From Streptosporangiaceae bacterium NEAU-GS5 (GTDB taxonomy: Bacteria > Actinomycetota > Actinomycetes > Streptosporangiales > Streptosporangiaceae): 64,000 nt of DNA. Positions 1-64,000 of this stretch are shown here, piece after piece. Positions within the stretch are counted from its first letter, which is position 1. Each line of letters starts with the position of its first letter. The DNA is taken from the NCBI GenBank assembly GCA_017592665.1, contig JAGFNW010000004.1:248001-312000 (forward strand), read 5' to 3'. The position numbers and the translations under genes were made by a program. The notes beneath the pieces were generated by a model. The model had not been told where the DNA came from. It ran no database searches and saw only the letters and a list, made by a program, of their open reading frames with translations.

Positions 1-476
1 CCATCACCGGCTACGCCCTGGGCGGCGGCTGTGAGCTGGCCCTCTGCGCCGACTTCCGGGTCGCCGGAGAGGGCGCCAAACTCGGCCAGCCCGAGATCAC
101 CCTCGGCATCATCCCCGGGGCGGGCGGCACCCAGCGGCTGCCCCGCCTGATCGGCCCCGCCCGAGCCAAAGACCTCATCTACAGCGGCCGGCACATCGAC
201 GCCACCGAGGCCCTGGCCATGGGATTGGTAGACCGCGTGGTCCCCGACGCCGACGTCTACACAGCCGCCCAAACCTGGGCCGCCTCCTTCGTCGGCGGTC
301 CCTCACTCGCCCTCCGCGCCGCCAAACAAGCCATCGACTCCGGCCTCGACGTCGACCTCCCCACCGGCCTCGAACTCGAACGCCTCCACTTCTCCGCCCT
401 CTTCGCCACCACCGACGCCCACGAAGGCATGACCGCCTTCACCACCAAACGCCCACCCACCTTCACCTCCCACTAA
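1..476 (+). CDS. Enoyl-CoA hydratase/isomerase (crotonase), 3' part only
   Basis: The reading frame enters from the left edge (first complete codon at base 3) and stops at 476, giving about 157 residues of a protein usually near 255. It hydrates enoyl-CoA in fatty-acid-like beta-oxidation. The crotonase core is present: GGGCELAL supplies the first catalytic Glu and GQPEITLG the second, followed by the [11 protein letters not shown] segment and the usual C-terminal helices. The N-terminal CoA-binding half lies outside the window, so the substrate cannot be inferred. Both catalytic glutamates are intact, which favours a true hydratase over an isomerase. Confidence 0.93.
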
Positions 477-650
477 TCCCCCCCACCTCCCAATGACCCC
501 ACCTCCCCCCTGCCCCTGCCTCTCCCCCTCCCGCATCCCCCACCTCACGCCGCCCCACCTCGCACCCCCGCCTCGCACCATCCCCCACCCCACCCCGCGC
601 TCCGACCTAGCGGCCCACCTCCCGCCTCCTGTCCCGCGCCTCGGACTTCC

Positions 651-702
651 CGCCTCGTGCGATCCGCCTCGTGCGATCCGCCTCGTGCGATCCGCCTCGT
701 GC
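651..702. repeat. 14-base tandem repeat, 3.7 copies
   Basis: The unit CGCCTCGTGCGATC starts at 651, 665 and 679, with a partial fourth copy to 702. Copies are identical. It lies in the non-coding gap and is probably a slippage-generated minisatellite. No function is evident. Confidence 0.9.
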
Positions 703-963
703 CCCCGCCATCCCGGCCCTCCGCCAGGCCGCTGCTCGGCGTTCCCCCGGGCACTCGCACTCCCGCCGTCCAGACGCCGGGACTCGCGGCGAAGGATGCC
801 CAGGTGTCTGTCGTCTCCCGCCCGCCAGATCGCCCCACGCCTGGCTGCCGTGACACCGGCCCACGCCCCGCGCCCGTGACCATCCCGGGCCCCGCTCCGT
901 GACCGGCCTGGACCGCGCCCGTGGGGGCCGCTCTCATCACCTCGCCGACAGGCGCTGTGGAAC

Positions 964-993
964 GCGCGGACAGTGGACGCGCGGACAGTGGAC
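964..993. repeat. 15-base direct duplication
   Basis: GCGCGGACAGTGGAC occurs twice head to tail, immediately before the hairpin at 995-1026. Confidence 0.85.
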
Positions 994-994
994 G

Positions 995-1026
995 CGTAGG
1001 CCGGGACCTACCGCTCCCGGCCTACG
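995..1026 (-). terminator. Perfect 12-bp hairpin, likely terminator of the coiled-coil gene
   Basis: CGTAGGCCGGGA (995-1006) and its exact complement (1015-1026) flank an 8-base loop. It sits about 80 bases past the stop of the minus-strand coiled-coil gene. There is no T-run, which is common for actinobacterial terminators. Because the stem is symmetrical it could act on either strand. Confidence 0.55.
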
Positions 1027-1104
1027 TTGGATCCGACTCATGATGGGCCCGGCATCCACCCCGCCGACTGCCGTAGCCAGGGAACGGATCGTGGTCAGTG
1101 GTGG

Positions 1105-1641
1105 CTAATTGCCGCACTCCTCGGTGTGACGGTCGAGAATGTGACGGTCGAGGATGCCGTCGACGCAAGCGATGTCGCTGCTCGGTTTCTGCTCCACCCG
1201 CGCGATGTCGCCGCTCAGCTTGCGCTCTGCCCGGGCGATGTCGTCGCCGAGCTTCCGCTCTAGCCGGTTGATATCGGCGGCGAGCCGCTCCTCTATCTCC
1301 GTGACCCTGCCCTCGACATGGATGACTCGCTCCTCGACGCGGGTGATGCGGTCGTCGAGGCGGGCGATGTCGGACTTGAGCTCCAGGCCAATGACCTTGA
1401 TGTCGGTCCTGAGGAGGATCTGGGTCGAAAGGATGTCCTGCTGAAGCTTGGCGACTGCCTTGCTGACGACGTCGCCCACGACGTCTGCCGCCGCGGCGGC
1501 CACGACATCGGCCATGGCGGCGGCGATCCGCTTGTGGGAGGACTCGATCCTGTCGTCCATCATCGCCTCCGTCCTCGCGAACTGGATCGCCAGCTTCTGA
1601 CGCTCCAGGCCGAGGATCTCCTGGACCACTGCATCGTTCAT
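1105..1641 (-). CDS. Hypothetical coiled-coil protein
   Basis: A 178-residue protein with no recognised enzymatic domain. After an N-terminal segment (MNDAVVQEILGLERQ) and an Ala-rich stretch (ADVVAAAAADVVGDVV), about 100 residues form heptad-like repeats with a recurring pattern of IERKL/DDIARAERKL/GDIARVEQK type, consistent with a long coiled coil. There is no signal peptide or membrane segment. The start at 1641 was chosen because GAGAGGGA lies a few bases upstream; an ATG ten codons earlier (1671) has no such site. The last residues (DGILDRHILDRHTEEC) break the heptads and contain a short DRHIL duplication. It may be a structural or oligomerising partner, but its function is unknown. Confidence 0.7.
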   Translation of the reverse strand: MNDAVVQEILGLERQKLAIQFARTEAMMDDRIESSHKRIAAAMADVVAAAAADVVGDVVSKAVAKLQQDILSTQILLRTDIKVIGLELKSDIARLDDRITRVEERVIHVEGRVTEIEERLAADINRLERKLGDDIARAERKLSGDIARVEQKPSSDIACVDGILDRHILDRHTEECGN

Positions 1642-2075
1642 CACCGCTCGTCCCTCTCGTTCGTTGATCATTACTGACCAGCGAGACCCGATGCGGGGAG
1701 CTCAGCTCACTTTGGTGCGGCGCCGTATCGTGCCCGCCCTGTGAGAGCCCGTTCCATTCGCTGACATGTTCGAGACCAACCCTAACCCACCGTTTCACGC
1801 ACCGCACTCGCTAGCACGCGGTGCGTGAACAAACCCACCTCTTGGGATGTGATCTCTCCTACCGGCATGGGGCGGCGCGCCACGTCGGGCCAGGTACCTG
1901 CATCGCAAGGCAGAGGTGGCGGCCATAACGGTGCCATGGACGCCGACGACCCCGCGGCCAGGCGCGGGGCCGGGGCGGGGCGCGTGGCCGGGGGGCGCGG
2001 CGTGGGCTCGGGGTGGGGTGTGGGCTCGGCGTGGGTGGGGTGGGGGGTAGAAGGGGGGAGGTTGTGGGGGGTGGG
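1642..2075. other. 434-base intergenic region
   Basis: No gene is supported. The left part is the upstream region of the minus-strand coiled-coil gene. It contains a strong inverted repeat at 1794-1829, listed separately. Bases 1965-2075 are a G-rich low-complexity run directly after the glycogen phosphorylase stop codon. Confidence 0.55.
1794..1829. repeat. Inverted repeat, 12-bp perfect arms
   Basis: TTCACGCACCGC (1794-1805) and its exact complement (1818-1829) are separated by 12 bases that themselves include GCTAGC. It lies 153 bases upstream of the coiled-coil gene start and 247 bases past the phosphorylase stop. A regulator-binding site or a distal terminator are both possible. Confidence 0.65.
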
Positions 2076-4691
2076 TTAGCGGAGGGTGCCGTTGGTCATG
2101 CCTACGGGCTCTTCGGGGAGGGCGATGAGGCCGAGCTCGGCGGGAGAGGCCATCAGCGGGTGGTTGGGGACGACGCGGACCGTGTAGCCGAAGGCGCCCG
2201 TGCGATCGAGGGGCAGGGTGCCCATGTAGGCGGCCCGGCCGTCGTCGGCGAGGGCGTCGACGGTCAGCCGCACGTAGGTGGGCGCGACGAGCTCGTCGTG
2301 CGGCCCTACGCGGCCGTAGGCCGCTTCGACGCAGACGTCCGTCGGGTCGAGCTCGCCAAGGGCGATCGTGGCCCGCAGATCGAGCGTGGCGCCGAGCTCC
2401 GGCGTGTCACCGACGCCCGAGGCCTCCACGTGCTCCACGTGCACACCCGGCCACGCGGCGTTGACGCGCATCTTCCACGCCGCGAAGGTCTTGGCGTTCT
2501 GGTAGCCGTCGGCCGACAGCGTGCGCGCCGAGGCGGCGGCCGGAGCGTACAGCCCGACGACATAGTCATGGAGCATGCGGCCGGCCAGGACCTTGGGGCC
2601 GAGCGAGCTGAGCGTGTGCTTGACCATCTCCAGCCAGCGGCGCGGCAAGCCGTCGGCGGCGCGGTCGTAGAAGCGGTCGGCCACCTCGCGCTCGATCAGA
2701 TCGTAGAGACCGCCCGCCTCGAGCTCGTCGCGGCGCACCTGGTCCTCTACGCCGTCGGCGCTGGGGATGGCCCAGCCGTTGTTGCCGTCATACCACTCGT
2801 CCCACCAGCCGTCGCGGATCGACAGGTTGAGGCCGCCGTTGAGCGCGGCCTTCATCCCGGACGTGCCACAGGCCTCAAGGGGCCGCAGCGGGTTGTTCAT
2901 CCAGACGTCGCAACCCGTCACCAGCAGCTGGCCTAGCGCCATGTCATAGTCGGGCAGGAAGACGATCCGGTGCCGGACCTTCTCGTGGTCGGCGAACTTC
3001 ACGATCTGCTGGATCAGCTTCTTGCCGCCCTCGTCGGCCGGGTGCGCCTTGCCGGCGATCACGATCTGCACCGGCCGCTCGGGGTCGAGCAGCAGCTCGG
3101 TGAGGCGCTCGGGGTCGCTCAGCATGAGCGTGAGCCTCTTGTACGACGGGACGCGCCGCGCGAAGCCGATGGTGAGCACGTCAGGGTCGAGGGCGTCGTC
3201 GGTCCACACGAGCTCGGCGTCGGACGCCCCACGCTTGCGCCAGGACGCGCGCAGCCGCTTGCGCGCCTCGGCCACCAGCCGGCCGCGCATCCGGCCGCGG
3301 ATCTCCCAGATGTCGCCGTCGGACAGCTTCTGCACGCTCTCCCAGCCCTGCGCGCTGTCGATCATGGTCGGCAGCTCGCGCCCGGCCAGCTCCATCACCT
3401 CGCGCCCGACCCACGTGGGGGCGTGCACGCCGTTGGTGATCGACCCGATCGGGACCTCGTCGATGTCGAAGCCCGGCCAGAGCCCCTGGAACATCTCGCG
3501 GCTCACCGCGCCGTGCAGCTCGGACACGCCGTTGACCCGCTGGGCCAGGCGCATGCCCATGACGGCCATGTTGAAGACCTTGCCGGGGTCGGCGCCGAGC
3601 GGCTCCTCCTCGGGTGACTCGGGCTCGGCGCCCAGCCGCAGGATCTGCTCCACGTCGACGGTCGGCCAGGTGTTGTCGCCGCCGAACTGGCGCGCGATCA
3701 TGTCGGCCGGGAACCGGTCGATGCCGGCCGGGACGGGCGTGTGCGTGGTGAAGACCGTGCCTGCCCGTACGGCCTCGAGCGCCTCTTCGAACGACAGCCG
3801 GGCCTCGGTGAGCTCGCGGATGCGCTCGAGCCCGAGGAAGCCCGCGTGACCCTCGTTGGTGTGGAACACCTCGGGCTCGGGATGCCCCGTGACCGCGCAG
3901 TAGGCCCGCAGGGCGCGCACCCCGCCGATGCCGAGAAGCAGCTCCTGCAGGAGCCTGTGGTCGGTGCCGCCGCCGTAGAGGCGGTCGGTCACGTCGCGGG
4001 CTAGCGTGTCGTTCTCCGCGACGTCGGAGTCGAGCAGCAGCAGCGGCACGCGGCCGACCTGGGCGACCCAGATCTGCGCGTGCAGAGTGCGGGCGCCGGG
4101 CAGCCCGATCCTGATCCTGGCGGGCGCGCCGTCTTCGTGCTTGAGCAGGGTCAGCGGCAGGCCGCCCGGGTCGAGCGACGGATAGTGCTCCTGCTGCCAC
4201 CCCTCCGGCGAGAGGGACTGCGTGAAGTAGCCGTGGCGATAGAGCAGGCCGACGGCGAGGATCGGCACGCCGAGGTCGCTGGCGGCCTTGAGGTGGTCGC
4301 CGGCGAGGATGCCGAGGCCGCCCGAATACTGCGGGAGGGCGGCGGCGATGCCGTACTCAGGAGAGAAGTAGCCGACGGCGCGTGGCGCGCCCTCGATCGT
4401 CTGATACCAGCGGGGAGCCGTCATGTACTCCCTGAGGTCGTCGGCGGCGTCGGCGAGCCTGCGCAGAAAGCGGCGGTCACGGGCAAGGGCGGTCAGCCGG
4501 CTTGCCTCGACGGCCCCGAGCAGTGCGACCGGGTCGTGGCCGACCCACTCCCACGTCACCGGGTCGACCTCGGCGAACAGATCCGTCGTCTCCGGGTGCC
4601 ATGACCAGCGGAGATTGTGGACGAGCTCGCCAAGCGCCGCGAGCTCCGGCGGAAGGACGGTGCGGACGGTGAACCTGCGAATCGCTCTCAC
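2076..4691 (-). CDS. glgP: Alpha-glucan (glycogen/maltodextrin) phosphorylase
   Basis: An 871-residue phosphorylase that releases glucose 1-phosphate from the non-reducing ends of alpha-1,4-glucan in the cytoplasm. The N-terminal roughly 120 residues are the DUF3417 extension typical of actinobacterial GlgP, followed by the GT35 fold. The pyridoxal-phosphate lysine is K614 in CGTSGMKAALNGG. The FTTHTPVPAG and TNGVHAPTW motifs are also present. The start is GTG at 4691 (VRAIRRFTV). The gene is divergent from glgE across 350 bases, so breakdown and GlgE-dependent synthesis may share a control region. Family identity is secure. Preference for glycogen over maltodextrin is not visible from sequence. 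Confidence 0.96.
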   Translation of the reverse strand: MRAIRRFTVRTVLPPELAALGELVHNLRWSWHPETTDLFAEVDPVTWEWVGHDPVALLGAVEASRLTALARDRRFLRRLADAADDLREYMTAPRWYQTIEGAPRAVGYFSPEYGIAAALPQYSGGLGILAGDHLKAASDLGVPILAVGLLYRHGYFTQSLSPEGWQQEHYPSLDPGGLPLTLLKHEDGAPARIRIGLPGARTLHAQIWVAQVGRVPLLLLDSDVAENDTLARDVTDRLYGGGTDHRLLQELLLGIGGVRALRAYCAVTGHPEPEVFHTNEGHAGFLGLERIRELTEARLSFEEALEAVRAGTVFTTHTPVPAGIDRFPADMIARQFGGDNTWPTVDVEQILRLGAEPESPEEEPLGADPGKVFNMAVMGMRLAQRVNGVSELHGAVSREMFQGLWPGFDIDEVPIGSITNGVHAPTWVGREVMELAGRELPTMIDSAQGWESVQKLSDGDIWEIRGRMRGRLVAEARKRLRASWRKRGASDAELVWTDDALDPDVLTIGFARRVPSYKRLTLMLSDPERLTELLLDPERPVQIVIAGKAHPADEGGKKLIQQIVKFADHEKVRHRIVFLPDYDMALGQLLVTGCDVWMNNPLRPLEACGTSGMKAALNGGLNLSIRDGWWDEWYDGNNGWAIPSADGVEDQVRRDELEAGGLYDLIEREVADRFYDRAADGLPRRWLEMVKHTLSSLGPKVLAGRMLHDYVVGLYAPAAASARTLSADGYQNAKTFAAWKMRVNAAWPGVHVEHVEASGVGDTPELGATLDLRATIALGELDPTDVCVEAAYGRVGPHDELVAPTYVRLTVDALADDGRAAYMGTLPLDRTGAFGYTVRVVPNHPLMASPAELGLIALPEEPVGMTNGTLR

Positions 4692-5041
4692 GTGGCCAGA
4701 CCCTAGGGGATCGGAGGGGCGGAATGTGTGCAGGATGCCGAGGCCTGTGGATAACAGCGCCGGCTGTGGACTGCGGTGTTCTGCCTATCGCTCTCACCGC
4801 TGGCAAACCGGATCAAACATCCCCCTACTGAAGATCGGCCCCCCGGTCTTTCATCCGGCGGGATAAACGTAGACCATTGGGGCAACCCTAATTACGCGGG
4901 ACCTACCTGGTCTTGCTTCGCCCTGCCCACATCCCTGACCCAACTACGACCAAGTCACTACTGAGCGAAGAACAAGCGAACATCGAGCCTTGCCCTGCCA
5001 ACTCCGGCGGTACCGGGTGTTCCGTCGCTACGTTGAGAACG
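4692..5041. promoter_or_regulatory. Divergent glgP/glgE control region
   Basis: A 350-base gene-free region between two divergent start codons, so it must carry promoters for both. It is locally AT-richer than its surroundings (4800-4990). A single DnaA-box-like TGTGGATAA lies at 4746-4754. I cannot assign convincing -35/-10 hexamers. An upstream ATG at 4913 would extend glgE by 43 residues that do not resemble the family, so I treat that stretch as leader. Confidence 0.45.
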
Positions 5042-7090
5042 ATGATCGGAAGAATCCCAATACAGGACATCAGGCCCTCGGTCGACTGCGGGAAGCGCCC
5101 CGCCAAGTCGGCCGCCGGCGAAACCTTCGAGATCAGCGCCATCGTGTTCCGAGAAGGGCACGACGCGGTGGCCGCTGGGGTGGTCCTCATGGACCCCAAA
5201 GAGAGACCTGGCCGTCTCCTCCTGATGCGCGAGCTGGTCCCCGGCACGGACCGCTGGAGCGTGGACGTCACGCTGCCCGCGGAAGGGCTGTGGCAGTTCC
5301 GCGTCGAGGCGTGGAGCGACCCCTTCGCGACGTGGTATCACGACGCCGGGATCAAGATCCCGCGCGGCATCGACGCCGACCTCATGTGCGAGGAGGGGGC
5401 GCGGCTGTTCGACCGGGCGGCCCGTAGCCTCCGCGTGAACGGCTGCGGCGCCGTGACCGGGGTCATCTGTGAACACCGGGCCACCCTGCAGTCGATGGTC
5501 GCCCGGCTCCGCGACGAGGGCGTCGATCCGCGCGCCCGCTTCGCCGCGGCGCAGATCCCGGAGGTGACGGCCGCGCTGCGGGCGCACCCGCTGCGCGACT
5601 TCGTGACCCGATCACCGCGCTACCGGGTCATGGTCGACCGCCGCAGGGCGCTGTTCGGCTCGTGGTACGAGCTGTTTCCCCGCTCCGAAGGGGCGATCAT
5701 TCCGGAAGACCCCCAAGCGGCCCCCAAGTCGGGAGACTTCCGGAGTGCGGCCAAACGACTTCCCGCCGTCGCCCAGATGGGCTTCGACGTGGTCTATCTT
5801 CCGCCCATCCACCCGATCGGACGCGAGTTCCGCAAGGGACGCAACAACACCCTGACCCCCGGCCCGCATGACCCCGGCTCGCCGTGGGCCATCGGCTCGG
5901 TCGAGGGCGGGCACGACGCGATCCACCCCGATCTCGGCACGATTGACGATTTCGACGCCTTCGTGACGAAGACCAAAGAGCTGGGCATGGAGGTCGCACT
6001 GGACCTCGCGCTCCAGTGCGCCCCCGACCATCCCTGGGTCAAGGATCACCCCGAGTGGTTCAACATCCGGGCCGACGGGTCGATCGCGTACGCCGAGAAC
6101 CCGCCGAAGAAATACCAGGACATCTATCCGCTCAACTTCGACAAGGATCCCGAGGGGATCTACGTCGAGGTGCGCCGCGTCGTGCGGCACTGGATGGACC
6201 ACGGCGTACGGATCTTCCGGGTGGACAACCCGCACACCAAGCCGGTGGCGTTCTGGGAGCGGCTGCTGGCCGACATCAACGGCACCGATCCGGATGTGCT
6301 GTTCCTGGCCGAGGCCTTCACCCGCCCGCCCATGCTGCAGGCCCTCGCCAAGGTCGGCTTCCACCAGTCCTACACGTACTTCACCTGGCGGAACACCAAG
6401 CCGGAGCTCGAGGAATACCTGACGGAGCTGAGCGAGGAGACGTCGCACTTCCTGCGGCCGAACCTGTTCGTCAACACGCCCGACATCCTGCACGAGTTCC
6501 TGCAGCAGGGCGGGGTGCCGGGGTTCAAGATCCGGGCGATCATCGCGGCGCTGACGTCTCCGTCATGGGGGGTCTACTCGGGGTATGAGTTGGCCGAAAA
6601 CACCCCTGTCCGCCCGGGCAGTGAGGAGTACCTGGATTCGGAGAAGTACCAGTACAAACCGCGCGACTGGGCGGGCGCGGAGCGTAGCGGGCAGAGCTTG
6701 GCCCCGTTTATAACACACCTCAATTTGTTGCGAAGAGCCCACCCGGCGCTCCAGGAGTTGCGTAATCTACGGTTTCACAACGTCGACCAGCCGGACGTGA
6801 TCTGCTTCTCAAAGCGTCTGTCCGGCGCCTACGACACGGCCACACGACGGCACGGCCTAGGCGACGCGATCCTGGCCGTCGTCAATCTGGATCCGCACCA
6901 CACCCATGAGGCCACCGTCTGGCTTGACATGCCCGCGCTCGGTCTCGACCCACAGGCCGAAGTCGTCGTCGACGACGAGCTGTCGGGCGAGTCCTACCGC
7001 TGGAGACAGGCCAACTACGTGCGGCTCGATCCGCACATCAACCCTGCCCACATCTTCACGTTGCGCCACGGGTCAGCGCACCGCCCCTAA
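5042..7090 (+). CDS. glgE: Alpha-1,4-glucan:maltose-1-phosphate maltosyltransferase GlgE
   Basis: A GH13 subfamily 3 enzyme of 682 residues that adds maltosyl units from maltose 1-phosphate to alpha-1,4-glucan. The ATG at 5042 ([17 protein letters not shown]) gives the usual family N-terminus. The catalytic nucleophile is D395 in [10 protein letters not shown] and the acid/base is E424 in LAEAFTRPP, within one residue of the positions known for the Streptomyces enzyme. The N-terminal domain contributes the dimer, followed by the (beta/alpha)8 barrel and a beta C-terminal domain. The stop is 29 bases before treS. Codons 6701-6742 are unusually AT-rich, including ATA and AGA, while still encoding a plausible conserved helix. 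Confidence 0.97.
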
Positions 7091-7119
7091 GCGCCAAGAA
7101 CCACCGGGGAGTCACAGAA

Positions 7120-8826
7120 GTGACCACAGACAAGCCGCAGCCGATTCCTGACACCTTCAGCCATGAGAAGCCCAGAGACCAGTATTGGTACAAACGGGCC
7201 GTTTTCTATGAGGTGCTCATCCGCGGATTCGCCGACTCCAACGGCGACGGCACCGGCGACATCAAAGGCCTGATCGAGCGACTGGACTACCTCCAGTGGC
7301 TGGGCGTCGACTGTCTGTGGCTGCTCCCCTTGTACGAGTCCCCGCTCAAAGACGGCGGATACGACATCGCCGACTTCATGAAGATCCTCCCCGATTTCGG
7401 TGATCTGGGGGACTTCGTCAAGCTCGTCGAGGAAGCGCACAAGCGCGGCATCCGCGTGATCGCCGACCTCGTCATGAACCACACGAGCGACCAGCACCCG
7501 TGGTTCCAGGCCTCGCGCCGCGACCCCAACGGCCCGTTCGGCGACTTCTACGTGTGGTCCGACTCCGACGAGATGTACAAGGACGCCCGGATCATCTTCA
7601 TCGACACCGAGTCGTCCAACTGGTCTTTCGACCCCGTGCGGCAGCAGTACTACTGGCACCGCTTCTTCCACCACCAGCCGGACCTCAACTACGAGAACCC
7701 CGACGTGCAGCAGGCCATGCTGGAGGTGCTGCGCTTCTGGCTGGACCTCGGCATCGACGGCTTCCGCATGGACGCCATTCCCTACCTGTTCGAACAGCAG
7801 GGCACCAACTGCGAGAACCTGCCGCCCACACACGCCTACCTCAAGCGTGTCCGGGCCGAGGTCGACCGGCTCTACCCCGACCGGGTCCTGCTCGCCGAGG
7901 CCAACCAGTGGCCGTCCGATGTCGTGGAGTACTTCGGCGACCCGATGACGGGGGGCGACGAGTGCCACATGGCGTTCCACTTCCCGCTCATGCCCCGCAT
8001 CTTCATGGCCGTGCGCCGCGAGTCGCGGTACCCCATTTCCGAAATTTTGGCCCAAACCCCCAAAATTCCGGACAACTGTCAGTGGGGGATCTTCCTGCGG
8101 AACCACGACGAGCTCACCCTCGAGATGGTCACCGACGAAGAGCGCGACTACATGTACTCCGAGTACGCCAAGGATCCCCGGATGCGCGCCAACGTCGGGA
8201 TCCGGCGGCGGCTGGCCCCCCTGCTCGACAACGACCGCAACCAGATCGAGCTGTTCACGGCCCTGCTGATGAGCCTGCCCGGTTCCCCCGTGCTCTATTA
8301 CGGGGATGAGATCGGGATGGGGGACAACATCTGGCTGGGCGACCGCGACGGCGTGCGCACGCCGATGCAGTGGACGCCCGACCGCAACGCCGGGTTCAGC
8401 AACTGCGACCCGGGCCGGCTCTACCTGCCGGTGATCATGGACCCGATCTACGGCTACCAGGCGATCAACGTCGAGGCGCAGCAGAAGTCGTCCAGCTCGC
8501 TGCTGCACTTCACGAAGAAGATGATCGAGATTCGCAAGCGGCACCCGGTCTTCGGGTTGGGCGACTTCACCGAGCTCAACTCCTCCAACCCGAGCGTGCT
8601 GGCATTCGTCCGCGAGCTCGGCGACGACCGAGTGCTCTGCGTGAACAATCTGTCGCGCTTCCCGCAACCCGTCGAGCTGGACCTACGCCGCTTCGAGGGC
8701 GCGAGCCCGATCGAGTGCACGGGTGGCGTGCCGTTCCCGGCAATTGGGGAGCTCCCGTATCTTTTGACGCTACCTGGGCATGGTTTCTACTGGTTCACCA
8801 TTCCGCCAGTCGCCCGGGAGGAATAG
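7120..8826 (+). CDS. treS: Trehalose synthase (maltose/trehalose isomerase)
   Basis: A 568-residue GH13 enzyme that interconverts trehalose and maltose and feeds maltose to the kinase that follows. The start is GTG at 7120 after GGGGAG. Catalytic residues can be placed as nucleophile D218 (GFRMDAIPY), acid/base E260 (LLAEANQWP) and transition-state stabiliser D330 ([10 protein letters not shown]). The length is typical of the unfused form, so the kinase is not attached. The stop is 3 bases before the maltokinase start, consistent with translational coupling. A hairpin of unusual base composition lies within the coding sequence at 8039-8071. Confidence 0.97.
8039..8071 (+). repeat. AT-rich hairpin inside treS
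   Basis: CCGAAATTTTGG (8039-8050) pairs with CCAAAATTCCGG (8060-8071) with one mismatch, around a 9-base loop CCCAAACCC. The codons used (ATT, GAA, TTG, CAA, AAA) are ones the gene otherwise avoids, although the encoded residues fit the family. It may slow translation, act as an internal attenuator, or be chance. Confidence 0.6.
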
Positions 8827-8829
8827 GAC

Positions 8830-10161
8830 GTGCTCACACAGCTCCTTACCAGTTGGATCGCAGGTCAACGCTGGTTCGCGGGTAAGGGGCGCCCGATCGA
8901 CGACCTAACGGTCGACACCTTCGCCGAGCTGGAGTCCGGCGATCCGAAACTCGTGCACGCGGTCGTCTCCGTACGGCAGGGCGACCGCCGCACGCGCTAT
9001 CAGTTGCTCCTCGGAGAACGCTACGAGCTGCCGCACCGGCTGCAGCACGTGATGATCGGGCAACTGGACGGGCGCTTCGTTTACGACGCGGCACACGACT
9101 CCGATCTCACCCCGCGCCTGCTCGAACACATGAACGCCGACGCCATGTCCGGCGAGCTGGCGTTCCGGCGGGTGCCGGGGGCGGACATCGACCCGACGCT
9201 CCGCAGTCTGGTCATGACCGCCGAACAGTCGAACACGTCGATCGTGTTCGGCGACCGCTACATCCTCAAGGTGTTCCGGGCGCTCATTCCGGGGCTCAAT
9301 CCAGAGCTCGAGGTCGTCACGGCGCTGGCCGCCGCGCAGTCGTCGCATGTGGCCAGGCCGTTCGGATGGATCGAGATGCCCGTGGACGGGGTGCCGACCA
9401 CGCTCGCGATCATGCAGGAGTTCCTCAGCAACGCCAGCGAAGGCTGGTCCATGGCGCTGGCGAGCGTCCGCGACCTATACGCGTGCGAGCCCGGCATGCG
9501 GGCCGAGGACGCGGGCGGCGACTTCGCGGCCGAGTCCTTCCGGCTGGGCGTCGCCACCGCCCACGTGCACAAGGAGCTGGCCACCGCGTTCCCGACCGGG
9601 GTGGTCGAGCCGCCCGAGGTGAAGCGGATGGCCGAGCGCTTCCGGCGGCGGCTGGAGCGGGCCGTGGAGGAGGTGCCCGAGCTGGCCGCGCACGCCGACA
9701 TCGCGCACGAGGCGTACGACCGGCTGGCCGACACCGACCGCACGGTCCCGGTGCAGCGCGTGCACGGCGACTACCACCTTGGCCAGGTCGTGCGGGCCAC
9801 CCACGACTGGATCGTGCTCGACTTCGAGGGCGAGCCCGGCCAGCCGCTGGCCCAGCGGCGCGCGCTGGACTCGCCGCTTCGGGACGTGGCGGGGATGCTG
9901 CGCTCGTTCGAGTACGCGGCCCGGCACCTGCTGGCCGACCACGCCGATCCCGCGGCGCTCGAGCGCTGCTCGGAGGAGTGGGCGGCCCGCAACCGGCGCG
10001 CCTTCCTCGACGGGTACGCCGAAGGAGGGGGCCGCATCAGCGGCGCGGACGCGGTCCTGTTGCGCGCTCTCGAGCTGTGCAAGGCCGTCTACGAGGTCAC
10101 CTACGAGGCCCGCAACCGGCCCAGCTGGCTGCCCATCCCCTTGGCCGCCTTCCGCACGTAG
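8830..10161 (+). CDS. mak: Maltokinase (ATP:maltose 1-phosphotransferase)
   Basis: A 443-residue kinase-like protein that phosphorylates maltose from TreS to maltose 1-phosphate, the donor for GlgE. The start is GTG at 8830 with GGAGGA just upstream. The N-terminal WIAGQRWFAGKGR segment is typical of Mak/Pep2. The phosphotransferase core has the catalytic HGDYHLGQ (D314) and the metal-binding DFEGEP (D331). It is cotranscribed with glgE and treS. Its last 61 bases overlap, tail to tail, the end of the minus-strand monooxygenase gene, an unusually long convergent overlap for this window. Confidence 0.96.
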   Translation: MLTQLLTSWIAGQRWFAGKGRPIDDLTVDTFAELESGDPKLVHAVVSVRQGDRRTRYQLLLGERYELPHRLQHVMIGQLDGRFVYDAAHDSDLTPRLLEHMNADAMSGELAFRRVPGADIDPTLRSLVMTAEQSNTSIVFGDRYILKVFRALIPGLNPELEVVTALAAAQSSHVARPFGWIEMPVDGVPTTLAIMQEFLSNASEGWSMALASVRDLYACEPGMRAEDAGGDFAAESFRLGVATAHVHKELATAFPTGVVEPPEVKRMAERFRRRLERAVEEVPELAAHADIAHEAYDRLADTDRTVPVQRVHGDYHLGQVVRATHDWIVLDFEGEPGQPLAQRRALDSPLRDVAGMLRSFEYAARHLLADHADPAALERCSEEWAARNRRAFLDGYAEGGGRISGADAVLLRALELCKAVYEVTYEARNRPSWLPIPLAAFRT

Positions 10162-11279
10162 GCGCCGGCCGCCACGACCGGCCACAGGCGGGTCGCGAGG
10201 TTGCGCAGCGCGATGGCACGCTGTGTGGCGGGGACGATCAGCAGGGAGGCCTGCTCGACCGCGTTCTGCTTCGGCTCGACCATGATCCGGTGCTTGGCCT
10301 CGTAGCGCCGCAGCGCGCCGAAGACGTCGACCGGTGTCGCGGCCAGCTCTCCTGCCAGGGTGTGCGCCCCGGCCATGGCGAGGGTCGAGCCCCCTCCGAA
10401 CAGCGAAACCGATGACGCGGCGTCGCCGAGCAGCGCGATCCTGCCGTCCGACCAGCTGTCGAGGGTCACCTTGCTGACCGAGTCGAAGTAGAGGTCGTCG
10501 GCGGCGCGGACGCGATCGAGCAGTTCGGGCACCCGCCATCCGTCCTTCCCGAAGGCGTCCGACAGCATCCGCTTGTGCTGGAGCGTGTCGCGGTGGTCGA
10601 AGCCGGCCACCTCCGGGCTGCGGAAGGCGAAGAACGCCAGCGGGCCGCCCGGAGAGGGGTGGATGGCGACCGCGCGGCCGGGCGCGTTGTACATGACGAG
10701 CTCCCCCTTGTCCGGGATCGAGCCGTCGAAGGGCGTGGTCGCCACGTACATGCCCATGTGGCGCACGAAGCGGGACTCCGGGCCGAAGGCGAGCCGGCGG
10801 ACGTTGGAGTGCAGGCCGTCGGCCCCGATGACCAGGTCGAACCGGCGCGGGGCGCCCTTGTCGAAGGTGACGTCCACGCCGTGCGCGTCCTGCTCCATGG
10901 ACGCGATCGAGTCGCCCCAGACGAATTCGGCGTGGTCCTTGGCCGTGGCGTACAGGATCTCGGCGAGCGCGCTGCGGGCGATCTCGACGTCGCGGCTGCC
11001 GGACGCCCGCTCCAGGGCGCGCATGTTGACCCGGCCGGCGCGGCGGCCGGACCCGTTGACGAAGCTCATGGCCGTGGTGCCCGTGCCGGCCGCGCGGATG
11101 AGGTCCATGGCGCCCATGGCCTCGGCGATGTCGACGGCCGGGCCGCGGACGTCGATGGGGCTGCCGCTGGAGCGCAGCCCCGCCGCGCGCTCCACCACTG
11201 TCGGCCGGAATCCGTGCCGTGCCAGCCAGTACGCCAAGGTCGGACCGGCGATGCCGGATCCGGAGATCAAGATGTCCAT
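10101..11279 (-). CDS. FAD-dependent monooxygenase (TetX/PHBH-like)
   Basis: A 392-residue class A flavoprotein monooxygenase. The N-terminal Rossmann motif SGSGIAGPTLAYWLA is followed by VVER, binding the ADP part of FAD. GADGL near the middle and GDAASSVSLFGGG in the last third are the second and third FAD contacts. It would hydroxylate a small or aromatic substrate using NAD(P)H and oxygen. The substrate is unknown. It is divergent from a TetR-family gene with two palindromic operators in the 94 bases between them, which suggests induction by a substrate or drug-like effector. No membrane segment is seen. Confidence 0.88.
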   Translation of the reverse strand: MDILISGSGIAGPTLAYWLARHGFRPTVVERAAGLRSSGSPIDVRGPAVDIAEAMGAMDLIRAAGTGTTAMSFVNGSGRRAGRVNMRALERASGSRDVEIARSALAEILYATAKDHAEFVWGDSIASMEQDAHGVDVTFDKGAPRRFDLVIGADGLHSNVRRLAFGPESRFVRHMGMYVATTPFDGSIPDKGELVMYNAPGRAVAIHPSPGGPLAFFAFRSPEVAGFDHRDTLQHKRMLSDAFGKDGWRVPELLDRVRAADDLYFDSVSKVTLDSWSDGRIALLGDAASSVSLFGGGSTLAMAGAHTLAGELAATPVDVFGALRRYEAKHRIMVEPKQNAVEQASLLIVPATQRAIALRNLATRLWPVVAAGAYVRKAAKGMGSQLGRLRAS

Positions 11280-11305
11280 GTGCGCCCCGTCCTCTCAAAA
11301 TCTCC

Positions 11306-11353
11306 CTGACCCTCGGTCAGTAGACTCACCATAACTCCCTGACCGACGGTCAG
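11306..11353. promoter_or_regulatory. Twin palindromic TetR operators
   Basis: CTGACCCTCGGTCAG (11306-11320) and CTGACCGACGGTCAG (11339-11353) share 6-bp arms CTGACC/GGTCAG and lie 33 bases (about three helical turns) apart in the divergent spacer. Both are preceded by CTCC. For the plus-strand gene, a TAGAAT -10 at 11361-11366 puts the transcription start next to the GTG at 11374. The second operator would then cover the -35 and the message could be leaderless. Confidence 0.8.
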
Positions 11354-11373
11354 GCAAGGCTAGAATTCGAGAC

Positions 11374-12120
11374 GTGAGCACGCGGGAGCGCATCCTGGCC
11401 GCGGCGGCCGACCTGTTCGCCCAGAAGGGCGCGCAGAACACCTCCATCCGTGAGATCGCGGCGGCCGTGGGCGTGACAAAAACCGCTGTGCTGTATCACT
11501 TCACGACCAAGGCCGAGATCCTGGCCACGCTGCTGACCCCGATGCTCGAAGACATGGAGGCCACGCTCGACGCCGTCGAGCGGGCGGCTCTGGAGCGCGA
11601 CCGCGAGTGGCACGTCGCGGTGGCCATGCTCGACGTCTACATGGCCCACCGCCGGGTCCTCGGGCTGCCGGTGCAGAACCTGTCCGTGCTCGCCCAGGCA
11701 CCGGTCTACGAGCGCTGGATGGCCGCCATGTTCCGGGCGAACGACCTGGTCACCGGCGATGCCTCGACACTGGCCGAGCGGGTGCGCGCCACCCAGGCCA
11801 TGGCGCTGCTGAGCGACCCCGTCATCGTCATCGGCGACGCGCCGGACGAGGAGCTGCGCCACCTCATCCTCGACGGCCTGCGCCGCCTGCTCGGCGTGAG
11901 CATGCCCGACCCTCCCCCACGCACGACGCCGCCATCGGGCGAGCCCGCCGGCCGGCGCCTGCCCCGGCCGCGCGTCCACCCGCGCGGCGGCCGGCCGCTC
12001 TCCATGAGCCCCGAGATGATCGCCACGGCCCGGCGCATGCACGAATCGGGCGCGCACACCATGGCCGAGATAGCCGCCACGCTCGGCGTCTCACGCGCGA
12101 CCCTCTACCGCCACATTTGA
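11374..12120 (+). CDS. TetR-family regulator with an extra C-terminal recombinase-type HTH
   Basis: A 248-residue repressor. Residues 1-50 are a standard TetR DNA-binding domain (TSIREIAAAVGVTKTAVLYHF) and residues 60-185 the ligand/dimer domain. A Pro/Arg-rich linker follows (about 187-203), then residues 204-248 (RGGRPLSMSPEMIATARRMH through GVSRATLYRHI) resemble the C-terminal helix-turn-helix of Hin-type serine recombinases. Ordinary TetR proteins end near residue 190-200. Two DNA-binding heads on one chain would suit the paired operators upstream. The start is GTG at 11374. It probably regulates itself and the divergent monooxygenase. Confidence 0.85.
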   Translation: MSTRERILAAAADLFAQKGAQNTSIREIAAAVGVTKTAVLYHFTTKAEILATLLTPMLEDMEATLDAVERAALERDREWHVAVAMLDVYMAHRRVLGLPVQNLSVLAQAPVYERWMAAMFRANDLVTGDASTLAERVRATQAMALLSDPVIVIGDAPDEELRHLILDGLRRLLGVSMPDPPPRTTPPSGEPAGRRLPRPRVHPRGGRPLSMSPEMIATARRMHESGAHTMAEIAATLGVSRATLYRHI

Positions 12121-12237
12121 GACGCGGTTATGAGATTTTGCGACGGCCTCTGACGAGGTGATTCGCGGCTTCCGCTCACACCGCGTGGACGTGTCCGCTA
12201 CCTTTCGTGGTCGATCGTAAACGAAGGGTAAAGTCGG

Positions 12238-12894
12238 ATGCAGCGTCGATGGCGTCGATGGACCGGCCTGATGGCCGTGGGGGCGACCACGGGCGCCCTG
12301 CTGTGGGGGCACGGCCTGTGGCAGCGGAGCGGTCCCGAGGCCGCGCAGCGCGCCCAGCGGGCGCCCGAGCCGGGCGATCCGCTGACCCCGCAGGAGATCG
12401 CGGCCGCGAGTGCGGCCGCGACCTCGGGATTCACCGAGCACATGGCCGCCGGCAGCCTCGACCTGCTCTACGTGGAGCGCGACGACGACAAGGCGGCCAC
12501 CTCCAGGCGGGCCGAGGCCTACCTCTACGACTACGCCCACGACCGGCTGATCGTGCGGACCGTCGATCTCGGCACGTCCCGGATCGTCGCCGAGCGGGCC
12601 GCGTCCGGGCGGCAGGCGCCGCCGTCGCAGCGCGAGGAGGCGCGCGCCGCCGTGCTGCTGCTGGCCGACCCGAAGCTCGGCCCCAAGGTCAGGCAGGCGT
12701 ACGCGACGGCCGCGGGCCATCGGCTGGGTTCGGCCGCCGACCTGCACCTGCAGAGCCTGATCTATCCGCGCACGCCGTGCGAGGCGCATCGCTGCCTGCA
12801 GATGTTCGTCCGGCTGCCCGGCGGCCGGTGGCTCGACACGAGCCGGATCGTCGCCGACCTGTCCGCCAAGAAGATCCGATCCCTGGAGTGGTAG
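12238..12894 (+). CDS. Copper amine oxidase N2/N3-like domain protein, membrane-anchored or exported
   Basis: A 218-residue protein with an Arg-rich N-terminus (MQRRWRRW) and one hydrophobic segment (residues 9-25), consistent with a signal or anchor. From PLTPQEIAAAS (about residue 48) to the end, it resembles the paired N2/N3 domains of bacterial copper amine oxidases: VERDDDKAATSRRAEAYLYD, VRTVDLGTSRIV, QAPPSQREEARAAVLLLADP, MFVRLPGGRWLDTSRIVADL. The catalytic domain is the next gene, which overlaps the TAG stop by one base. Together they add up to one normal amine oxidase. It is thus probably the non-catalytic half of a two-gene enzyme. Single-gene separation of this kind is unusual. Confidence 0.72.
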   Translation: MQRRWRRWTGLMAVGATTGALLWGHGLWQRSGPEAAQRAQRAPEPGDPLTPQEIAAASAAATSGFTEHMAAGSLDLLYVERDDDKAATSRRAEAYLYDYAHDRLIVRTVDLGTSRIVAERAASGRQAPPSQREEARAAVLLLADPKLGPKVRQAYATAAGHRLGSAADLHLQSLIYPRTPCEAHRCLQMFVRLPGGRWLDTSRIVADLSAKKIRSLEW

Positions 12895-14021
12895 TGCGTC
12901 CCCTGCTCGCGTTAGTCGCGCTGCTCGCCCTTTCCCCCGTCCCGGCCGCCGCGGCCGCGACCACGCCCACGTGCGGCGAGCCCTATCGGATCGACCGGAC
13001 GCTGCCGGACGGCGCACGCTGGACGATGTGCTGGGAGATGCGCAACATCGAAGGCCTGACGCTCACCCAGGTCGCGTACACCCCGAAGAACGGGCGGGCC
13101 GTCGGGGTGCTGCGGAGCGCGTCGCTCGCGCAGATACAGGTCCCGTACGACAGCGGCGAGCCCCGCTATGAGGACATCGGGGCGCTGGGCGCCGCGGCCA
13201 TCCCGCTGCGCGCGCAGGACTGCCCCGGCGGCGAGCGGCCCGACCAGTACGTCTGCGTGACCACCCGGCCGCGCGGCCACGCCTACTTCAAGGACGAGCC
13301 CTACGCCTCGGCCCAGGGCGACGACCTCGTGGTGTTCTCGGCCTTCCAGGTCGGCTGGTACACCTACCTCGCGGAGTGGGCGTTCGGCGACACCGGCACG
13401 ATCACGCCGCGCGTCGGCGCCACCGGCTCGCTGGCCGATTTCACCACCACCCCCGCGTACGGCTGGCCGATCGGCGTCGGCCGGCATCACTTCGAAGAGA
13501 GCCACAGCCACAACATCTTCTGGCGGCTCGACTTCGACATCGACGGCCGATCGGGCGACCGCGTCGAGCAGTACGACTTCAGCGGATCCGGCACGACCAG
13601 GCGGACCATGCGCCGCACGGCCCTCACCCGGGAGACGGCCGCCGTCTACCGGCCCATGCGCTGGTGGCGCGTGGTCGACTACGGCGTGCGCAACGCCGAC
13701 GGGCACGCCGTGTCCTGGGAGATCGACAATTCCGGCAGCGCCCAATACCGGGGCCCGGCGAGCGAGCGGTTCACCCACGCCGACCTCTATGTGACGAACT
13801 ACCGCGCGTGCGAGCGCCTGGCCAGCGAGAACCCGACGCCGCGGTGCGCCGACAGCGTGGACAAGTACGTGAACGGCGAGGTCGTGCGCGATCCCGTGGT
13901 CTGGGTCAACGTCGACTTCCACCACGTCGTGCGCGACGAGGACCACGATCCGATGCCCACGCACTGGCAGGGCTTCCACATCACGCCACGCGATGTGACC
14001 TCGACCAACCCCTACCGCTGA
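12894..14021 (+). CDS. Secreted copper amine oxidase catalytic domain, with altered cofactor motif
   Basis: A 375-residue protein starting GTG at 12894, inside the stop of the previous gene (TAGTG). Residues 1-22 form a signal peptide. The rest matches the C-terminal copper amine oxidase domain. Candidate copper ligands are H204 and H206 (SHSHNIFWRLDFDIDG) and H344 (FHHVVRDEDHDPMP), and D94 can be aligned with the catalytic base. The topaquinone site is normally N-Y-D/E-Y; here it reads W155-Y156-T157-Y158, so the precursor Tyr is kept but both neighbours are changed. Whether it still makes topaquinone and oxidises amines is therefore uncertain. Its stop overlaps the convergent DUF4328 gene by 10 bases. 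Confidence 0.8.
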   Translation: MRPLLALVALLALSPVPAAAAATTPTCGEPYRIDRTLPDGARWTMCWEMRNIEGLTLTQVAYTPKNGRAVGVLRSASLAQIQVPYDSGEPRYEDIGALGAAAIPLRAQDCPGGERPDQYVCVTTRPRGHAYFKDEPYASAQGDDLVVFSAFQVGWYTYLAEWAFGDTGTITPRVGATGSLADFTTTPAYGWPIGVGRHHFEESHSHNIFWRLDFDIDGRSGDRVEQYDFSGSGTTRRTMRRTALTRETAAVYRPMRWWRVVDYGVRNADGHAVSWEIDNSGSAQYRGPASERFTHADLYVTNYRACERLASENPTPRCADSVDKYVNGEVVRDPVVWVNVDFHHVVRDEDHDPMPTHWQGFHITPRDVTSTNPYR

Positions 14022-14716
14022 GCGGCCATCTCCGGGCGCTGCAGCGGGGGGAACATCCGCATGAACCGGGCGTTCTCCTGGAACTCGGTGATGCGCAGCA
14101 CGATGGCCGCCGCGCATCCGGCGGCGATCACCGCGGGCGCCAGGCCGTAGACGTCGATGAGGGAGGCCGTCCGGAGCCCCTGCGCGGTGTCCCAGCTGCT
14201 GTAGCCGTAGGAGACGACGCGGCCGAGCACCAGGTCGGCCAGCCAGAACAGCCACCATGCGGCGATCAGCCCCACGCCGGGGCCGCCGCCGGAGGCCCGC
14301 CAGACGTCCCTGATGAGCCGCGGCGGGATCACCAGGTTGCCGATCGGCACGATCCAGCCGAGGATCACCCACGACCGCCCGTGGCGGTGGAACATCTGCG
14401 GGGAGATGGCCTCGGAGTTGACCCGGGCCCGCCACAGCCAGACGGTGAAGACCACGCCAGCGGCCACCAGCGCGACGATCTGGCCCACGCCGGTGGCGGT
14501 GGTGAGGTTGTCGCTGTTGGTGAGCTGGTCCTGGGTCAGTTCGGGGTCCCCGGCCAGATACCGTTCGAGCAGGGTGATCCGGACGGCGCTGACCAGCGCG
14601 GCGGCGACGTTGACGATGGTGGCGACCGCCAGCGTCACATAGGCCGCGACCCCGAGCCCTTGGATCGGCCGGATGACGCTCGGCGGCGCAGGGTTCGGAT
14701 TTGCGGGGGGATGCAT
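14012..14716 (-). CDS. DUF4328 membrane protein
   Basis: A 234-residue protein with about five hydrophobic helices: VAAYVTLAVATIVNVAAALV, VGQIVALVAAGVVFTVWLW, WVILGWIVPIGNLVIPP, AAWWLFWLADLVLG and APAVIAAGCAAAIVLRI. The WLWRARVN...GWIVPIGNLVIPP pattern and the Pro-rich N-terminus are typical of DUF4328. Molecular function is unknown. I use the ATG at 14716 (MHPPANPNP). An in-frame ATG at 14743 would add nine residues, and neither has a clear ribosome-binding site. It lies tail to tail with the amine oxidase gene and head to head with glgB. Confidence 0.75.
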   Translation of the reverse strand: MHPPANPNPAPPSVIRPIQGLGVAAYVTLAVATIVNVAAALVSAVRITLLERYLAGDPELTQDQLTNSDNLTTATGVGQIVALVAAGVVFTVWLWRARVNSEAISPQMFHRHGRSWVILGWIVPIGNLVIPPRLIRDVWRASGGGPGVGLIAAWWLFWLADLVLGRVVSYGYSSWDTAQGLRTASLIDVYGLAPAVIAAGCAAAIVLRITEFQENARFMRMFPPLQRPEMAAQR

Positions 14717-14758
14717 GTCGCAAAGCGTACGCAACGGGCGCATAGATCATGAAGGACG

Positions 14759-14798
14759 GTGACCGTATCGTCACGCAGATCTTTCGTGGAGATCTTTC
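14759..14798. promoter_or_regulatory. Repeats in the glgB upstream region
   Basis: GTGAC-N6-GTCAC (14759-14774) is an inverted repeat, and AGATCTTTC occurs twice (14777-14785 and 14790-14798), 13 bases apart. They lie 34-73 bases before the glgB start and could be regulator sites. No regulator can be named. Confidence 0.35.
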
Positions 14799-14831
14799 AT
14801 AGATCGGGGGTCGTTGGGGCAGTGTTGGAGC

Positions 14832-17048
14832 ATGGCGGATTTGAACCGGCTGGCCGGCGGCGCGCACCACGACCCTCACTCGATCCTCGGCGCCCACCTG
14901 GGGCGTGACGGGGTCACCATCCGGGCGTTGCGGCCGTTCGCCGAACGGATCGAGGCGATCGTCGACGGCACGGCCCACGAACTCAGCCACGTTCAATACG
15001 GCATCTTCGAAGTGACCCTCCCCGATCTGGACAAAATCCCGTCCTATCGGTTCCGCGTCACCTATCCGGGCGCCCCGGCGTACGAGGTGGGCGACTCTTA
15101 TCGGCACTGGCCGACGCTGGGCGAGGTCGACCTGCACCTGATCGGCGAGGGGCGGCACGAGCGCCTCTGGGAGGTGCTGGGCGCGCGCGTGATGCGCCAC
15201 AACGAGGAAGACGGCGTGGCCTTCGCCGTGTGGGCGCCGAACGCCCAAGGCGTACGGGTCGCCGGGGATTTCAACGCGTGGAACGGCGTGACGCACCCCA
15301 TGCGCTCGCTCGGCCGCTCCGGCGTGTGGGAGCTGTTCGTGCCCGACATCGGCGAGGGCACGCACTACAAGTTCGCGATCCTCGGCATGGACGGCGTGTG
15401 GCGCGAGAAGGCCGACCCGCTGGCCCGCCGTACGGAGATTCCCCCCAAGACCGCCTCGATCGTCGACAAATCCAGCTACGCCTGGAACGACGCCGAGTGG
15501 ATGACCGCCAGGGCCGGTAAGAACGCCCTGGTCGAGCCCATGAGCACCTACGAGGTCCACCTGGGGTCGTGGCGCCCGGGTCTGTCCTATCTGGAGCTCG
15601 CCGAGCAACTCGTCGCGTACGTCACGGAGATGGGGTTCACCCACGTGGAGTTCCTGCCGGTGGCCGAGCATCCGTTCGGCGGATCGTGGGGCTACCAGGT
15701 GACCTCCTACTATGCGCCGACCTCGCGCTTCGGCTCCCCCGACGATTTCAGGACGCTCGTCGACACGCTCCACCAGGCGGGCGTCGGCGTGATCGTCGAC
15801 TGGGTCCCGGCGCATTTCCCGACCGACGAGTGGGCGCTGGCCCGCTTCGACGGCACCCCGCTCTACGAGCACGCCGACCCGCGACGCGGCGAGCACCCCG
15901 ACTGGGGCACGTACGTCTTCGACTTCGGCCGCAACGAGGTGCGCAACTTCCTGGTCGCCAACGCCGTCTACTGGCTGCGGGAGTACCACATCGACGGGCT
16001 CCGGGTCGACGCGGTGGCCTCGATGCTCTACCTCGACTACTCGCGCCGCGAGGGCGAGTGGACCCCCAACATCTACGGCGGCCGGGAGAATCTGGACGCC
16101 ATCGAGTTCCTCAAGGAGATGAACACGGTCGCCTACCGCGAGGCCCCCGGCATCGTCACGATCGCCGAGGAGTCGACCGCATGGCCCGGCGTCTCACGCC
16201 CCGTCTACCTCGGCGGGCTCGGCTTCGGTTTCAAATGGAACATGGGCTGGATGCACGACACCCTCGCCTACCTGCAGCACGAGCCGGTCTTCCGGCAGTA
16301 TCACCATCACCAGATGACCTTCTCGCTGATGTACGCCTACAGCGAGAACTTCGTCCTGCCGCTCAGCCACGACGAGGTCGTCCATCTGAAGGGGTCGCTG
16401 CTCGGCAAGATGCCGGGCGACGAGTGGCAGCGCTTCGCCAACCTCCGCGCCCTGCTGGCCTACATGTGGGCCCACCCGGGCAAGCAGCTGCTGTTCATGG
16501 GCGGCGAGTTCGGCCAGGGCTCGGAGTGGTCGGAGTCGAAGGGCCTCGACTGGTGGGTGCTCGACTTCGACGGGCACAAGGGAGTGCAGAAGCTGGTCCG
16601 CGACCTCAACCAGGTCTACCGCGAGACGCCGGCGCTGTTCTCCCAGGATCACGTCCCCGACGGGTTCCGCTGGATCGACGCCGACGACGCGCCCGGCAAC
16701 GTGTTCTCCTTCCTCCGCTACGGCTCGGACGGCTCGATCCTGGCCTGCGTGGCCAACTTCTCCGGCGGCCCGCACGAGAACTACCGGCTCGGCCTGCCGG
16801 AGAGCGGCACGTGGGACGAGGTCATCAACACCGACGCCTACCCCTACTGGGGAAGCGGCGTCGGCAACCTCGGCGCGGTCGAGGCCCAGCCCGAGCCGTA
16901 TCACGGCCAGCCCTACTCGGTGACGCTCCGCGTGCCGCCGCTAGGCACGGTCTGGCTGCGACGTTCCGCGCGGAGCGAGGCCGAGGGGGGACGTGCGGGA
17001 GAGGGCGACGGTGCCCGCGGCGGCGAGAGCGACGGCGGCGACGGCTAG
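14832..17048 (+). CDS. glgB: 1,4-alpha-glucan branching enzyme
   Basis: A 738-residue GH13 enzyme that cuts alpha-1,4 chains and re-joins them as alpha-1,6 branches in glycogen. The ATG at 14832 ([10 protein letters not shown]) follows GTTGGAGC; an ATG six codons earlier is less likely. An N-terminal CBM48 module precedes the barrel. Catalytic residues are nucleophile D393 ([13 protein letters not shown]) and acid E446 (IAEESTAWP). The usual end near GTVWLRR is followed by about 27 Gly/Glu/Arg-rich residues that do not belong to the family. This tail is read through the 3' end of a broken transporter gene on the other strand, with a 108-base overlap. It completes the glgE-treS-mak pathway. 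Confidence 0.96.
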
Positions 17049-17545
17049 CGGCTGGTTGTCCGGAAGGGGCTCGCCGAGCAGCAGCGCGCCCAAGGTCACG
17101 GCCGTGATCGGGTCGGTCACCTGGAGCGCCGCGTAGGCCACCGCGAAGCGGCCGCTGGCGTACGCGCGCTGGAGCAGGATCAGCGCGAGCAGGGCCGGAA
17201 GCGGGAGCGCGGCCGCGAACCACCAATCCCACCTCCCGTGCACGAGCACGCGGACGAGTGTGCTGGCCGAGCCGTACATGACGCCGGCCGCGACCGCGAA
17301 CAGCGCCGCGCGCGCCGCCGCGCCCGCCCGCGTGGCGAGGGCGAGGCAGCACAGATGCTGAGCGCGAAGACGTGGAGCACGCTGCCGGCGGCGATGGACA
17401 GGCCGCCGAGCAACCAGCGTGAGTTGCGGCCCAACGACCGGATGGAGAGCCCGCGGACCGCCTCGTACTGCTGGAGGGCGGCCCCGAGAGCGAAGAAGAG
17501 GGATCCGAACAGCGCGACCGCGGCCGCGGGGAGGATCGTTCGCAC
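16941..17545 (-). pseudogene. Decayed DMT-type multidrug/metabolite transporter
   Basis: Two pieces of one membrane protein lie in different frames. The 5' piece (from 17545) reads MRTILPAAAVALFGSLFFAL and continues to GSVLHVFALSICA, then leaves frame near 17355. The 3' piece resumes as CCLALATRAGAAARAALFA, crosses VMYGSASTLVRVLVHG and ends with [12 protein letters not shown] at 16941. Intact relatives are about 280-300 residues. Only about 200 codons remain, so some 80-100 residues (middle helices) have been deleted as well as the frame being lost at the junction. I judge it non-functional. A sequencing error alone would not explain the missing length. Confidence 0.75.
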
Positions 17546-17668
17546 GCTCTCAAAAGCGCATACCCAGATGTCAGGAAAGGGACGAACGGCACGCTAGCCG
17601 GAATACGCCGTCCGAATTGCCCACACACGTCCAAGCCGGTCCGGCGGCGAATTCCGTATGGTGTCGAT

Positions 17669-19354
17669 ATGGACGCGACCAAAGCCATCGGTGACACGCT
17701 CGACCGGATGCGCCAGCGCCGCACGGCGCCGCTGGTCCTGGAGCTCGACCTGACGGAGGGGCTGGCCGAGGGGCCGCCCGCCGATCCGCTGAGCGCGCTG
17801 CTGGCCATGCGCAAGTCGCGGCTGGCCGACATCCTTGGCGGCCTGCGCCGGGCCAGGCGGGATCCGCGCGTCCGCGGGCTCATCGTCAAGATCAGCGGCG
17901 GGCTCGGCCTCGGCATGGTCCAGGAGCTGCGGGCGGCCGTCGTCAAGCTGCGCGCCGCCGGCAAGTTCACGGTCGCGTACGCGGAGACCTTCGGCGAGTT
18001 CGGCACCGGCACGGTGCCCTACTACCTCGCCAGCGCGTTCGAGAAGGTCTACCTGCAGCCGTCCGGAGACGTCGGGCTCACCGGGGTCTCGCTGAACCAG
18101 ACGTTCGTCAAGGACGCGCTGGCCAAGCTCGGCGTCGAATATCAGGTCGGGCAGCGGCACGAATACAAGACCGCGGCCAACATGTTCACCCAGGATCACA
18201 TGACCGAGGCGCACCGCGAGTCGGCGCGGCGCATCGTCGAGTCGGTCACCGAGCAGATCGTCGCCGGGATCGCCGAGTCGCGGTCCCTGGAGCAGAAGCG
18301 GGTCCGCGAGCTGATCGACCAGGGCCCGTTCATCGGCGCCGAGGCCGTCGAGGCCGGGCTGGTCGACGCCCTGAAATATCGCGACGAGGTGTATGAGGAG
18401 ACGGTCGGCGACGCGCGCCTGCAGTACGTCTCGCGCTACGCCAAGAGCCCGCGCAAGCTGCCGCACCCGGGCGAGAACGTGATCGCCCTGATCCACGGCA
18501 ACGGCATGATCCGCCTCGGCCGCAGCGGCCGCTCTCCGGCTCCGCTCGGCGGCGGGGGCGCCATGGGCTCCGACACGATCACCGCGGCGCTGCGCTCGGC
18601 CCGCAACGACGACAAGGTCAAGGCCATCGTCTTCCGGGTCGACAGCCCCGGCGGGTCGTATGTGGCCTCCGATGCCATCTGGCGCGAGGTCGTGCTGGCC
18701 CGCCGGGCCGGCAAACCCGTGATCGTGTCCATGGGCGACGTGGCCGCCTCCGGCGGCTACTTCGTGGCGATGCCGGCCGACGTGATCGTGGCCCAGCCCG
18801 GCACCCTGACCGGCTCGATCGGCGTGTTCGGCGGCAAGGCCGTGGTCGGCGGCCTGCTCGACCGCATCGGGATCACCACGGAGCCGGTCGACGAGGGCGC
18901 CAACGCCGGGATCTTCTCCACCACGCGCGCCTTCTCCGACGCCCAGTGGGGGCGGGTCAACGCCTGGCTCGACCGGATTTATGACGACTTCGTGGGCAAG
19001 GTGGCCGAAGGCCGCGGCATCGAACGGGAGCGCGCCCACGAGCTGGCCAAGGGCCGGGTCTGGACGGGCGCCGACGCGTTCTCGCGCGGGCTGGTCGACG
19101 AACTCGGCGGCCTGGAGGACGCGCTCGCGCTGGCCCGCAGGAGGGCCGGGCTGTCCGCCGAGACCTCGGTGCGGGTCTATCCGCGGCTCAACCCGATCGA
19201 ACGGCTCCGGCCGGCCGAATCCAGCGAGGACAAAACGGCCGCGATGGCCAGGCTCCGGCTGGAGGCCTGGGGCCCGATGGCCCGCCTGGCCGGCGAACTG
19301 GGGTTGCCGATGTACGGCCCGCTCGTCCTGCCGGGAGTGTGGAAGATCAGCTGA
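17669..19354 (+). CDS. sppA: Signal peptide peptidase SppA (S49, long form)
   Basis: A 561-residue S49 serine protease with two tandem S49 domains, as in the 67-kDa form. The nucleophile is S361 in GDVAASGGYFVAMPAD and the general base can be placed at K167 in HEYKTAANMF of the first domain. This Ser/Lys dyad split across domains is known for the family. It degrades signal peptides left in the membrane. No N-terminal membrane anchor is seen here, unlike Escherichia coli SppA, so membrane association would have to be peripheral. The start ATG at 17669 lacks a strong ribosome-binding site. The stop overlaps the convergent flavin reductase gene by 8 bases. Confidence 0.93.
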   Translation: MDATKAIGDTLDRMRQRRTAPLVLELDLTEGLAEGPPADPLSALLAMRKSRLADILGGLRRARRDPRVRGLIVKISGGLGLGMVQELRAAVVKLRAAGKFTVAYAETFGEFGTGTVPYYLASAFEKVYLQPSGDVGLTGVSLNQTFVKDALAKLGVEYQVGQRHEYKTAANMFTQDHMTEAHRESARRIVESVTEQIVAGIAESRSLEQKRVRELIDQGPFIGAEAVEAGLVDALKYRDEVYEETVGDARLQYVSRYAKSPRKLPHPGENVIALIHGNGMIRLGRSGRSPAPLGGGGAMGSDTITAALRSARNDDKVKAIVFRVDSPGGSYVASDAIWREVVLARRAGKPVIVSMGDVAASGGYFVAMPADVIVAQPGTLTGSIGVFGGKAVVGGLLDRIGITTEPVDEGANAGIFSTTRAFSDAQWGRVNAWLDRIYDDFVGKVAEGRGIERERAHELAKGRVWTGADAFSRGLVDELGGLEDALALARRRAGLSAETSVRVYPRLNPIERLRPAESSEDKTAAMARLRLEAWGPMARLAGELGLPMYGPLVLPGVWKIS

Positions 19355-19826
19355 CAGCCCTGTAGCGCCCGCGCAGCCGCACCAGCGGCGACCGTCCGGC
19401 ATCCACATAATCAACACTCAGGACGCGGGCCACGAACAACGTGTGATCCGCGACCGGGATCACCTGTACGGTCTCCGCTTCGAGGGCCGCGACGCCGCCT
19501 TCGACGATCAGCGCGCCCGACTGCGGCCCGCGATGATGCGGCGTGGCATCGAGCAGCAACCGCGCGCTCGGCCTGCCCGGCGTCGCGAACCGCGACGCGA
19601 TCACAGCCTGCCCGTCGGCCAGCAACGACGCCGCCCACCGATCGGTGCGCAGGAGGACCTCGGCCAGATATCCCTCCGACGCGAGGCTCACCAACACCGT
19701 CGCCGGATCGGCCGAAACCGACACCAACGACGACACGGTATTCCCCACATCATCGCGATCCTCCCGAACAGTGACCACGGCCACCCCCCCGGCCAACTGC
19801 CCCATCGCCTCCACAAACCCCCCCAC
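19347..19826 (-). CDS. Flavin reductase-like FMN-binding protein
   Basis: A 159-residue flavin-reductase-domain protein (split-barrel): FVEAMGQLAGGVAVVTVRED, NTVSSLVSVSADPATVLVSL and the C-terminal VARVLSVDYVDAGRSPLVRLRGRY. Such proteins supply reduced flavin to a monooxygenase. I chose GTG at 19826 because GGGGAGGGGG lies 8 bases before it. The longer frame upstream (to 19898) only translates the repeat-rich spacer. No monooxygenase is directly adjacent, so its partner is unknown. It is convergent with sppA. Confidence 0.82.
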   Translation of the reverse strand: MGGFVEAMGQLAGGVAVVTVREDRDDVGNTVSSLVSVSADPATVLVSLASEGYLAEVLLRTDRWAASLLADGQAVIASRFATPGRPSARLLLDATPHHRGPQSGALIVEGGVAALEAETVQVIPVADHTLFVARVLSVDYVDAGRSPLVRLRGRYRAVS

Positions 19827-19844
19827 TCGCCACCCCCTCCCCGG

Positions 19845-20044
19845 CGTGATCTTGCAGATTCTCCCAAAGCCCTGGCAGACGCCTTCGTGATCATGCATTG
19901 ATTCCCACTTCGCAGGTCAGCGCTTCGGTGATCATGCAATGCACGTGCATTGCATGATCACCGAACCCGCGACCAGCGGAAAGGGAGAACTTGCAAGATC
20001 ACGAACCTCGTGACCTGTGCCGTGGGAAGTCCTGCAAGATCACG
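19845..20044. repeat. Cluster of TGCAAGATCACG-type elements
   Basis: CGTGATCTTGCA (19845-19856) and a variant CGTGATCATGCATTG (19886-19900) point one way. TTGCAAGATCACG (19991-20003) and TGCAAGATCACG (20033-20044) are in the opposite orientation. The 42-base palindrome at 19924-19965 uses a related core and lies between the two orientations. All are in the 237-base spacer between the flavin reductase start and the ABC operon end, where no gene is seen. Confidence 0.8.
19924..19965. repeat. 42-base perfect palindrome
   Basis: Two 21-base arms starting TTCGGTGATCATGCAATGCA meet at a central CACGTG with no loop and no mismatch. Flanking bases break the symmetry exactly at both ends. A transcript would fold into a very stable hairpin, so it could terminate the minus-strand ABC operon. 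As DNA it could extrude a cruciform or bind a dimeric protein. Confidence 0.95.
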
Positions 20045-20063
20045 CGCCTGGGGGTGGGGTGTG

Positions 20064-20987
20064 TTAGAGGAGGCCGGCTTCGGTGAGCCAGTCTTTGGCT
20101 ACTGCGGGCGGGTCTTCCTTGTCGATGGCGATCCGCTTCATCAGGCCGACCAGGATGTTGGTGTCGAGCTTGGCGGAGACGGCGTTGAGGGTCTGGGTGA
20201 CGGTGTCGCTCACGCCGGCCTTGAAGACGAGCGGGGTGACGTTCTCGGAGCCGAAGGCGTTCTTGGTGTCCTGCAGGGGGACCAGGTCGTTCAGCACGAT
20301 CTTGGGGTCGGTGGTGAAGACGTTGCCCACCTGGATCGTGCCGCTCTTGATGGCGTCCGCGGTGGTGTCGCCCGTGGGCTTCCACTCCTTGAACTCCATG
20401 CCGTACACGGTCTTGAAGTTGGCCTCCTGCCGCTCCTTGAACTCCGGCGGCCCGCCCACGACGTAGTTCTTCGACACCTTGGCCAGGTCTTCGATGGTCT
20501 TCAGGTTGTCCTTGTTCGCGGTCTCACGGGTGACCGACAGCGAGTTGTTGTCCTCGGCCGCCGACGGGTCGAGCACCTGCAGCTCGGCCGGGAGCTTGGC
20601 GGACAGGTCGGCAAGGATCGCGTCCTTGGTCTTGGCCGTGGTGTCCTTGTTCACGAACGCGTCGAGGGACCCGATGTACTCGGGGACGACGGTCAGGCCA
20701 CCGGACTTGATCTGGTCGTAGACGACTTCGCGGCTGCCGATGTTGGGCTTCTCCTCGACGCCGACCCCCTTGGCCTTGAGGGCCTGGGCGTAGATCGACC
20801 CGAGCAGCACGCTCTCCGGGAAGTTGAACGAGCCGATGATGACGGTCTTGCCGCCGCCGGCGGAACTGGCCGCGCCGCCGCCGCTCGCCGAGGTGTCGCT
20901 CAGTGGGTTGGATCCGCCGCCACCGCAGGCGGAAAGGGTGAACACCGCGCCGAGGGCCGCGGTGAGGATGATTCTCCTCATTTCCAT
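20064..20987 (-). CDS. Glycine betaine/choline-type ABC substrate-binding lipoprotein
   Basis: A 307-residue lipoprotein: an N-terminal signal with lipobox LSAC, a Gly/Ser linker, then an OpuAC/ProX-type domain starting TVIIGSFNFPESVLLGSIYA with REVVYDQIKSG and VVPEYIGS. It captures a quaternary-amine osmoprotectant outside the cell. ATG at 20987 is preceded by AAGGGA. A TTG four codons earlier is less likely. It is the last gene of a four-gene operon after the ATPase and two permeases, separated by 33 bases from the permease. The exact ligand (betaine, choline or carnitine) cannot be read from sequence. Confidence 0.9.
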   Translation of the reverse strand: MEMRRIILTAALGAVFTLSACGGGGSNPLSDTSASGGGAASSAGGGKTVIIGSFNFPESVLLGSIYAQALKAKGVGVEEKPNIGSREVVYDQIKSGGLTVVPEYIGSLDAFVNKDTTAKTKDAILADLSAKLPAELQVLDPSAAEDNNSLSVTRETANKDNLKTIEDLAKVSKNYVVGGPPEFKERQEANFKTVYGMEFKEWKPTGDTTADAIKSGTIQVGNVFTTDPKIVLNDLVPLQDTKNAFGSENVTPLVFKAGVSDTVTQTLNAVSAKLDTNILVGLMKRIAIDKEDPPAVAKDWLTEAGLL

Positions 20988-21020
20988 ATTTCCCTTCAAA
21001 ATCGGGGGGCAATGTGTAGA

Positions 21021-21683
21021 TTAGCGGGCCTGTCGCACCCCCGGCGACACGGCTACCCGGTTGACCAGGGTGAACCCGAACTGGACCGCGAGCGCCAGCG
21101 CCGCGACCAGAACGGCTCCCCCGATGACGCTCGGGTAGTCCTTGGTGGCCAGACCGTCGATGATGAACCTGCCGAGGCCGCCGAGTCCAACGAAGGCGGC
21201 GACGGTCGCCGTGGCGACCACCTGGATCGCGGCAAGCCGCAGGCCCAGCAGGATGAGCGGCAGCGCGACCGGGACCTGGACCTGGAACAGCACCTGCCGG
21301 CCGCGCAACCCCATCCCGTACGCGGCGTCGCGCAGGTCGGGGTCCACGCCCCGCACGCCCTCGTACGTGTTGACCAGGATCGGCGGGACGGCGAGCGCCA
21401 CCAGCGGGATGAGCACGGGCCAGATCGTGCCGACCCCGATCAGCAGCACGACCAGGACCAGCAGGCCGAGCGTCGGCAGCGCGCGTGCGGCGTTGGCGGA
21501 GATCACGACGAGCAGCGCGCCGCGGCCCGTGTGCCCGATCCAGAGCCCGAGCGGGATCGCGATCACGGCGGAGAGCACGAAGGCCGCCAGCGAGAAGCCC
21601 AGATGCTCGATCAGCCGGTTGGGGATGCCCCCGGACCCGGACCAGTTGTCGGCGCTGCCGAAGAAGTCAATGAGCCAGTTCAT
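21021..21683 (-). CDS. Osmoprotectant ABC transporter permease (second subunit)
   Basis: A 220-residue permease of the OpuC/ProW class with five to six helices. The inner-membrane coupling motif is DAAYGMGLRGRQVLFQVQVPVALPLI, and GLGGLGRFIIDGLATKDYP is a family hallmark. The ATG at 21683 overlaps the stop of the preceding permease (ATGA), so translation is coupled. It pairs with the other permease to form a heterodimeric channel driven by the ATPase at 22332. Confidence 0.92.
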   Translation of the reverse strand: MNWLIDFFGSADNWSGSGGIPNRLIEHLGFSLAAFVLSAVIAIPLGLWIGHTGRGALLVVISANAARALPTLGLLVLVVLLIGVGTIWPVLIPLVALAVPPILVNTYEGVRGVDPDLRDAAYGMGLRGRQVLFQVQVPVALPLILLGLRLAAIQVVATATVAAFVGLGGLGRFIIDGLATKDYPSVIGGAVLVAALALAVQFGFTLVNRVAVSPGVRQAR

Positions 21684-22339
21684 CGCGACCACGGGGTGAG
21701 GAGACGTTGCACGGCGACGATCAGCCAGTCGGCGGCCACCGCGAGCACCACGATGAGCACGATGCCGACCACGATCGGGGTGTAGAACTGGCGCTGCCAG
21801 CCGTCGATGAACAGGTTGCCGAGGCCGCCCTGCCCGATCAGGGCGCCCACGCTGACCAGGCTGATGCTGGAGACCGTGGCCACCCGGAGGCCCGCGAGCA
21901 CGACCGGCACGGCCACCGGCAGCTCGACCCCGATCAGGCGGCGCAGCGGCCGGTAGCCCACCGCCACGGCCGACTGCCGCACATGGTCGGGCACCGACGT
22001 CATGCCGTCGACCACGGCCGGGATCAGCACCGCCAGCGTGAAGAACGTGAGCGGGATGATCACCGTCCACTGGGTGAGCCCGGTGATCGACAGGAAGATC
22101 GAGAAGAGCACGAGCGACGGCAGCGAGTAGACCACGTTCATCAGGCCGACGGTCGGCTGGTAGAGCCACCGCCACCGGGCGCTGACCACGCCGAGCGGCA
22201 GCGCGACCACCAGCCCCAGCAGCACCGGCACGAAGGCCATCACGATGTGGGCCAGCAGCAGCGTGCTGATGGCCGACGGACTGTCGTTGGCCCAGTTGCG
22301 CCAGATCCAGTCCCACCTGACAAGAGGTTCGTCACCCAT
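21680..22339 (-). CDS. Osmoprotectant ABC transporter permease (first subunit)
   Basis: A 219-residue permease homologous to its downstream neighbour. After a short cytoplasmic start (MGDEPLVRWDWIWRNW) it has the helices LLLAHIVMAFVPVLLGLVVALPLG and LFSIFLSITGLTQWTVIIPLTFFTLAVL, and the coupling loop RQSAVAVGYRPLRRLIGVELP. GLGNLFIDGWQRQ is typical. The start at 22339 overlaps the ATPase stop by 8 bases, while its own stop overlaps the next permease by 4. Confidence 0.92.
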   Translation of the reverse strand: MGDEPLVRWDWIWRNWANDSPSAISTLLLAHIVMAFVPVLLGLVVALPLGVVSARWRWLYQPTVGLMNVVYSLPSLVLFSIFLSITGLTQWTVIIPLTFFTLAVLIPAVVDGMTSVPDHVRQSAVAVGYRPLRRLIGVELPVAVPVVLAGLRVATVSSISLVSVGALIGQGGLGNLFIDGWQRQFYTPIVVGIVLIVVLAVAADWLIVAVQRLLTPWSR

Positions 22340-23282
22340 GGGCGGCCGCCATGATCGCCTCGTGCGTGGCCGTGCCGATCGGATGCCCGCTGTCGTCCAC
22401 CGCGACCGCGAGGCCGTCCGGGGACAGCAGCGCGGCGTCGAGGGCGGCCCGCAAAGAGTCGCGCTCGGGGTTGAAGGTGCCGTACTCGCCGTCGACGGCC
22501 GAGGGGGCGGGCCCGAGCGACAACCGCTTGGCCGGTACGAACGACAGCCGCCGGATCCCCCGGTCGCGCCCGAGGAACTCGCGCACGAAATCGTCGGAGG
22601 GATCGCCCAGCAGCGACGCGGGACTGCCCAGCTGGGCCAGCTTGCCGCCCACCCTGAGCAGGCAGATGGTGTTGCCGAGTTTGATGGCCTCATCGATGTC
22701 GTGCGTGACGAACACGATCGTCTTGCGCAGGTCGGACTGCAGGCGCAGCAGCTCCTCCTGCAGGCTGGCGCGCACGATCGGGTCGACGGCGCTGAACGGC
22801 TCGTCCATGAGCAGCACGGGCGGATCGGCGGCCAGCGCGCGGGCCACCCCGACCCGCTGCTGCTGCCCGCCGGACAGCTGATAGGGATAGCGCCCGGCCA
22901 GCTTGGGGTCGAGGCCCACCCGCTCCAGCAGCTCCATGGCCCGGGCACGGGCCCGCTTCTTGTCCCACCCGAGCAGGTAGGGAACGGTGGCGATGTTGTC
23001 GACGATCTTGCGGTGCGGGAAGAGGCCGGCTTGCTGGATCACGTATCCGATGCCGCGGCGGAGGGTGGGCGGGTCGATCGTCTGAACATCGGTCCCGTCC
23101 AGCAGGATCCGGCCCTCGGTCGGGTCGATCATCCTGTTGATCATCCGGAGCGAGGTCGTCTTGCCGCACCCGGACGGGCCGACGAAAACCGTGATCGCGC
23201 CGTCGGGAACCTCGAGGCTGAGGCCGTCCACGGCGACCGTGCCGTCGTCGTACCGCTTGGTGACACCTTCAAATGTGATCAC
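22332..23282 (-). CDS. Osmoprotectant ABC transporter ATP-binding protein
   Basis: A 316-residue ATPase of the ProV/OpuCA class: Walker A GPSGCGKTT, Q-loop in VIQQAGLFPHRKIVDNIA, signature LSGGQQQR, Walker B VLLMDEPFSAVD and switch VFVTHDIDEA. After about residue 240 comes a single CBS-like segment (SLRAALDAALLSPDGLAVAVDDSGHPIG); many relatives have two CBS domains that sense ionic strength. The start is GTG at 23282. It is the first gene of the operon, so the promoter should lie in the 196 bases shared with the divergent sigma-like gene. Confidence 0.93.
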   Translation of the reverse strand: MITFEGVTKRYDDGTVAVDGLSLEVPDGAITVFVGPSGCGKTTSLRMINRMIDPTEGRILLDGTDVQTIDPPTLRRGIGYVIQQAGLFPHRKIVDNIATVPYLLGWDKKRARARAMELLERVGLDPKLAGRYPYQLSGGQQQRVGVARALAADPPVLLMDEPFSAVDPIVRASLQEELLRLQSDLRKTIVFVTHDIDEAIKLGNTICLLRVGGKLAQLGSPASLLGDPSDDFVREFLGRDRGIRRLSFVPAKRLSLGPAPSAVDGEYGTFNPERDSLRAALDAALLSPDGLAVAVDDSGHPIGTATHEAIMAAAHG

Positions 23283-23478
23283 TCGCGACCTCGTCTCCGG
23301 AGACTCCCGTGATCTCGCCGTCCCAGCCTAAGGGGCTCAGACCCGACTGCCGGGCCCAAATATCTACCAAAACCACATCTCGTAGTGCATCAGAGCCCCA
23401 TCACCCGGCATGATTGATGTCACACTCGCCCGGCTCATCAATCCCACGTATCCCATACGAATCCAAGAGGAACCGGCC

Positions 23479-24693
23479 GTGACTCACCCGCTCATCGGTC
23501 AGCGCTCACGGAGCGAGCTGATCGCCGAGCTCTACGAGCGCCACGCCGCCGGGCTGTTCGCGTACTGCCACGACCAGCTCGGCGAGTCAGGTTCCGCGGC
23601 GGACGCACTGGTGGCGGTTCTCACCAGCGTGCCCAACGCCGAGCCTCCGCGTGCCGCGCTCTACGCGCTCGCCCGCCGCGAGATCTACCGGCGTGACGTC
23701 AGCTACGCCATGCCTTCGGTCGACTCGGCGGCCGACCCGGTCACCGCCCTGATCGAGCGCGTGTTCCGCGACATCCGGCCGCATCAGCGCGAGGTGCTGC
23801 TGCTTTCGGCCGTCTGCGGGCTGACCGAGGACGAGCTTTCCTGGGTGCTCGACGTGGCCCCCGACACGGCCACCGAACTGGTCGAAAGCGCCCGGCACCG
23901 GTTCCATCAGACGCTGTCCACGGCCGTCGCGGCCGCGCGGACCGCGCCCTTCGTGGCGCCCGCCGTGACCGAGATCTTCGACGCCATCGGCGTGGCCCCG
24001 ATCGAGGACGTGCTCGCCCGCCTTCCCTGGCGGCGTCCGGCGCACGCGGTACGTGCCCGGGTGCTCGTCTCTCTCCCTTTTGACGAGGTCGGCCGCGCGA
24101 TCAAACTGCCGGTGCGGCGGCTGTGGCCGACCACCCCCAGCTGGCCGCTGCCGCTTTCCAGCCCAGACCAGGTGAGCAACGCCGTCGTGGTGCCCACCGG
24201 TTCGCTTCCGGCGCCGCCGCCCGTCTTCGACGCTCCGCCGCCGGTGGCGCCCGATCCCGTCGCCCTCCGCCCCGATTCCGTACGGCGAGCCAAACACGAG
24301 GCCACGACCCAGCCCATGCCACGGCTGCGCGGGCTGATTCCCAGTTCGCTGGCCGACGTGTCGCTGATCAGGCGCAAGCCGAAGCCGGCCCCCGCGCCCG
24401 AGCCGCCGCCTACGCAGGAAGAGCCGGCGTTCGACTACTTCACGCCGCCTCCCCACGCGCCCGCCGAAACGACGGGACCCATAGAGAAGATCGAGGCACC
24501 CGAGCCTGCCGAGGACTTCGACGCCTTCAAACCGGCGGCCGCAGAGGAGACGCCGGAGAAGGCCGAGAAGATCAAGCGGGTCCGGATGGGCGAGCACCAC
24601 TACGACTGGCTGTGGGAGCTGGTCGGCTTCCTGATCTGCCTGGCGATCGCCCTGGCGGTGTTCTTCACGGTCCCGACGATCGTCACTCCTTAG
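23479..24693 (+). CDS. Sigma-factor-like protein with C-terminal membrane anchor
   Basis: A 404-residue protein starting GTG at 23479 after GAGGAA. Residues 8-70 resemble sigma region 2 (ELIAELYERHAAGLFAYCHD) and about 95-150 resemble region 4 (RDIRPHQREVLLLSAVCGLTEDELSWVLDV, then TATELVESARHRFHQTL). A long Pro/Glu-rich linker follows (about 235-370), then one transmembrane helix near the end (LWELVGFLICLAIALAVFFT). The weak match to the region-2 core and the membrane tether suggest it is not a conventional sigma factor. It could be a membrane-bound regulator. It is divergent from the osmoprotectant operon, and its stop overlaps the convergent ltp2-like gene by 4 bases. Confidence 0.7.
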   Translation: MTHPLIGQRSRSELIAELYERHAAGLFAYCHDQLGESGSAADALVAVLTSVPNAEPPRAALYALARREIYRRDVSYAMPSVDSAADPVTALIERVFRDIRPHQREVLLLSAVCGLTEDELSWVLDVAPDTATELVESARHRFHQTLSTAVAAARTAPFVAPAVTEIFDAIGVAPIEDVLARLPWRRPAHAVRARVLVSLPFDEVGRAIKLPVRRLWPTTPSWPLPLSSPDQVSNAVVVPTGSLPAPPPVFDAPPPVAPDPVALRPDSVRRAKHEATTQPMPRLRGLIPSSLADVSLIRRKPKPAPAPEPPPTQEEPAFDYFTPPPHAPAETTGPIEKIEAPEPAEDFDAFKPAAAEETPEKAEKIKRVRMGEHHYDWLWELVGFLICLAIALAVFFTVPTIVTP

Positions 24694-25853
24694 GTCGTCA
24701 GGATCAGTCCGCTGGTCGGCACGCCGGTGCCGGCCGTGACCAGGACATTGGCGACGTCGGCCACCTGATTGACCGACGTGCCGCGGATCTGCCTGACCGC
24801 CTCGGCGATGCCGTTCATCCCGTGGATGTAGGCCTCGCCGAGCTGGCCGCCGTGCGGGTTGACCGGCAGCCGGCCGCCGAGCTCGATGCCGCCTCCGGCG
24901 ATGAAATCCTTGGCCTCACCGCGCCCGCAGAACCCCAGCTCCTCCAGCTGCGTGAGGACGAACGGGGTGAAGTGGTCATAGAGGATGGCCGTCTGTATGT
25001 CGGCCGGGGTGAGACCCGAGCGCTCCCAGAGCCGCCTGCCGACCACGCCCATCTCCGGCAGCCCGGTCATGTCGTCGCGGTAGTAGCTGGTCATCATCAT
25101 CTGCCCGGACCCGGATCCCTGGGCGGCCGCGGCGATGACGGCCGGGGATCTGCGCAGGTCGCGGGCGCGCTCGGCGGAGGTGACGACCAGCGCGACCGCG
25201 CCGTCGCTCTCCTGGCAGCAGTCGAGCAGGTGCAGCGGCTCCACGATCCACTTCGAGGCCTGATGGTCGTCGAGCGTGATGGGCCGACCGTGGAACCACG
25301 CGGCCGGGTTGGTCGCGGCGTGCCGCCGCATGGCGACCGCCACGCGCCCGAAGTCCTCCGAGGTCGCGCCGTACACGTGCATGTAGCGACGGGCGAACAT
25401 GGCCACCCACGCGGCCGGGGTCATCAGCCCGTACGGCACGTGCCAGCTCATCTCCAGGCCCTGCGACGACGGGTCGCCGCCGAGCCGCGCGTCCGGGATG
25501 CCGAAGCGCCGCCCGGACCGCTCGTTGAACGCCCGATAACACACGACGGTCGAGGCCGCCCCGGTCTCGACGGCCATCGCGGCGTGCATCACGGTGCCGC
25601 AGGCCGCGCCGCCGCCGTAGTGCACGCGGGAGAAGAAGGTGAGGTCGCCGATGCCCACCTCGCGGGCGACGGCGATCTCCTGGTTGGCGTCCTGGGTGTA
25701 GGTGACCAGGCCGTCGACGTCGGACGGGGCGAGGCCGGCGTCGTCGAGCGCGGCGAACACCGACTCGGCTGCCAGCCGCAGCTCCGACCGCCCCGACTCC
25801 TTGGAGAACTCGGTCGCCCCGATCCCCGCGATGGCCGCAGGCACGCCGCTCAC
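24690..25853 (-). CDS. ltp2: Lipid-transfer-protein-like thiolase/aldolase, Ltp2-like
   Basis: A 387-residue thiolase-fold protein lacking the paired Cys motifs of true thiolases. It fits the Ltp2 group, which performs the retro-aldol step releasing propionyl-CoA from the steroid side chain to leave the 17-keto steroid. Recognisable parts are AIAGIGATEFSKESGRSELRLA at the N-terminus, VHYGGGAACGTVMHAA in the middle, and NPHGGQLGEAYIHGMNGIAEAV near the end. In known systems it works bound to the DUF35 domain of ChsH2, which is encoded two genes upstream. Its GTG start overlaps the chsH1-like stop (GTGA). It is the last gene of the six-gene operon. Confidence 0.87.
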   Translation of the reverse strand: MSGVPAAIAGIGATEFSKESGRSELRLAAESVFAALDDAGLAPSDVDGLVTYTQDANQEIAVAREVGIGDLTFFSRVHYGGGAACGTVMHAAMAVETGAASTVVCYRAFNERSGRRFGIPDARLGGDPSSQGLEMSWHVPYGLMTPAAWVAMFARRYMHVYGATSEDFGRVAVAMRRHAATNPAAWFHGRPITLDDHQASKWIVEPLHLLDCCQESDGAVALVVTSAERARDLRRSPAVIAAAAQGSGSGQMMMTSYYRDDMTGLPEMGVVGRRLWERSGLTPADIQTAILYDHFTPFVLTQLEELGFCGRGEAKDFIAGGGIELGGRLPVNPHGGQLGEAYIHGMNGIAEAVRQIRGTSVNQVADVANVLVTAGTGVPTSGLILTT

Positions 25854-26257
25854 CTTGGGAGGGAGAGCCGGACCGAGCCCTGGGCGTGCGCGCCCAGGCT
25901 GACGGAACCGACGATGTCGACGGTGAACCGGGCGTCCTCGACGGCCGACACGGCGCCCGTGAGGGTCAGGGTGTCGCCCGCGTACGCCGGGACGCCGAGC
26001 TTGACCTTCATGCCGTGGATGAGCGCGCCGGGGCCCGCCCAGTCGGTCACGAAGCGCTCCAGCAGGCCCATCGTGGTCAGGATGTTGAGGAAGATGTCCT
26101 TCGAGCCCTGCGCCTGGGCGATCGCGACATCGTGGTGCACCGGCGTGTAGTCGCGCGTGGCGAGGGCCGACGAGATGACGAACGTGGGGGTGAGCGCGAC
26201 CCGCAGCTCGGGGAGCTGATCCCCGACCGTGACCTGAGCTTCCATCAAAGTCTCCAT
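25850..26257 (-). CDS. chsH1: MaoC-like hydratase subunit, ChsH1-like
   Basis: A 135-residue single hot-dog domain protein. TPTFVISSALATRDYTPVHHDVAIAQAQGS carries the MaoC hydratase D-x4-H arrangement (D in RDYTPVHH). In steroid catabolism, ChsH1 pairs with the MaoC half of ChsH2 to hydrate the C22 unsaturated side-chain CoA ester. The ATG at 26257 shares a base with the chsH2 stop (TGATG) and follows GGAG. A second in-frame ATG at 26245 is also preceded by GGAG. The small size matches ChsH1 rather than a stand-alone MaoC. Confidence 0.87.
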   Translation of the reverse strand: METLMEAQVTVGDQLPELRVALTPTFVISSALATRDYTPVHHDVAIAQAQGSKDIFLNILTTMGLLERFVTDWAGPGALIHGMKVKLGVPAYAGDTLTLTGAVSAVEDARFTVDIVGSVSLGAHAQGSVRLSLPR

Positions 26258-27156
26258 CACGGCTCCAGGGGGACCCACACAGGGAGGGTCAGCTCGTCGT
26301 CCATCGGGCGATAGATCACGCGCAACGGCATACCGATACCCACTTCCGAGGGCGGACAGTCCACCACGTTGCCCACGATCCGCACTCCTTCCGGCAGTTC
26401 GACCACGGCCACCACAAAAGGCGTCTCGCGTCCCGGCACCGGCGGGTTGTGGTGCACGACGAAGCTGTAGACCTCGCCCAGCCCGCTGGCCACGACATGG
26501 GTGCGGTTGGCGGACCGGCATGCCGGGCAGATCGGGCCCGGTGGATGCCGCAACTCACCGCAGTCACCGCATTTCTGGATCCTCAGCTCGCCGGCCCGTA
26601 CACCATCCCAGAAGAATTCGGTGTCCTGGTTGACGGCCGGCTTCAGGGGATAGGGCTTGCGCTTCTCGGGCTGAGGTTTGTCCTCCCGAGGACGGAACTT
26701 CAGCAACCGGAACTCCATCTCGGCGACCGGCTCGTCCTCGGCGTACCAGGTGACGGCCCACGTGACGAAGTAGCCCTCGCCGAGCGCGGTCCGCTTCAGG
26801 CCGGACATCTCGGTGAGGCGGGTGGTGGAGGTCAGCTCCTCGCCCGGGCGCAGGTAGCGATGGTAGGTGTGCTCGCAGTTGGTGGCGACCACGCCCGTGT
26901 ATCCGGACTCGGTCAGCGCGTCGAGCAGGTCGTCGAGCGGGATCCGGTCGCGTTGGAAGGCCGTGCGATCGGCCCCCGGCATGCTCCAGACCTGGATCAT
27001 CGCCGGAGGCGCCAGATCCTGATATTTCGGGTTCTTGTCGCCCATGGCTTGCGTCCACTGCCGGATCAGGGGCCCGCTGACCGCTTCCGACGCCCGCATC
27101 CGCGGGCTCTCCCCCGCCCCGACCACCTGCTTGGCGAGCGTCTCGAGATCGGTCAT
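26257..27156 (-). CDS. chsH2: MaoC-DUF35 fusion hydratase subunit, ChsH2-like
   Basis: A 299-residue two-domain protein. Residues 1-165 are a MaoC-type hot-dog domain (SGPLIRQWTQAMGDKNPKY, YHRYLRPGEELTSTTRL). Residues 175-299 are a DUF35 module: a zinc ribbon CGDCGELRHPPGPICPAC, then an OB-fold (LPEGVRIVGNVVDCPP). This is the organisation of ChsH2, whose MaoC half joins ChsH1 and whose DUF35 half recruits the Ltp2 aldolase. Both partners follow directly. Its ATG overlaps the preceding acyl-CoA dehydrogenase stop (ATGA). Confidence 0.9.
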   Translation of the reverse strand: MTDLETLAKQVVGAGESPRMRASEAVSGPLIRQWTQAMGDKNPKYQDLAPPAMIQVWSMPGADRTAFQRDRIPLDDLLDALTESGYTGVVATNCEHTYHRYLRPGEELTSTTRLTEMSGLKRTALGEGYFVTWAVTWYAEDEPVAEMEFRLLKFRPREDKPQPEKRKPYPLKPAVNQDTEFFWDGVRAGELRIQKCGDCGELRHPPGPICPACRSANRTHVVASGLGEVYSFVVHHNPPVPGRETPFVVAVVELPEGVRIVGNVVDCPPSEVGIGMPLRVIYRPMDDELTLPVWVPLEP

Positions 27157-28307
27157 CGGGGCGGCCTCGGCAGGCTCAGCCCGAGCATGGCGATCAGCTC
27201 CCGCTGCACCTCGTTGACGCCGCCGCCGAAGGTCAGCACGAGCGCGCCCTTCGCGCCGCGATCGATCCGCTCGATCAGGTCGCGGGTCTCCTCGTCGGCC
27301 GGGTCGCCGTAGCGGGCCAGCACGTCGCCCACGATCCGGCCGACCTCCTGCATCCGCTCCGAGCCGTAGATCTTGGTGGCGGACGCGTCGGGCGCGCCCA
27401 GCCAGCCGAGGTCCATGTTGGCCGCGACCTGCCAGTTGAGCAGCTCGTTCGTACGGAAGAAGGCGAACAGCCGGCCCAGCGCCCGGGTGACCTCCGGGTG
27501 GACGATGGCGCCCGAATTCTCGGCCCACCGCTTGAAGCGCAGGTAGGTGTGGGCGATGTTGCCGGCCGGCCCGAGCGTCACCCGCTCGTGGTTGAGCTGG
27601 TTGACGATCAGATCCCAGCCGCGGTTCTCCTCGCCGACGACCATGTCGACCGGCACCCGCACGTCGGAGTAGTAGCTGGCGTTGGTGTGATGCCGGCCGT
27701 CCATCGTGACGATCGGCGTCCAGGAGAAGCCGGGGTCGCTCGTGTCGACGATCATCATGGTGATGCCGCGGTGCTTCTTCGCGTCCGGATCGGTGCGGGC
27801 CGCGAGCCAGATGTACTGGGCGTAGTGCGCGCCGCTCGTGAAGATCTTCTGGCCGTTGACGACGTAGTGGTCGCCGTCGCGAACCGCCGTCGTCCGGAGC
27901 GAGGCGAGGTCGGTGCCGGCCTCCGGCTCGCTGTAGCCGATCGCGAAGTGGCACTCCCCCGCGAGGATCGCCGGGAGGAACTTCTCCTTCTGCGCCGCCG
28001 TGCCGTACTGCATCAGGGTCGGGCCCACCGTCTGCAACGTGATGATCGGGTAGGGCACCTCGGCCCGGGCGATCTCGTTGGCGAAGATCTGCTGCTCCAG
28101 CGGCCCGTAACCGCGCCCGCCGTACTCCTTGGGCCATCCCATGCCGAGCATGCCGTCCCGCCCGAGCTTGCGGCAGTGCGCCATGTACGCCTGGCCGAAC
28201 GGATCCCCGGCGATCTTGCGGCGGTCCTCGTCGGTCAGGCAGGCCTCGAAGTAGGCGCGCAGCTCGTCGCGGAGACCGCGCTGCTCTTCCGTCAGTTCGA
28301 TGAACAC
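27153..28307 (-). CDS. chsE2: Acyl-CoA dehydrogenase, ChsE2-like subunit
   Basis: A 384-residue flavoprotein of the FadE family, matching the length of ChsE2/FadE29 (about 387). It begins VFIELTEEQRGLRDELRAYF. The FAD/substrate core is visible as FAIGYSEPEAGTDLASLRTTA and IFTSGAHYAQYIWLAART, with QLNHERVTLGPAGN in the helical domain. In known steroid degraders this subunit forms an alpha2beta2 enzyme with ChsE1 to introduce the side-chain double bond. The GTG start at 28307 lies within the end of the chsE1-like gene (16-base overlap), after GGAGC. Confidence 0.9.
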   Translation of the reverse strand: MFIELTEEQRGLRDELRAYFEACLTDEDRRKIAGDPFGQAYMAHCRKLGRDGMLGMGWPKEYGGRGYGPLEQQIFANEIARAEVPYPIITLQTVGPTLMQYGTAAQKEKFLPAILAGECHFAIGYSEPEAGTDLASLRTTAVRDGDHYVVNGQKIFTSGAHYAQYIWLAARTDPDAKKHRGITMMIVDTSDPGFSWTPIVTMDGRHHTNASYYSDVRVPVDMVVGEENRGWDLIVNQLNHERVTLGPAGNIAHTYLRFKRWAENSGAIVHPEVTRALGRLFAFFRTNELLNWQVAANMDLGWLGAPDASATKIYGSERMQEVGRIVGDVLARYGDPADEETRDLIERIDRGAKGALVLTFGGGVNEVQRELIAMLGLSLPRPPR

Positions 28308-29281
28308 AGCGCTCCGATCTGGTCGAGCTGGGCCTCCACGCCGCCGAGTTGGTGCGCGGCGTGGGAGCCCCACGCGAAGTAGCGGTGCAGCGGATAGGTC
28401 ACGTCGAGGCCGATGCCGCCGTGCAGGTGCTGGCACGTGTAGAGGGCCTTCAGCGCGCCGTCGGTCATGTTGTAGGCGGCCAGGGCCAGGTCTTCGGCCG
28501 CGGGCAGGCCCTCGGCCAGCCGCCACACGGCCGACCACATGGCCACGTCCAGCGCCCTCGCGGCGATGTAGACGTCCGCGATCTGCACGGTCACGGCCTG
28601 GAACTCGGCCAGCGCCCGGCCGAACTGCTTGCGGGTCTTGATGTAGTCGGTGGTCAGCGCGAGCGCACCGGCCAGCACGCCGGACGCCGTGGCGGTGATC
28701 CCCGCCGTCGCGTGCTCGCCGAGCGCCACCGCGGGCCCGTCCACCCGCTCTCCCGGCGTCCCGTCGAGGGTCACCACCGCGCCCGGCTCTCCCGTCGAGA
28801 AAGGCATTTCCTGTACGGCTGTCGCCTCCACGTCGACAAGGAACAACCCGGTGTCCGCCGACACGAGGATCCGGGAGGCCTGCGAAGCGTACGGGACCAT
28901 GGTCTTGCGGCCCGTCAGCCGACCGCCCTCTTCGCGGGTGGGCGCTCCGACGTCCCGCCAGCCGAACGTGACGATCTCGCTCCCCTCGGCCACGGGAGCG
29001 AGCGCGGCCTTCTGCGCCGCCGTGCCGTAGCGGCCGATGACCTGGCCGGCGACCAGGCAGGCGAGCGCGGGCATGGCGGTCACGCGCTGGCCCGTCTCAC
29101 GCAGCAGGACGGCCATCTCGACGGCCCCGAGCCCGGCGCCGCCCGCCTCTTCGGGAAGGGCCGCGCCCAGGAGGCCGGCCTGCGCGAACGCCTTCCACGA
29201 GCCCGCGTCGTCGTCGCGCGACAACACGTCTCGCGCGAGGTCGCGCAGCTCCCCCTGTGTCTCATCGAGATTGAAGTCCAT
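28292..29281 (-). CDS. chsE1: Acyl-CoA dehydrogenase, ChsE1-like subunit
   Basis: A 329-residue shorter acyl-CoA dehydrogenase, close to ChsE1/FadE28 (about 339). It starts MDFNLDETQGELRDLARDVL and has TDYIKTRKQFGRALAEFQAVTVQIADVY and the C-terminal CQHLHGGIGLDVTYPLHRYF. The N-terminal FAD loop is reduced (IVTFGWRDVGAPTREEGG), as expected for a subunit that depends on its partner. I use ATG 29281 because GAGGGGTGAG precedes it. An ATG at 29293 overlaps the fadD stop and is an alternative. Confidence 0.88.
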   Translation of the reverse strand: MDFNLDETQGELRDLARDVLSRDDDAGSWKAFAQAGLLGAALPEEAGGAGLGAVEMAVLLRETGQRVTAMPALACLVAGQVIGRYGTAAQKAALAPVAEGSEIVTFGWRDVGAPTREEGGRLTGRKTMVPYASQASRILVSADTGLFLVDVEATAVQEMPFSTGEPGAVVTLDGTPGERVDGPAVALGEHATAGITATASGVLAGALALTTDYIKTRKQFGRALAEFQAVTVQIADVYIAARALDVAMWSAVWRLAEGLPAAEDLALAAYNMTDGALKALYTCQHLHGGIGLDVTYPLHRYFAWGSHAAHQLGGVEAQLDQIGALCSSN

Positions 29282-29289
29282 CTCACCCC

Positions 29290-30924
29290 TCATTCACGGG
29301 ATTCAGCACGATTCATGGGATTCAGCAGATGCGCACGCCCGTATCGGCGGAACTCTTCTTCGATGTTCCCGACGTCCGCCGGCGTGATCGGACGGAAGTT
29401 CTCGTCGTGCGGCGGCCGCCACCAGACGGGATCGGCGGTCCGCCAGCCCTCGCGCACCAGCAGACGCTTGATCACCTTGCTGGACGGGGTCATGGGGAAC
29501 GCGTCGGTGATCCGTACATATCGAGGGATGGCCTTGGCGCCGAGATCGGCGCGCCCGGCCAGGAACGCCGCGAACGCCCCGGCGTCGAAGCCACCACTGA
29601 GGACCATGGCGGCCATGATCTGGTCGCCCGCGGCGGCGTCCGGCACGGGATAGACCGCGGCCTCGACCACGCCGGGGAACTCGCGGATGGCCGCCTCGAT
29701 GGGCGCCACCGCCATGTTCTCCCCATCGACGCGGAGCCGCTCGGTGCCGCGCCCGGCGAAGTAGACATAGCCGCCGGCGTCGGCGTAGGCGAAATCGCCG
29801 CTCCAATACGTCCCCTGCCGGATGCGCTCGGCATCGGCCTCGGGGTCGTTGTAATAGCCGTCGAACAGGCCGAGCCCCGCGGTGTTGACCAGCTCACCGA
29901 TCGCCTCGTCCGCGTTGAGCAGGCGGCCCTGCTCGATCAGCGCGGGCGGGCACTGCTTGCCGGTGATCGGATCGCGGATCTCCACCCCTTCGGGCAGCCG
30001 TCCGAGGCTGCCGGGCGGACCCGTGGGATCCGGGGTGACGCTGATCGCGGTCTCGGTCGAGCCGAAGGCGTCGATCACGTAGCACCCGAAGCGCTCGCCG
30101 AAGCGTTTGGTGGCGATCGTGCTGCCCTCGTTGCCGAAGGCGATCTTGAGTGGGTTGTCGCGGTCGTCCGGCTGGGGCGGCGTGGCGAGGACGTACGACA
30201 GGGCCTTGCCGACATAGTGCAGGTAGGTGCAGCCGTAGCGGCGGACGTCGCCGATCAGGCCGCTCGCCGAGAAGCGCCGCCGAAGGACCAGGGCCGCGCC
30301 CGACGCCACCGCGGGGGCGTACGCCGCCATGATCGCCCCCGAGTGGAACAACGGCATGGAGCAGTAGATGCGGTCGGCGGGTGTGAGCATGGCGCCCAGC
30401 CCCACCCCCGGGATCGCGATCTTGCGTTGCGTGATCCGGACCGCGCGGGGGCGGCCGGACGTGCCGGAGGTGAAGATCAGCATGGCTAACGTGTCCGGGT
30501 CGACCTCCGTCTCCTCGTACGGCGCGGCCGCTAACGGCGGCGCCTTGGCCACCCCGAGAGCGTCGGCCAGTCCCGCATAGGCGGGGTCGAAGGCCAGGAA
30601 GTCGACGTCGGTCGCCTGCGCGTCCCGCGCGAGTTCGTCAGGCCCCCTGGTCGGGTTGAGCGCGACCACCACGTGGCCCGCGAGGGCGGCCCCGCCGAGC
30701 AGGAACACGAGCTCCGGGACATTGTCGTAGAGGACACCTAGATGGAGTCTGTTCTTGTTGGAGCTCCGTTCGTGGGCGAGCGTGGCCAGCCACGCCGCGC
30801 GAGCGCGCGACTCCGCCACGTACTCCCGCCAGGTCCATGCCTTGTCCTCGTACAGCAGCCCCGGCCCTGCGTCGTCGGCGCGCGCGGCCAGCAGTCCGGC
30901 CAGCGTCCCCGATTGGTCGCTCAC
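29290..30924 (-). CDS. fadD17: Acyl-CoA synthetase (FadD17-like), steroid side-chain activation
   Basis: A 544-residue ANL-superfamily ligase that activates a carboxylate with ATP and CoA. The AMP-binding motif is MLIFTSGTSGRPRAV, the A5 region is DAFGSTETAIS, and the C-terminal domain has GDFAYADAGGYVYFAGRGTERLRVDGENM. The catalytic lysine is near PSSKVIKRLL. It heads the operon with the C22-stage beta-oxidation genes, so a steroid C5/C3 side chain is the likely substrate. GTG at 30924 follows GGAGG. A KstR-type operator lies 32-45 bases upstream. The specific FadD17 assignment is tentative; the ligase family is secure. Confidence 0.88.
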   Translation of the reverse strand: MSDQSGTLAGLLAARADDAGPGLLYEDKAWTWREYVAESRARAAWLATLAHERSSNKNRLHLGVLYDNVPELVFLLGGAALAGHVVVALNPTRGPDELARDAQATDVDFLAFDPAYAGLADALGVAKAPPLAAAPYEETEVDPDTLAMLIFTSGTSGRPRAVRITQRKIAIPGVGLGAMLTPADRIYCSMPLFHSGAIMAAYAPAVASGAALVLRRRFSASGLIGDVRRYGCTYLHYVGKALSYVLATPPQPDDRDNPLKIAFGNEGSTIATKRFGERFGCYVIDAFGSTETAISVTPDPTGPPGSLGRLPEGVEIRDPITGKQCPPALIEQGRLLNADEAIGELVNTAGLGLFDGYYNDPEADAERIRQGTYWSGDFAYADAGGYVYFAGRGTERLRVDGENMAVAPIEAAIREFPGVVEAAVYPVPDAAAGDQIMAAMVLSGGFDAGAFAAFLAGRADLGAKAIPRYVRITDAFPMTPSSKVIKRLLVREGWRTADPVWWRPPHDENFRPITPADVGNIEEEFRRYGRAHLLNPMNRAESRE

Positions 30925-30955
30925 GGCGCCTCCGTCACGGTCGTCGCCAGCAAAC

Positions 30956-30969
30956 TAGAACACATTCTA
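30956..30969. promoter_or_regulatory. KstR-type operator upstream of fadD
   Basis: TAGAACACATTCTA matches the mycobacterial KstR consensus TnnAACnnGTTnnA with one mismatch (ATT for GTT) and has symmetrical TAGAA/TTCTA arms. It lies in the divergent spacer, next to the first gene of the chs operon. Confidence 0.8.
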
Positions 30970-31088
30970 ATACCTGTCCAGCGCTCGGGCCTGCGGCACC
31001 CGCCCGACATCGCCGGGAAACACGAATGTCATGCGTGTACGAGGTTCTTTGTGACTGATGAGTAACCAGTCCGATCGGCGGGAAATCA

Positions 31089-31102
31089 GATAACGTGTTC
31101 TT
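31089..31102. promoter_or_regulatory. KstR-type operator upstream of the kstR-like gene
   Basis: GATAACGTGTTCTT keeps the AACnnGTT core of the KstR consensus with both outermost bases changed. It ends 36 bases before the chosen GTG start at 31139, suggesting autorepression. Confidence 0.6.
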
Positions 31103-31138
31103 ATGCGCGTTCCGCATGTCGTCGAGGGGGCCATAGAA

Positions 31139-31753
31139 GTGGACGCAGTGTCCGCCCCACCTCCCGCTGACGGGGCCGCCGCCCACGGCGTGCGCACCCG
31201 CAGCCAGCATCAGCGGCGTAAGCGCATCGTCCAGGCCGCTGCGGCGCTCGCCTCGCGGGGCGGGGTCGAGGCCATGCAGATGCGCACGGTCGCCGAGCGC
31301 GCCGGCGTCGCGCTCGGCACGCTCTATCGCTACTTCCCCTCCAAGATGGATCTGGTCGTCGCCGTCGTCGGCGAAGAGATCGACCTCCTCGAGTCGAGTA
31401 TCGAGCGCCGCCCGCCGGGCGCGCCCACCGCGGCCGGCCGCGCGGTCGACGTTCTCATGCGCGCCACCCGCGGCCTCATGCGCGAGCCCGAGCTCGCCGA
31501 CGCCCTCATCCGCTCGCTGATCATGGCCGAGGTCGACACGCCCTTCGGTGACCGGATGGCCGGTCTCCTGCTGCGCGTGGCCGCCGACGGCCTGCCTGTC
31601 GAGCAGGCGAGCGAGGAGCAATATGCCCTCGCCGGGTCGCTGGCCAGTGTCTGGGTCCACGAGCTCCTGGAGATGCTGCGCAACCGCCGCACGTACGATC
31701 AGATCCAGCGCCGCATCGAATTCGCCGCCGGCCGGCTCCTTGTCGACTTCTGA
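31139..31753 (+). CDS. kstR: TetR-family steroid catabolism repressor, KstR-like
   Basis: A 204-residue TetR regulator. After a flexible Ala/Pro-rich start, RRKRIVQAAAALASRGGVEAM leads into the helix-turn-helix MRTVAERAGVALGTLYRYFPSK (about residues 48-70). This stretch closely resembles mycobacterial KstR. The C-terminal ligand domain would bind a steroid-CoA inducer. I place the start at GTG 31139, 8 bases after GAGGGGG. An ATG at 31103 would abut the operator. Divergence from the chs operon and several matching operators across the window support the assignment. Confidence 0.85.
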   Translation: MDAVSAPPPADGAAAHGVRTRSQHQRRKRIVQAAAALASRGGVEAMQMRTVAERAGVALGTLYRYFPSKMDLVVAVVGEEIDLLESSIERRPPGAPTAAGRAVDVLMRATRGLMREPELADALIRSLIMAEVDTPFGDRMAGLLLRVAADGLPVEQASEEQYALAGSLASVWVHELLEMLRNRRTYDQIQRRIEFAAGRLLVDF

Positions 31754-31778
31754 CCTCACGATGCCGCCTTCCCGGTAG

Positions 31779-32963
<1,185 letters not shown>

Positions 32964-32972
32964 ACTGTTACG

Positions 32973-32986
32973 AGCAAGCGCTTGAT
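32973..32986. promoter_or_regulatory. KstR2-type operator
   Basis: AGCAAGCGCTTGAT matches the published KstR2 consensus AnCAAGnnCTTGnT at every fixed position. It lies in the 43-base gap between fadA5 and the metallo-hydrolase, 20 bases before the GTG at 33007. This implies a separate promoter or internal control for the second gene. No KstR2 gene is in the window. Confidence 0.7.
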
Positions 32987-33006
32987 AAGGGAAGGTCGGG
33001 GGGAAA

Positions 33007-34029
33007 GTGCAGACTCGGCGACGGCCGTACAGCGAGCAGCGTCCCGAGGATCTCGGCGGAGGCGTGTGGAGCGTGCCGGTCCCCATTCCGGGCAATCCTC
33101 TCGGCTACACGTTGGTGTACGCGGTCGAGTCGTCCGGCGGCCCGGTCCTTGTCGACGCCGGCTGGAGCGCCCCGGAGGCGTGGGCGGCGCTCCGCGATGG
33201 GCTCGCCTCGATCGGGGTCGCGGTGTCCGACGTACGCGGGGTCGTGGTCACCCACTACCACCCGGATCATTCGGGCCTCGCCGGGCGGGTGCGCGAGGAG
33301 TCGGGCGGCTGGATCGCCATGCACGAGGACGACATCGCGATCATCCGGATGTTCCGCGATGTCGTGCGCGACGGCACCCACCGCAGCCTGCAGGCCGACA
33401 TGATGCGCCGCGCGGGCGCCGACGTCGAGGAGGCCGACGACGCGGTCGCGCAACGGCCCGATCCCCCCGCCCTCCCTGACCTGCCGCTGCGTGACGGGGA
33501 TCTGATCGACGTGCCCGGCCGGAAGATGCGGACCATCTGGACGCCCGGCCACAGCCCCGGCCACATCTGCCTGCACCTCGAAGACGCCGACCGCGTCTTC
33601 ACGGGCGACCACGTCCTCCCTGCGATCACACCCCATATCGGGATTTATCCGTACGACAGGAGTGATGTCGATCCGCTGGGCGACTTCCTGGCGTCGCTGG
33701 AGCGGGTGGCCGAACTCGGGCCGATGGAGGGGCTGCCGGCGCACGAGTTCACGTTCCCGGACGTGGCCGCCCGGGCCGCCGAGATCGTGGACCATCACGA
33801 CGTCAAGCTCGCGGGCCTGCACACCCTGATGAGCGCGCTCGACGAGCCGCTCACGATCTGGGAGATCGCCGGCCGGATGACCTGGAACAAGCCGTGGGAT
33901 CAACTCTCCCCCATGCTGCGCGGCATGGCCGCCGGCGAAGCCGCCGCTCACCTGCGGGCTCTCGAGGCCAGAGGTGTGATCAAGCGCACAGCCGATGATC
34001 CGGTGCGCTTCGCCGTACACTCCTGTTAG
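33007..34029 (+). CDS. MBL-fold metallo-hydrolase
   Basis: A 340-residue metallo-beta-lactamase-fold hydrolase. The metal motif is THYHPDH in VVVTHYHPDHSGLAG. Further ligands are in WTPGHSPGHICLH and FTGDHVL, and LPAHEFTF gives the last His. The C-terminal roughly 90 residues form a winged-helix-like tail seen in this subfamily (LTIWEIAGRMTWNKPWDQLS). GTG at 33007 follows a purine-rich GGTCGGGGGGAAA. It may hydrolyse a thioester or lactone in steroid breakdown, judged only from its place after fadA5 and the KstR2-type site. A close paralogue lies at 58642-59682. Confidence 0.85.
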   Translation: MQTRRRPYSEQRPEDLGGGVWSVPVPIPGNPLGYTLVYAVESSGGPVLVDAGWSAPEAWAALRDGLASIGVAVSDVRGVVVTHYHPDHSGLAGRVREESGGWIAMHEDDIAIIRMFRDVVRDGTHRSLQADMMRRAGADVEEADDAVAQRPDPPALPDLPLRDGDLIDVPGRKMRTIWTPGHSPGHICLHLEDADRVFTGDHVLPAITPHIGIYPYDRSDVDPLGDFLASLERVAELGPMEGLPAHEFTFPDVAARAAEIVDHHDVKLAGLHTLMSALDEPLTIWEIAGRMTWNKPWDQLSPMLRGMAAGEAAAHLRALEARGVIKRTADDPVRFAVHSC

Positions 34030-34042
34030 ACATCGGATGTCT
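34028..34042. promoter_or_regulatory. GntR operator upstream of its own gene
   Basis: AGACATCGGATGTCT is a 15-base palindrome (central base unpaired) starting just after the preceding stop, 30 bases before the GntR start. Its core ACATCGGATGT recurs at 42949 and in inverse form at 43017, in front of the fucose operon. Confidence 0.8.
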
Positions 34043-34071
34043 TAGGTGGGTCTAGGTGGGGTGGGAGCGGC

Positions 34072-34743
34072 GTGGCGGTCACCGACGCGGCGATAGACAG
34101 AATCAAAGGCATGATCATCTCGGGCGAGCTGGCGCCGGGCGACCGGCTCCCCAAAGAGGCCGACCTGGCCGAGCGCCTCGGCCTGTCGCGCAATTCGCTG
34201 CGCGAAGCCGTCCGCGCGCTGGCGCTGATCAACGTTCTTGACGTACGGCAGGGCGACGGCACCTACGTCACGAGCCTCGAGCCGCATCTGCTGCTGGACG
34301 CCATGTCGTTCGTCGTCGACTTCCACCGCGATGACACCGTGCTGCAGTTCTTCGAGGTCCGCCGGATCCTTGAGCCGGCCGCGACCGCCATGGCCGCCAC
34401 CTCGATGAGCGAGACCGACATCGAAGACCTGCGCAAGATCCTCGACTCGCTCCCGGCCGAGCCGAGCGTGGAGCAGCTCGTCGCCAACGACCTGGAGTTT
34501 CACCAGCGGATCGCCAGCGGATCGGGCAACGCCGTCCTGTCGTCGCTGATCGAGAGCCTGTCCGGGCCGACCACGCGGGCCCGGGTCTGGCGCGGCCTCA
34601 CCCAGGAAGGCGCGCTCAGCAAGACGCGCGAACAGCACGTCGCCATCTACGAGGCCATCGCCGCCCGCCAGCCCGAAGTGGCCCGTTCCTGGGCCACCGT
34701 CCACGTCGCCGGCGTCGAGGAATGGCTCCGCCAAGCCCTCTGA
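34072..34743 (+). CDS. GntR-family regulator (FadR/FCD type), probable fucose-operon repressor
   Basis: A 223-residue regulator. The winged HTH covers residues 5-70 (KEADLAERLGLSRNSLREAVRAL, VRQGDGTYV) and the FCD effector domain about 90-215, with metal/ligand residues in FFEVRRILEPAATAMAA and DLEFHQRIASGSGN. GTG at 34072 follows GGGAGC. Although 3.2 kb from the fucose operon and on the other strand, it shares the operator core with that operon's promoter, so I infer that it senses an acid-sugar intermediate. Confidence 0.85.
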   Translation: MAVTDAAIDRIKGMIISGELAPGDRLPKEADLAERLGLSRNSLREAVRALALINVLDVRQGDGTYVTSLEPHLLLDAMSFVVDFHRDDTVLQFFEVRRILEPAATAMAATSMSETDIEDLRKILDSLPAEPSVEQLVANDLEFHQRIASGSGNAVLSSLIESLSGPTTRARVWRGLTQEGALSKTREQHVAIYEAIAARQPEVARSWATVHVAGVEEWLRQAL

Positions 34744-34854
34744 CATCCGCCCCCGCCCCGCGTCGCCGCCGCCCACCACCCCCGCCCTCCCTATTCACGG
34801 GGGGACGCCGCTCGCGACGGGACAGGTGATGACGATCGGCCCTACGGTGGGCCA

Positions 34855-35736
34855 ATGCTCACGGTAGGGGTCGACCTGGCGGCCGAGGCGGTCAACACGG
34901 CAGTGGCATGGCTGGACTGGCAGCCCGACAAGTGCGTAGTCCAGCGGCTGGAGATGGGCGCCGACGATGAGCTCATCATCGAAGCGCTCCTGGCCGCCGG
35001 CAAAGCAGGGATCGACTGCCCACTCGGATGGCCGGTCGCCTTCGTCGCCTTCGTGACAGCGCACCAGGCCGGGCATGTAGAGGTCCCTACGGATGTCGTT
35101 GGACGGACCTGGCGCAGAGACCTGGCGCTGCGGCTGACCGACCAGCTTGTCTACGAGCAGACAGGTCTTACCCCGCTCAGCGTCTCGGCCGACCGCATCG
35201 GGCACGCGGCTATGAGATGCGCCGCCCTGTTGGCCCAGCTCGCCCGTGCGGGCCGCCCCGTGGACCGCTGCGGCAGTGGCGTCGTGGTCGAGGTCTATCC
35301 AGCCGCCTCCCTCAAACGGTGGGGCCTCCCCCATCGTGGCTACAAACGCCCCCGCAATGTGGTGGAGCTGGACCGCCTCGTCGACGCGATCCAGGCGGCC
35401 GCCCCCTGGCTGGACCTCGGCGTCTACGAGTCGCTCTGCCGCCGCCATCACGACGCCATCGACGCCGTCCTGGCCGCCCTCACCGCCCGCGCCGCCTCCC
35501 TCGGCCACGCCACAACCCCCACCGACCACCCCGCCATCGCTCCCGCGGCCGCCCGCCCCGACGACCTTCCTTGCGACGAGGCTGACAGCCGCGCCAACAT
35601 CACCTCCGCCGAGCCCGCTCCGCCCGACCGCCCCGCGGCCCACCCTGGCGCGGCCGAGCCCGAACTCGCTCAGGCGGCCAGGACGGAGGAGTGGATCGCG
35701 CTCCCCACCGTCCCGCTCAGCGCCCTGCTCGCCTGA
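34855..35736 (+). CDS. DUF429 family protein
   Basis: A 293-residue protein with the DUF429 fold, related to RNase H-like enzymes: GVDLAAEAVNTAVAWLDW at the start, IDCPLGWPVAF, TDQLVYEQTGLTPLSVSADRIG, EVYPAASLKRWGLP and HHDAIDAVLAALTAR. Between residue about 210 and 278 there is a Pro/Ala/Asp-rich stretch before the terminal EEWIALPTVPLSALLA, which looks like an inserted disordered segment. ATG at 34855 lacks a clear ribosome-binding site. Function is unknown, although the acidic residues of the fold suggest a nuclease-like or nucleotide-binding role. Confidence 0.78.
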   Translation: MLTVGVDLAAEAVNTAVAWLDWQPDKCVVQRLEMGADDELIIEALLAAGKAGIDCPLGWPVAFVAFVTAHQAGHVEVPTDVVGRTWRRDLALRLTDQLVYEQTGLTPLSVSADRIGHAAMRCAALLAQLARAGRPVDRCGSGVVVEVYPAASLKRWGLPHRGYKRPRNVVELDRLVDAIQAAAPWLDLGVYESLCRRHHDAIDAVLAALTARAASLGHATTPTDHPAIAPAAARPDDLPCDEADSRANITSAEPAPPDRPAAHPGAAEPELAQAARTEEWIALPTVPLSALLA

Positions 35737-35876
35737 CGAGACCCAAGCACGCGCGGACGCAAGAATCCGCGGGACACGAGATGCAGGCCCCGGGATGCGG
35801 ACCAGCAAGGGGACACCGAGCCTCAGGGACGTCGAAGAAACGGCTGCGAGCGCGCGCAAACGATAGGAGCGGCACA

Positions 35877-36150
35877 AGTGGACGCGAAGATGCGGGCGAC
35901 GCGAGATACGGGCGACGCGAGATGCGGACAGCGCGAAGATGCGGACAGCGCGAAGATGCGGACGGCGCGGGAAACGGGCGGGAGGCGGACGCCGCTGGAC
36001 GCGGACGACGCGGGACGCGGACGGCGCGGGAAACGGGCGGGAGGCGGACGCCGCTGGACGCGGACGACGCGGGACGCGGACGACGCGGGACGCGGACGAC
36101 GCGGGACGCGGACGGCGCGGGACGCGGACGGCGCGGGATACGGCGAGCGC
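35877..36150. repeat. Degenerate GC-rich tandem repeat block
   Basis: Short units of the type GCGGGACGCGGACGAC (16 bases, three near-identical copies around 36070-36118) sit within a larger duplication. A 59-base unit containing GGCGCGGGAAACGG begins near 35964 and again near 36023. Upstream copies carry GCGAAGATGCGGACA variants. The pattern suggests repeated slippage and unequal crossing-over. Confidence 0.8.
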
Positions 36151-36233
36151 GGGCGGGGCTTGGGGCCAGGGTCACGAGAGGCCATGCGCACGGGGGCAAG
36201 GGACACGGGGTTGTCGGGGGACCACGGGAGGTC

Positions 36234-36335
36234 GGGACACGAGGAGGGCGGGGACACGAGGAAGGCGGGGACACGAGGAAGGCGGGGACACGAGGAAGGC
36301 GGGGACACGAGGAAGGCGGGGACACGAGGAAGGCG
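36234..36335. repeat. 17-base tandem repeat, six copies
   Basis: GGGACACGAGGAAGGCG is repeated head to tail starting at 36234, 36251, 36268, 36285, 36302 and 36319. The first copy differs by one base. There are no spacers, so this is a minisatellite and not a CRISPR array. It ends 51 bases before the DUF1275 start. Confidence 0.92.
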
Positions 36336-36386
36336 GGGGGCTTGGGATGCGGGGGTGGTGGAGGGGTGGTCTGACAGGATGAGGCG

Positions 36387-37064
36387 GTGGCCGTCGCGTC
36401 GGAACATGGGCCGCTGCCCCGGCTGCTGATCGTGCTCACGGTCGTCTCGGGACTGGTCGACTCTTTCAGCTATCTGCTTCTTGGGCACGTGTTCGTCGCC
36501 AATATGACCGGCAATGTGGTGTTCTTCGGCTTCGCCTTGGCGGGGGTCGGCGAGGTGTCGGTAGTCGGCACCCTCTGTGCGCTCAGTGCCTTCACGGTAG
36601 GCGCGGCGATTGGTGGACGGGTTGCCCAGAAACGGCGGCCGCATCGTGGTCGGTTGCTCGGCACCGCCTGTCTGATTCAGGCGGTCCCCGTGCTCGCGGC
36701 GGCGGTTCTGATGGTCGTCGAAGGGCATGTGCGCCCGATCATCCGGCTGGTGCTGATCGCGCTCCTTGCGGCCGCGATGGGCGGACAGAACGCGGTCGTG
36801 CGCCGCCTCGGTGTGCCGGATCTGACGACGACTGTTATGACCCGGACGTTCACGGGCCTCATTGCGGACGCCTCGCCTCCGCGCACTCGGGTCCGCCGGC
36901 TTCTGTCTGTGCTTGCTGTGATGCTCGGCGCCCTGATCGGCGGCCTGCTTGTGCGCCGCCTGGCTATCTCTGGCCCGCTGTGGCTGGTCACGGCCTTGTT
37001 GGTGGCCTGCTCAGTTGCCGCCTTTGTGGCTGTGCGATCGCCGCGGTCGAGCGTGTGGCGATAA
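36387..37064 (+). CDS. DUF1275 (YoaK-like) membrane protein
   Basis: A 225-residue membrane protein with six predicted helices: LIVLTVVSGLVDSFSYLLLG, GNVVFFGFALAG, LCALSAFTVGAAIGG, LIQAVPVLAAAVLMVV, LIALLAAAMGGQNAVVRRL and LLSVLAVMLGALIGGLLV. GHVFVANMTGN and MGGQNA..RLGVPDLTTTVMT are the DUF1275 signatures. It is probably a small transporter, but the substrate is not known. GTG at 36387 follows GATGAGG. The tandem repeat block lies immediately upstream and may affect expression. Confidence 0.86.
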   Translation: MAVASEHGPLPRLLIVLTVVSGLVDSFSYLLLGHVFVANMTGNVVFFGFALAGVGEVSVVGTLCALSAFTVGAAIGGRVAQKRRPHRGRLLGTACLIQAVPVLAAAVLMVVEGHVRPIIRLVLIALLAAAMGGQNAVVRRLGVPDLTTTVMTRTFTGLIADASPPRTRVRRLLSVLAVMLGALIGGLLVRRLAISGPLWLVTALLVACSVAAFVAVRSPRSSVWR

Positions 37065-37172
37065 AGCGGTGGGGGTGCGGGGTGAGGTCGGGCTGCGGGT
37101 GGGGCTGCGGCGCGCTGAGGCTGCGGGCGCGGTGGCACCGTGGGTGCGGCCTTGGGGTGGGGCTGTGGGTGG

Positions 37173-37847
37173 TTAGGCGGGGCGGATGGCGCCGCGGTAG
37201 ATGCGCATGTAGTGGGCGGAGGTGAGGACGGGGATTTTGCGAACGACGTCTCCTGTGTGGGGGGCGTGGATCATCATGCCGTGGCCGGCGTAGATGCCGA
37301 CGTGAGATGGGTGGTGCCAGGCGCCCCCGAAGAACATCAGGTCGCCCGGCTTGAGATCGCTGAGTGGTATACGGCGCCCCTGACTGATTTGGGTGCCGGT
37401 GTAGTGGCCTAGCCTGACGCCTGCTTTCGCCCAGGCGGCCAGGGTCAGCCCGGAGCAGTCGAAACCCACGCGTATGGCGCCTCGGCCGATGCCGCGGCTG
37501 GGGCCCGTCGCTGTTCCGCCGCCCCAGGTGTAGGGCGTGCCCAGCCATTTCTCGGCGGCTCGGACCGCGAGTTCGCCGGCGGGCGCCGCGGTGGTGGACG
37601 TCTTGTTCGCCGTGGTGGTCGACGTGGTGGTCGACGTGGTGGTCGACGTGGTGACCGGCTTGGCTGGGACCGTCGGGGCGGGGGCCGGGGCGGGTGCGGG
37701 GGTCGGGGCTACGGTGAGGGTGGGCGATGGGGTGAGGGGCGGGGTGGGGGTGAGCGTGGGGGGTGGGGTGGGGGTGAACGTGGGGGGTGGGTTGGGGGTG
37801 AAGGTGAGGGCGGCGGCGATGGCGGCCATGGGGAGTAGGGCGAGCAT
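37173..37847 (-). CDS. Secreted NlpC/P60 peptidoglycan hydrolase
   Basis: A 224-residue exported protein. A hydrophobic N-terminus (MLALLPMAAIAAALTF) is followed by a low-complexity linker of Pro/Thr repeats (TPNPPPTFTPTPPP) and a TTTS array encoded by a 12-base DNA repeat (about 37612-37656). The NlpC/P60 domain covers residues 90-224, with catalytic C131 (GFDCSGLTLAAW) and H in HHPSHVGIYAGHG, and a third polar residue in MMIHAPHTGD. It would cut D-Glu/diamino-acid bonds in wall peptides. The start has a strong CCAGGAGGAG site. It is tail to tail with DUF1275, 108 bases apart. Confidence 0.9.
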   Translation of the reverse strand: MLALLPMAAIAAALTFTPNPPPTFTPTPPPTLTPTPPLTPSPTLTVAPTPAPAPAPAPTVPAKPVTTSTTTSTTTSTTTANKTSTTAAPAGELAVRAAEKWLGTPYTWGGGTATGPSRGIGRGAIRVGFDCSGLTLAAWAKAGVRLGHYTGTQISQGRRIPLSDLKPGDLMFFGGAWHHPSHVGIYAGHGMMIHAPHTGDVVRKIPVLTSAHYMRIYRGAIRPA

Positions 37848-37951
37848 GGGCTCCTCCTGGGACTCGATGGGTAAATCGAGGCCCAGACTCCGAGGAATCC
37901 GTGCCGCCTATGAGGGGCGAATGCCGTTCTGTGGATAACCGCCCGTAGCGT

Positions 37952-38806
37952 CTATGCCAGGCCGTACCAGTCGATGGCGGTGCCGGTGAAGATACGCGCA
38001 CGTTCTTCGGGGGCGAGGTGGGCCGTGACGGTGGCCGCCAGTTCGACGACCTGTGGATAAGTCGCGGCCAGTTCGCACACGGGCCAGTCGGAGCCGAACA
38101 TGACCCGCGACGGGCCGAAGCACTCCAGCACTCGGGCGGAGTAGGGAGCGATGTCGCCGGGTCTCCAGGACGTCCAGCTCGCCTCGGTGACCAGCCCAGA
38201 GAGCTTGCAGCTCACGTTGGGCTCGTCGGACAAGGTCTTGAGGTGGGTCGCCCACGGTTCGATCATCCCGGCGGCGATGGACGGCTTGGCGGCGTGGTCC
38301 AGCACGAAGCGGAGTTCGGGCAGGTCGCGTACGGTCTGGATGGCCATCGGGAGCTGGTGCACCAGGACCAGCAGGTCGTAGACCAGGCCGGCGTCCGCGA
38401 TGGCGCGCAGGCCGGCGCGTACGTCGGGGCGCGACAGCCACTCGGGGTCGGACTCGTCCTGCACTTGGTGTCGTACACCGACGAGGAGGTCGCCACCGGG
38501 CCCGGCGCGCAACTCGGCCAGACGGTCGGCGACGTCGGGGGCGGTCAGGTCCAGCCAGCCGACCACGCCCGCGATGAGGCCGCCCGATGCCGAGGCCGTG
38601 GTGAGGAACTCCAGCGTCTCCGCATGGGAGGAGATCGTTTGGACGAGGACGGTCCGGTCGACTCCCGCTGCGGCGGTGTGGCGGGTCAGGTCGGCCAGGT
38701 CGTACGGCTTGCGGATGGGGGCCAGGGCGTCGCCGGCCATCCACGGGTAGTCGCGTCGGCCCGGATCCCACAGATGGTGGTGCGCGTCGATCTTCCCGAA
38801 GGTCAT
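37952..38806 (-). CDS. L-fuconolactonase-type amidohydrolase
   Basis: A 284-residue amidohydrolase of the COG3618 type. The N-terminal KIDAHHHLWDP carries the HxH metal motif. HLKTLSDEPNVSCKLSGLVTEA and the late MFGSDWPVCELAATY (catalytic Asp) complete the site. It opens L-fuconolactone to L-fuconate. It is the last gene of the fucose operon; its ATG overlaps the stop of the dehydrogenase (ATGA). The alternative, a related sugar-acid lactonase, would still fit the operon. Confidence 0.87.
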   Translation of the reverse strand: MTFGKIDAHHHLWDPGRRDYPWMAGDALAPIRKPYDLADLTRHTAAAGVDRTVLVQTISSHAETLEFLTTASASGGLIAGVVGWLDLTAPDVADRLAELRAGPGGDLLVGVRHQVQDESDPEWLSRPDVRAGLRAIADAGLVYDLLVLVHQLPMAIQTVRDLPELRFVLDHAAKPSIAAGMIEPWATHLKTLSDEPNVSCKLSGLVTEASWTSWRPGDIAPYSARVLECFGPSRVMFGSDWPVCELAATYPQVVELAATVTAHLAPEERARIFTGTAIDWYGLA

Positions 38807-39729
38807 TCGAGCGTCTCCAGGTCCGCCCAGAGTTCTTCGGGGATGGGGCGGCCCGCGAGAGACATGTTCTCGCGCACTTCCTCAGCGGTACGCATGCCGA
38901 GGATGGCCGACACGACGCCCGGGTGCCGGAAGGGGAACGCCATGGCCGCTTGCGGGAGCGTCACGCCGTGGCGTTCGCAGACCTCGGCCATGGCGCGCGC
39001 ACGGGCGACGAGGTCGGCAGGGGCGGGACCGTAGTTGTACGTGTCGCCCACGCTGTGGCGAGCCAGCACACCGCTGTTGAACACCCCGCCCAGGAACACC
39101 CCCACCCCGCGGGCCAGGCACAAGTCGAGCAGCGACCGCCCGGACTGGTCGAGCAGTGTGTAGCGCCCGGCCAGCAGGACCACGTCGATGTCGGTCTCAT
39201 GCACGAAGTCGGACAGCATCGGCCACTGGTTCATGCCGACGCCGATGGCTTTGATGACGCCCTGGTCGCGGAGCTCGGCGAGCGCCGGATAAGCCCCCGA
39301 CACGGCCTCCTTCCAGTGGTGGTCGGGGTCGTGGAGGAGCACGATGTCGACCGAGTCGAGGCCGAGCCGTACGAGAGAATCCTCCAGGGTGCGCAGGACT
39401 CCGTCGCGGGAGAAGTCCCACACGCGGCGCCAGTCGGCGGGCACGTCGAACCCGTCGGTGTCCCGCCCCCCACCCGAAGCCGGCTCCAACCGACGACCGA
39501 CCTTCGTCGAGATCACATACTCGTCCCGCGGCCGGTCGCGCAGCGCTTCGCCCAGCCGCCGCTCGGACAGGCCGAGCCCGTAATGAGGCGCCGTGTCGAA
39601 GTAGTGAATCCCGGCATCCCAGGCGGCCGTGATGGCCTCGGCCGCCTCTTCCTCCGTCAGCGCCGAATACAGGTTTCCGATGGGAGCGGCGCCGAAGCCG
39701 TATCGCGTGACGTTCACCGGGTGATCCAA
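38803..39729 (-). CDS. Aldo/keto reductase, probable L-fucose 1-dehydrogenase
   Basis: A 308-residue aldo/keto reductase with the catalytic tetrad region DAGIHYFDTAPHYGLGLSERRLGEAL (D and Y) and further residues around KVGRR and LLHDPDHHW. It resembles the L-fucose/D-arabinose/pyridoxal 4-dehydrogenase group that oxidises the sugar C1 to a lactone. I use a TTG start at 39729, directly after the TAG of the mutarotase gene and with GGGAG upstream. GTG four codons later is the alternative. The operon context indicates L-fucose. Confidence 0.85.
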   Translation of the reverse strand: MDHPVNVTRYGFGAAPIGNLYSALTEEEAAEAITAAWDAGIHYFDTAPHYGLGLSERRLGEALRDRPRDEYVISTKVGRRLEPASGGGRDTDGFDVPADWRRVWDFSRDGVLRTLEDSLVRLGLDSVDIVLLHDPDHHWKEAVSGAYPALAELRDQGVIKAIGVGMNQWPMLSDFVHETDIDVVLLAGRYTLLDQSGRSLLDLCLARGVGVFLGGVFNSGVLARHSVGDTYNYGPAPADLVARARAMAEVCERHGVTLPQAAMAFPFRHPGVVSAILGMRTAEEVRENMSLAGRPIPEELWADLETLE

Positions 39730-40032
39730 CTACATCTCCCAGACCTTGAAAAGGCCGCCGGCCCCGGCGTCGAAGTCGCCGTCGAGCAGGCGGTTCATCT
39801 GCCGCTGCCATGCCTGGTTGGCGGCGCTGTCGCGCAGCTTCTCCTGCATGGCGGCGTAGTCGTCGACCTCGACATAGTGGAACAGATCGAGCCCGTCCCG
39901 CCAGATCTGCCAGGAGCGTACCCCGCAGGCGCGCATCTCGGCCTCCAGCTCGGCGGGGATGGCCGCGTGCTCCTTGTCGTAAGTCTCCTCGGTGCCCGGC
40001 TTGAGCCTGGTCCGTAACGCTATCCGCTGCAT
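39730..40032 (-). CDS. L-rhamnose/L-fucose mutarotase (COG3254)
   Basis: A 100-residue RhaM/YiiL-like protein, IALRTRLKPGTEETYDKEHAAI, with the catalytic His in EHAAIPAELEAEMRACGV and SWQIWRDGLDLFHYVEVDDYAAM. It interconverts alpha and beta anomers so that the pyranose enters the dehydrogenase efficiently. The C-terminus LFKVWEM is typical. It is within the fucose operon, 5 bases after the SDR stop. Confidence 0.88.
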   Translation of the reverse strand: MQRIALRTRLKPGTEETYDKEHAAIPAELEAEMRACGVRSWQIWRDGLDLFHYVEVDDYAAMQEKLRDSAANQAWQRQMNRLLDGDFDAGAGGLFKVWEM

Positions 40033-40037
40033 GGCCG

Positions 40038-40787
40038 TCAGCTCCTGGGACGCAGGCGAAGTCCTTGCATCCCGCCGTCGACCGCGAGCGAGGTGCCCGT
40101 GGTGGCCGACGCCAGCGGACTGGCCAGGTAGGCGACGGCATGCGCGATCTCCTGTGCGCTGACCAGCCGCCCCATGGGTTGACGCGCCTCCAGGGCCCGC
40201 CGTTCGGCCTCCGGATCGGGGGCGGCGTCGAGCAGCCGGCCCACCCACGGCGTGTCGGCCGTGCCCGGGTTGACGCAGTTGACGCGGATGCCCTCGTGGA
40301 TGTGGTCGGCGGCCATGGCCAGCGTCAGCGACAGGACCGCGCCCTTGGTCGTGCTGTAGAGCGCCCGCTGCGGCAGCCCGGCGGTGGCCGCGATCGAGCA
40401 GGTGTTGACGATCGCCGCGTGCTGGGACAGCCGCAGGTACGGCAGGGCGGCCCGGGTCACCCGCATCATCCCGACCACGTTGACGTCGAGCACGCGGTGC
40501 CATTCCTCGTCGGAATTGTCGGCAACGGTCCCCGCGGCGCCGATCCCGGCGTTGTTGACGACGATGTCGATGCCTCCGAAGGCCTCGGCGGCGGCCGTGA
40601 CGGCGGCGCGCACCGAGGCGTCGTCGGTCACGTCGGCCTTCAATCCGAGGAACGGCTCGCCGGGCGGGTTGACGTCGAGGCAGGCGACCCGCGCCCCCCG
40701 CTCGTCGAGCAGCGTCGCGACGGCCAGCCCGATGCCCGAGCCGCCTCCCGTCACGATTGCCGAAAGACCTTCGAACTCAGCGGTCAT
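40038..40787 (-). CDS. SDR, 2-keto-3-deoxy-L-fuconate 4-dehydrogenase
   Basis: A 249-residue classical short-chain dehydrogenase: TGGGSGIG cofactor motif, D60-type CLDVNPPG (NAD preference), NNAG, Ser in NTCSIAATA, and catalytic YSTTK. The product end [10 protein letters not shown] is typical. In the non-phosphorylative fucose pathway this family oxidises 2-keto-3-deoxy-L-fuconate to the 2,4-diketo acid. ATG at 40787 follows TGGAGG and overlaps the fuconate dehydratase stop (ATGA). Confidence 0.87.
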
Positions 40788-42088
40788 GCGGACCTCCAGA
40801 TCGGCCCGTCCGGATAGGAGTAGGCCGTGATCGACTCTGGGTGCATGGTCGCGCCGAAGCCCGGCGCGACGGGAGCCTGGTAGGACCCATTCCTGATGAC
40901 GACGGGCGTGACGAAGTGCTCGTGGAGGTGGTCGACGTATTCGATGACCCGGTCCTCCATGGACCCGCTCACGGCCACGTAGTCGAACATCGACAGGTGC
41001 TGCACGAGCTCGCACAGCCCGACCCCGCCGGCGTGCGGGCACACCGGCACGCCGAATTTGGCGGCCAGCAGCAGGATCGCGATGTTCTCGTTCACTCCGG
41101 CGACCCGCGCCGCGTCGAGTTGCACGTACGAGACCGCTTCGGCCTGCAGCAACTGCTTGAACATCACCCGATTCTGCACGTGCTCGCCGGTCACCACCTT
41201 GATCGGCGCGACGGCACGGGCGATGGCGGCGTGGCCGAGCACGTCGTCGGGGCTGGTCGGCTCCTCCACCCACCACGGGTCGTACGGGGCGAGCGCGGTG
41301 ACCCATTCGATCGCCGAGCCGACGTCCCAGCGCTGGTTGGCGTCGATGGCGATCTTGAACTCGGGGCCGCACACGGCGCGGGCGATCCGCATCCGGCGCA
41401 CGTCGTCGTCGAGATCGGCGCCGACCTTGAGCTTGATCTGGGTGAACCCGTCGTCGATGGCCTCGCGGCACAGCAGCGCCAGCTTCTCGTCGCTGTATCC
41501 AAGCCAGCCCGGCGAGGTCGTATACGCCGGATAGCCCTGCTCGAGCAGCCGGGCGATCCGCTCGCTCCGCCCGGGCTCGGCCCTGCGCAGGATCGCGAGC
41601 GCCTCGTCACGGGTGACCGCGTCGGTGAGGTAGCGGAAGTCGACCAGGTCGACCAGCTCATCCGGGGTCATCTCGGACAGGAGCAGCCAGAGCGGCTTGC
41701 CGGCCCGCTTGGCCGCGAGATCCCACAGGGCGTTGACGACCGCGGAGATCGCCATGTGCATGACGCCCTTCTCGGGTCCAAGCCAGCGCAGCTGCGAGTC
41801 GTTGATCATGTCCTGGTAGATGGCGGCGAGGTCGTCGGCCGCGCGCCCGATCACGTACGGCTCGAGCGCGCGGATCGCGATGGCCTGCACGTCGTTGCCG
41901 CGTCCGATGGTGAAGGCGAATCCGTGTCCTTCGTGCTCGCCGTTGGTGCGGAGCACCACGTAGGCGGCGGAATAGTCCGGATCGGGATTCATGGCGTCGG
42001 AGCCGTCGAGCTCCAGCGAGGTGGGGAACCGGATGTCATAGGTTTCCATCGAGGTCACGACGACCCCGGTCAGGACCTCTTCCCTCAT
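40784..42088 (-). CDS. fucD: L-fuconate dehydratase
   Basis: A 434-residue enolase-superfamily dehydratase, nearly the same length and motifs as Xanthomonas Fuc[49 protein letters not shown] and [17 protein letters not shown]. The base motif KLKVGA is followed by IDANQRWD and [10 protein letters not shown] metal ligands, then TGEHVQNR. These features distinguish FucD from generic mandelate-racemase proteins. It converts L-fuconate to 2-keto-3-deoxy-L-fuconate. The start overlaps the hydrolase stop (ATGA). Confidence 0.95.
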
Positions 42089-42936
42089 GCCTGCCCCATC
42101 GACTGGCGCTGGCGGCCCAGCCCGTCGATCTCGAGCTCGAGGACGTCGCCTTCCTTCAGATAGGGGAAGCCACCGAGGGCCACCCCGGCCGGCGTGCCCG
42201 TGTTCACCACGTCGCCCGGCTCCAGCACCATGAACCAGCTGAGGTAGCGGATGATCTCGGCCACATCGAAGATCATGTTCTTGGTGTCGCCGTCCTGCCG
42301 CAGCACGCCGTTGACCCACAGCCGGAGGCCGAGGTTCTGCGGGTCGGCGATCTCGTCCGGTGTGACCAGCCAGGGGCCGAGCGGATTGAACGTCTCGCAC
42401 GACTTGCCCTTGTCCCACTGTCCCCCGCGCTCCAGCTGGAACTCCCGCTCAGAGACGTCGTTGGAGATCGCGTATCCCGCGACCACATCCAGGGCCGCCT
42501 CGCGGGACTCCAGATAGCGGGCCGTCCTGCCGATCACGACAGCCAGTTCGACTTCCCAGTCGGTCTTGACGCTGTTCCTGGGGATGAGAACCTCGTCGAA
42601 AGGTCCGACGACTGTGTTAGGGGCTTTCATGAAGACCACGGGCTCGGCAGGGATTTCGGCGCCGGATTCCGCGGCGTGGTCGCGATAGTTGAGGCCGATA
42701 CAGACGACCTTTCCCGGCCGCGCGACGGGCGGCCCGACGCGCAGCGCGGCCCCGTCGAGCTCGGGGAGCCCGCCACCGGCCAGCGCCGCACGGATCCGTT
42801 CGATACCATGGTCGGCGAAGAAATCGCCGGTGAAGTCCGCACCCTCGAGGGCGTCGCCCAGGTCGCGCAGGCGCCCGCCCTCGTCCAGGACCGCGGGCCG
42901 CTCCGCGCCTGTCGCCCCCACCCTGAGCAGTTTCAC
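42085..42936 (-). CDS. Fumarylacetoacetate-hydrolase family, 2,4-diketo-3-deoxy-L-fuconate hydrolase
   Basis: A 283-residue FAH-family enzyme: [39 protein letters not shown], metal ligands in [11 protein letters not shown] and [17 protein letters not shown], and the late [15 protein letters not shown]. It cleaves the diketo acid to pyruvate and L-lactate, ending the pathway. It is the first gene of the six-gene operon, with GTG start 42936 preceded by GGGGGCC and the GntR operator core 12 bases further upstream. Confidence 0.9.
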
Positions 42937-42948
42937 AAGGCCCCCTAT

Positions 42949-43027
42949 ACATCGGATGTTTTCTCAAAGAAAGGTTGGTCGGGCCCGCCCGGAATGTCAA
43001 GACCACAAAGGCGCATACATCCGATGA
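42949..43027 (-). promoter_or_regulatory. Fucose operon promoter with two GntR-type operators
   Basis: ACATCGGATGT at 42949-42959 matches the operator at 34028-34042. ACATCCGATGA at 43017-43027 is a second, less symmetrical copy. A minus-strand TTGACA (-35) is at 42995-43000. With a 17-base spacer the -10 would be the weak CAACCT at 42972-42977. The two sites bracket this promoter. Confidence 0.7.
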
Positions 43028-43077
43028 CCTGGGGTGACGCTCGTCACACAGGCCTTGACTGTGCCAGGGTGCCGTAA

Positions 43078-43091
43078 TAGAACACGTTTCA
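43078..43091. promoter_or_regulatory. KstR-type operator upstream of the P450
   Basis: TAGAACACGTTTCA matches TnnAACnnGTTnnA exactly and lies 29-42 bases before the P450 ATG. Confidence 0.78.
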
Positions 43092-43097
43092 GTAGCA

Positions 43098-43111
43098 ACC
43101 AAGCGCTTGGG
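43098..43111. promoter_or_regulatory. KstR2-type operator upstream of the P450
   Basis: ACCAAGCGCTTGGG has the CAAGnnCTTG core of the KstR2 consensus AnCAAGnnCTTGnT, with only the last base off. It begins 7 bases after the KstR-type site and ends 9 bases before the P450 start. Confidence 0.6.
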
Positions 43112-43119
43112 CGGCTTAT

Positions 43120-44316
43120 ATGCGCATCAATCTTGTCGATCAGGATCACTACGCGCAGAAAGGGGTGCCGCACGACCAGATGGCCTGGTTGCGCGCGAAC
43201 GCCCCGGTCTACTGGCATGACGGCGACGACGTCCGCGGCTGGCCCGGCTTCTGGGCCGTCACCCGCCACGAGGACGTCGTGCGGGTTTCCCGGCACTCCG
43301 ACCTCTTCTCCTCCGCCCGCAGACTCGCGCTCTTCAACGAGATGCCCGAAGAGCAACGTGAGATGCAGCGCATGATGATGCTCAACCAGGATCCTCCCGA
43401 GCACACCCGGCGTCGATCGCTCGTGAACCGCGGATTCACGCCACGTCAGATCTCCCAGCTCGAATCGCACATCAGGGACATCTGCCACCAGCTCATCGAC
43501 TCGCTGGAGGGGCCCGTCGACTTCGTGCGCGACATCTCGGCCCCGCTCCCGCTGTATGTGATCTGCGAGCTGCTGGGCGCGCCGGCCGAAGACCGGCACA
43601 AGATCTTCGAGTGGTCCAACCGGATGATCGGCTCGGAGGACCCCGACTACGCCTCCTCACCCGAGGAGGGCGGGGCGGCCGCGATGGAGGTCTACGCGTA
43701 CGCCAACGAGCTCGCCATGCAACGCAAGGCCGAGCCGCGCAACGACATCGTCACCAAGCTGCTGCAGCCCGACGAGAACGGGGAAGTCCTCGACGAGCAC
43801 GAGTTCGACCTGTTCATCCTCCTGCTGCTGGTCGCGGGCAACGAGACCACGCGCAACGCCGCCTCCGGCGGCATGCTGACCCTCTTCGAGCACCCCGACC
43901 AGTGGGAGCGCCTGGTCGCCGACCCCGGCCTGGCCGCCCTCGCCGCCGACGAGATCGTCCGCTGGGTCTCCCCCGTCAACCTCTTCCGCCGTACGGCCAC
44001 CGCCGACACCTCCCTCCACGGACAGGAGATCGCCGAGGGCGACAAGGTCGTGGTGTTCTACTCCTCCGCCAACCGGGACGAGGACGTCTTCGCCGACCCG
44101 CACACCTTCGACATCGCGCGCGACCCCAACCCGCACATCGGCTTCGGCGGCGGAGGCGCGCACTTCTGCCTCGGCAACCACCTGGCCAAGCTGGAGCTGC
44201 GGGTGCTCTACGAGGTCCTGGCCGAGCGCCTGCCGAAGATCCAGCAGACGGGCGAGGCGACACGCCTTCGCTCCAACTTCATCAACGGCATCAAGTCGCT
44301 GCCGGTGAGCCTCTAG
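43120..44316 (+). CDS. cyp125: Cytochrome P450, CYP125-like steroid side-chain hydroxylase
   Basis: A 398-residue soluble P450. The I-helix oxygen motif is LLVAGNETTRN. The heme-binding loop FGGGGAHFCLGNHLAKLELR has C350 as the iron ligand. The N-terminus NLVDQDHYAQKGVPHDQMAWLR and MLNQDPPEHTRRRSLVNRGFTPRQI resemble CYP125/CYP142, which oxidise the terminal methyl (C26/C27) of cholesterol-type side chains. A KstR-type and a KstR2-type operator are just upstream. Electron donors could be the ferredoxin at 49622. The stop overlaps the convergent gmd gene by 4 bases. CYP142 or CYP124 cannot be excluded. Confidence 0.85.
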   Translation: MRINLVDQDHYAQKGVPHDQMAWLRANAPVYWHDGDDVRGWPGFWAVTRHEDVVRVSRHSDLFSSARRLALFNEMPEEQREMQRMMMLNQDPPEHTRRRSLVNRGFTPRQISQLESHIRDICHQLIDSLEGPVDFVRDISAPLPLYVICELLGAPAEDRHKIFEWSNRMIGSEDPDYASSPEEGGAAAMEVYAYANELAMQRKAEPRNDIVTKLLQPDENGEVLDEHEFDLFILLLLVAGNETTRNAASGGMLTLFEHPDQWERLVADPGLAALAADEIVRWVSPVNLFRRTATADTSLHGQEIAEGDKVVVFYSSANRDEDVFADPHTFDIARDPNPHIGFGGGGAHFCLGNHLAKLELRVLYEVLAERLPKIQQTGEATRLRSNFINGIKSLPVSL

Positions 44317-45299
44317 CCCCAGGAGGCGTCCTGCTCGGGGTCGCGTCCGTCTGTGAGCAGGCGGATGTCGGCCTCGACCATCATGGCCACGAGCTCCTCG
44401 AACGGGACCGTGGGCTCCCAGCCGAGCTGCACGCGCGCCTTCTTGGGGTCGGCGCAGAGCAGGTCGACCTCGGCCGGGCGGTAGAGCGTCTCGTCGCTGA
44501 CCACGTGGTCTTCATAAGAGAGGCCCGCGGCCGTGAACGCGGCCTCGACCAGCTCGCGCACGGATTGGGTGCGGCCCGTGCCGATCACGTAGTCCTCGGG
44601 CTCGGGAGACTGCAGCATGAGGTGCATGGCGCGCACGTAGTCTCCGGCGAAGCCCCAGTCGCGCCGCGCCGACAGGTTGCCCAGGCGCAGCTCGGAGGCG
44701 AGGCCCAGCTTGATGCGGGCCACGCCGAGGGTCACCTTGCGGGTGACGAACTCGGCTCCCCGGCGCGGGGACTCGTGGTTGAACAGGATCCCGGAGACCG
44801 CGTGCATCCCGTAGGACTCGCGGTAGTTCTGCGTCAGGAAGTGCCCATAGGCCTTGGCCACGCCGTACGGAGAGCGGGGGTGGAAGGGCGTGCGCTCGTT
44901 CTGCGGGGTCTCCCTGACCTGGCCGAACATCTCTGACGACGACGCCTGGTAGAACCTCGTGCCGGGCCGGCGGCGCACCGCCTCGAGCATCCGCAGCACG
45001 CCCATGCCGGTGACCTCGGCGGTGAGCTCGGCCTGCTCCCACGACATCGGCACGAACGAGATGGCGCCGAGGTTGTAGACCTCGTCGGGCTGGACCTTCT
45101 CCACGGCCGACATCAGCGACGTCTGGTCGAGCAGGTCGCCGCGGACGAGCTGGACGTCCTTCAGGAGCCGCCGCAGGCGCGAGACGCGCGGATTGGCCTG
45201 CCCCCGGACCAGCCCCCAAACCTCATAGCCGAGGCTCAGCAGGTGCTCGGCGAGGTAGGACCCATCCTGTCCGGTGATGCCGGTGATCAGCGCGCGCAT
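44313..45299 (-). CDS. gmd: GDP-mannose 4,6-dehydratase
   Basis: A 328-residue extended SDR that makes GDP-4-keto-6-deoxy-D-mannose, the precursor of GDP-fucose, GDP-rhamnose and related sugars. GITGQDGSYLAEHLL is the cofactor motif. SSSEMFGQVRETPQNERTPFHPRSPYGVAK carries the catalytic Thr/Ser-Glu-Tyr-Lys set, and NHESPRRG and ARRDWGFAGDYVRAMHLML are GMD signatures. I take ATG 45299 with GAGGATCC upstream; a longer reading to 45338 is not supported. No reductase or epimerase to finish the sugar is in the window. A perfect KstR-type palindrome lies 45-58 bases upstream. Confidence 0.94.
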   Translation of the reverse strand: MRALITGITGQDGSYLAEHLLSLGYEVWGLVRGQANPRVSRLRRLLKDVQLVRGDLLDQTSLMSAVEKVQPDEVYNLGAISFVPMSWEQAELTAEVTGMGVLRMLEAVRRRPGTRFYQASSSEMFGQVRETPQNERTPFHPRSPYGVAKAYGHFLTQNYRESYGMHAVSGILFNHESPRRGAEFVTRKVTLGVARIKLGLASELRLGNLSARRDWGFAGDYVRAMHLMLQSPEPEDYVIGTGRTQSVRELVEAAFTAAGLSYEDHVVSDETLYRPAEVDLLCADPKKARVQLGWEPTVPFEELVAMMVEADIRLLTDGRDPEQDASWG

Positions 45300-45343
45300 G
45301 ACGTACGGATCCTCCCACGAGGTAACGTGCTCACACAAACATC

Positions 45344-45357
45344 TAGAACGCGTTCTA
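45344..45357. promoter_or_regulatory. Perfect KstR-type palindrome between gmd and a glycosyltransferase
   Basis: TAGAACGCGTTCTA is a perfect 14-base palindrome and the best match to TnnAACnnGTTnnA in the window. It lies upstream of gmd (45299, minus) and 144 bases before the glycosyltransferase (45501, plus). A looser inverted repeat GCTAAC/GTTAGC at 45377-45413 lies beside it. Confidence 0.8.
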
Positions 45358-45500
45358 CAGAATGACGTTCGACTACGCTAACTTTGCACTTCGGAACGCG
45401 TGAAGGCGTTAGCAGAGACGAATATCACCTAAGCGGATCTTCCCGGACGTCCAATGGTAGGGTTTCGCAGGCTGGGAGCCCCCCGCGAAAGGAGACCCCT

Positions 45501-46742
45501 TTGGCAGACAGGCTGCGAGTCGCGCTGCTGTCTTATCGCAGCAAGCCCACCTGCGGCGGCCAGGGGGTGTACCTCCGCCACATCAGTCGCGAGCTGATCG
45601 CGCTCGGCCACCACGTCGAGGTCTTCTCCGGACAGCCCTATCCCGAGCTGGACGAGGGCGTCGTCCTCAACAAGGTGCCGAGTCTCGACCTCTACCGCGA
45701 CGAGGATCCGTTCCGTACGCCGAAGCCCGGCGAATACCGCGACTGGATCGACGCGCTCGAGGTGGCCACCATGTGGACGGCCGGGTTTCCCGAGCCGCTC
45801 ACCTTCAGCCTCCGCGCCCGCCGTGAGCTGCGTAAACGCGTGGGCGACTTCGACGTCGTCCAGGACAACCAGACGCTTGGATACGGCGTGCTCGGCATCG
45901 CCAAGCACTTCCCCGTCGTCGGCACCATCCACCACCCGATCAGCGTCGACCGGCGGATCGAGCTGGAGGCGGCCAAGGGCTGGAAGAAGCTGTCGATGCG
46001 CCGCTGGTACGGATTCGTCCGCATGCAGGCGTACGTGGCACCCCGGCTCAACCCGATCCTTACGGTCAGCGAGTCGTCTCTCGCCGACATCCACCGCGAC
46101 TTCCACGTGCCCGAGGCCAACATGCGGCTGGTCCCGCTCGGCGTGGACACCCGCTTCTTCCACCCGCGGCCCGAGCTGCCCAAGCGCCCCGGCTCCATCG
46201 TGGCCGTGGCCAGCGCCGACTCGCCCATGAAGGGGGTCGCGACGCTGCTACGCGCGGTCGCCAAGCTGGCCACCGAGCGCGAGGTGAACGTGACCGTGGT
46301 CAGCCGCCCGACGCCCGGCGGCCCGACCGAGAAGCTGGTCGCCGAGCTGTCGCTGCACGACAAGGTCACCTTCACGCACGGGATCTCCGACACCGAGCTG
46401 GCCACGTTGATCGCCACGTCGGAGGTGTCGGTCGTGCCCTCCCTCTACGAAGGATTCTCGCTGCCCGCCGTCGAGCACATGGCCTGCGGCACGCCGCTCG
46501 TGGCGTCCCGGACCGGCGCTCTGCCGGAAGTGGTGGGCGACGCGGCGGTGCAGGTGGCGCCGGGCGACGCCGAGGAACTCGCGGCCGTGCTGCGCCGCCT
46601 GCTCGATTCGCCGCAGGAGCGCGCCGAGGTCGGCCGGCAGGGCTACGACCGGGTCATGGAGCGCTACGCGTGGCCCGTCGTGGCGCGCAAGACGGTCGAG
46701 GCCTATCAGGAAGCGATCAGGAGATTCCGTGCTGACCGTTGA
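45501..46742 (+). CDS. GT4-family glycosyltransferase
   Basis: A 413-residue retaining glycosyltransferase with two Rossmann domains. The acceptor side begins RVALLSYRSKPTCGGQGVYL. The donor side has VPLGVDTRFFHPR, IVAVASADSPMKG, and the E-x7-E motif in SLYEGFSLPAVEHMACGTPLVA. I place the start at TTG 45501, 7 bases after AAAGGAG; the frame upstream is not conserved-looking. It overlaps the methyltransferase start by 14 bases. Sugar donor and acceptor are unknown. The nearby gmd suggests, but does not prove, a GDP-sugar. Confidence 0.9.
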   Translation: MADRLRVALLSYRSKPTCGGQGVYLRHISRELIALGHHVEVFSGQPYPELDEGVVLNKVPSLDLYRDEDPFRTPKPGEYRDWIDALEVATMWTAGFPEPLTFSLRARRELRKRVGDFDVVQDNQTLGYGVLGIAKHFPVVGTIHHPISVDRRIELEAAKGWKKLSMRRWYGFVRMQAYVAPRLNPILTVSESSLADIHRDFHVPEANMRLVPLGVDTRFFHPRPELPKRPGSIVAVASADSPMKGVATLLRAVAKLATEREVNVTVVSRPTPGGPTEKLVAELSLHDKVTFTHGISDTELATLIATSEVSVVPSLYEGFSLPAVEHMACGTPLVASRTGALPEVVGDAAVQVAPGDAEELAAVLRRLLDSPQERAEVGRQGYDRVMERYAWPVVARKTVEAYQEAIRRFRADR

Positions 46743-47438
46743 CTTCGCCCGGCTGCCGGTCGGCCCGGGCAACCGTGTGCTCGATCTCGGGGCGGGCGGT
46801 GGGCGTCATGCGTTCGAGGTGCTGCGGCGCGGCGCCGACGTCGTGGCCTTCGACATGGACCCCAAGGAGATGGAGTCCGTCGCCGGCATGTTCGCCGCGA
46901 TGGCCAAGGAGGGTGAGGTCCCGGCGGGGACGTCCGGCGAGGCCGTCGTGGGGGACGCGCTCGCCATGCCCTTTCCTGACGGCCACTTCGACCGGGTGAT
47001 CGCCTCCGAGGTGCTCGAGCACATCCCGGACGATCTGGCGGCCATGCGCGAGCTCGTGCGGGTGCTGGAGCCGGGCGGGATGGTCGCGGTCACGGTGCCG
47101 AGCTTCCTGCCGGAGCGGGTCTGCTGGGCGCTGTCGGAGGCCTACCACACCGCCCCCGGCGGACATATCCGGATTTATACCCTGGCGGAGCTTAAAGCCA
47201 AGCTGAAGTCGGTCGGGCTGGATGTGGGGCCGCATCACCACGCGCACGGGCTGCATTCGCCATATTGGTGGATCAAATGCGCGGTCGGCGTGAACGACGA
47301 TCAGCACCCGGTGGTCAAGGCGTACCACGAGCTCCTGGTCTGGGACATCATGAAGCGCCCGCCGGCCACCAGGCTGGCGGAGGCGGTGCTCAACCCGCTG
47401 ATCGGCAAGAGCGTGGTGGTCTACGCCCGGAAGCGCAC

Positions 47439-47442
<4 letters not shown>
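46729..47442 (+). CDS. Class I SAM-dependent methyltransferase
   Basis: A 237-residue methyltransferase: motif I VLDLGAGGGRHAFEV, motif II VVAFDMDPKEM, DALAMPFPDGHFDRVIASEVLEHIPDD and VRVLEPGGMVAVTVPSF. These are the usual type-11 features of small-molecule methylases. GTG at 46729 follows CAGGAG inside the glycosyltransferase gene. Its stop overlaps the next start (GTGA), so the three genes are coupled. The C-terminal part (PHHHAHGLHSPYWWIKC, VNDDQHP) is specific to this subgroup and may form the acceptor site. Confidence 0.9.
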
Positions 47443-49621
<2,179 letters not shown>

Positions 49622-49625
<4 letters not shown>

Positions 49626-49813
49626 AGATCAAGGTGGACTACCTGGTGTGCGAGGCCAACGCGGTGTGCGCGGGCCTCGCCCCTGAGGTTTTCGAGGTTG
49701 ACGACGACGACCAGCTGCACGTCCTGCTGGAGGAGCCGCCCGCCGAGATGCTGGACCGCGTACGGCACGCCGTGCGGTCCTGTCCCAAAGCCGCACTAAC
49801 CCTCGAGGAGTGA
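49622..49813 (+). CDS. [3Fe-4S]-type ferredoxin
   Basis: A 63-residue ferredoxin of the P450-partner type. Three cysteines are at C10 and C16 (YLVCEANAVCAGLAPEVF) and C54 (RSCPKAALTL); the position of a fourth is not Cys, consistent with a 3Fe-4S cluster. It probably donates electrons to the CYP125-like P450, as FdxD-type proteins do in mycobacterial steroid regulons. Start coupled to the FMN protein (ATGA). Confidence 0.92.
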
Positions 49814-49816
49814 CCT

Positions 49817-50902
49817 ATGCGCGGTGCGCTGCTGCACGCGGTCGGCGACGACAAACTCGACATCCGCGACGACCTCTCGCTGACGCCCGTCGGCCCCGGC
49901 GACGTCCGGGTGAAGATCAGGGCGACCGGCGTATGCCACTCCGACCTGTCGGCGATGAGCGGGATGCTCCCCCAGCCGTTGCCGCTGATCCCCGGCCACG
50001 AGGGCGCCGGCGAGGTCGTCGAGGTCGGCGACAACGTCAGCAGCGTGCAGCCGGGCGACCACGTCATCATCAACTGGACGCCCGCCTGCGGCGACTGCCC
50101 CAACTGCATCGTCGGGCAGCCGTTCCTCTGCATGACGTACGTGATGCGGGGCTTCATGGAGTCCCGTTTCGTCTACGGCGGCGAGTCGACGGCGTTCGGC
50201 ATGGCCGGCTGCGGCACCTGGGCCGAGGAGATCGTGGTCCCCTGGCAGGGCGCCATCAAGGTCGACGCCTCGATCCCCTACGAGGCGGCCGCCCTGATCG
50301 GCTGCGGCATCACCACCGGCGTCGGCGCCGCCCTCAACACCGCCAAGGTGCGCCCCGGCTCCACGGTCGCCGTGGTCGGCTGCGGCGGCGTGGGCCTCTC
50401 CGTCATCCAGGGCGCGCGCATCTCCGGCGCCACCACGATCCTCGCCATCGACCCGCTGGAGTCCAAGCACGCCCTGGCCAAGAAGGTCGGCGCCACCCAC
50501 GCCTGCACCCCGGACCAGCTCATGGACGCCCTGGGCGAGCTCACCGCCGGGCAGGGCTTCGACTACGGCTTCGAGGTCGTCGGCAAGTCACAGGCCATCA
50601 TGACGGCCTGGCAGGCCACCCGCCGCGGCGGCGACGTCATCGTCGTAGGCGCCGGCGCCATGGACGACCAGGTCCCCTTCAACGCCTTCAGCCTCCTGTT
50701 CGAAGGCAAGAACCTGCTGTCGTCCCTCTACGGCGGCTCCGACGTCCGCCGCGACTTCCCCAAGTTCGCCCGGCTCTACGCCTCCGGCCAACTCGACCTC
50801 GACAGCATGATCAGCGCCAGAATCAAACTCGCCGACCTCAACGACGCCGTCACCGCCCTCAAATCCGGCGAAGTCCTCCGCCAAATCGTCCTCCTCGACT
50901 GA
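49817..50902 (+). CDS. Zinc-dependent alcohol dehydrogenase (MDR)
   Basis: A 361-residue medium-chain dehydrogenase. Catalytic zinc ligands: GVCHSD, PGHEGAGEV, and ALIGCGITTG. Structural zinc: CGDCPNCIVGQPFLC (four Cys). The NAD motif is VGCGGVGLSVIQGA. It would oxidise an alcohol, possibly the C26-hydroxylated steroid side chain, given the operon and regulator site. ATG 49817 follows CGAGGAG, overlapping no gene but only 3 bases after the ferredoxin stop. Confidence 0.9.
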   Translation: MRGALLHAVGDDKLDIRDDLSLTPVGPGDVRVKIRATGVCHSDLSAMSGMLPQPLPLIPGHEGAGEVVEVGDNVSSVQPGDHVIINWTPACGDCPNCIVGQPFLCMTYVMRGFMESRFVYGGESTAFGMAGCGTWAEEIVVPWQGAIKVDASIPYEAAALIGCGITTGVGAALNTAKVRPGSTVAVVGCGGVGLSVIQGARISGATTILAIDPLESKHALAKKVGATHACTPDQLMDALGELTAGQGFDYGFEVVGKSQAIMTAWQATRRGGDVIVVGAGAMDDQVPFNAFSLLFEGKNLLSSLYGGSDVRRDFPKFARLYASGQLDLDSMISARIKLADLNDAVTALKSGEVLRQIVLLD

Positions 50903-50906
50903 CAGC

Positions 50907-51341
50907 TCAAAGGTCGTCGGGAAGAAGGCGGAAGCAACTCGGCCCCGCCAGCGGCGCCAGCGTGCGGAAGTGCTTGCGGTCCAGTGTCAGCAGCGCGTCG
51001 GTGCTGTATCGGGCCGCAAGCACGACGTTGATCGCGTCCGTCAGCCCAATGGGCATGGCGCGGTATTTCACTCGCACGGCGTGGGCCGCCGCGATGACCT
51101 CGGACGGCGTATGGGCGATCTCATAGAGGCCCGCTCCGGCCTTCTCCACGATGTGGGCGGAGATCGCCATCGCCATCCGGTCGCCCAGGTGTTTCGCAAT
51201 GAGATAGTCCAGGTCTGCCAGGACCATAGGAGAGATCACCAGCTGTGACGCCTGCGCGATGGACGTGCGGCAGGCGTCATGGTCAGGTTCGTCCTCGTCG
51301 ATCGACGCCAGCAGACCCGACGTGTCGGCGATAACGATCAC
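50907..51341 (-). CDS. VapC-like PIN-domain toxin
   Basis: A 144-residue PIN-domain RNase: acidic active-site residues in VIADTSGLLASID, the E/D in central ISPMVLADLDYLIA, LTDAINVVLAARY and LLTLDRKHFRTL. It probably cuts a specific RNA when freed from its antitoxin. GTG 51341 overlaps the antitoxin stop (GTGA), standard for vapBC. The gene ends 4 bases from the convergent alcohol dehydrogenase. Confidence 0.88.
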   Translation of the reverse strand: MIVIADTSGLLASIDEDEPDHDACRTSIAQASQLVISPMVLADLDYLIAKHLGDRMAMAISAHIVEKAGAGLYEIAHTPSEVIAAAHAVRVKYRAMPIGLTDAINVVLAARYSTDALLTLDRKHFRTLAPLAGPSCFRLLPDDL

Positions 51342-51565
51342 TCAGGCTCCCCGAAGCCGTCGGCCAGCAGTTCGTCGGCGCGCGAAGCCAGGCCGCCCCC
51401 TCGGGCGGTCGGCATGTCGCACCGGCCGAGGGGCGGACCGTAGCGAGCGAGGACCAGGTCGACCCCCTCGCGGATGAGCTCGGCCTCGCTTCGCTCCAGC
51501 CGCGCGGCCGCCTCCTTGAGCGCCCTGCTCTGTTGATCTCTCAGGTAAACAGCCGTCTGCCGCAT
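51338..51565 (-). CDS. VapB-like antitoxin (ribbon-helix-helix)
   Basis: A 75-residue antitoxin: MRQTAVYLRDQQSRALKEAAARLERSEAELIREGVDLVL forms a ribbon-helix-helix domain and the C-terminal tail (ASRADELLADGFGEPE) would wrap the toxin. Start ATG 51565; a longer frame to 51598 reads through the promoter. It represses the pair by binding the inverted repeat at 51570-51588. Confidence 0.85.
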   Translation of the reverse strand: MRQTAVYLRDQQSRALKEAAARLERSEAELIREGVDLVLARYGPPLGRCDMPTARGGGLASRADELLADGFGEPE

Positions 51566-51569
51566 ACCA

Positions 51570-51600
51570 CCTATTGTAATCGTATAGGCATGATCCACAA
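51570..51600 (-). promoter_or_regulatory. vapBC promoter and operator
   Basis: On the minus strand, TTGTGG (-35, 51595-51600) and TACAAT (-10, 51573-51578) are 16 bases apart. CCTAT-N9-ATAGG (51570-51588) overlaps the -10. The predicted transcription start is next to the ATG at 51565, so the message may be leaderless even though AGGTGG precedes the ATG. Confidence 0.65.
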
Positions 51601-51616
51601 CGCCCTGGAGCTCGGG

Positions 51617-52513
51617 TCAGAGCATGGCTTGCATGGAGGCGGAGGCTTGTTGGCCGAGGGTGGTGGGGTGGAGGTATGGCTGTTCGGCCATGATGGCGTC
51701 CCAGTTTTCGGCGATGGACTCGATGGAGATGTCGTCCGTACGCCAGCCGGGGCCTTCGGCCACGAATACGCGGGCGACCCGGCCGGCGCCGACGGTGAAG
51801 ACTTCGCCCGAGGTCTCGCAGGTCTCGTGGCACATGTAGGCGACGAGAGGGCTGATCTGCTCGGGGGTGAACTTCGCCTCGAACTCGGCCGGAAGCAGGG
51901 ACGAGGTCATCCGCGTCCAGGCGATGGGGGCGATGGCGTTGGCCTTGATGTTGGCCCGGGCGCCTTCGATGCCGAGGGTCTTGGTGAGGCCGACCAGGCC
52001 CATCTTCGCGGTCGAATAGTTGGCCTGGCCGAAGTTGCCGAACAGCCCCGCCGGGGACGAGGTGTTGACGATCCGGCCGTACCCCTGTTCCTTCATGTGG
52101 CCGAAGGCCATCCGCGACACCAGGAAAGAGCCGCGCACATGGACGGCGAGCACCCCGTCGAACTCCTCGACGCTCATCTTGCCGAACGACTTGTCGCGCA
52201 GGATGCCGGCATTGTTGACCAGGATGTCGATCCGCCCGTAGGTGTCGAGCGCGGCCTGGACGATGGCCTGCGCGCCCTCGGGGGTGGCGACGTTGTCGGC
52301 GTTGGCGATGGCGGCCCCGCCGTTCTTCTCGATGAGCGCGGCGACGTCGGCGGCCGGACCGGTCGACGCACCCGTGCCGTCGAGCGCCCCGCCGAGGTCG
52401 TTGACGACGACCTGGGCGCCGCGTTCGGCGAGCAGCAGGGCATGTGAGCGTCCTAGCCCGTGTCCCGCGCCGGTGACGATCGCGACCTTGCCGTCGAACC
52501 TGAGCTCCGCCAT
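51617..52513 (-). CDS. SDR, MFE-2-like hydroxyacyl-CoA dehydrogenase (ChsB1/Hsd4B-like)
   Basis: A 298-residue short-chain dehydrogenase of the 17-beta-HSD type 4 group: KVAIVTGAGHGLGRSHALLLAERGAQVVVNDLGG cofactor region, NNAG, NTSSPAGLFGNFGQANYSTAK catalytic Ser/Tyr/Lys, and the long C-terminal extension. Mycobacterial Hsd4B (ChsB1) oxidises the side-chain 3-hydroxyacyl-CoA during cholesterol breakdown and neighbours a ferredoxin gene in that regulon. ATG 52513 follows CTGGGAGG. Upstream GAACAACATTCT is only a weak KstR-like match. Confidence 0.84.
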   Translation of the reverse strand: MAELRFDGKVAIVTGAGHGLGRSHALLLAERGAQVVVNDLGGALDGTGASTGPAADVAALIEKNGGAAIANADNVATPEGAQAIVQAALDTYGRIDILVNNAGILRDKSFGKMSVEEFDGVLAVHVRGSFLVSRMAFGHMKEQGYGRIVNTSSPAGLFGNFGQANYSTAKMGLVGLTKTLGIEGARANIKANAIAPIAWTRMTSSLLPAEFEAKFTPEQISPLVAYMCHETCETSGEVFTVGAGRVARVFVAEGPGWRTDDISIESIAENWDAIMAEQPYLHPTTLGQQASASMQAML

Positions 52514-52551
52514 CGCAGCCTCCCAGAAGAGAACAACATTCTGGTCGATAA

Positions 52552-52585
52552 CACTATCAGCGGCGTCCATCCTCAACGGATAGTG
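52552..52585. promoter_or_regulatory. Inverted repeat in the divergent spacer
   Basis: CACTATC (52552-52558) and GATAGTG (52579-52585) are 7-bp arms separated by 20 bases, between the SDR (minus) and the next plus-strand gene. A regulator site is possible. Identity unknown. Confidence 0.35.
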
Positions 52586-52656
52586 ATCGGGCGGATAAAT
52601 TCCTGCTACACTCATGGGCCCCGGTAGGGGATTTCGCCCACACGGAGGCCATGCAC

Positions 52657-53715
52657 ATGACGTTCACCCCGCCGCTGCGGGTTGTCCAATGGGCCACCGG
52701 CGCAGTCGGAGGGTATGCGTTGCGCGGCATCCTCTCCCGTCCCGAGTTCGAGCTCGCCGGGGTCCTGGTCTACGACCCCGACAAGGTCGGCCTTGACGCG
52801 GGCACGCTGGTCGGCCTGCCGCCCACAGAGGTCGTCTGCACCGACGACGTCGATGAGATCATCGCCACGCCCGCCGACTGCGTGCTGCACATGCCGCTGC
52901 CCGCCTCCTACTACGGCGGCGACAATTCGACCGACGTCGAGACCATCTGCGCCCTGCTCGCCTCGGGCAAGAACGTGATCACCACGACCGGCTTCGTCTA
53001 CCCCTGGATGTACGGCCTCGCCGTGGTCGACCGGCTCCAGGACGCCTGCGCGACGGGCGGCACCTCCCTGCACGGCACGGGCATCAACCCCGGATTCATC
53101 AGCGACATCCTCCCGCTCGCCCTGTCGGGCCTTTCGTCCCGGCTCGACCACATCTTCGTGCGCGAGTCCTCCGACTATCGGGGCCATCCGTCGCGTCAGA
53201 TCGTGGCCGACCTGATCGGATTCACGCGTACGCCGAAGGACTACGCGACCGCGATCCGGCCCTTCCGGGCCTTCCAGCGGTCGCTGTTCGCCGAGAGCGT
53301 CCAGCTGGTCTCCTCCGCCCTCGGCGTGGCGCTCGACGAGATCGAGGAGAGCGACGAATTCGAGCTGGCGACGGAGGAGTTCGAGATCGCGGCGGGCGTC
53401 GTGCGGCCGGGCACGGTGTGCGCGTCGCGATGGACGTTCGCCGGGCTCGTGCGCGGGCGGCCGTTCATGACGGTCGAATGCATCTACAAGGCCGATTCGA
53501 GCAAGGTCGACCGCTGGGCCGCCCCCGGGTTCGCCATCCACCTGGAGGGCCAGCCGTCGATCTCGGTCGCCATCGACGAGATGTCGCACGGCCTCGCCGG
53601 CGCCGCGGCCCACGCCGTCAACTCGATCGCCGCTGTCGTGTCGGCCCCGCCCGGCATCCGTACGGCTCTCGACCTGCCGCTGGCCACCGGGCGGGGCACC
53701 GTGAAGCTCGCCTGA
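52657..53715 (+). CDS. Dihydrodipicolinate-reductase-like NAD(P)-binding protein
   Basis: A 352-residue protein with an N-terminal Rossmann fold (RVVQWATGAVGGYALRGILSR, LAGVLVYDPDKVG) and a C-terminal catalytic-like domain, resembling the group annotated as amine/2,4-diaminopentanoate dehydrogenase or DapB-like. VLHMPLPASYYGGDNSTDVE and TSLHGTGINPGFISDILPL are family-typical. ATG 52657 is 8 bases after GGAGG; the ATG at 52651 is too close to it. Real substrate unknown. Divergence from a ChsB1-like gene hints at steroid-related metabolism. Confidence 0.75.
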   Translation: MTFTPPLRVVQWATGAVGGYALRGILSRPEFELAGVLVYDPDKVGLDAGTLVGLPPTEVVCTDDVDEIIATPADCVLHMPLPASYYGGDNSTDVETICALLASGKNVITTTGFVYPWMYGLAVVDRLQDACATGGTSLHGTGINPGFISDILPLALSGLSSRLDHIFVRESSDYRGHPSRQIVADLIGFTRTPKDYATAIRPFRAFQRSLFAESVQLVSSALGVALDEIEESDEFELATEEFEIAAGVVRPGTVCASRWTFAGLVRGRPFMTVECIYKADSSKVDRWAAPGFAIHLEGQPSISVAIDEMSHGLAGAAAHAVNSIAAVVSAPPGIRTALDLPLATGRGTVKLA

Positions 53716-53729
53716 AGAAGGCTTGAGTC

Positions 53730-54209
53730 TTAGACGTGGGGGACGAAGCGCCCGAAGCGTCCCTGGTGATAAAGAAGCGGTCGGCCCGTGCGCACGTCGG
53801 CGGCGACCACGAGCCCCACGACGAGGATGTGGTCGCCCACCTCGGCCGTGTGCCGCAGGCGGCACAGCAGGTGCGCGGCCACCTCGTCGAGGACGGGCAC
53901 GCCTTCGGGCCCGGCCGTCCACCCGGTCTCCGCGAACCGGTCGATCCCCTTGCGCGCGAATCGCGCGGCGACCTCCTTCTGGTGGCTGGCCAGCACGTTC
54001 ACCCCGAAGGTCGGGGCCTCGCGCAGCGCCGGCCAGGTGGTCGACGACTGCGCCACATAAAACGACACGAGCGGCGGCTGGAGGCTGACCGACGAGAACG
54101 AGGTCGCGGTCAGCCCCACCGGCGTGCCGCCGGGCGCCGCGGTGACCACCACGACGCCCGCAGCGTGCGTGGCCAGCGCCCGGCGGAACTCATCGACCCC
54201 GACCGTCAT
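53730..54209 (-). CDS. Flavin reductase (HpaC/split-barrel type)
   Basis: A 159-residue flavin reductase domain protein: FRRALATHAAGVVVVTAAPGGTPVGLTATSFSSVSLQPPLVSFY, FGVNVLASHQKEVAARFA and GDHILVVGLVVAADV. It reduces FMN with NAD(P)H for a partner monooxygenase. It is the last gene of the operon. Its ATG (54209) overlaps the stop of the second reductase (ATGA). Confidence 0.88.
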   Translation of the reverse strand: MTVGVDEFRRALATHAAGVVVVTAAPGGTPVGLTATSFSSVSLQPPLVSFYVAQSSTTWPALREAPTFGVNVLASHQKEVAARFARKGIDRFAETGWTAGPEGVPVLDEVAAHLLCRLRHTAEVGDHILVVGLVVAADVRTGRPLLYHQGRFGRFVPHV

Positions 54210-54697
54210 GTCAGAACATCCTGCGGGATCACGCGATCCAGCCATCGCCCCAGCACCTCGTCCAGGTCGGGCAGCTGAGACTCCAGCAGCGCCAGGCCCG
54301 GCGTCGGCACGGTCGCGCCCAGTTCGACCAGCAGCGGCCGCAGGTGCACCTCCACTGCCAGCGCGTGCTTGGGATCGCCCATGACGAGCACCGGCAGCGC
54401 CGTCTTCCCGGCCAGCGCCTGGGGCGGCAGCCGGTCGAGGAACGCCTTCAGCAGTCCCGTGTAGGTCCCCTTGTACGTCGGACTGGCCACCACCAGCACC
54501 GACGCGTCCAGGACCAGATCCAGGGCCGCCTCGACGGCGGCCGAAGGACCGAACAGGTGCGGCGCGATCCCGGCCAGGTCGACCACGTCGCCGCGCGGCC
54601 CGCCGGTCCGCTCGGCCACCAGCTCGGCGGCGCGTACGGCCACGCCCAGCGTCCGCGACCCGGACCGCGGATTTCCCACCACCGTCAGAACGCTCAT
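54206..54697 (-). CDS. NAD(P)H-dependent FMN reductase (SsuE-like)
   Basis: A 163-residue flavodoxin-fold reductase. LTVVGNPRSGSRT is the FMN phosphate loop and VVASPTYKGTYTGLLKAFLDRLPP is the second loop, both typical of SsuE. It too could supply FMNH2 to the monooxygenase upstream. ATG 54697 overlaps the monooxygenase stop (ATGA). Two unrelated reductases in one operon is unusual. Confidence 0.88.
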   Translation of the reverse strand: MSVLTVVGNPRSGSRTLGVAVRAAELVAERTGGPRGDVVDLAGIAPHLFGPSAAVEAALDLVLDASVLVVASPTYKGTYTGLLKAFLDRLPPQALAGKTALPVLVMGDPKHALAVEVHLRPLLVELGATVPTPGLALLESQLPDLDEVLGRWLDRVIPQDVLT

Positions 54698-55980
54698 GCG
54701 GGCACTCTTTCCAGGCCGTAGTTCTCGCGCAACGTCCGGCCTTCGTACTCGTGCCGGAACAGGCCGCGCTCCTGAAGCACGGGCACGACGTGGTCCACGA
54801 AGTCCTCCAATCCAGCCGGAAGGGTCGGCGGCATGATGTTGAATCCGTCGGCCGCTCCCTGCGTGAACCACTCCTCGATCTGGTCGGCCACCTGCTCGGG
54901 CGTGCCCGCGACCACGCGGTGGCCGCGTCCGCCGGCCAGGCGCTTGGTCAGGTCGCGGACGGTGAGCCGCTCGCGGCGGGCCAGATCGACGATCAGCTGG
55001 ACCCGGCTCTGGTGGCCCTCCGTCTCAAGCGCCACGTCGGGCAGCGGGCGATCGAGGTCGTCCTCGGTCAGCGGCAGGCCGATGATCCCCGACAGCTGGG
55101 CCAGGCCGTACGCGGGGATGAGCAGATCTTCGAGCTCCTTCTCCAGCCGCAACGCCTCGCGCTCGGTGGCGCCGATGATCGGCGAGATGCCCGGCAGGAT
55201 GAGCGGGTCCCGGCCATGCGCGGCGGCCCGCGCCTTGAGGTCGGCGTAGAAGGCCTTGCCGTCGGCGAGCGTCTGCTGGGCCGTGAACACGGCCTCGGCG
55301 TAGCGCGCCGCGAAGTCCTTGCCGTCCTCCGAGGACCCGGCCTGGACCAGCAGCGGGCGGCCCTGCGGCGAGCGCTGCGTGTTCAGCGGGCCCTTGACCT
55401 TGAAGTGGGCGCCATCATGATCAAGCGGGTGAATCTTGTCGGGATCCGCATAAATCCCGTTCCGTCGGTCGCTGAGGACGGCGTCGTCGTCCCAGCTGTG
55501 CCAAAGCTTGAGCGCCACGTCCACGAACTCGGCGGCCCGCGCGTACCGCTCCTGATGGGCCGGCCGCTCGATGCCGAAGTTGCCGGCCTCGGCCTCGCTC
55601 GCCGAGGTCACGATGTTCCAGCCGGCCCTCCCCCGGCTGATGTGGTCCAGCGACGCGAACGCCCGCGCCAGATGGAACGGCTCGTTGTACGTCGTCGAGG
55701 CGGTGGCGATCAACCCGACGTGGTCGGTGGCCGCGGCCAGCGCCGACAGCAGGGTCAGCGGTTCGAGCCCGCCGAGGGCGTTGTGCCGTACGTTCCCCCA
55801 CAAGGCCAGGCCATCGGCGAGAAAGACGGAGTCGAGCCGGCCGCGCTCGGCGATCCTGGCCAGATTCTGATAATGCCGGACATCGGTGACCTTCTCGGGA
55901 TTCGTCCGGGGATGCCGCCAAGCGGCCTCATGATGGCCCACCCCCATCAAGAAGGCGTTCAGCCGCAGCTTTCGTGTCAT
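54694..55980 (-). CDS. LLM-class flavin-dependent monooxygenase (NtaA/DszA/DmoA family)
   Basis: A 428-residue two-component monooxygenase of the bacterial-luciferase fold: LRLNAFLMGVGHHEAAWRHP, LFLADGLA-type SVFLADGLALWGN, ATASTTYNEPFHLARAFASLDHISRGRAGWNIVTS, and HDGAHFKVKGPLN. Relatives oxidise dibenzothiophene sulfone, dimethyl sulfide, nitrilotriacetate or pristinamycin precursors with FMNH2. The sulfonate-type transporter in the same operon favours an organosulfur substrate, but I cannot specify it. Its ATG (55980) overlaps the permease stop (ATGA). Confidence 0.9.
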   Translation of the reverse strand: MTRKLRLNAFLMGVGHHEAAWRHPRTNPEKVTDVRHYQNLARIAERGRLDSVFLADGLALWGNVRHNALGGLEPLTLLSALAAATDHVGLIATASTTYNEPFHLARAFASLDHISRGRAGWNIVTSASEAEAGNFGIERPAHQERYARAAEFVDVALKLWHSWDDDAVLSDRRNGIYADPDKIHPLDHDGAHFKVKGPLNTQRSPQGRPLLVQAGSSEDGKDFAARYAEAVFTAQQTLADGKAFYADLKARAAAHGRDPLILPGISPIIGATEREALRLEKELEDLLIPAYGLAQLSGIIGLPLTEDDLDRPLPDVALETEGHQSRVQLIVDLARRERLTVRDLTKRLAGGRGHRVVAGTPEQVADQIEEWFTQGAADGFNIMPPTLPAGLEDFVDHVVPVLQERGLFRHEYEGRTLRENYGLERVPA

Positions 55981-56789
55981 GTCATTCTCCAGGTCGAAAA
56001 GCGCCGTTCGAGCTGTACGAGAAGGGCGTTGAACAGCAGTCCCAGCACGGAGATCGTGATGATCCCGGCGTACATGTCGGTGATCCGGAAACTGGACTGG
56101 GCCTCGTTGATCAGGTGGCCGAGCCCTGCCTTGGCCCCCACCATCTCGGCGAACAGCAGGACGAGGATGGCGTACGCGCCCGCCAGCCTGATCCCCGTGA
56201 AGATGGCCGGCACGGCCGCCGGGAGCAGCACCTTCTGGAACAGCCGGATCGGCGACAATCCCATCGACCGGGCCGACTTGATCAGCAGCGGGTCGACCGT
56301 CTTCACCCCGCTCACCGTGTTCAGCAGGATGGGCCACGCGCACGCGTACATCACGAAGGCGATCTTCGAGCTCTCCCCGATGCCGAGGATCAGGATGAAG
56401 ACCGGCAGCAGCGCCACGGCCGAGGTGTTGCGGAACAGTTCGAGCACCGGGGTCAGGAATTCGGCGACCGGACGATACCAGCCGATGAGCAGCCCGAGTG
56501 GGATCGCCACCACGATCGCGAGCCCGAAGCCGGCCAGCGACCGCACCAGGCTGGCCTGCAGGTTTTCGGCCAGCATGCCGTCGCCGGCCAGGTTCCACAG
56601 GGCCGCGAGGTCCTCCGAGACCGGCGGCAGGAACACCCGGTCGACCAGCCCGAGCCGGGGCAGCGCCTCCCATATCGCCAGCAGCGCCACGATGGCCACC
56701 GAGCGCCGCAGCACGCGCTCAGGCCGCCGCAGCACGCGCTCAGGCCGCCGCGACGCCCGATCAGGCCGTCTCGACACGAGGTCACGCAA
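55977..56789 (-). CDS. ABC transporter permease (SsuC-like)
   Basis: A 270-residue permease with about six helices and the coupling loop IKSARSMGLSPIRLFQKVLLPAAVPAIFTGIRLAGAYAI. The N-terminus has the direct repeat RRPERVLRRPERVLRR, encoded by a 21-base DNA duplication near 56710-56750. TTG at 56789 lies 8 bases inside the ATPase gene; GTG at 56777 is an alternative start. Confidence 0.88.
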   Translation of the reverse strand: MRDLVSRRPDRASRRPERVLRRPERVLRRSVAIVALLAIWEALPRLGLVDRVFLPPVSEDLAALWNLAGDGMLAENLQASLVRSLAGFGLAIVVAIPLGLLIGWYRPVAEFLTPVLELFRNTSAVALLPVFILILGIGESSKIAFVMYACAWPILLNTVSGVKTVDPLLIKSARSMGLSPIRLFQKVLLPAAVPAIFTGIRLAGAYAILVLLFAEMVGAKAGLGHLINEAQSSFRITDMYAGIITISVLGLLFNALLVQLERRFSTWRMT

Positions 56790-57579
56790 CGGGGACCGCC
56801 TCCTCCTGCCGCGCCGCCGCGACCTCCTCGCGCAGCAGGTTCCAGATGTGGTGCCGGTAGGCCCCGAACTCCGGATCCGCGCGCAGATCCTCCGAGCGGC
56901 TGTCGAGCGCCACGTCCACGACCGCCTTGATCCGCCCGGGCCGCGAGGTCATCACCGCGACCCGCTGACCCAGCACGACGGCCTCGTCGATGCCGTGCGT
57001 GATGAAGACGATCGTCTTGCCGGTCTTCTCCCAGATCCGCAGCAGCTCCTCCTGCAGCGTCTCCCGGGTCTGCGCGTCCAGGGCGGCGAACGGCTCGTCC
57101 ATCAGCAGCACGTCCGGGTCGAAGGCCAGGCTCCGCGCGATCGCCACCCGCTGCCGCATCCCGCCGGACAGCTCGTGCGGGTAGCGGTCGCCGAACCCGT
57201 CCAGCCCCACCAGCGCGAGAAAGTGCCGCGCCCGCTCCAGCCGCTCTCTTTTCGGTACGGCTTTCGCCTCCAGCCCGAAGGCGATGTTGGCCAGCGCCGT
57301 ACGCCACGGGAACAGGGCGTACTGCTGGAACACTATCCCCCGGTCGAGCCCCGGCCCGCTGATCGGCGTCCCTCCGACGAGGATCGCGCCCGAGGTCGGC
57401 GAGGTCAGCCCGGCGATCAGGTCGAGCAGCGTGGACTTGCCGCAGCCGCTCGGCCCGACCAGGGTGAGGAACTCGCCCGCGGCCACGTCGAGCGTGACGT
57501 CCTCGACCGCGACGAACGGCCGGCCCACACCTCTGACCTCGAAGGCCTTGCGGACGTTCCGGATCTCGATGGCGGTCAC
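56782..57579 (-). CDS. ABC transporter ATPase (SsuB-like)
   Basis: A 265-residue ATPase: Walker A GPSGCGKST, FQQYALFPWRTALANIAFGLE, signature LSGGMRQR, Walker B VLLMDEPFAALD, IVFITHGIDEAVVLGQRVAVMTSRPGRI. This is the nitrate/sulfonate/taurine importer class. GTG 57579 overlaps the stop of the binding-protein gene (GTGA). Confidence 0.92.
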   Translation of the reverse strand: MTAIEIRNVRKAFEVRGVGRPFVAVEDVTLDVAAGEFLTLVGPSGCGKSTLLDLIAGLTSPTSGAILVGGTPISGPGLDRGIVFQQYALFPWRTALANIAFGLEAKAVPKRERLERARHFLALVGLDGFGDRYPHELSGGMRQRVAIARSLAFDPDVLLMDEPFAALDAQTRETLQEELLRIWEKTGKTIVFITHGIDEAVVLGQRVAVMTSRPGRIKAVVDVALDSRSEDLRADPEFGAYRHHIWNLLREEVAAARQEEAVPVA

Positions 57580-58589
57580 GAGACGGCCCCTTCGGCGTAC
57601 GGATTGAACCGGTTGGTGTAGAGGTCCTTGACCGCGACCTGGCCGGGCTTGATCTCGCCTTCGGTGGTCAGCCAGTCGATCCAGCGCTGGAAGTCCTGGT
57701 CGGCGATGGCGCCCCCCTTGGCGTCCACGCCGTAGCTCTTCCAGTAGCCGACCGTAGAGGCGTTCTCCTGGCGGTGCCGCTTGGCGATGATCTCCTTGAA
57801 CTTCGCGATGACTTCCTCCTTCGAGTGGGTGTGCGTCCATTCGATGGCCTTGGCCACGCCCGCGACGAACGTCTTCGCGGTGTTCGGATTGCGGGCGATG
57901 AAGTCGTCGCGGAGCACGTACGAGCCGCCGCTGAACGACCCGAACAGGTCGGTGTCGGCGAACAACTGCCGCACCCCGCCGTGCGCGTTGGCCGCGTCCT
58001 CGAGGACCCCGCCGAGGGCGCCCACGTCGACCTGGTTCTGCCGCATGGCCTGCTCGGTGTTGACCGGCGGCACCACGATCAGCTCCACCTGGTCGATCTC
58101 GGCGGGCGTGAGGCCGCCGCGCTTGAGGTACTCCTTGGTCACCGCTTCGGCGTGCGCGCCGAGCGTGTTGACGCCGATCTTCTTGCCGATCAGGTCGCGC
58201 GGGCCTTTGATCGGGCTGCCGGACAGGACGTAGAAGTGGCTGCCCACCACGTCGTTCGAGCCGTAGTAGCTGACGACGGCCGTGATGGGCGCGCCGCTGG
58301 CGCGGAGCTTGACGATCGCGCCGTTGAAGGCGCCGCCGAAGTCGGTCTGGCCGGTCGCGGCCGACTGGATGTCCTGCGGGCCGCTGATGGTGTCGCCCAC
58401 CCACCTCAGCCGTACGCGACCGAGGTAGCCGAGGCCTTCCGCCAGTTCAGCCGGGGTGACCGCGCCCGCGTTCCCCTGATACCGGAGCTCGGTGACCTCG
58501 CCCCCGCCCTCGGACGCCGCGCGGCCCGAACACCCGGCGCCGGCGGTGACGGTGACGACGAGGGCGAGAACGACGGAGAAACGGTTCAT
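57576..58589 (-). CDS. ABC transporter substrate-binding lipoprotein (SsuA/NMT1-like)
   Basis: A 337-residue binding protein. The signal MNRFSVVLALVVTVTAGAGC gives a lipoprotein (GC at the lipobox). The mature part ELRYQGNAGAVTPAELAEGLGYL, TDFGGAFNGAIVKLRASGAPI, DLIGKKIGVNTLGAHAEAV is the NMT1/sulfonate-type fold. First gene of the operon with a readable promoter just upstream (58598-58626). Confidence 0.9.
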   Translation of the reverse strand: MNRFSVVLALVVTVTAGAGCSGRAASEGGGEVTELRYQGNAGAVTPAELAEGLGYLGRVRLRWVGDTISGPQDIQSAATGQTDFGGAFNGAIVKLRASGAPITAVVSYYGSNDVVGSHFYVLSGSPIKGPRDLIGKKIGVNTLGAHAEAVTKEYLKRGGLTPAEIDQVELIVVPPVNTEQAMRQNQVDVGALGGVLEDAANAHGGVRQLFADTDLFGSFSGGSYVLRDDFIARNPNTAKTFVAGVAKAIEWTHTHSKEEVIAKFKEIIAKRHRQENASTVGYWKSYGVDAKGGAIADQDFQRWIDWLTTEGEIKPGQVAVKDLYTNRFNPYAEGAVS

Positions 58590-58597
58590 GACCCCAG

Positions 58598-58626
58598 ACG
58601 CTAGGCACGCCCGAGGATAAAGTCAA
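58598..58626 (-). promoter_or_regulatory. Promoter of the sulfonate-type operon
   Basis: Minus-strand TTGACT (-35, 58621-58626), 17-base spacer, TAGCGT (-10, 58598-58603). The predicted start of transcription is close to the ATG at 58589, with CTGGGGTC just before it. The surrounding 58610-58650 is AT-rich compared with the rest of the window. Confidence 0.6.
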
Positions 58627-58641
58627 TATTTCCTACCTGTT

Positions 58642-59682
58642 TTACATAAAATGCCAGATCTCCGGGACGCCCGGCTCGCGCCTGAGCCGGCCGCGGGCCT
58701 CCAGCCAGTGCAGATGGGCGAGCGTCTCGTTGTTGGCGGCCCGCCGCATGAACGGCGGAATCGTCTCCCACGGCCGCGACCACGTCAGCCGGGTCGCGAT
58801 CTGCCAGCAGGTGAGCCCGTCGGCGACCGCCTCGATCTCCTTCAGCCGCGCCTCGTGGTGCGCGATCACGTAGTCCACCCGGTCGGCCAGCTCGAGGAAG
58901 CGATACTCGTGGGCCGGCAGCACCTCGTCGACGTCCAGCTTGCCGACCGCGCGGAGCCCGTCGAGGTAGTCGGCGAGCGGGTTCGGCGCCGACTGCGGGT
59001 GCACCGCCACGATCGGCGTGATCTTGGCGAGCACGTGGTCCCCGGAGAACAGCACCCGCCGATCCGGCTCCACGAAACACAGATGCCCGGGTGAATGGCC
59101 AGGCGTCCAGATGGCCCGCAGATCCCAGCCGGGGAGGTCGAGCCTCTCTCCGTCCTCGATCAGGCGGTCGGGCTTGGCCATGGTCACCATGTGCCGGATC
59201 ATCATGGACGCCGCGGCCAGCTCCTCCGCGGCCCCCGCCGGCACCCCGCACCGCTCCAGCAGCGCCTTCTCCTTGGCCACCAGGGCGTCGATGGCCTCGT
59301 CGTCGTAGCGGCCGTGCAGCAGCGCGGCGTCGGCCGGATGCAGCCCGATCCAGGCCCCGGACATCTCGCGGATGCGGCCGGCCAGGCCGTAGTGGTCGAT
59401 GTGGATGTGCGTGATGAGCGCGCCCTTGACGTCCGTGATGGCGTAACCCGCGACCGCCAGCCCCGCCACCAGCGCGTTGTACGCCTCGTCGGTGTTCCAC
59501 CCGGCGTCGATGATCGCCACCCCGTCCGGCAGCTCGAGCGCGTACACCAAGACGTATCGCAGCGGGTTGACCGGGATCGGCACAGGGATCGACCAGAGCC
59601 CCGGCCTGACCAGTTCGACATCGGGAATCGTCCCGCCCACCCACGCCGCCCGCTGGTCTTCACTCGCCGCTGTCACCCGCAT
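58642..59682 (-). CDS. MBL-fold metallo-hydrolase (paralogue of 33007-34029)
   Basis: A 346-residue hydrolase closely related to the one in the steroid region: GLWSIPVPIPVNPLRYVLVY, THIHIDHYGLAG metal motif, AIWTPGHSPGHLCF, LFSGDHVLAKI, LPAHEYRFLEL and the same C-terminal winged tail (LTCWQIATRLTWSRPWETIPPF). ATG 59682. The stop is 53 bases before the sulfonate operon. Upstream, TGTTCTA at 59712-59718 resembles half of a KstR site, suggestive only. Substrate unknown. Confidence 0.85.
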   Translation of the reverse strand: MRVTAASEDQRAAWVGGTIPDVELVRPGLWSIPVPIPVNPLRYVLVYALELPDGVAIIDAGWNTDEAYNALVAGLAVAGYAITDVKGALITHIHIDHYGLAGRIREMSGAWIGLHPADAALLHGRYDDEAIDALVAKEKALLERCGVPAGAAEELAAASMMIRHMVTMAKPDRLIEDGERLDLPGWDLRAIWTPGHSPGHLCFVEPDRRVLFSGDHVLAKITPIVAVHPQSAPNPLADYLDGLRAVGKLDVDEVLPAHEYRFLELADRVDYVIAHHEARLKEIEAVADGLTCWQIATRLTWSRPWETIPPFMRRAANNETLAHLHWLEARGRLRREPGVPEIWHFM

Positions 59683-60959
59683 GCCCCCGATTCTGCCCCC
59701 TGCCCGAATCTTGTTCTACTCGGGGTCCCGTGGTCGGCTCCGGCAGGCGCGGGAAGGCGCAGGTAGAGGAGGGCGGAGGCGAGGACGAGGACGGCGGCGA
59801 GGGTCCAGGTGCCGGACAGGCCGAGGAGGGCGGTCAGCGGGCCGAGGGCCAGGGCGGACGCCATGCCGCCGAATCGCAGCAGCAGGGATTCGACCGACAT
59901 GACGGTGGCGCGGTGGGCGGAGCCGACGCGAAGGTGCATGAGCTCGGTGTGGATCAGCTCGCTGACGGCCAGGCCCGTGAAGATCAGCACGTACGCCAGG
60001 GCGGCGCAGACGATCGCGGCCGTCCCCGTGAGGGCCGCCGTGGCCGCCAGGGCCGCGACGGCGGCCGAGGTGACGACGGTGCCGGCGATGGCGGTGGCGA
60101 CGGAGGAGCGCAGCCGGCGGGCGATGAGCGGCGCGAGCGCGGAGCCGGCCGCGTTGGCGCCGAAGCCGAGGGCCGCCACCAGGGAGTAGGCGCCCGCGGA
60201 GCCGAGGCGGAGCGGGGTGAGCATCTCGATGAGGTTGAGCATCACGCCGGTGGCCACCGCGATGAGCAGCAGGCGGCCCAGCCCCCGGTCGCGCAGGCCC
60301 AGGCGGGCGCCGGCGAGGACGGTCGACGGCACTCCGGCCAGGACCGCGCGGGCCGGGACGCGCGGCCGGCGCGGCGAGGGCATGGCGAACAGGACGGTGC
60401 CGAGCAGGACCGCGGCCGCGCCGGCGCCGAGTTGGGCGGGGAGCGTGAGCGAGCCGGTGACCTGCGGGATCGCGCCGCCAAGCAGGGTGCCGACGGCCAG
60501 GGCGGCCGCGCCGGCGAACCCGCCGCGGGCCAATCCGGGCTTGAGATCGGCGCCGGGGCCTTCGGCCTCGTGCAGCATGTCGACATACCAGGCCTGGGCG
60601 GGGCCGCTGGAGAGGGCCCGGGCCACACCCTTGAGCGCCGCAGCCGCCAGGAACGCCCCCAGCGTGGTGGCCACCGACATCAGGGCCATACCGGCGGCGG
60701 TGAACGCGGCCGAGGCCGCGAGGACCGTGCGCCGCCCGATCACGTCGGCCAGGCCGCCCGTGGGCAGTTCGAGCGCGACCACGGTGACCGAGAAGACGGC
60801 CGTCGTGACCCCGATCTCGGCGACGCTGAGGCCGCGGTGGGCCATCAGCAGGACCTGCGGCGCGATCATCAGACCGATCGGAAGCCACGACAGGAATTCG
60901 ACGAGGGCGTACCTCCGGCGGATGTTCATGCCGGACATCGCGGTGAGGCTGTTGTTCAT
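59673..60959 (-). CDS. Major facilitator superfamily transporter
   Basis: A 428-residue MFS protein with about 12 hydrophobic segments. VALELPTGGLADVIGRRTVLAASAAFTAAG carries the loop-2/3 signature GGLADVIGRR. The start at 60959 (MNNSLTAMSG) overlaps the stop of the ArsR-type regulator (ATGA), so it is probably the efflux pump controlled by that regulator. The substrate is unknown. Its last 10 bases overlap the hydrolase start. Confidence 0.9.
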   Translation of the reverse strand: MNNSLTAMSGMNIRRRYALVEFLSWLPIGLMIAPQVLLMAHRGLSVAEIGVTTAVFSVTVVALELPTGGLADVIGRRTVLAASAAFTAAGMALMSVATTLGAFLAAAALKGVARALSSGPAQAWYVDMLHEAEGPGADLKPGLARGGFAGAAALAVGTLLGGAIPQVTGSLTLPAQLGAGAAAVLLGTVLFAMPSPRRPRVPARAVLAGVPSTVLAGARLGLRDRGLGRLLLIAVATGVMLNLIEMLTPLRLGSAGAYSLVAALGFGANAAGSALAPLIARRLRSSVATAIAGTVVTSAAVAALAATAALTGTAAIVCAALAYVLIFTGLAVSELIHTELMHLRVGSAHRATVMSVESLLLRFGGMASALALGPLTALLGLSGTWTLAAVLVLASALLYLRLPAPAGADHGTPSRTRFGQGAESGACG

Positions 60960-61516
60960 GTCGGCCGCCGGACTGGGAAGGCGGCCATGGAGACCGCGAC
61001 GACCTCGGCGCCGGGGGCGTCGGCGTCGTGTTCGGCCATTTCGCGGACGAGTTCGGCGAAGCGGTCGTGGAGCTCCGCGAGCGTCGAGGGGCGCAGCCGT
61101 ACGCTGTCGTCGCTCATGCCGGCCGCGTCGAGCCATTCCACCGGCCACTCCGCGGACTCGAAGTCGCGCCAGTGGCCGACCAGCACGTCGATCTGCCGCT
61201 GGCGCATGAACAGCGTCGCCTCGCGGCCCTCTGGCGTGGCGGCGAGCTCGGAGTTGCTCCACGAGGTGTAGCGGTGGACCGAGCGCCAGCGGCGCTCGCG
61301 CCGGTCGCGCGGCTCGGGGACCTCCTCGACGAAGCCGAACCGGGCCAGCTGACGCAGGTGGTAGCTGGTCGATCCGGAGCTCTCCCCGAATCTGGCCGCG
61401 AGCTCGGTCGCGGTGGCCGGGCCGTCGGTGCGCAGCGCGCCGAGCAGCCGCACCCGGACGGGGTGGGCGACCGCTTTCAAGACCGCTGGATCCGAGATCC
61501 GATAGACATCAGCCAT
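60956..61516 (-). CDS. ArsR-type winged-helix regulator
   Basis: A 186-residue regulator: DPAVLKAVAHPVRVRLLGALRTDGPATATELAARFGESSGSTSYHLRQLARFGFVEEV is the DNA-binding domain (residues 9-66). The longer C-terminal part (YTSWSNSELAAT, VGHWRDFESAEWPVEWLDAAGM) is characteristic of a subgroup that often precedes MFS pumps. No Cys metal site is seen. ATG 61516 follows TTTGGAGT, and twin operators lie just upstream. Confidence 0.9.
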   Translation of the reverse strand: MADVYRISDPAVLKAVAHPVRVRLLGALRTDGPATATELAARFGESSGSTSYHLRQLARFGFVEEVPEPRDRRERRWRSVHRYTSWSNSELAATPEGREATLFMRQRQIDVLVGHWRDFESAEWPVEWLDAAGMSDDSVRLRPSTLAELHDRFAELVREMAEHDADAPGAEVVAVSMAAFPVRRPT

Positions 61517-61530
61517 ACTCCAAAGATAAC

Positions 61531-61552
61531 TTTGCAAACTTTCATTTGCAAA
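61531..61552. promoter_or_regulatory. Twin TTTGCAAA operators of the ArsR-MFS pair
   Basis: TTTGCAAA occurs at 61531-61538 and 61545-61552, 14 bases apart. Each is a perfect 8-bp palindrome. A minus-strand promoter TTGCAA-N16-TTATCT overlaps them, with the start of transcription close to the ATG at 61516. Confidence 0.65.
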
Positions 61553-61630
61553 GCTTCCTTGGCAATCTGAAAATTTCATCGGACATTTCAGGCAGACGGC
61601 TGGTCAGGGGATTGTCGCGACCCCGCATCG

Positions 61631-61691
61631 TTGACGGCTTTCGAAACCTGCGAGAAACATCGAGACCTAGCCCTGCTTGGGAGCGCTCCCA
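61631..61691 (+). promoter_or_regulatory. Cellulase promoter and CelR/CebR-type box
   Basis: TTGACG (-35, 61631-61636) with a poor -10 near 61655 precedes the perfect 14-base palindrome TGGGAGCGCTCCCA (61678-61691). This is the operator known for the LacI-type cellulose regulator CelR/CebR in actinobacteria. It lies 46-59 bases before the GH9 start. Confidence 0.85.
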
Positions 61692-61736
61692 CCCCTGCCT
61701 CGCACCCAGCTCCACTGCCCCGTGCAAAGGACTCCC

Positions 61737-64000
61737 GTGAGACGACGACCATTCAGCATTCTCGCCGCCACCGCACTGGTGATGGCCTGCCTGGCCCCCA
61801 CAGCGGCCGGCGCGGAAGGGCCGGAACAGATCGGCAACGGCACCTTCGACACCACCGACGCCCCCTGGTGGCACACCGGCAACCTGACCGTCACCATCGA
61901 CAACGGGCAGCTGTGCGCCGACGTCCCCGGCGGCACGGTCAACCCGTGGGACGCGATCATCGGGTACGACAACGTGCCGCTGCTCAACGGCGAGACGTAC
62001 GCCTACAGCTTCTTCGCCACGGCCACGCCGGGACGGGTGATCACGGCGCTGGTCCAGCTGCCGATCGACCCCTTCACCCAGTATCTGTCGGCCCACCCCG
62101 ACCTCAGCGTCTCGGGCAACACCTACAACTACACCTTTACCTCCCCGGTCGACCTGCCCACCGGCCAGGTGGCCTTCCAGATCGGCGGCAGCGCCACGCC
62201 GTGGCGGTTCTGCGTCGACAACGTCTCGCTCAAGGGCGGCGCCGAGCCCGTCGTCTACAAGCCGGACACCGGGCCGCGCGTGCGCGTCAACCAGGTCGCG
62301 TACCTGCCGAAGGGCCCGAAGGGCGCGACCCTGGTCACCGACGCGACCAGCCCGCTCCCCTGGCAGCTCAAGCGCGCCAACGGCACGGTCGCCAAGTCCG
62401 GCACGACCACCCCGCGTGGCGTGAACGCGACCTCCGGGCAGAACGTCCACTCCATCGACTTCAGCTCGTTCACCACGGCCGGGCAGGGTTACACGCTGGT
62501 CGCCGACGGTGAGACCAGCCGGCCGTTCGACATCGACGCCGCCGCCTACCAGACGCTCGCCGCGGACGCGCTGAAGTTCTTCTACACGCAGCGCAGCGGC
62601 ATCGCGATCTCCGACGCGCTGCGCCCCGGCTACGCCCGCCCGGCCGGCCACATCGGCGTCGCCCCCAACCAGGGCGACACCAGCGTCCCCTGCCAGGCCG
62701 GCGTCTGCGACTACCGGCTCGACGTGTCAGGCGGCTGGTACGACGCCGGCGACCACGGCAAGTACGTGGTGAACGGCGGCATCTCGGTGGCCCAGGTCAT
62801 GGGCACGTTCGAGCGCACGAAGAACGCGGTCACCTCGGCCGCCACGCCCAACCTCGTCATCCCGGAGAGCGGCAACGCCGTGCCGGACATCCTCGACGAG
62901 GCCCGCTTTGAGCAGGAGTTCCTGCTCAAGATGCAGCGCCCGGACGGCATGGTCCACCACAAGATCCACGACCAGAACTGGACCGGCCTGCCGCTGCTGC
63001 CCAACATCGACCCGCAGCCGCGTGAGCTGCACCCGGTCTCGACGGCCGCGACGCTGAACCTCGCCGCCGCCGCCGCTCAGGCGGCCCGCGTGTACGCCCC
63101 GTACGACGCGGCCTTCGCGGCCAAGAACCTGGCCGCCGCGCGCAAGGCGTGGGCCGCGGCCAAGGCCAACCCCGCCATCTACGCCTCGGTGACCGACGGC
63201 AACGGCGGCGGCACGTACGACGACACCAACGTGACCGACGAGTTCTACTGGGCGGCGGCCGAGTTGTACATCACCACCGGCGAGAAGGAGTTCAAGGACT
63301 TCGTGACCTCCTCGCCGCTGAACACGGCCGACATCTTCACCGACCACGGGTTCAGCTGGCAGTCCGTGGCCCCGCTCGGCCGGATCGACCTCGCGACCGT
63401 GCCCAACAACCTGCCCGGGCGGGCCGCCGTCCGCCAGTCGGTGGTCGCGGGCGCCGACAAGTACCTGGCCATCGCCAACGGCAACGCCTACGGCTCGCCG
63501 TACGACCCGGACTCCTATGACTGGGGCTCCGACAGCCAGGTGGCCAACAACATCAACGTGATCGGCGCGGCGTACGACGTCTCGGGCGACCTGAAGTATC
63601 GCAACGCGGCCCTCCAGGGGGTCGACTACCTGCTCGGCCGGAACGCGCTCAACATGTCGTACATCACCGGCTACGGCGAGGCGAACGCGCACAACGAGCA
63701 CAGCCGCTGGTACGCGCACTCGCTCGACGCCGCCCTGCCCAACCCGCCGCACGGCACCTTGTCCGGCGGCCCGAACTCCGGCATCCAGGACCCGGTGGCG
63801 CAGGCCAACCTGATGGGCTGCAAGCCCCAGTTCTGCTACATCGACGACGTCGGCTCCTACGCCACCAACGAGGAGGCCATCAACTGGAACTCGGCGCTGT
63901 CGTGGACCACGGGCTTCATCGCCGGCCAGGGTGACGGCACGGCGCCGAAGCCGGGCAACTGCAAGGTCACGTACGCGGTCCCGGTCTCGGTCCCGCAGGG
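61737..64000 (+). CDS. Secreted GH9 cellulase, 3' end outside the window
   Basis: A GTG at 61737 (after AAAGGA) opens a frame that continues to the right edge (about 754 codons). Residues 1-26 are a signal peptide ending at AGAEG. Residues about 30-165 are a CBM4/9-type carbohydrate module ([14 protein letters not shown]...[10 protein letters not shown]). An Ig-like CelD_N domain follows (about 180-265, [19 protein letters not shown]). The GH9 (alpha/alpha)6 domain starts near 275, with the catalytic motif [12 protein letters not shown] (D336/D339). Late features include [27 protein letters not shown]. It cleaves beta-1,4-glucan. A further domain begins at [14 protein letters not shown] near the edge. 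Confidence 0.93.

Follow-up and report, generated by a model that had tools for sequence, protein, structure and literature searches.

Two adjacent open reading frames (ORFs), P0001 and P0002, were analyzed in a 64,000-nucleotide stretch of the Streptosporangiaceae bacterium NEAU-GS5 genome (contig JAGFNW010000004.1, positions 248,001 to 312,000), hereafter the window. Both ORFs lie where an earlier note on this DNA had put them, with products of 218 and 375 amino acids and a one-base overlap, and their relatives are referred to as P1 and P2, respectively. The main features of the locus are listed below; positions are those of the window, residue numbers are those of P0002, and fractions give conservation among 99 P2 sequences.

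12238..12894, plus strand: P0001 (P1), 218 aa, ATG start; predicted N2+N3 domain chain of a copper amine oxidase (CAO), putatively exported or membrane-anchored
12892..12896, plus strand: TAGTG, in which the P1 stop overlaps the P2 GTG start by one base (from the sequence)
12894..14021, plus strand: P0002 (P2), 375 aa, GTG start; predicted catalytic CAO chain (linker and domain 4), putatively exported
13146..13148, plus strand: Y85, equivalent of the cofactor-hydrogen-bonding Tyr (alignment at VPY; 99/99)
13173..13175, plus strand: D94, putative counterpart of the catalytic base (aligned by profile with PDB chains; 99/99)
13356..13367, plus strand: W155-Y156-T157-Y158, cofactor motif, canonically N-Y-D/E-Y (W155, Y156, and Y158 invariant, 99/99)
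13503..13511, plus strand: H204-S-H206, predicted copper ligands 1 and 2 (aligned with the canonical His-X-His; 99/99)
13923..13925, plus strand: H344, predicted copper ligand 3 (aligned with the canonical third His; 99/99)

The pair is preceded by a gene for a TetR regulator (window 11374-12120). The C-terminus of this regulator has a match to a helix-turn-helix of the resolvase type (HTH_7), which was judged an unusual combination. A DUF4328 gene on the minus strand (window 14012-14743) is convergent with P0002, and the two ends overlap by ten bases.

Profile searches assigned the longer chain directly. P0002 scored 107.9 bits with PF01179 (cut-off, 27 bits), the best stretch being residues 129-373. 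Its AlphaFold2 model (pLDDT 80, pTM 0.82; residues 131-136 and 184-201 poorly predicted) matched E. coli CAO (Foldseek, 1.6e-21), and model residues 26-372 were superimposed on AGAO (2yx9) with Z 34.1 and rmsd 3.3 over 334 aligned residues. The AGAO side of several of these matches comprised chain residues 231-620, which form the catalytic part. P0002 is therefore predicted to fold like the CAO catalytic domain. The structure matches listed for the model were CAOs, and no membership in the galactose oxidase/GlxA group is claimed.

The shorter chain was more divergent. No Pfam family scored over its cut-off with P0001, the best E value (0.18) belonging to an unrelated family, and NCBIfam gave a weak match to the N-terminal part of primary amine oxidase (E value, 0.014; 13.9 bits). 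A sequence search aligned P0001 with the N-terminal end of a frame encoding a canonical CAO (L067) at 31% identity (E value, 1.5e-5), and hhalign aligned the P1 profile with the N-termini of 23 canonical CAO frames, sequences picked by motif, over 175 columns with a probability of 97%. The AlphaFold2 model of P0001 (pLDDT 86, pTM 0.75) matched the CAO N2/N3 domains (Foldseek, 1.9e-6), with Z 11.6 and rmsd 4.5 over 166 aligned residues for HPAO 20-207 and Z 8.5 and rmsd 4.1-4.2 over 162-163 aligned residues for AGAO 9-190/191. P0001 is thus predicted to fold like the N2 and N3 domains of CAO, and the profile and model matches agree with the earlier proposal that an N2/N3-like half forms a separate gene. 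Taken together, the fold and sequence matches of both chains place the split point between N3 and the catalytic domain.

Conservation and neighborhood of the gene pair

The split was found to be conserved among related actinomycetes. Within the order, the P2 type was present in 30 of 200 genomes, that of the window included (E value, 1.5e-44 or better), and P1 adjoined P2 in 29 of these 30. Among the named loci, which represent the best 80 of 425 relatives and include Streptosporangium, Nonomuraea, Planomonospora, Planobispora, Spongiactinospora, many Streptomyces, and others, P1 was located upstream of P2 in 79; the sole exception, L140, is cut by a contig end. A class-wide profile search detected the P2 type in 40 of 394 sampled genomes (286 bits or more). 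The 16 of these that scored in the divergent range (286-449 bits) came from four other families, and 15 of them carried P1 as a separate ORF. When the named loci, the window, L031, L032, and the divergent loci were combined, with shared organisms counted once, a separate neighboring N2/N3 ORF was identified in 96 of 99 actinomycete loci and a fused gene in none. These results bear out the claim that a CAO is split into two genes here, and similar split pairs, the search for which had been suggested, exist in related actinomycetes. Chance is excluded by the identity of eight active-site positions in all 99 P2 sequences together with the partner ORF in 96 loci. A two-gene CAO with a natural Trp at the cofactor gate is a real, conserved arrangement.

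A frameshift, an assembly error, or a decaying single gene is of negligible probability as an explanation. Its only support is that canonical CAO is one gene, whereas 75 of 79 P2 relatives begin with a signal-like segment of their own; the separate ORFs and the lack of any fusion among the 99 loci ruled out a frameshift or assembly artefact.

In the 79 loci measured, the first possible P2 start overlapped P1 in 25 and followed the P1 stop by 0-20 nt in 17, by 21-60 nt in 19, and by 61-150 nt in 18. This coding overlap, the position of P1 directly upstream of P2 in nearly all loci, and the occurrence of the same domains in one chain in canonical CAOs argue against the two chains acting apart, with P2 self-sufficient and P1 a separate secreted protein linked to it by common ancestry only. 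Such independence would suit L032 and L217, where no P1 was detectable near P2, and nine genomes of one genus that matched only the N3-like part of P1 and contained no P2 of the split type, and we give it a slim chance. One of these nine genomes had a match elsewhere to the single-gene relatives described below (group B).

In the six genomes of this genus (g25) that were examined (L053-L058), the N3-like ORF lies without P2 between mak and glgB, the site at which the window has the P1-P2 pair. Its open frames span 152-330 aa, show an export-type start on inspection, and share 48-58% identity with the C-terminal part of P0001. It could be what remains of a P1-P2 pair, or the N3 domain may have been put to use independently.

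Separate export signals had been proposed for the two chains. Judged by hydropathy only, export-type N-termini are indeed present on both, clearly in P0002 (maximum, 2.5) and more weakly in P0001 (1.7), where the N-terminus, on inspection, resembles a signal anchor more closely than it does a cleaved signal. A crude hydropathy test with rule-chosen starts revealed a hydrophobic, signal-like N-terminus in the 75 P2 relatives mentioned above and in 71 of 79 P1 relatives. Six Cys residues were found in the P2 domain in 81 of 83 sequences. C306 and C318 were absent together in the same six sequences, L209-L214, which form one group; a joint loss is as expected of a disulfide, and the six cases may reflect one event. 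The hydrophobic N-termini and the six Cys fit export. Four of the 16 divergent P2 proteins (L209, L211, L213, and L216) end in an LxxTG-like motif, a hydrophobic stretch, and a basic tail, and no sortase-type LxxTG tail was found at the end of P0002. An Ig-like domain on P2 scored over the Pfam cut-off in L215 and below it in L219.

The neighboring genes differed between lineages. In the window, genes for trehalose synthase (TreS) and maltokinase (Mak) are located upstream (7120-10161) and glgB downstream (14814-17048). GlgB was encoded within about 4 kb of the pair in 22 of 28 Streptosporangiaceae loci, and TreS and Mak in 10 of 28. Among the 52 other loci, mostly Streptomyces, GlgX was found near the pair in 37 and TreY in 18 (the names GlgX, TreY, and TreZ come from NCBIfam matches in a single locus, L182), and neither GlgB nor GlgX was present in 6 of the 28 and 15 of the 52. 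None of these trehalose and glycogen genes was detected in L059, L060, or any of the 16 divergent loci, in a database check in which P0002 itself had matches in 18 of 18. A functional link to trehalose or glycogen metabolism was therefore not adopted, and these neighbors were treated as a lineage-specific position.

In 12 of the 16 divergent loci (L207-L209, L211-L214, L216, and L219-L222) and in L059, the next gene after P2, in the same orientation, was DUF305-like (CopM-like); the contig of L210 ends just after P2. Pfam confirmed DUF305 in L207, L212, and L219, the profile sources, and nine others matched the profile with E values of 4.2e-47 or better. Neither the window nor any of the 80 closer loci had the gene, and the window genome contains three DUF305 genes away from the P1-P2 pair. 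Copper binding is described for CopM, a DUF305 protein of Synechocystis that occurs in the periplasm and outside the cell (PMC4335983). This suggests that the DUF305-like gene beside P1-P2 encodes a copper-handling partner. Together with the wall-anchor-like tails of the four divergent P2 proteins and the loss of an otherwise conserved Asn, these neighbors would also be compatible with a non-catalytic copper-binding protein derived from CAO and serving in storage, in sensing, or as a surface structure. We regard that role as quite improbable, given that D94, Y85, Y156, and Y158, which serve catalysis or cofactor formation, are invariant in all 99 P2 sequences.

Active site and the tryptophan motif

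Alignment of the 99 P2 sequences revealed nine invariant positions, namely Y85, D94, W155, Y156, Y158, H204, H206, H343, and H344. The copper ligands H204, H206, and H344 had been read from the sequence in the earlier note and are confirmed at these positions, since all three align with the canonical ligands. In a profile alignment to solved CAOs, Y156 corresponds to the precursor Tyr of the topaquinone (TPQ) cofactor and D94 to the Asp that we take to be the catalytic base of CAOs. Copper binding and the basic catalytic residues of P0002 are thus predicted with good confidence.

The departure from the canonical site lies in the residue before the cofactor Tyr. The Asn-Tyr-Asp/Glu consensus is replaced in P0002 by Trp-Tyr-Thr, and Trp was found in all 99 relatives. 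The altered W-Y-T-Y motif reported earlier is accordingly real, and its alignment with the canonical cofactor Tyr is not misplaced, as the profile and fold matches and the complete conservation indicate. All 23 canonical actinobacterial CAOs compared have Asn before the cofactor Tyr; the first control set was chosen by the N-Y-x-Y motif itself and hence circular, while all 23 loci of the control check (L153-L175) came from a family search without motif choice, with N-Y in 21 printed domains and, for L156 and L158, whose printed domain is a fragment, taken from the motif-chosen set. Position 157 was variable (E 60, T 26, D 10, and A 3), so that the T of W-Y-T-Y is a local feature and the Trp the general one. 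The change from D/E to T is minor, as 70 of the 99 sequences have E or D. In ten relatives with Ser for the Gly before Trp, the motif was W-Y-E-Y throughout.

A Trp-Tyr motif also occurs in single-gene relatives, designated group B (L061-L066 and L069-L071). These proteins of about 513-527 aa carried W-Y-R-Y in nine of the nine fetched, a sample of about twenty matches listed that was chosen by P0002 BLAST hits; for the later alignment, the sequences were extracted with this motif. Group B and the split pair share the Trp-Tyr, and their three His, the Asp, and both Tyr are aligned, but group B is encoded by one gene and has another sequence around the third His. Two of three group-B proteins scanned scored over the PF01179 cut-off and one under it. 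Trp-type and Asn-type proteins both exceed the Pfam CAO cut-off, so that the proteins passing it fall into two classes that differ in their active sites. A further Trp close to the copper ligands, W210, was present in 94 of 99 split-type P2 and in nine of nine group-B proteins and in none of 25 canonical sequences, which were picked by motif. In a tree of motif-picked sequences, groups A, B, and C were separate; the tree had no outgroup, its long branches met, and its bootstrap had not converged, so that no order of splitting is claimed. The window genome itself encodes a second CAO-like protein with W-Y-R-Y, a single gene of 524 aa (contig C41, L066:5768-7339).

TPQ formation requires only copper, O2, and the precursor Tyr. 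Galactose oxidase and GlxA, in which a Trp is stacked at a redox site, offer a different model. By analogy with them, P0002 could be a copper oxidase with another cofactor, in which Tyr156 would stay a tyrosine (radical) or become cross-linked, with the Trp stacked on it. The invariance of W155, which extends to the nine group-B proteins and points to selection for Trp, and W210, which sets the split and group-B types apart from canonical CAOs, favor such a cofactor. The simple requirements of TPQ formation and the invariance of the putative catalytic Asp, with its role in amine-quinone chemistry, and of both positioning Tyr speak against it, and we consider it unlikely.

Published mutants bear on this point from both sides. 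Strict conservation is reported for the Asn that precedes the cofactor Tyr of TPQ enzymes, and HPAO N404A contained only 5-10% TPQ (PMC3382800), so that Trp at this position may prevent TPQ chemistry. AGAO N381A still formed TPQ, 180-fold slower, with a kcat of 1/160 (PMC9491219). In these mutants, loss of the Asn weakens TPQ formation and does not abolish it. The residues named for the quantum-chemical region of AGAO are Tyr284, Asp298, Asn381, TPQ, Tyr384, His431, His433, and His592 (PMC9491219); by our own residue matching, seven of the eight are kept in P2 and Asn381 is replaced by Trp. The earlier suggestion that the altered motif points to a protein with no quinone is consequently not supported: the putative catalytic Asp is invariant, as are the Tyr that bonds the cofactor and the second motif Tyr, the D/E-to-T change is limited to part of the family, and the Asn mutants cited above still make TPQ, although poorly.

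Proposed enzyme and relation to known copper amine oxidases

The invariant Asp favors amine/quinone chemistry over a dead enzyme, and an invariant bulky Trp with the other catalytic residues kept argues for a retuned active enzyme. P0001 and P0002 probably constitute an exported CAO, predicted from sequence to be active. With a probability of roughly 0.6, the locus encodes one exported two-chain CAO in which Tyr156 most likely becomes the quinone and the Asn gate is replaced by Trp. The N2/N3 domains would come from P0001 and the catalytic domain from P0002, and a presumed heterotetramer of both would replace the usual CAO homodimer; from conserved adjacency and fold, we infer that the chains associate. 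Copper would be held by H204, H206, and H344, and Tyr156 would most likely be converted to topaquinone by self-processing. D94 would act as the base that deprotonates the bound amine, and the cofactor would be positioned by Y85 and Y158. Where the canonical Asn overlies the quinone ring and gates its rotation, the invariant Trp may stack on the ring and hold it differently.

The pair shares with AGAO and E. coli CAO (PF01179) the predicted catalytic fold, the three His, the cofactor Tyr, the catalytic Asp, the equivalents of Tyr284 and Tyr384, and, in the partner chain, the predicted N2/N3 fold. It differs in that these CAOs and their solved relatives are one chain with Asn before the cofactor Tyr, while the pair has two genes and Trp. 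Split-type P2 proteins also have group-specific residues compared with canonical CAOs (G40, C46, D86, H271, and H357-W358-Q359) and lack the Thr that canonical enzymes have four positions ahead of the cofactor Tyr. The same Asn is lost in AGAO N381A and HPAO N404A, but these are laboratory Ala mutants with poor TPQ formation, unlike a natural invariant Trp. Galactose oxidase and GlxA have their own beta-propeller fold and a Cys-Tyr cross-link. A Trp beside a redox Tyr at copper is possibly shared with them, although their fold is unrelated and the likeness would be an analogy only. Plant clade I CuAOs reportedly lack T/S-x-x-N-Y-D (PMC12058724) and are likewise CAO homologues outside the consensus, but they are plant proteins. 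Among the literature titles and abstract openings listed, none described a bacterial CAO that is split or has the Trp motif.

A more far-reaching possibility, tentative and with the odds clearly against it, is that the pair represents a two-chain oxidase family with an invariant Trp on the redox Tyr and cofactor chemistry outside the standard TPQ cycle, either a rotation-locked TPQ that uses another oxidant or acceptor, or a tyrosyl or cross-linked cofactor on which the Trp is stacked.

Laboratory mutants have served to study how the Asn gates the quinone (PMC9491219; PMC3382800). A natural Trp family with the other catalytic residues kept makes the question of Asn gating directly testable, and its cofactor may differ. 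A naturally split CAO is also a useful test of the role of the N2/N3 domains, and the replacement of the cofactor-guarding Asn by Trp in every relative could show how the cofactor is controlled.
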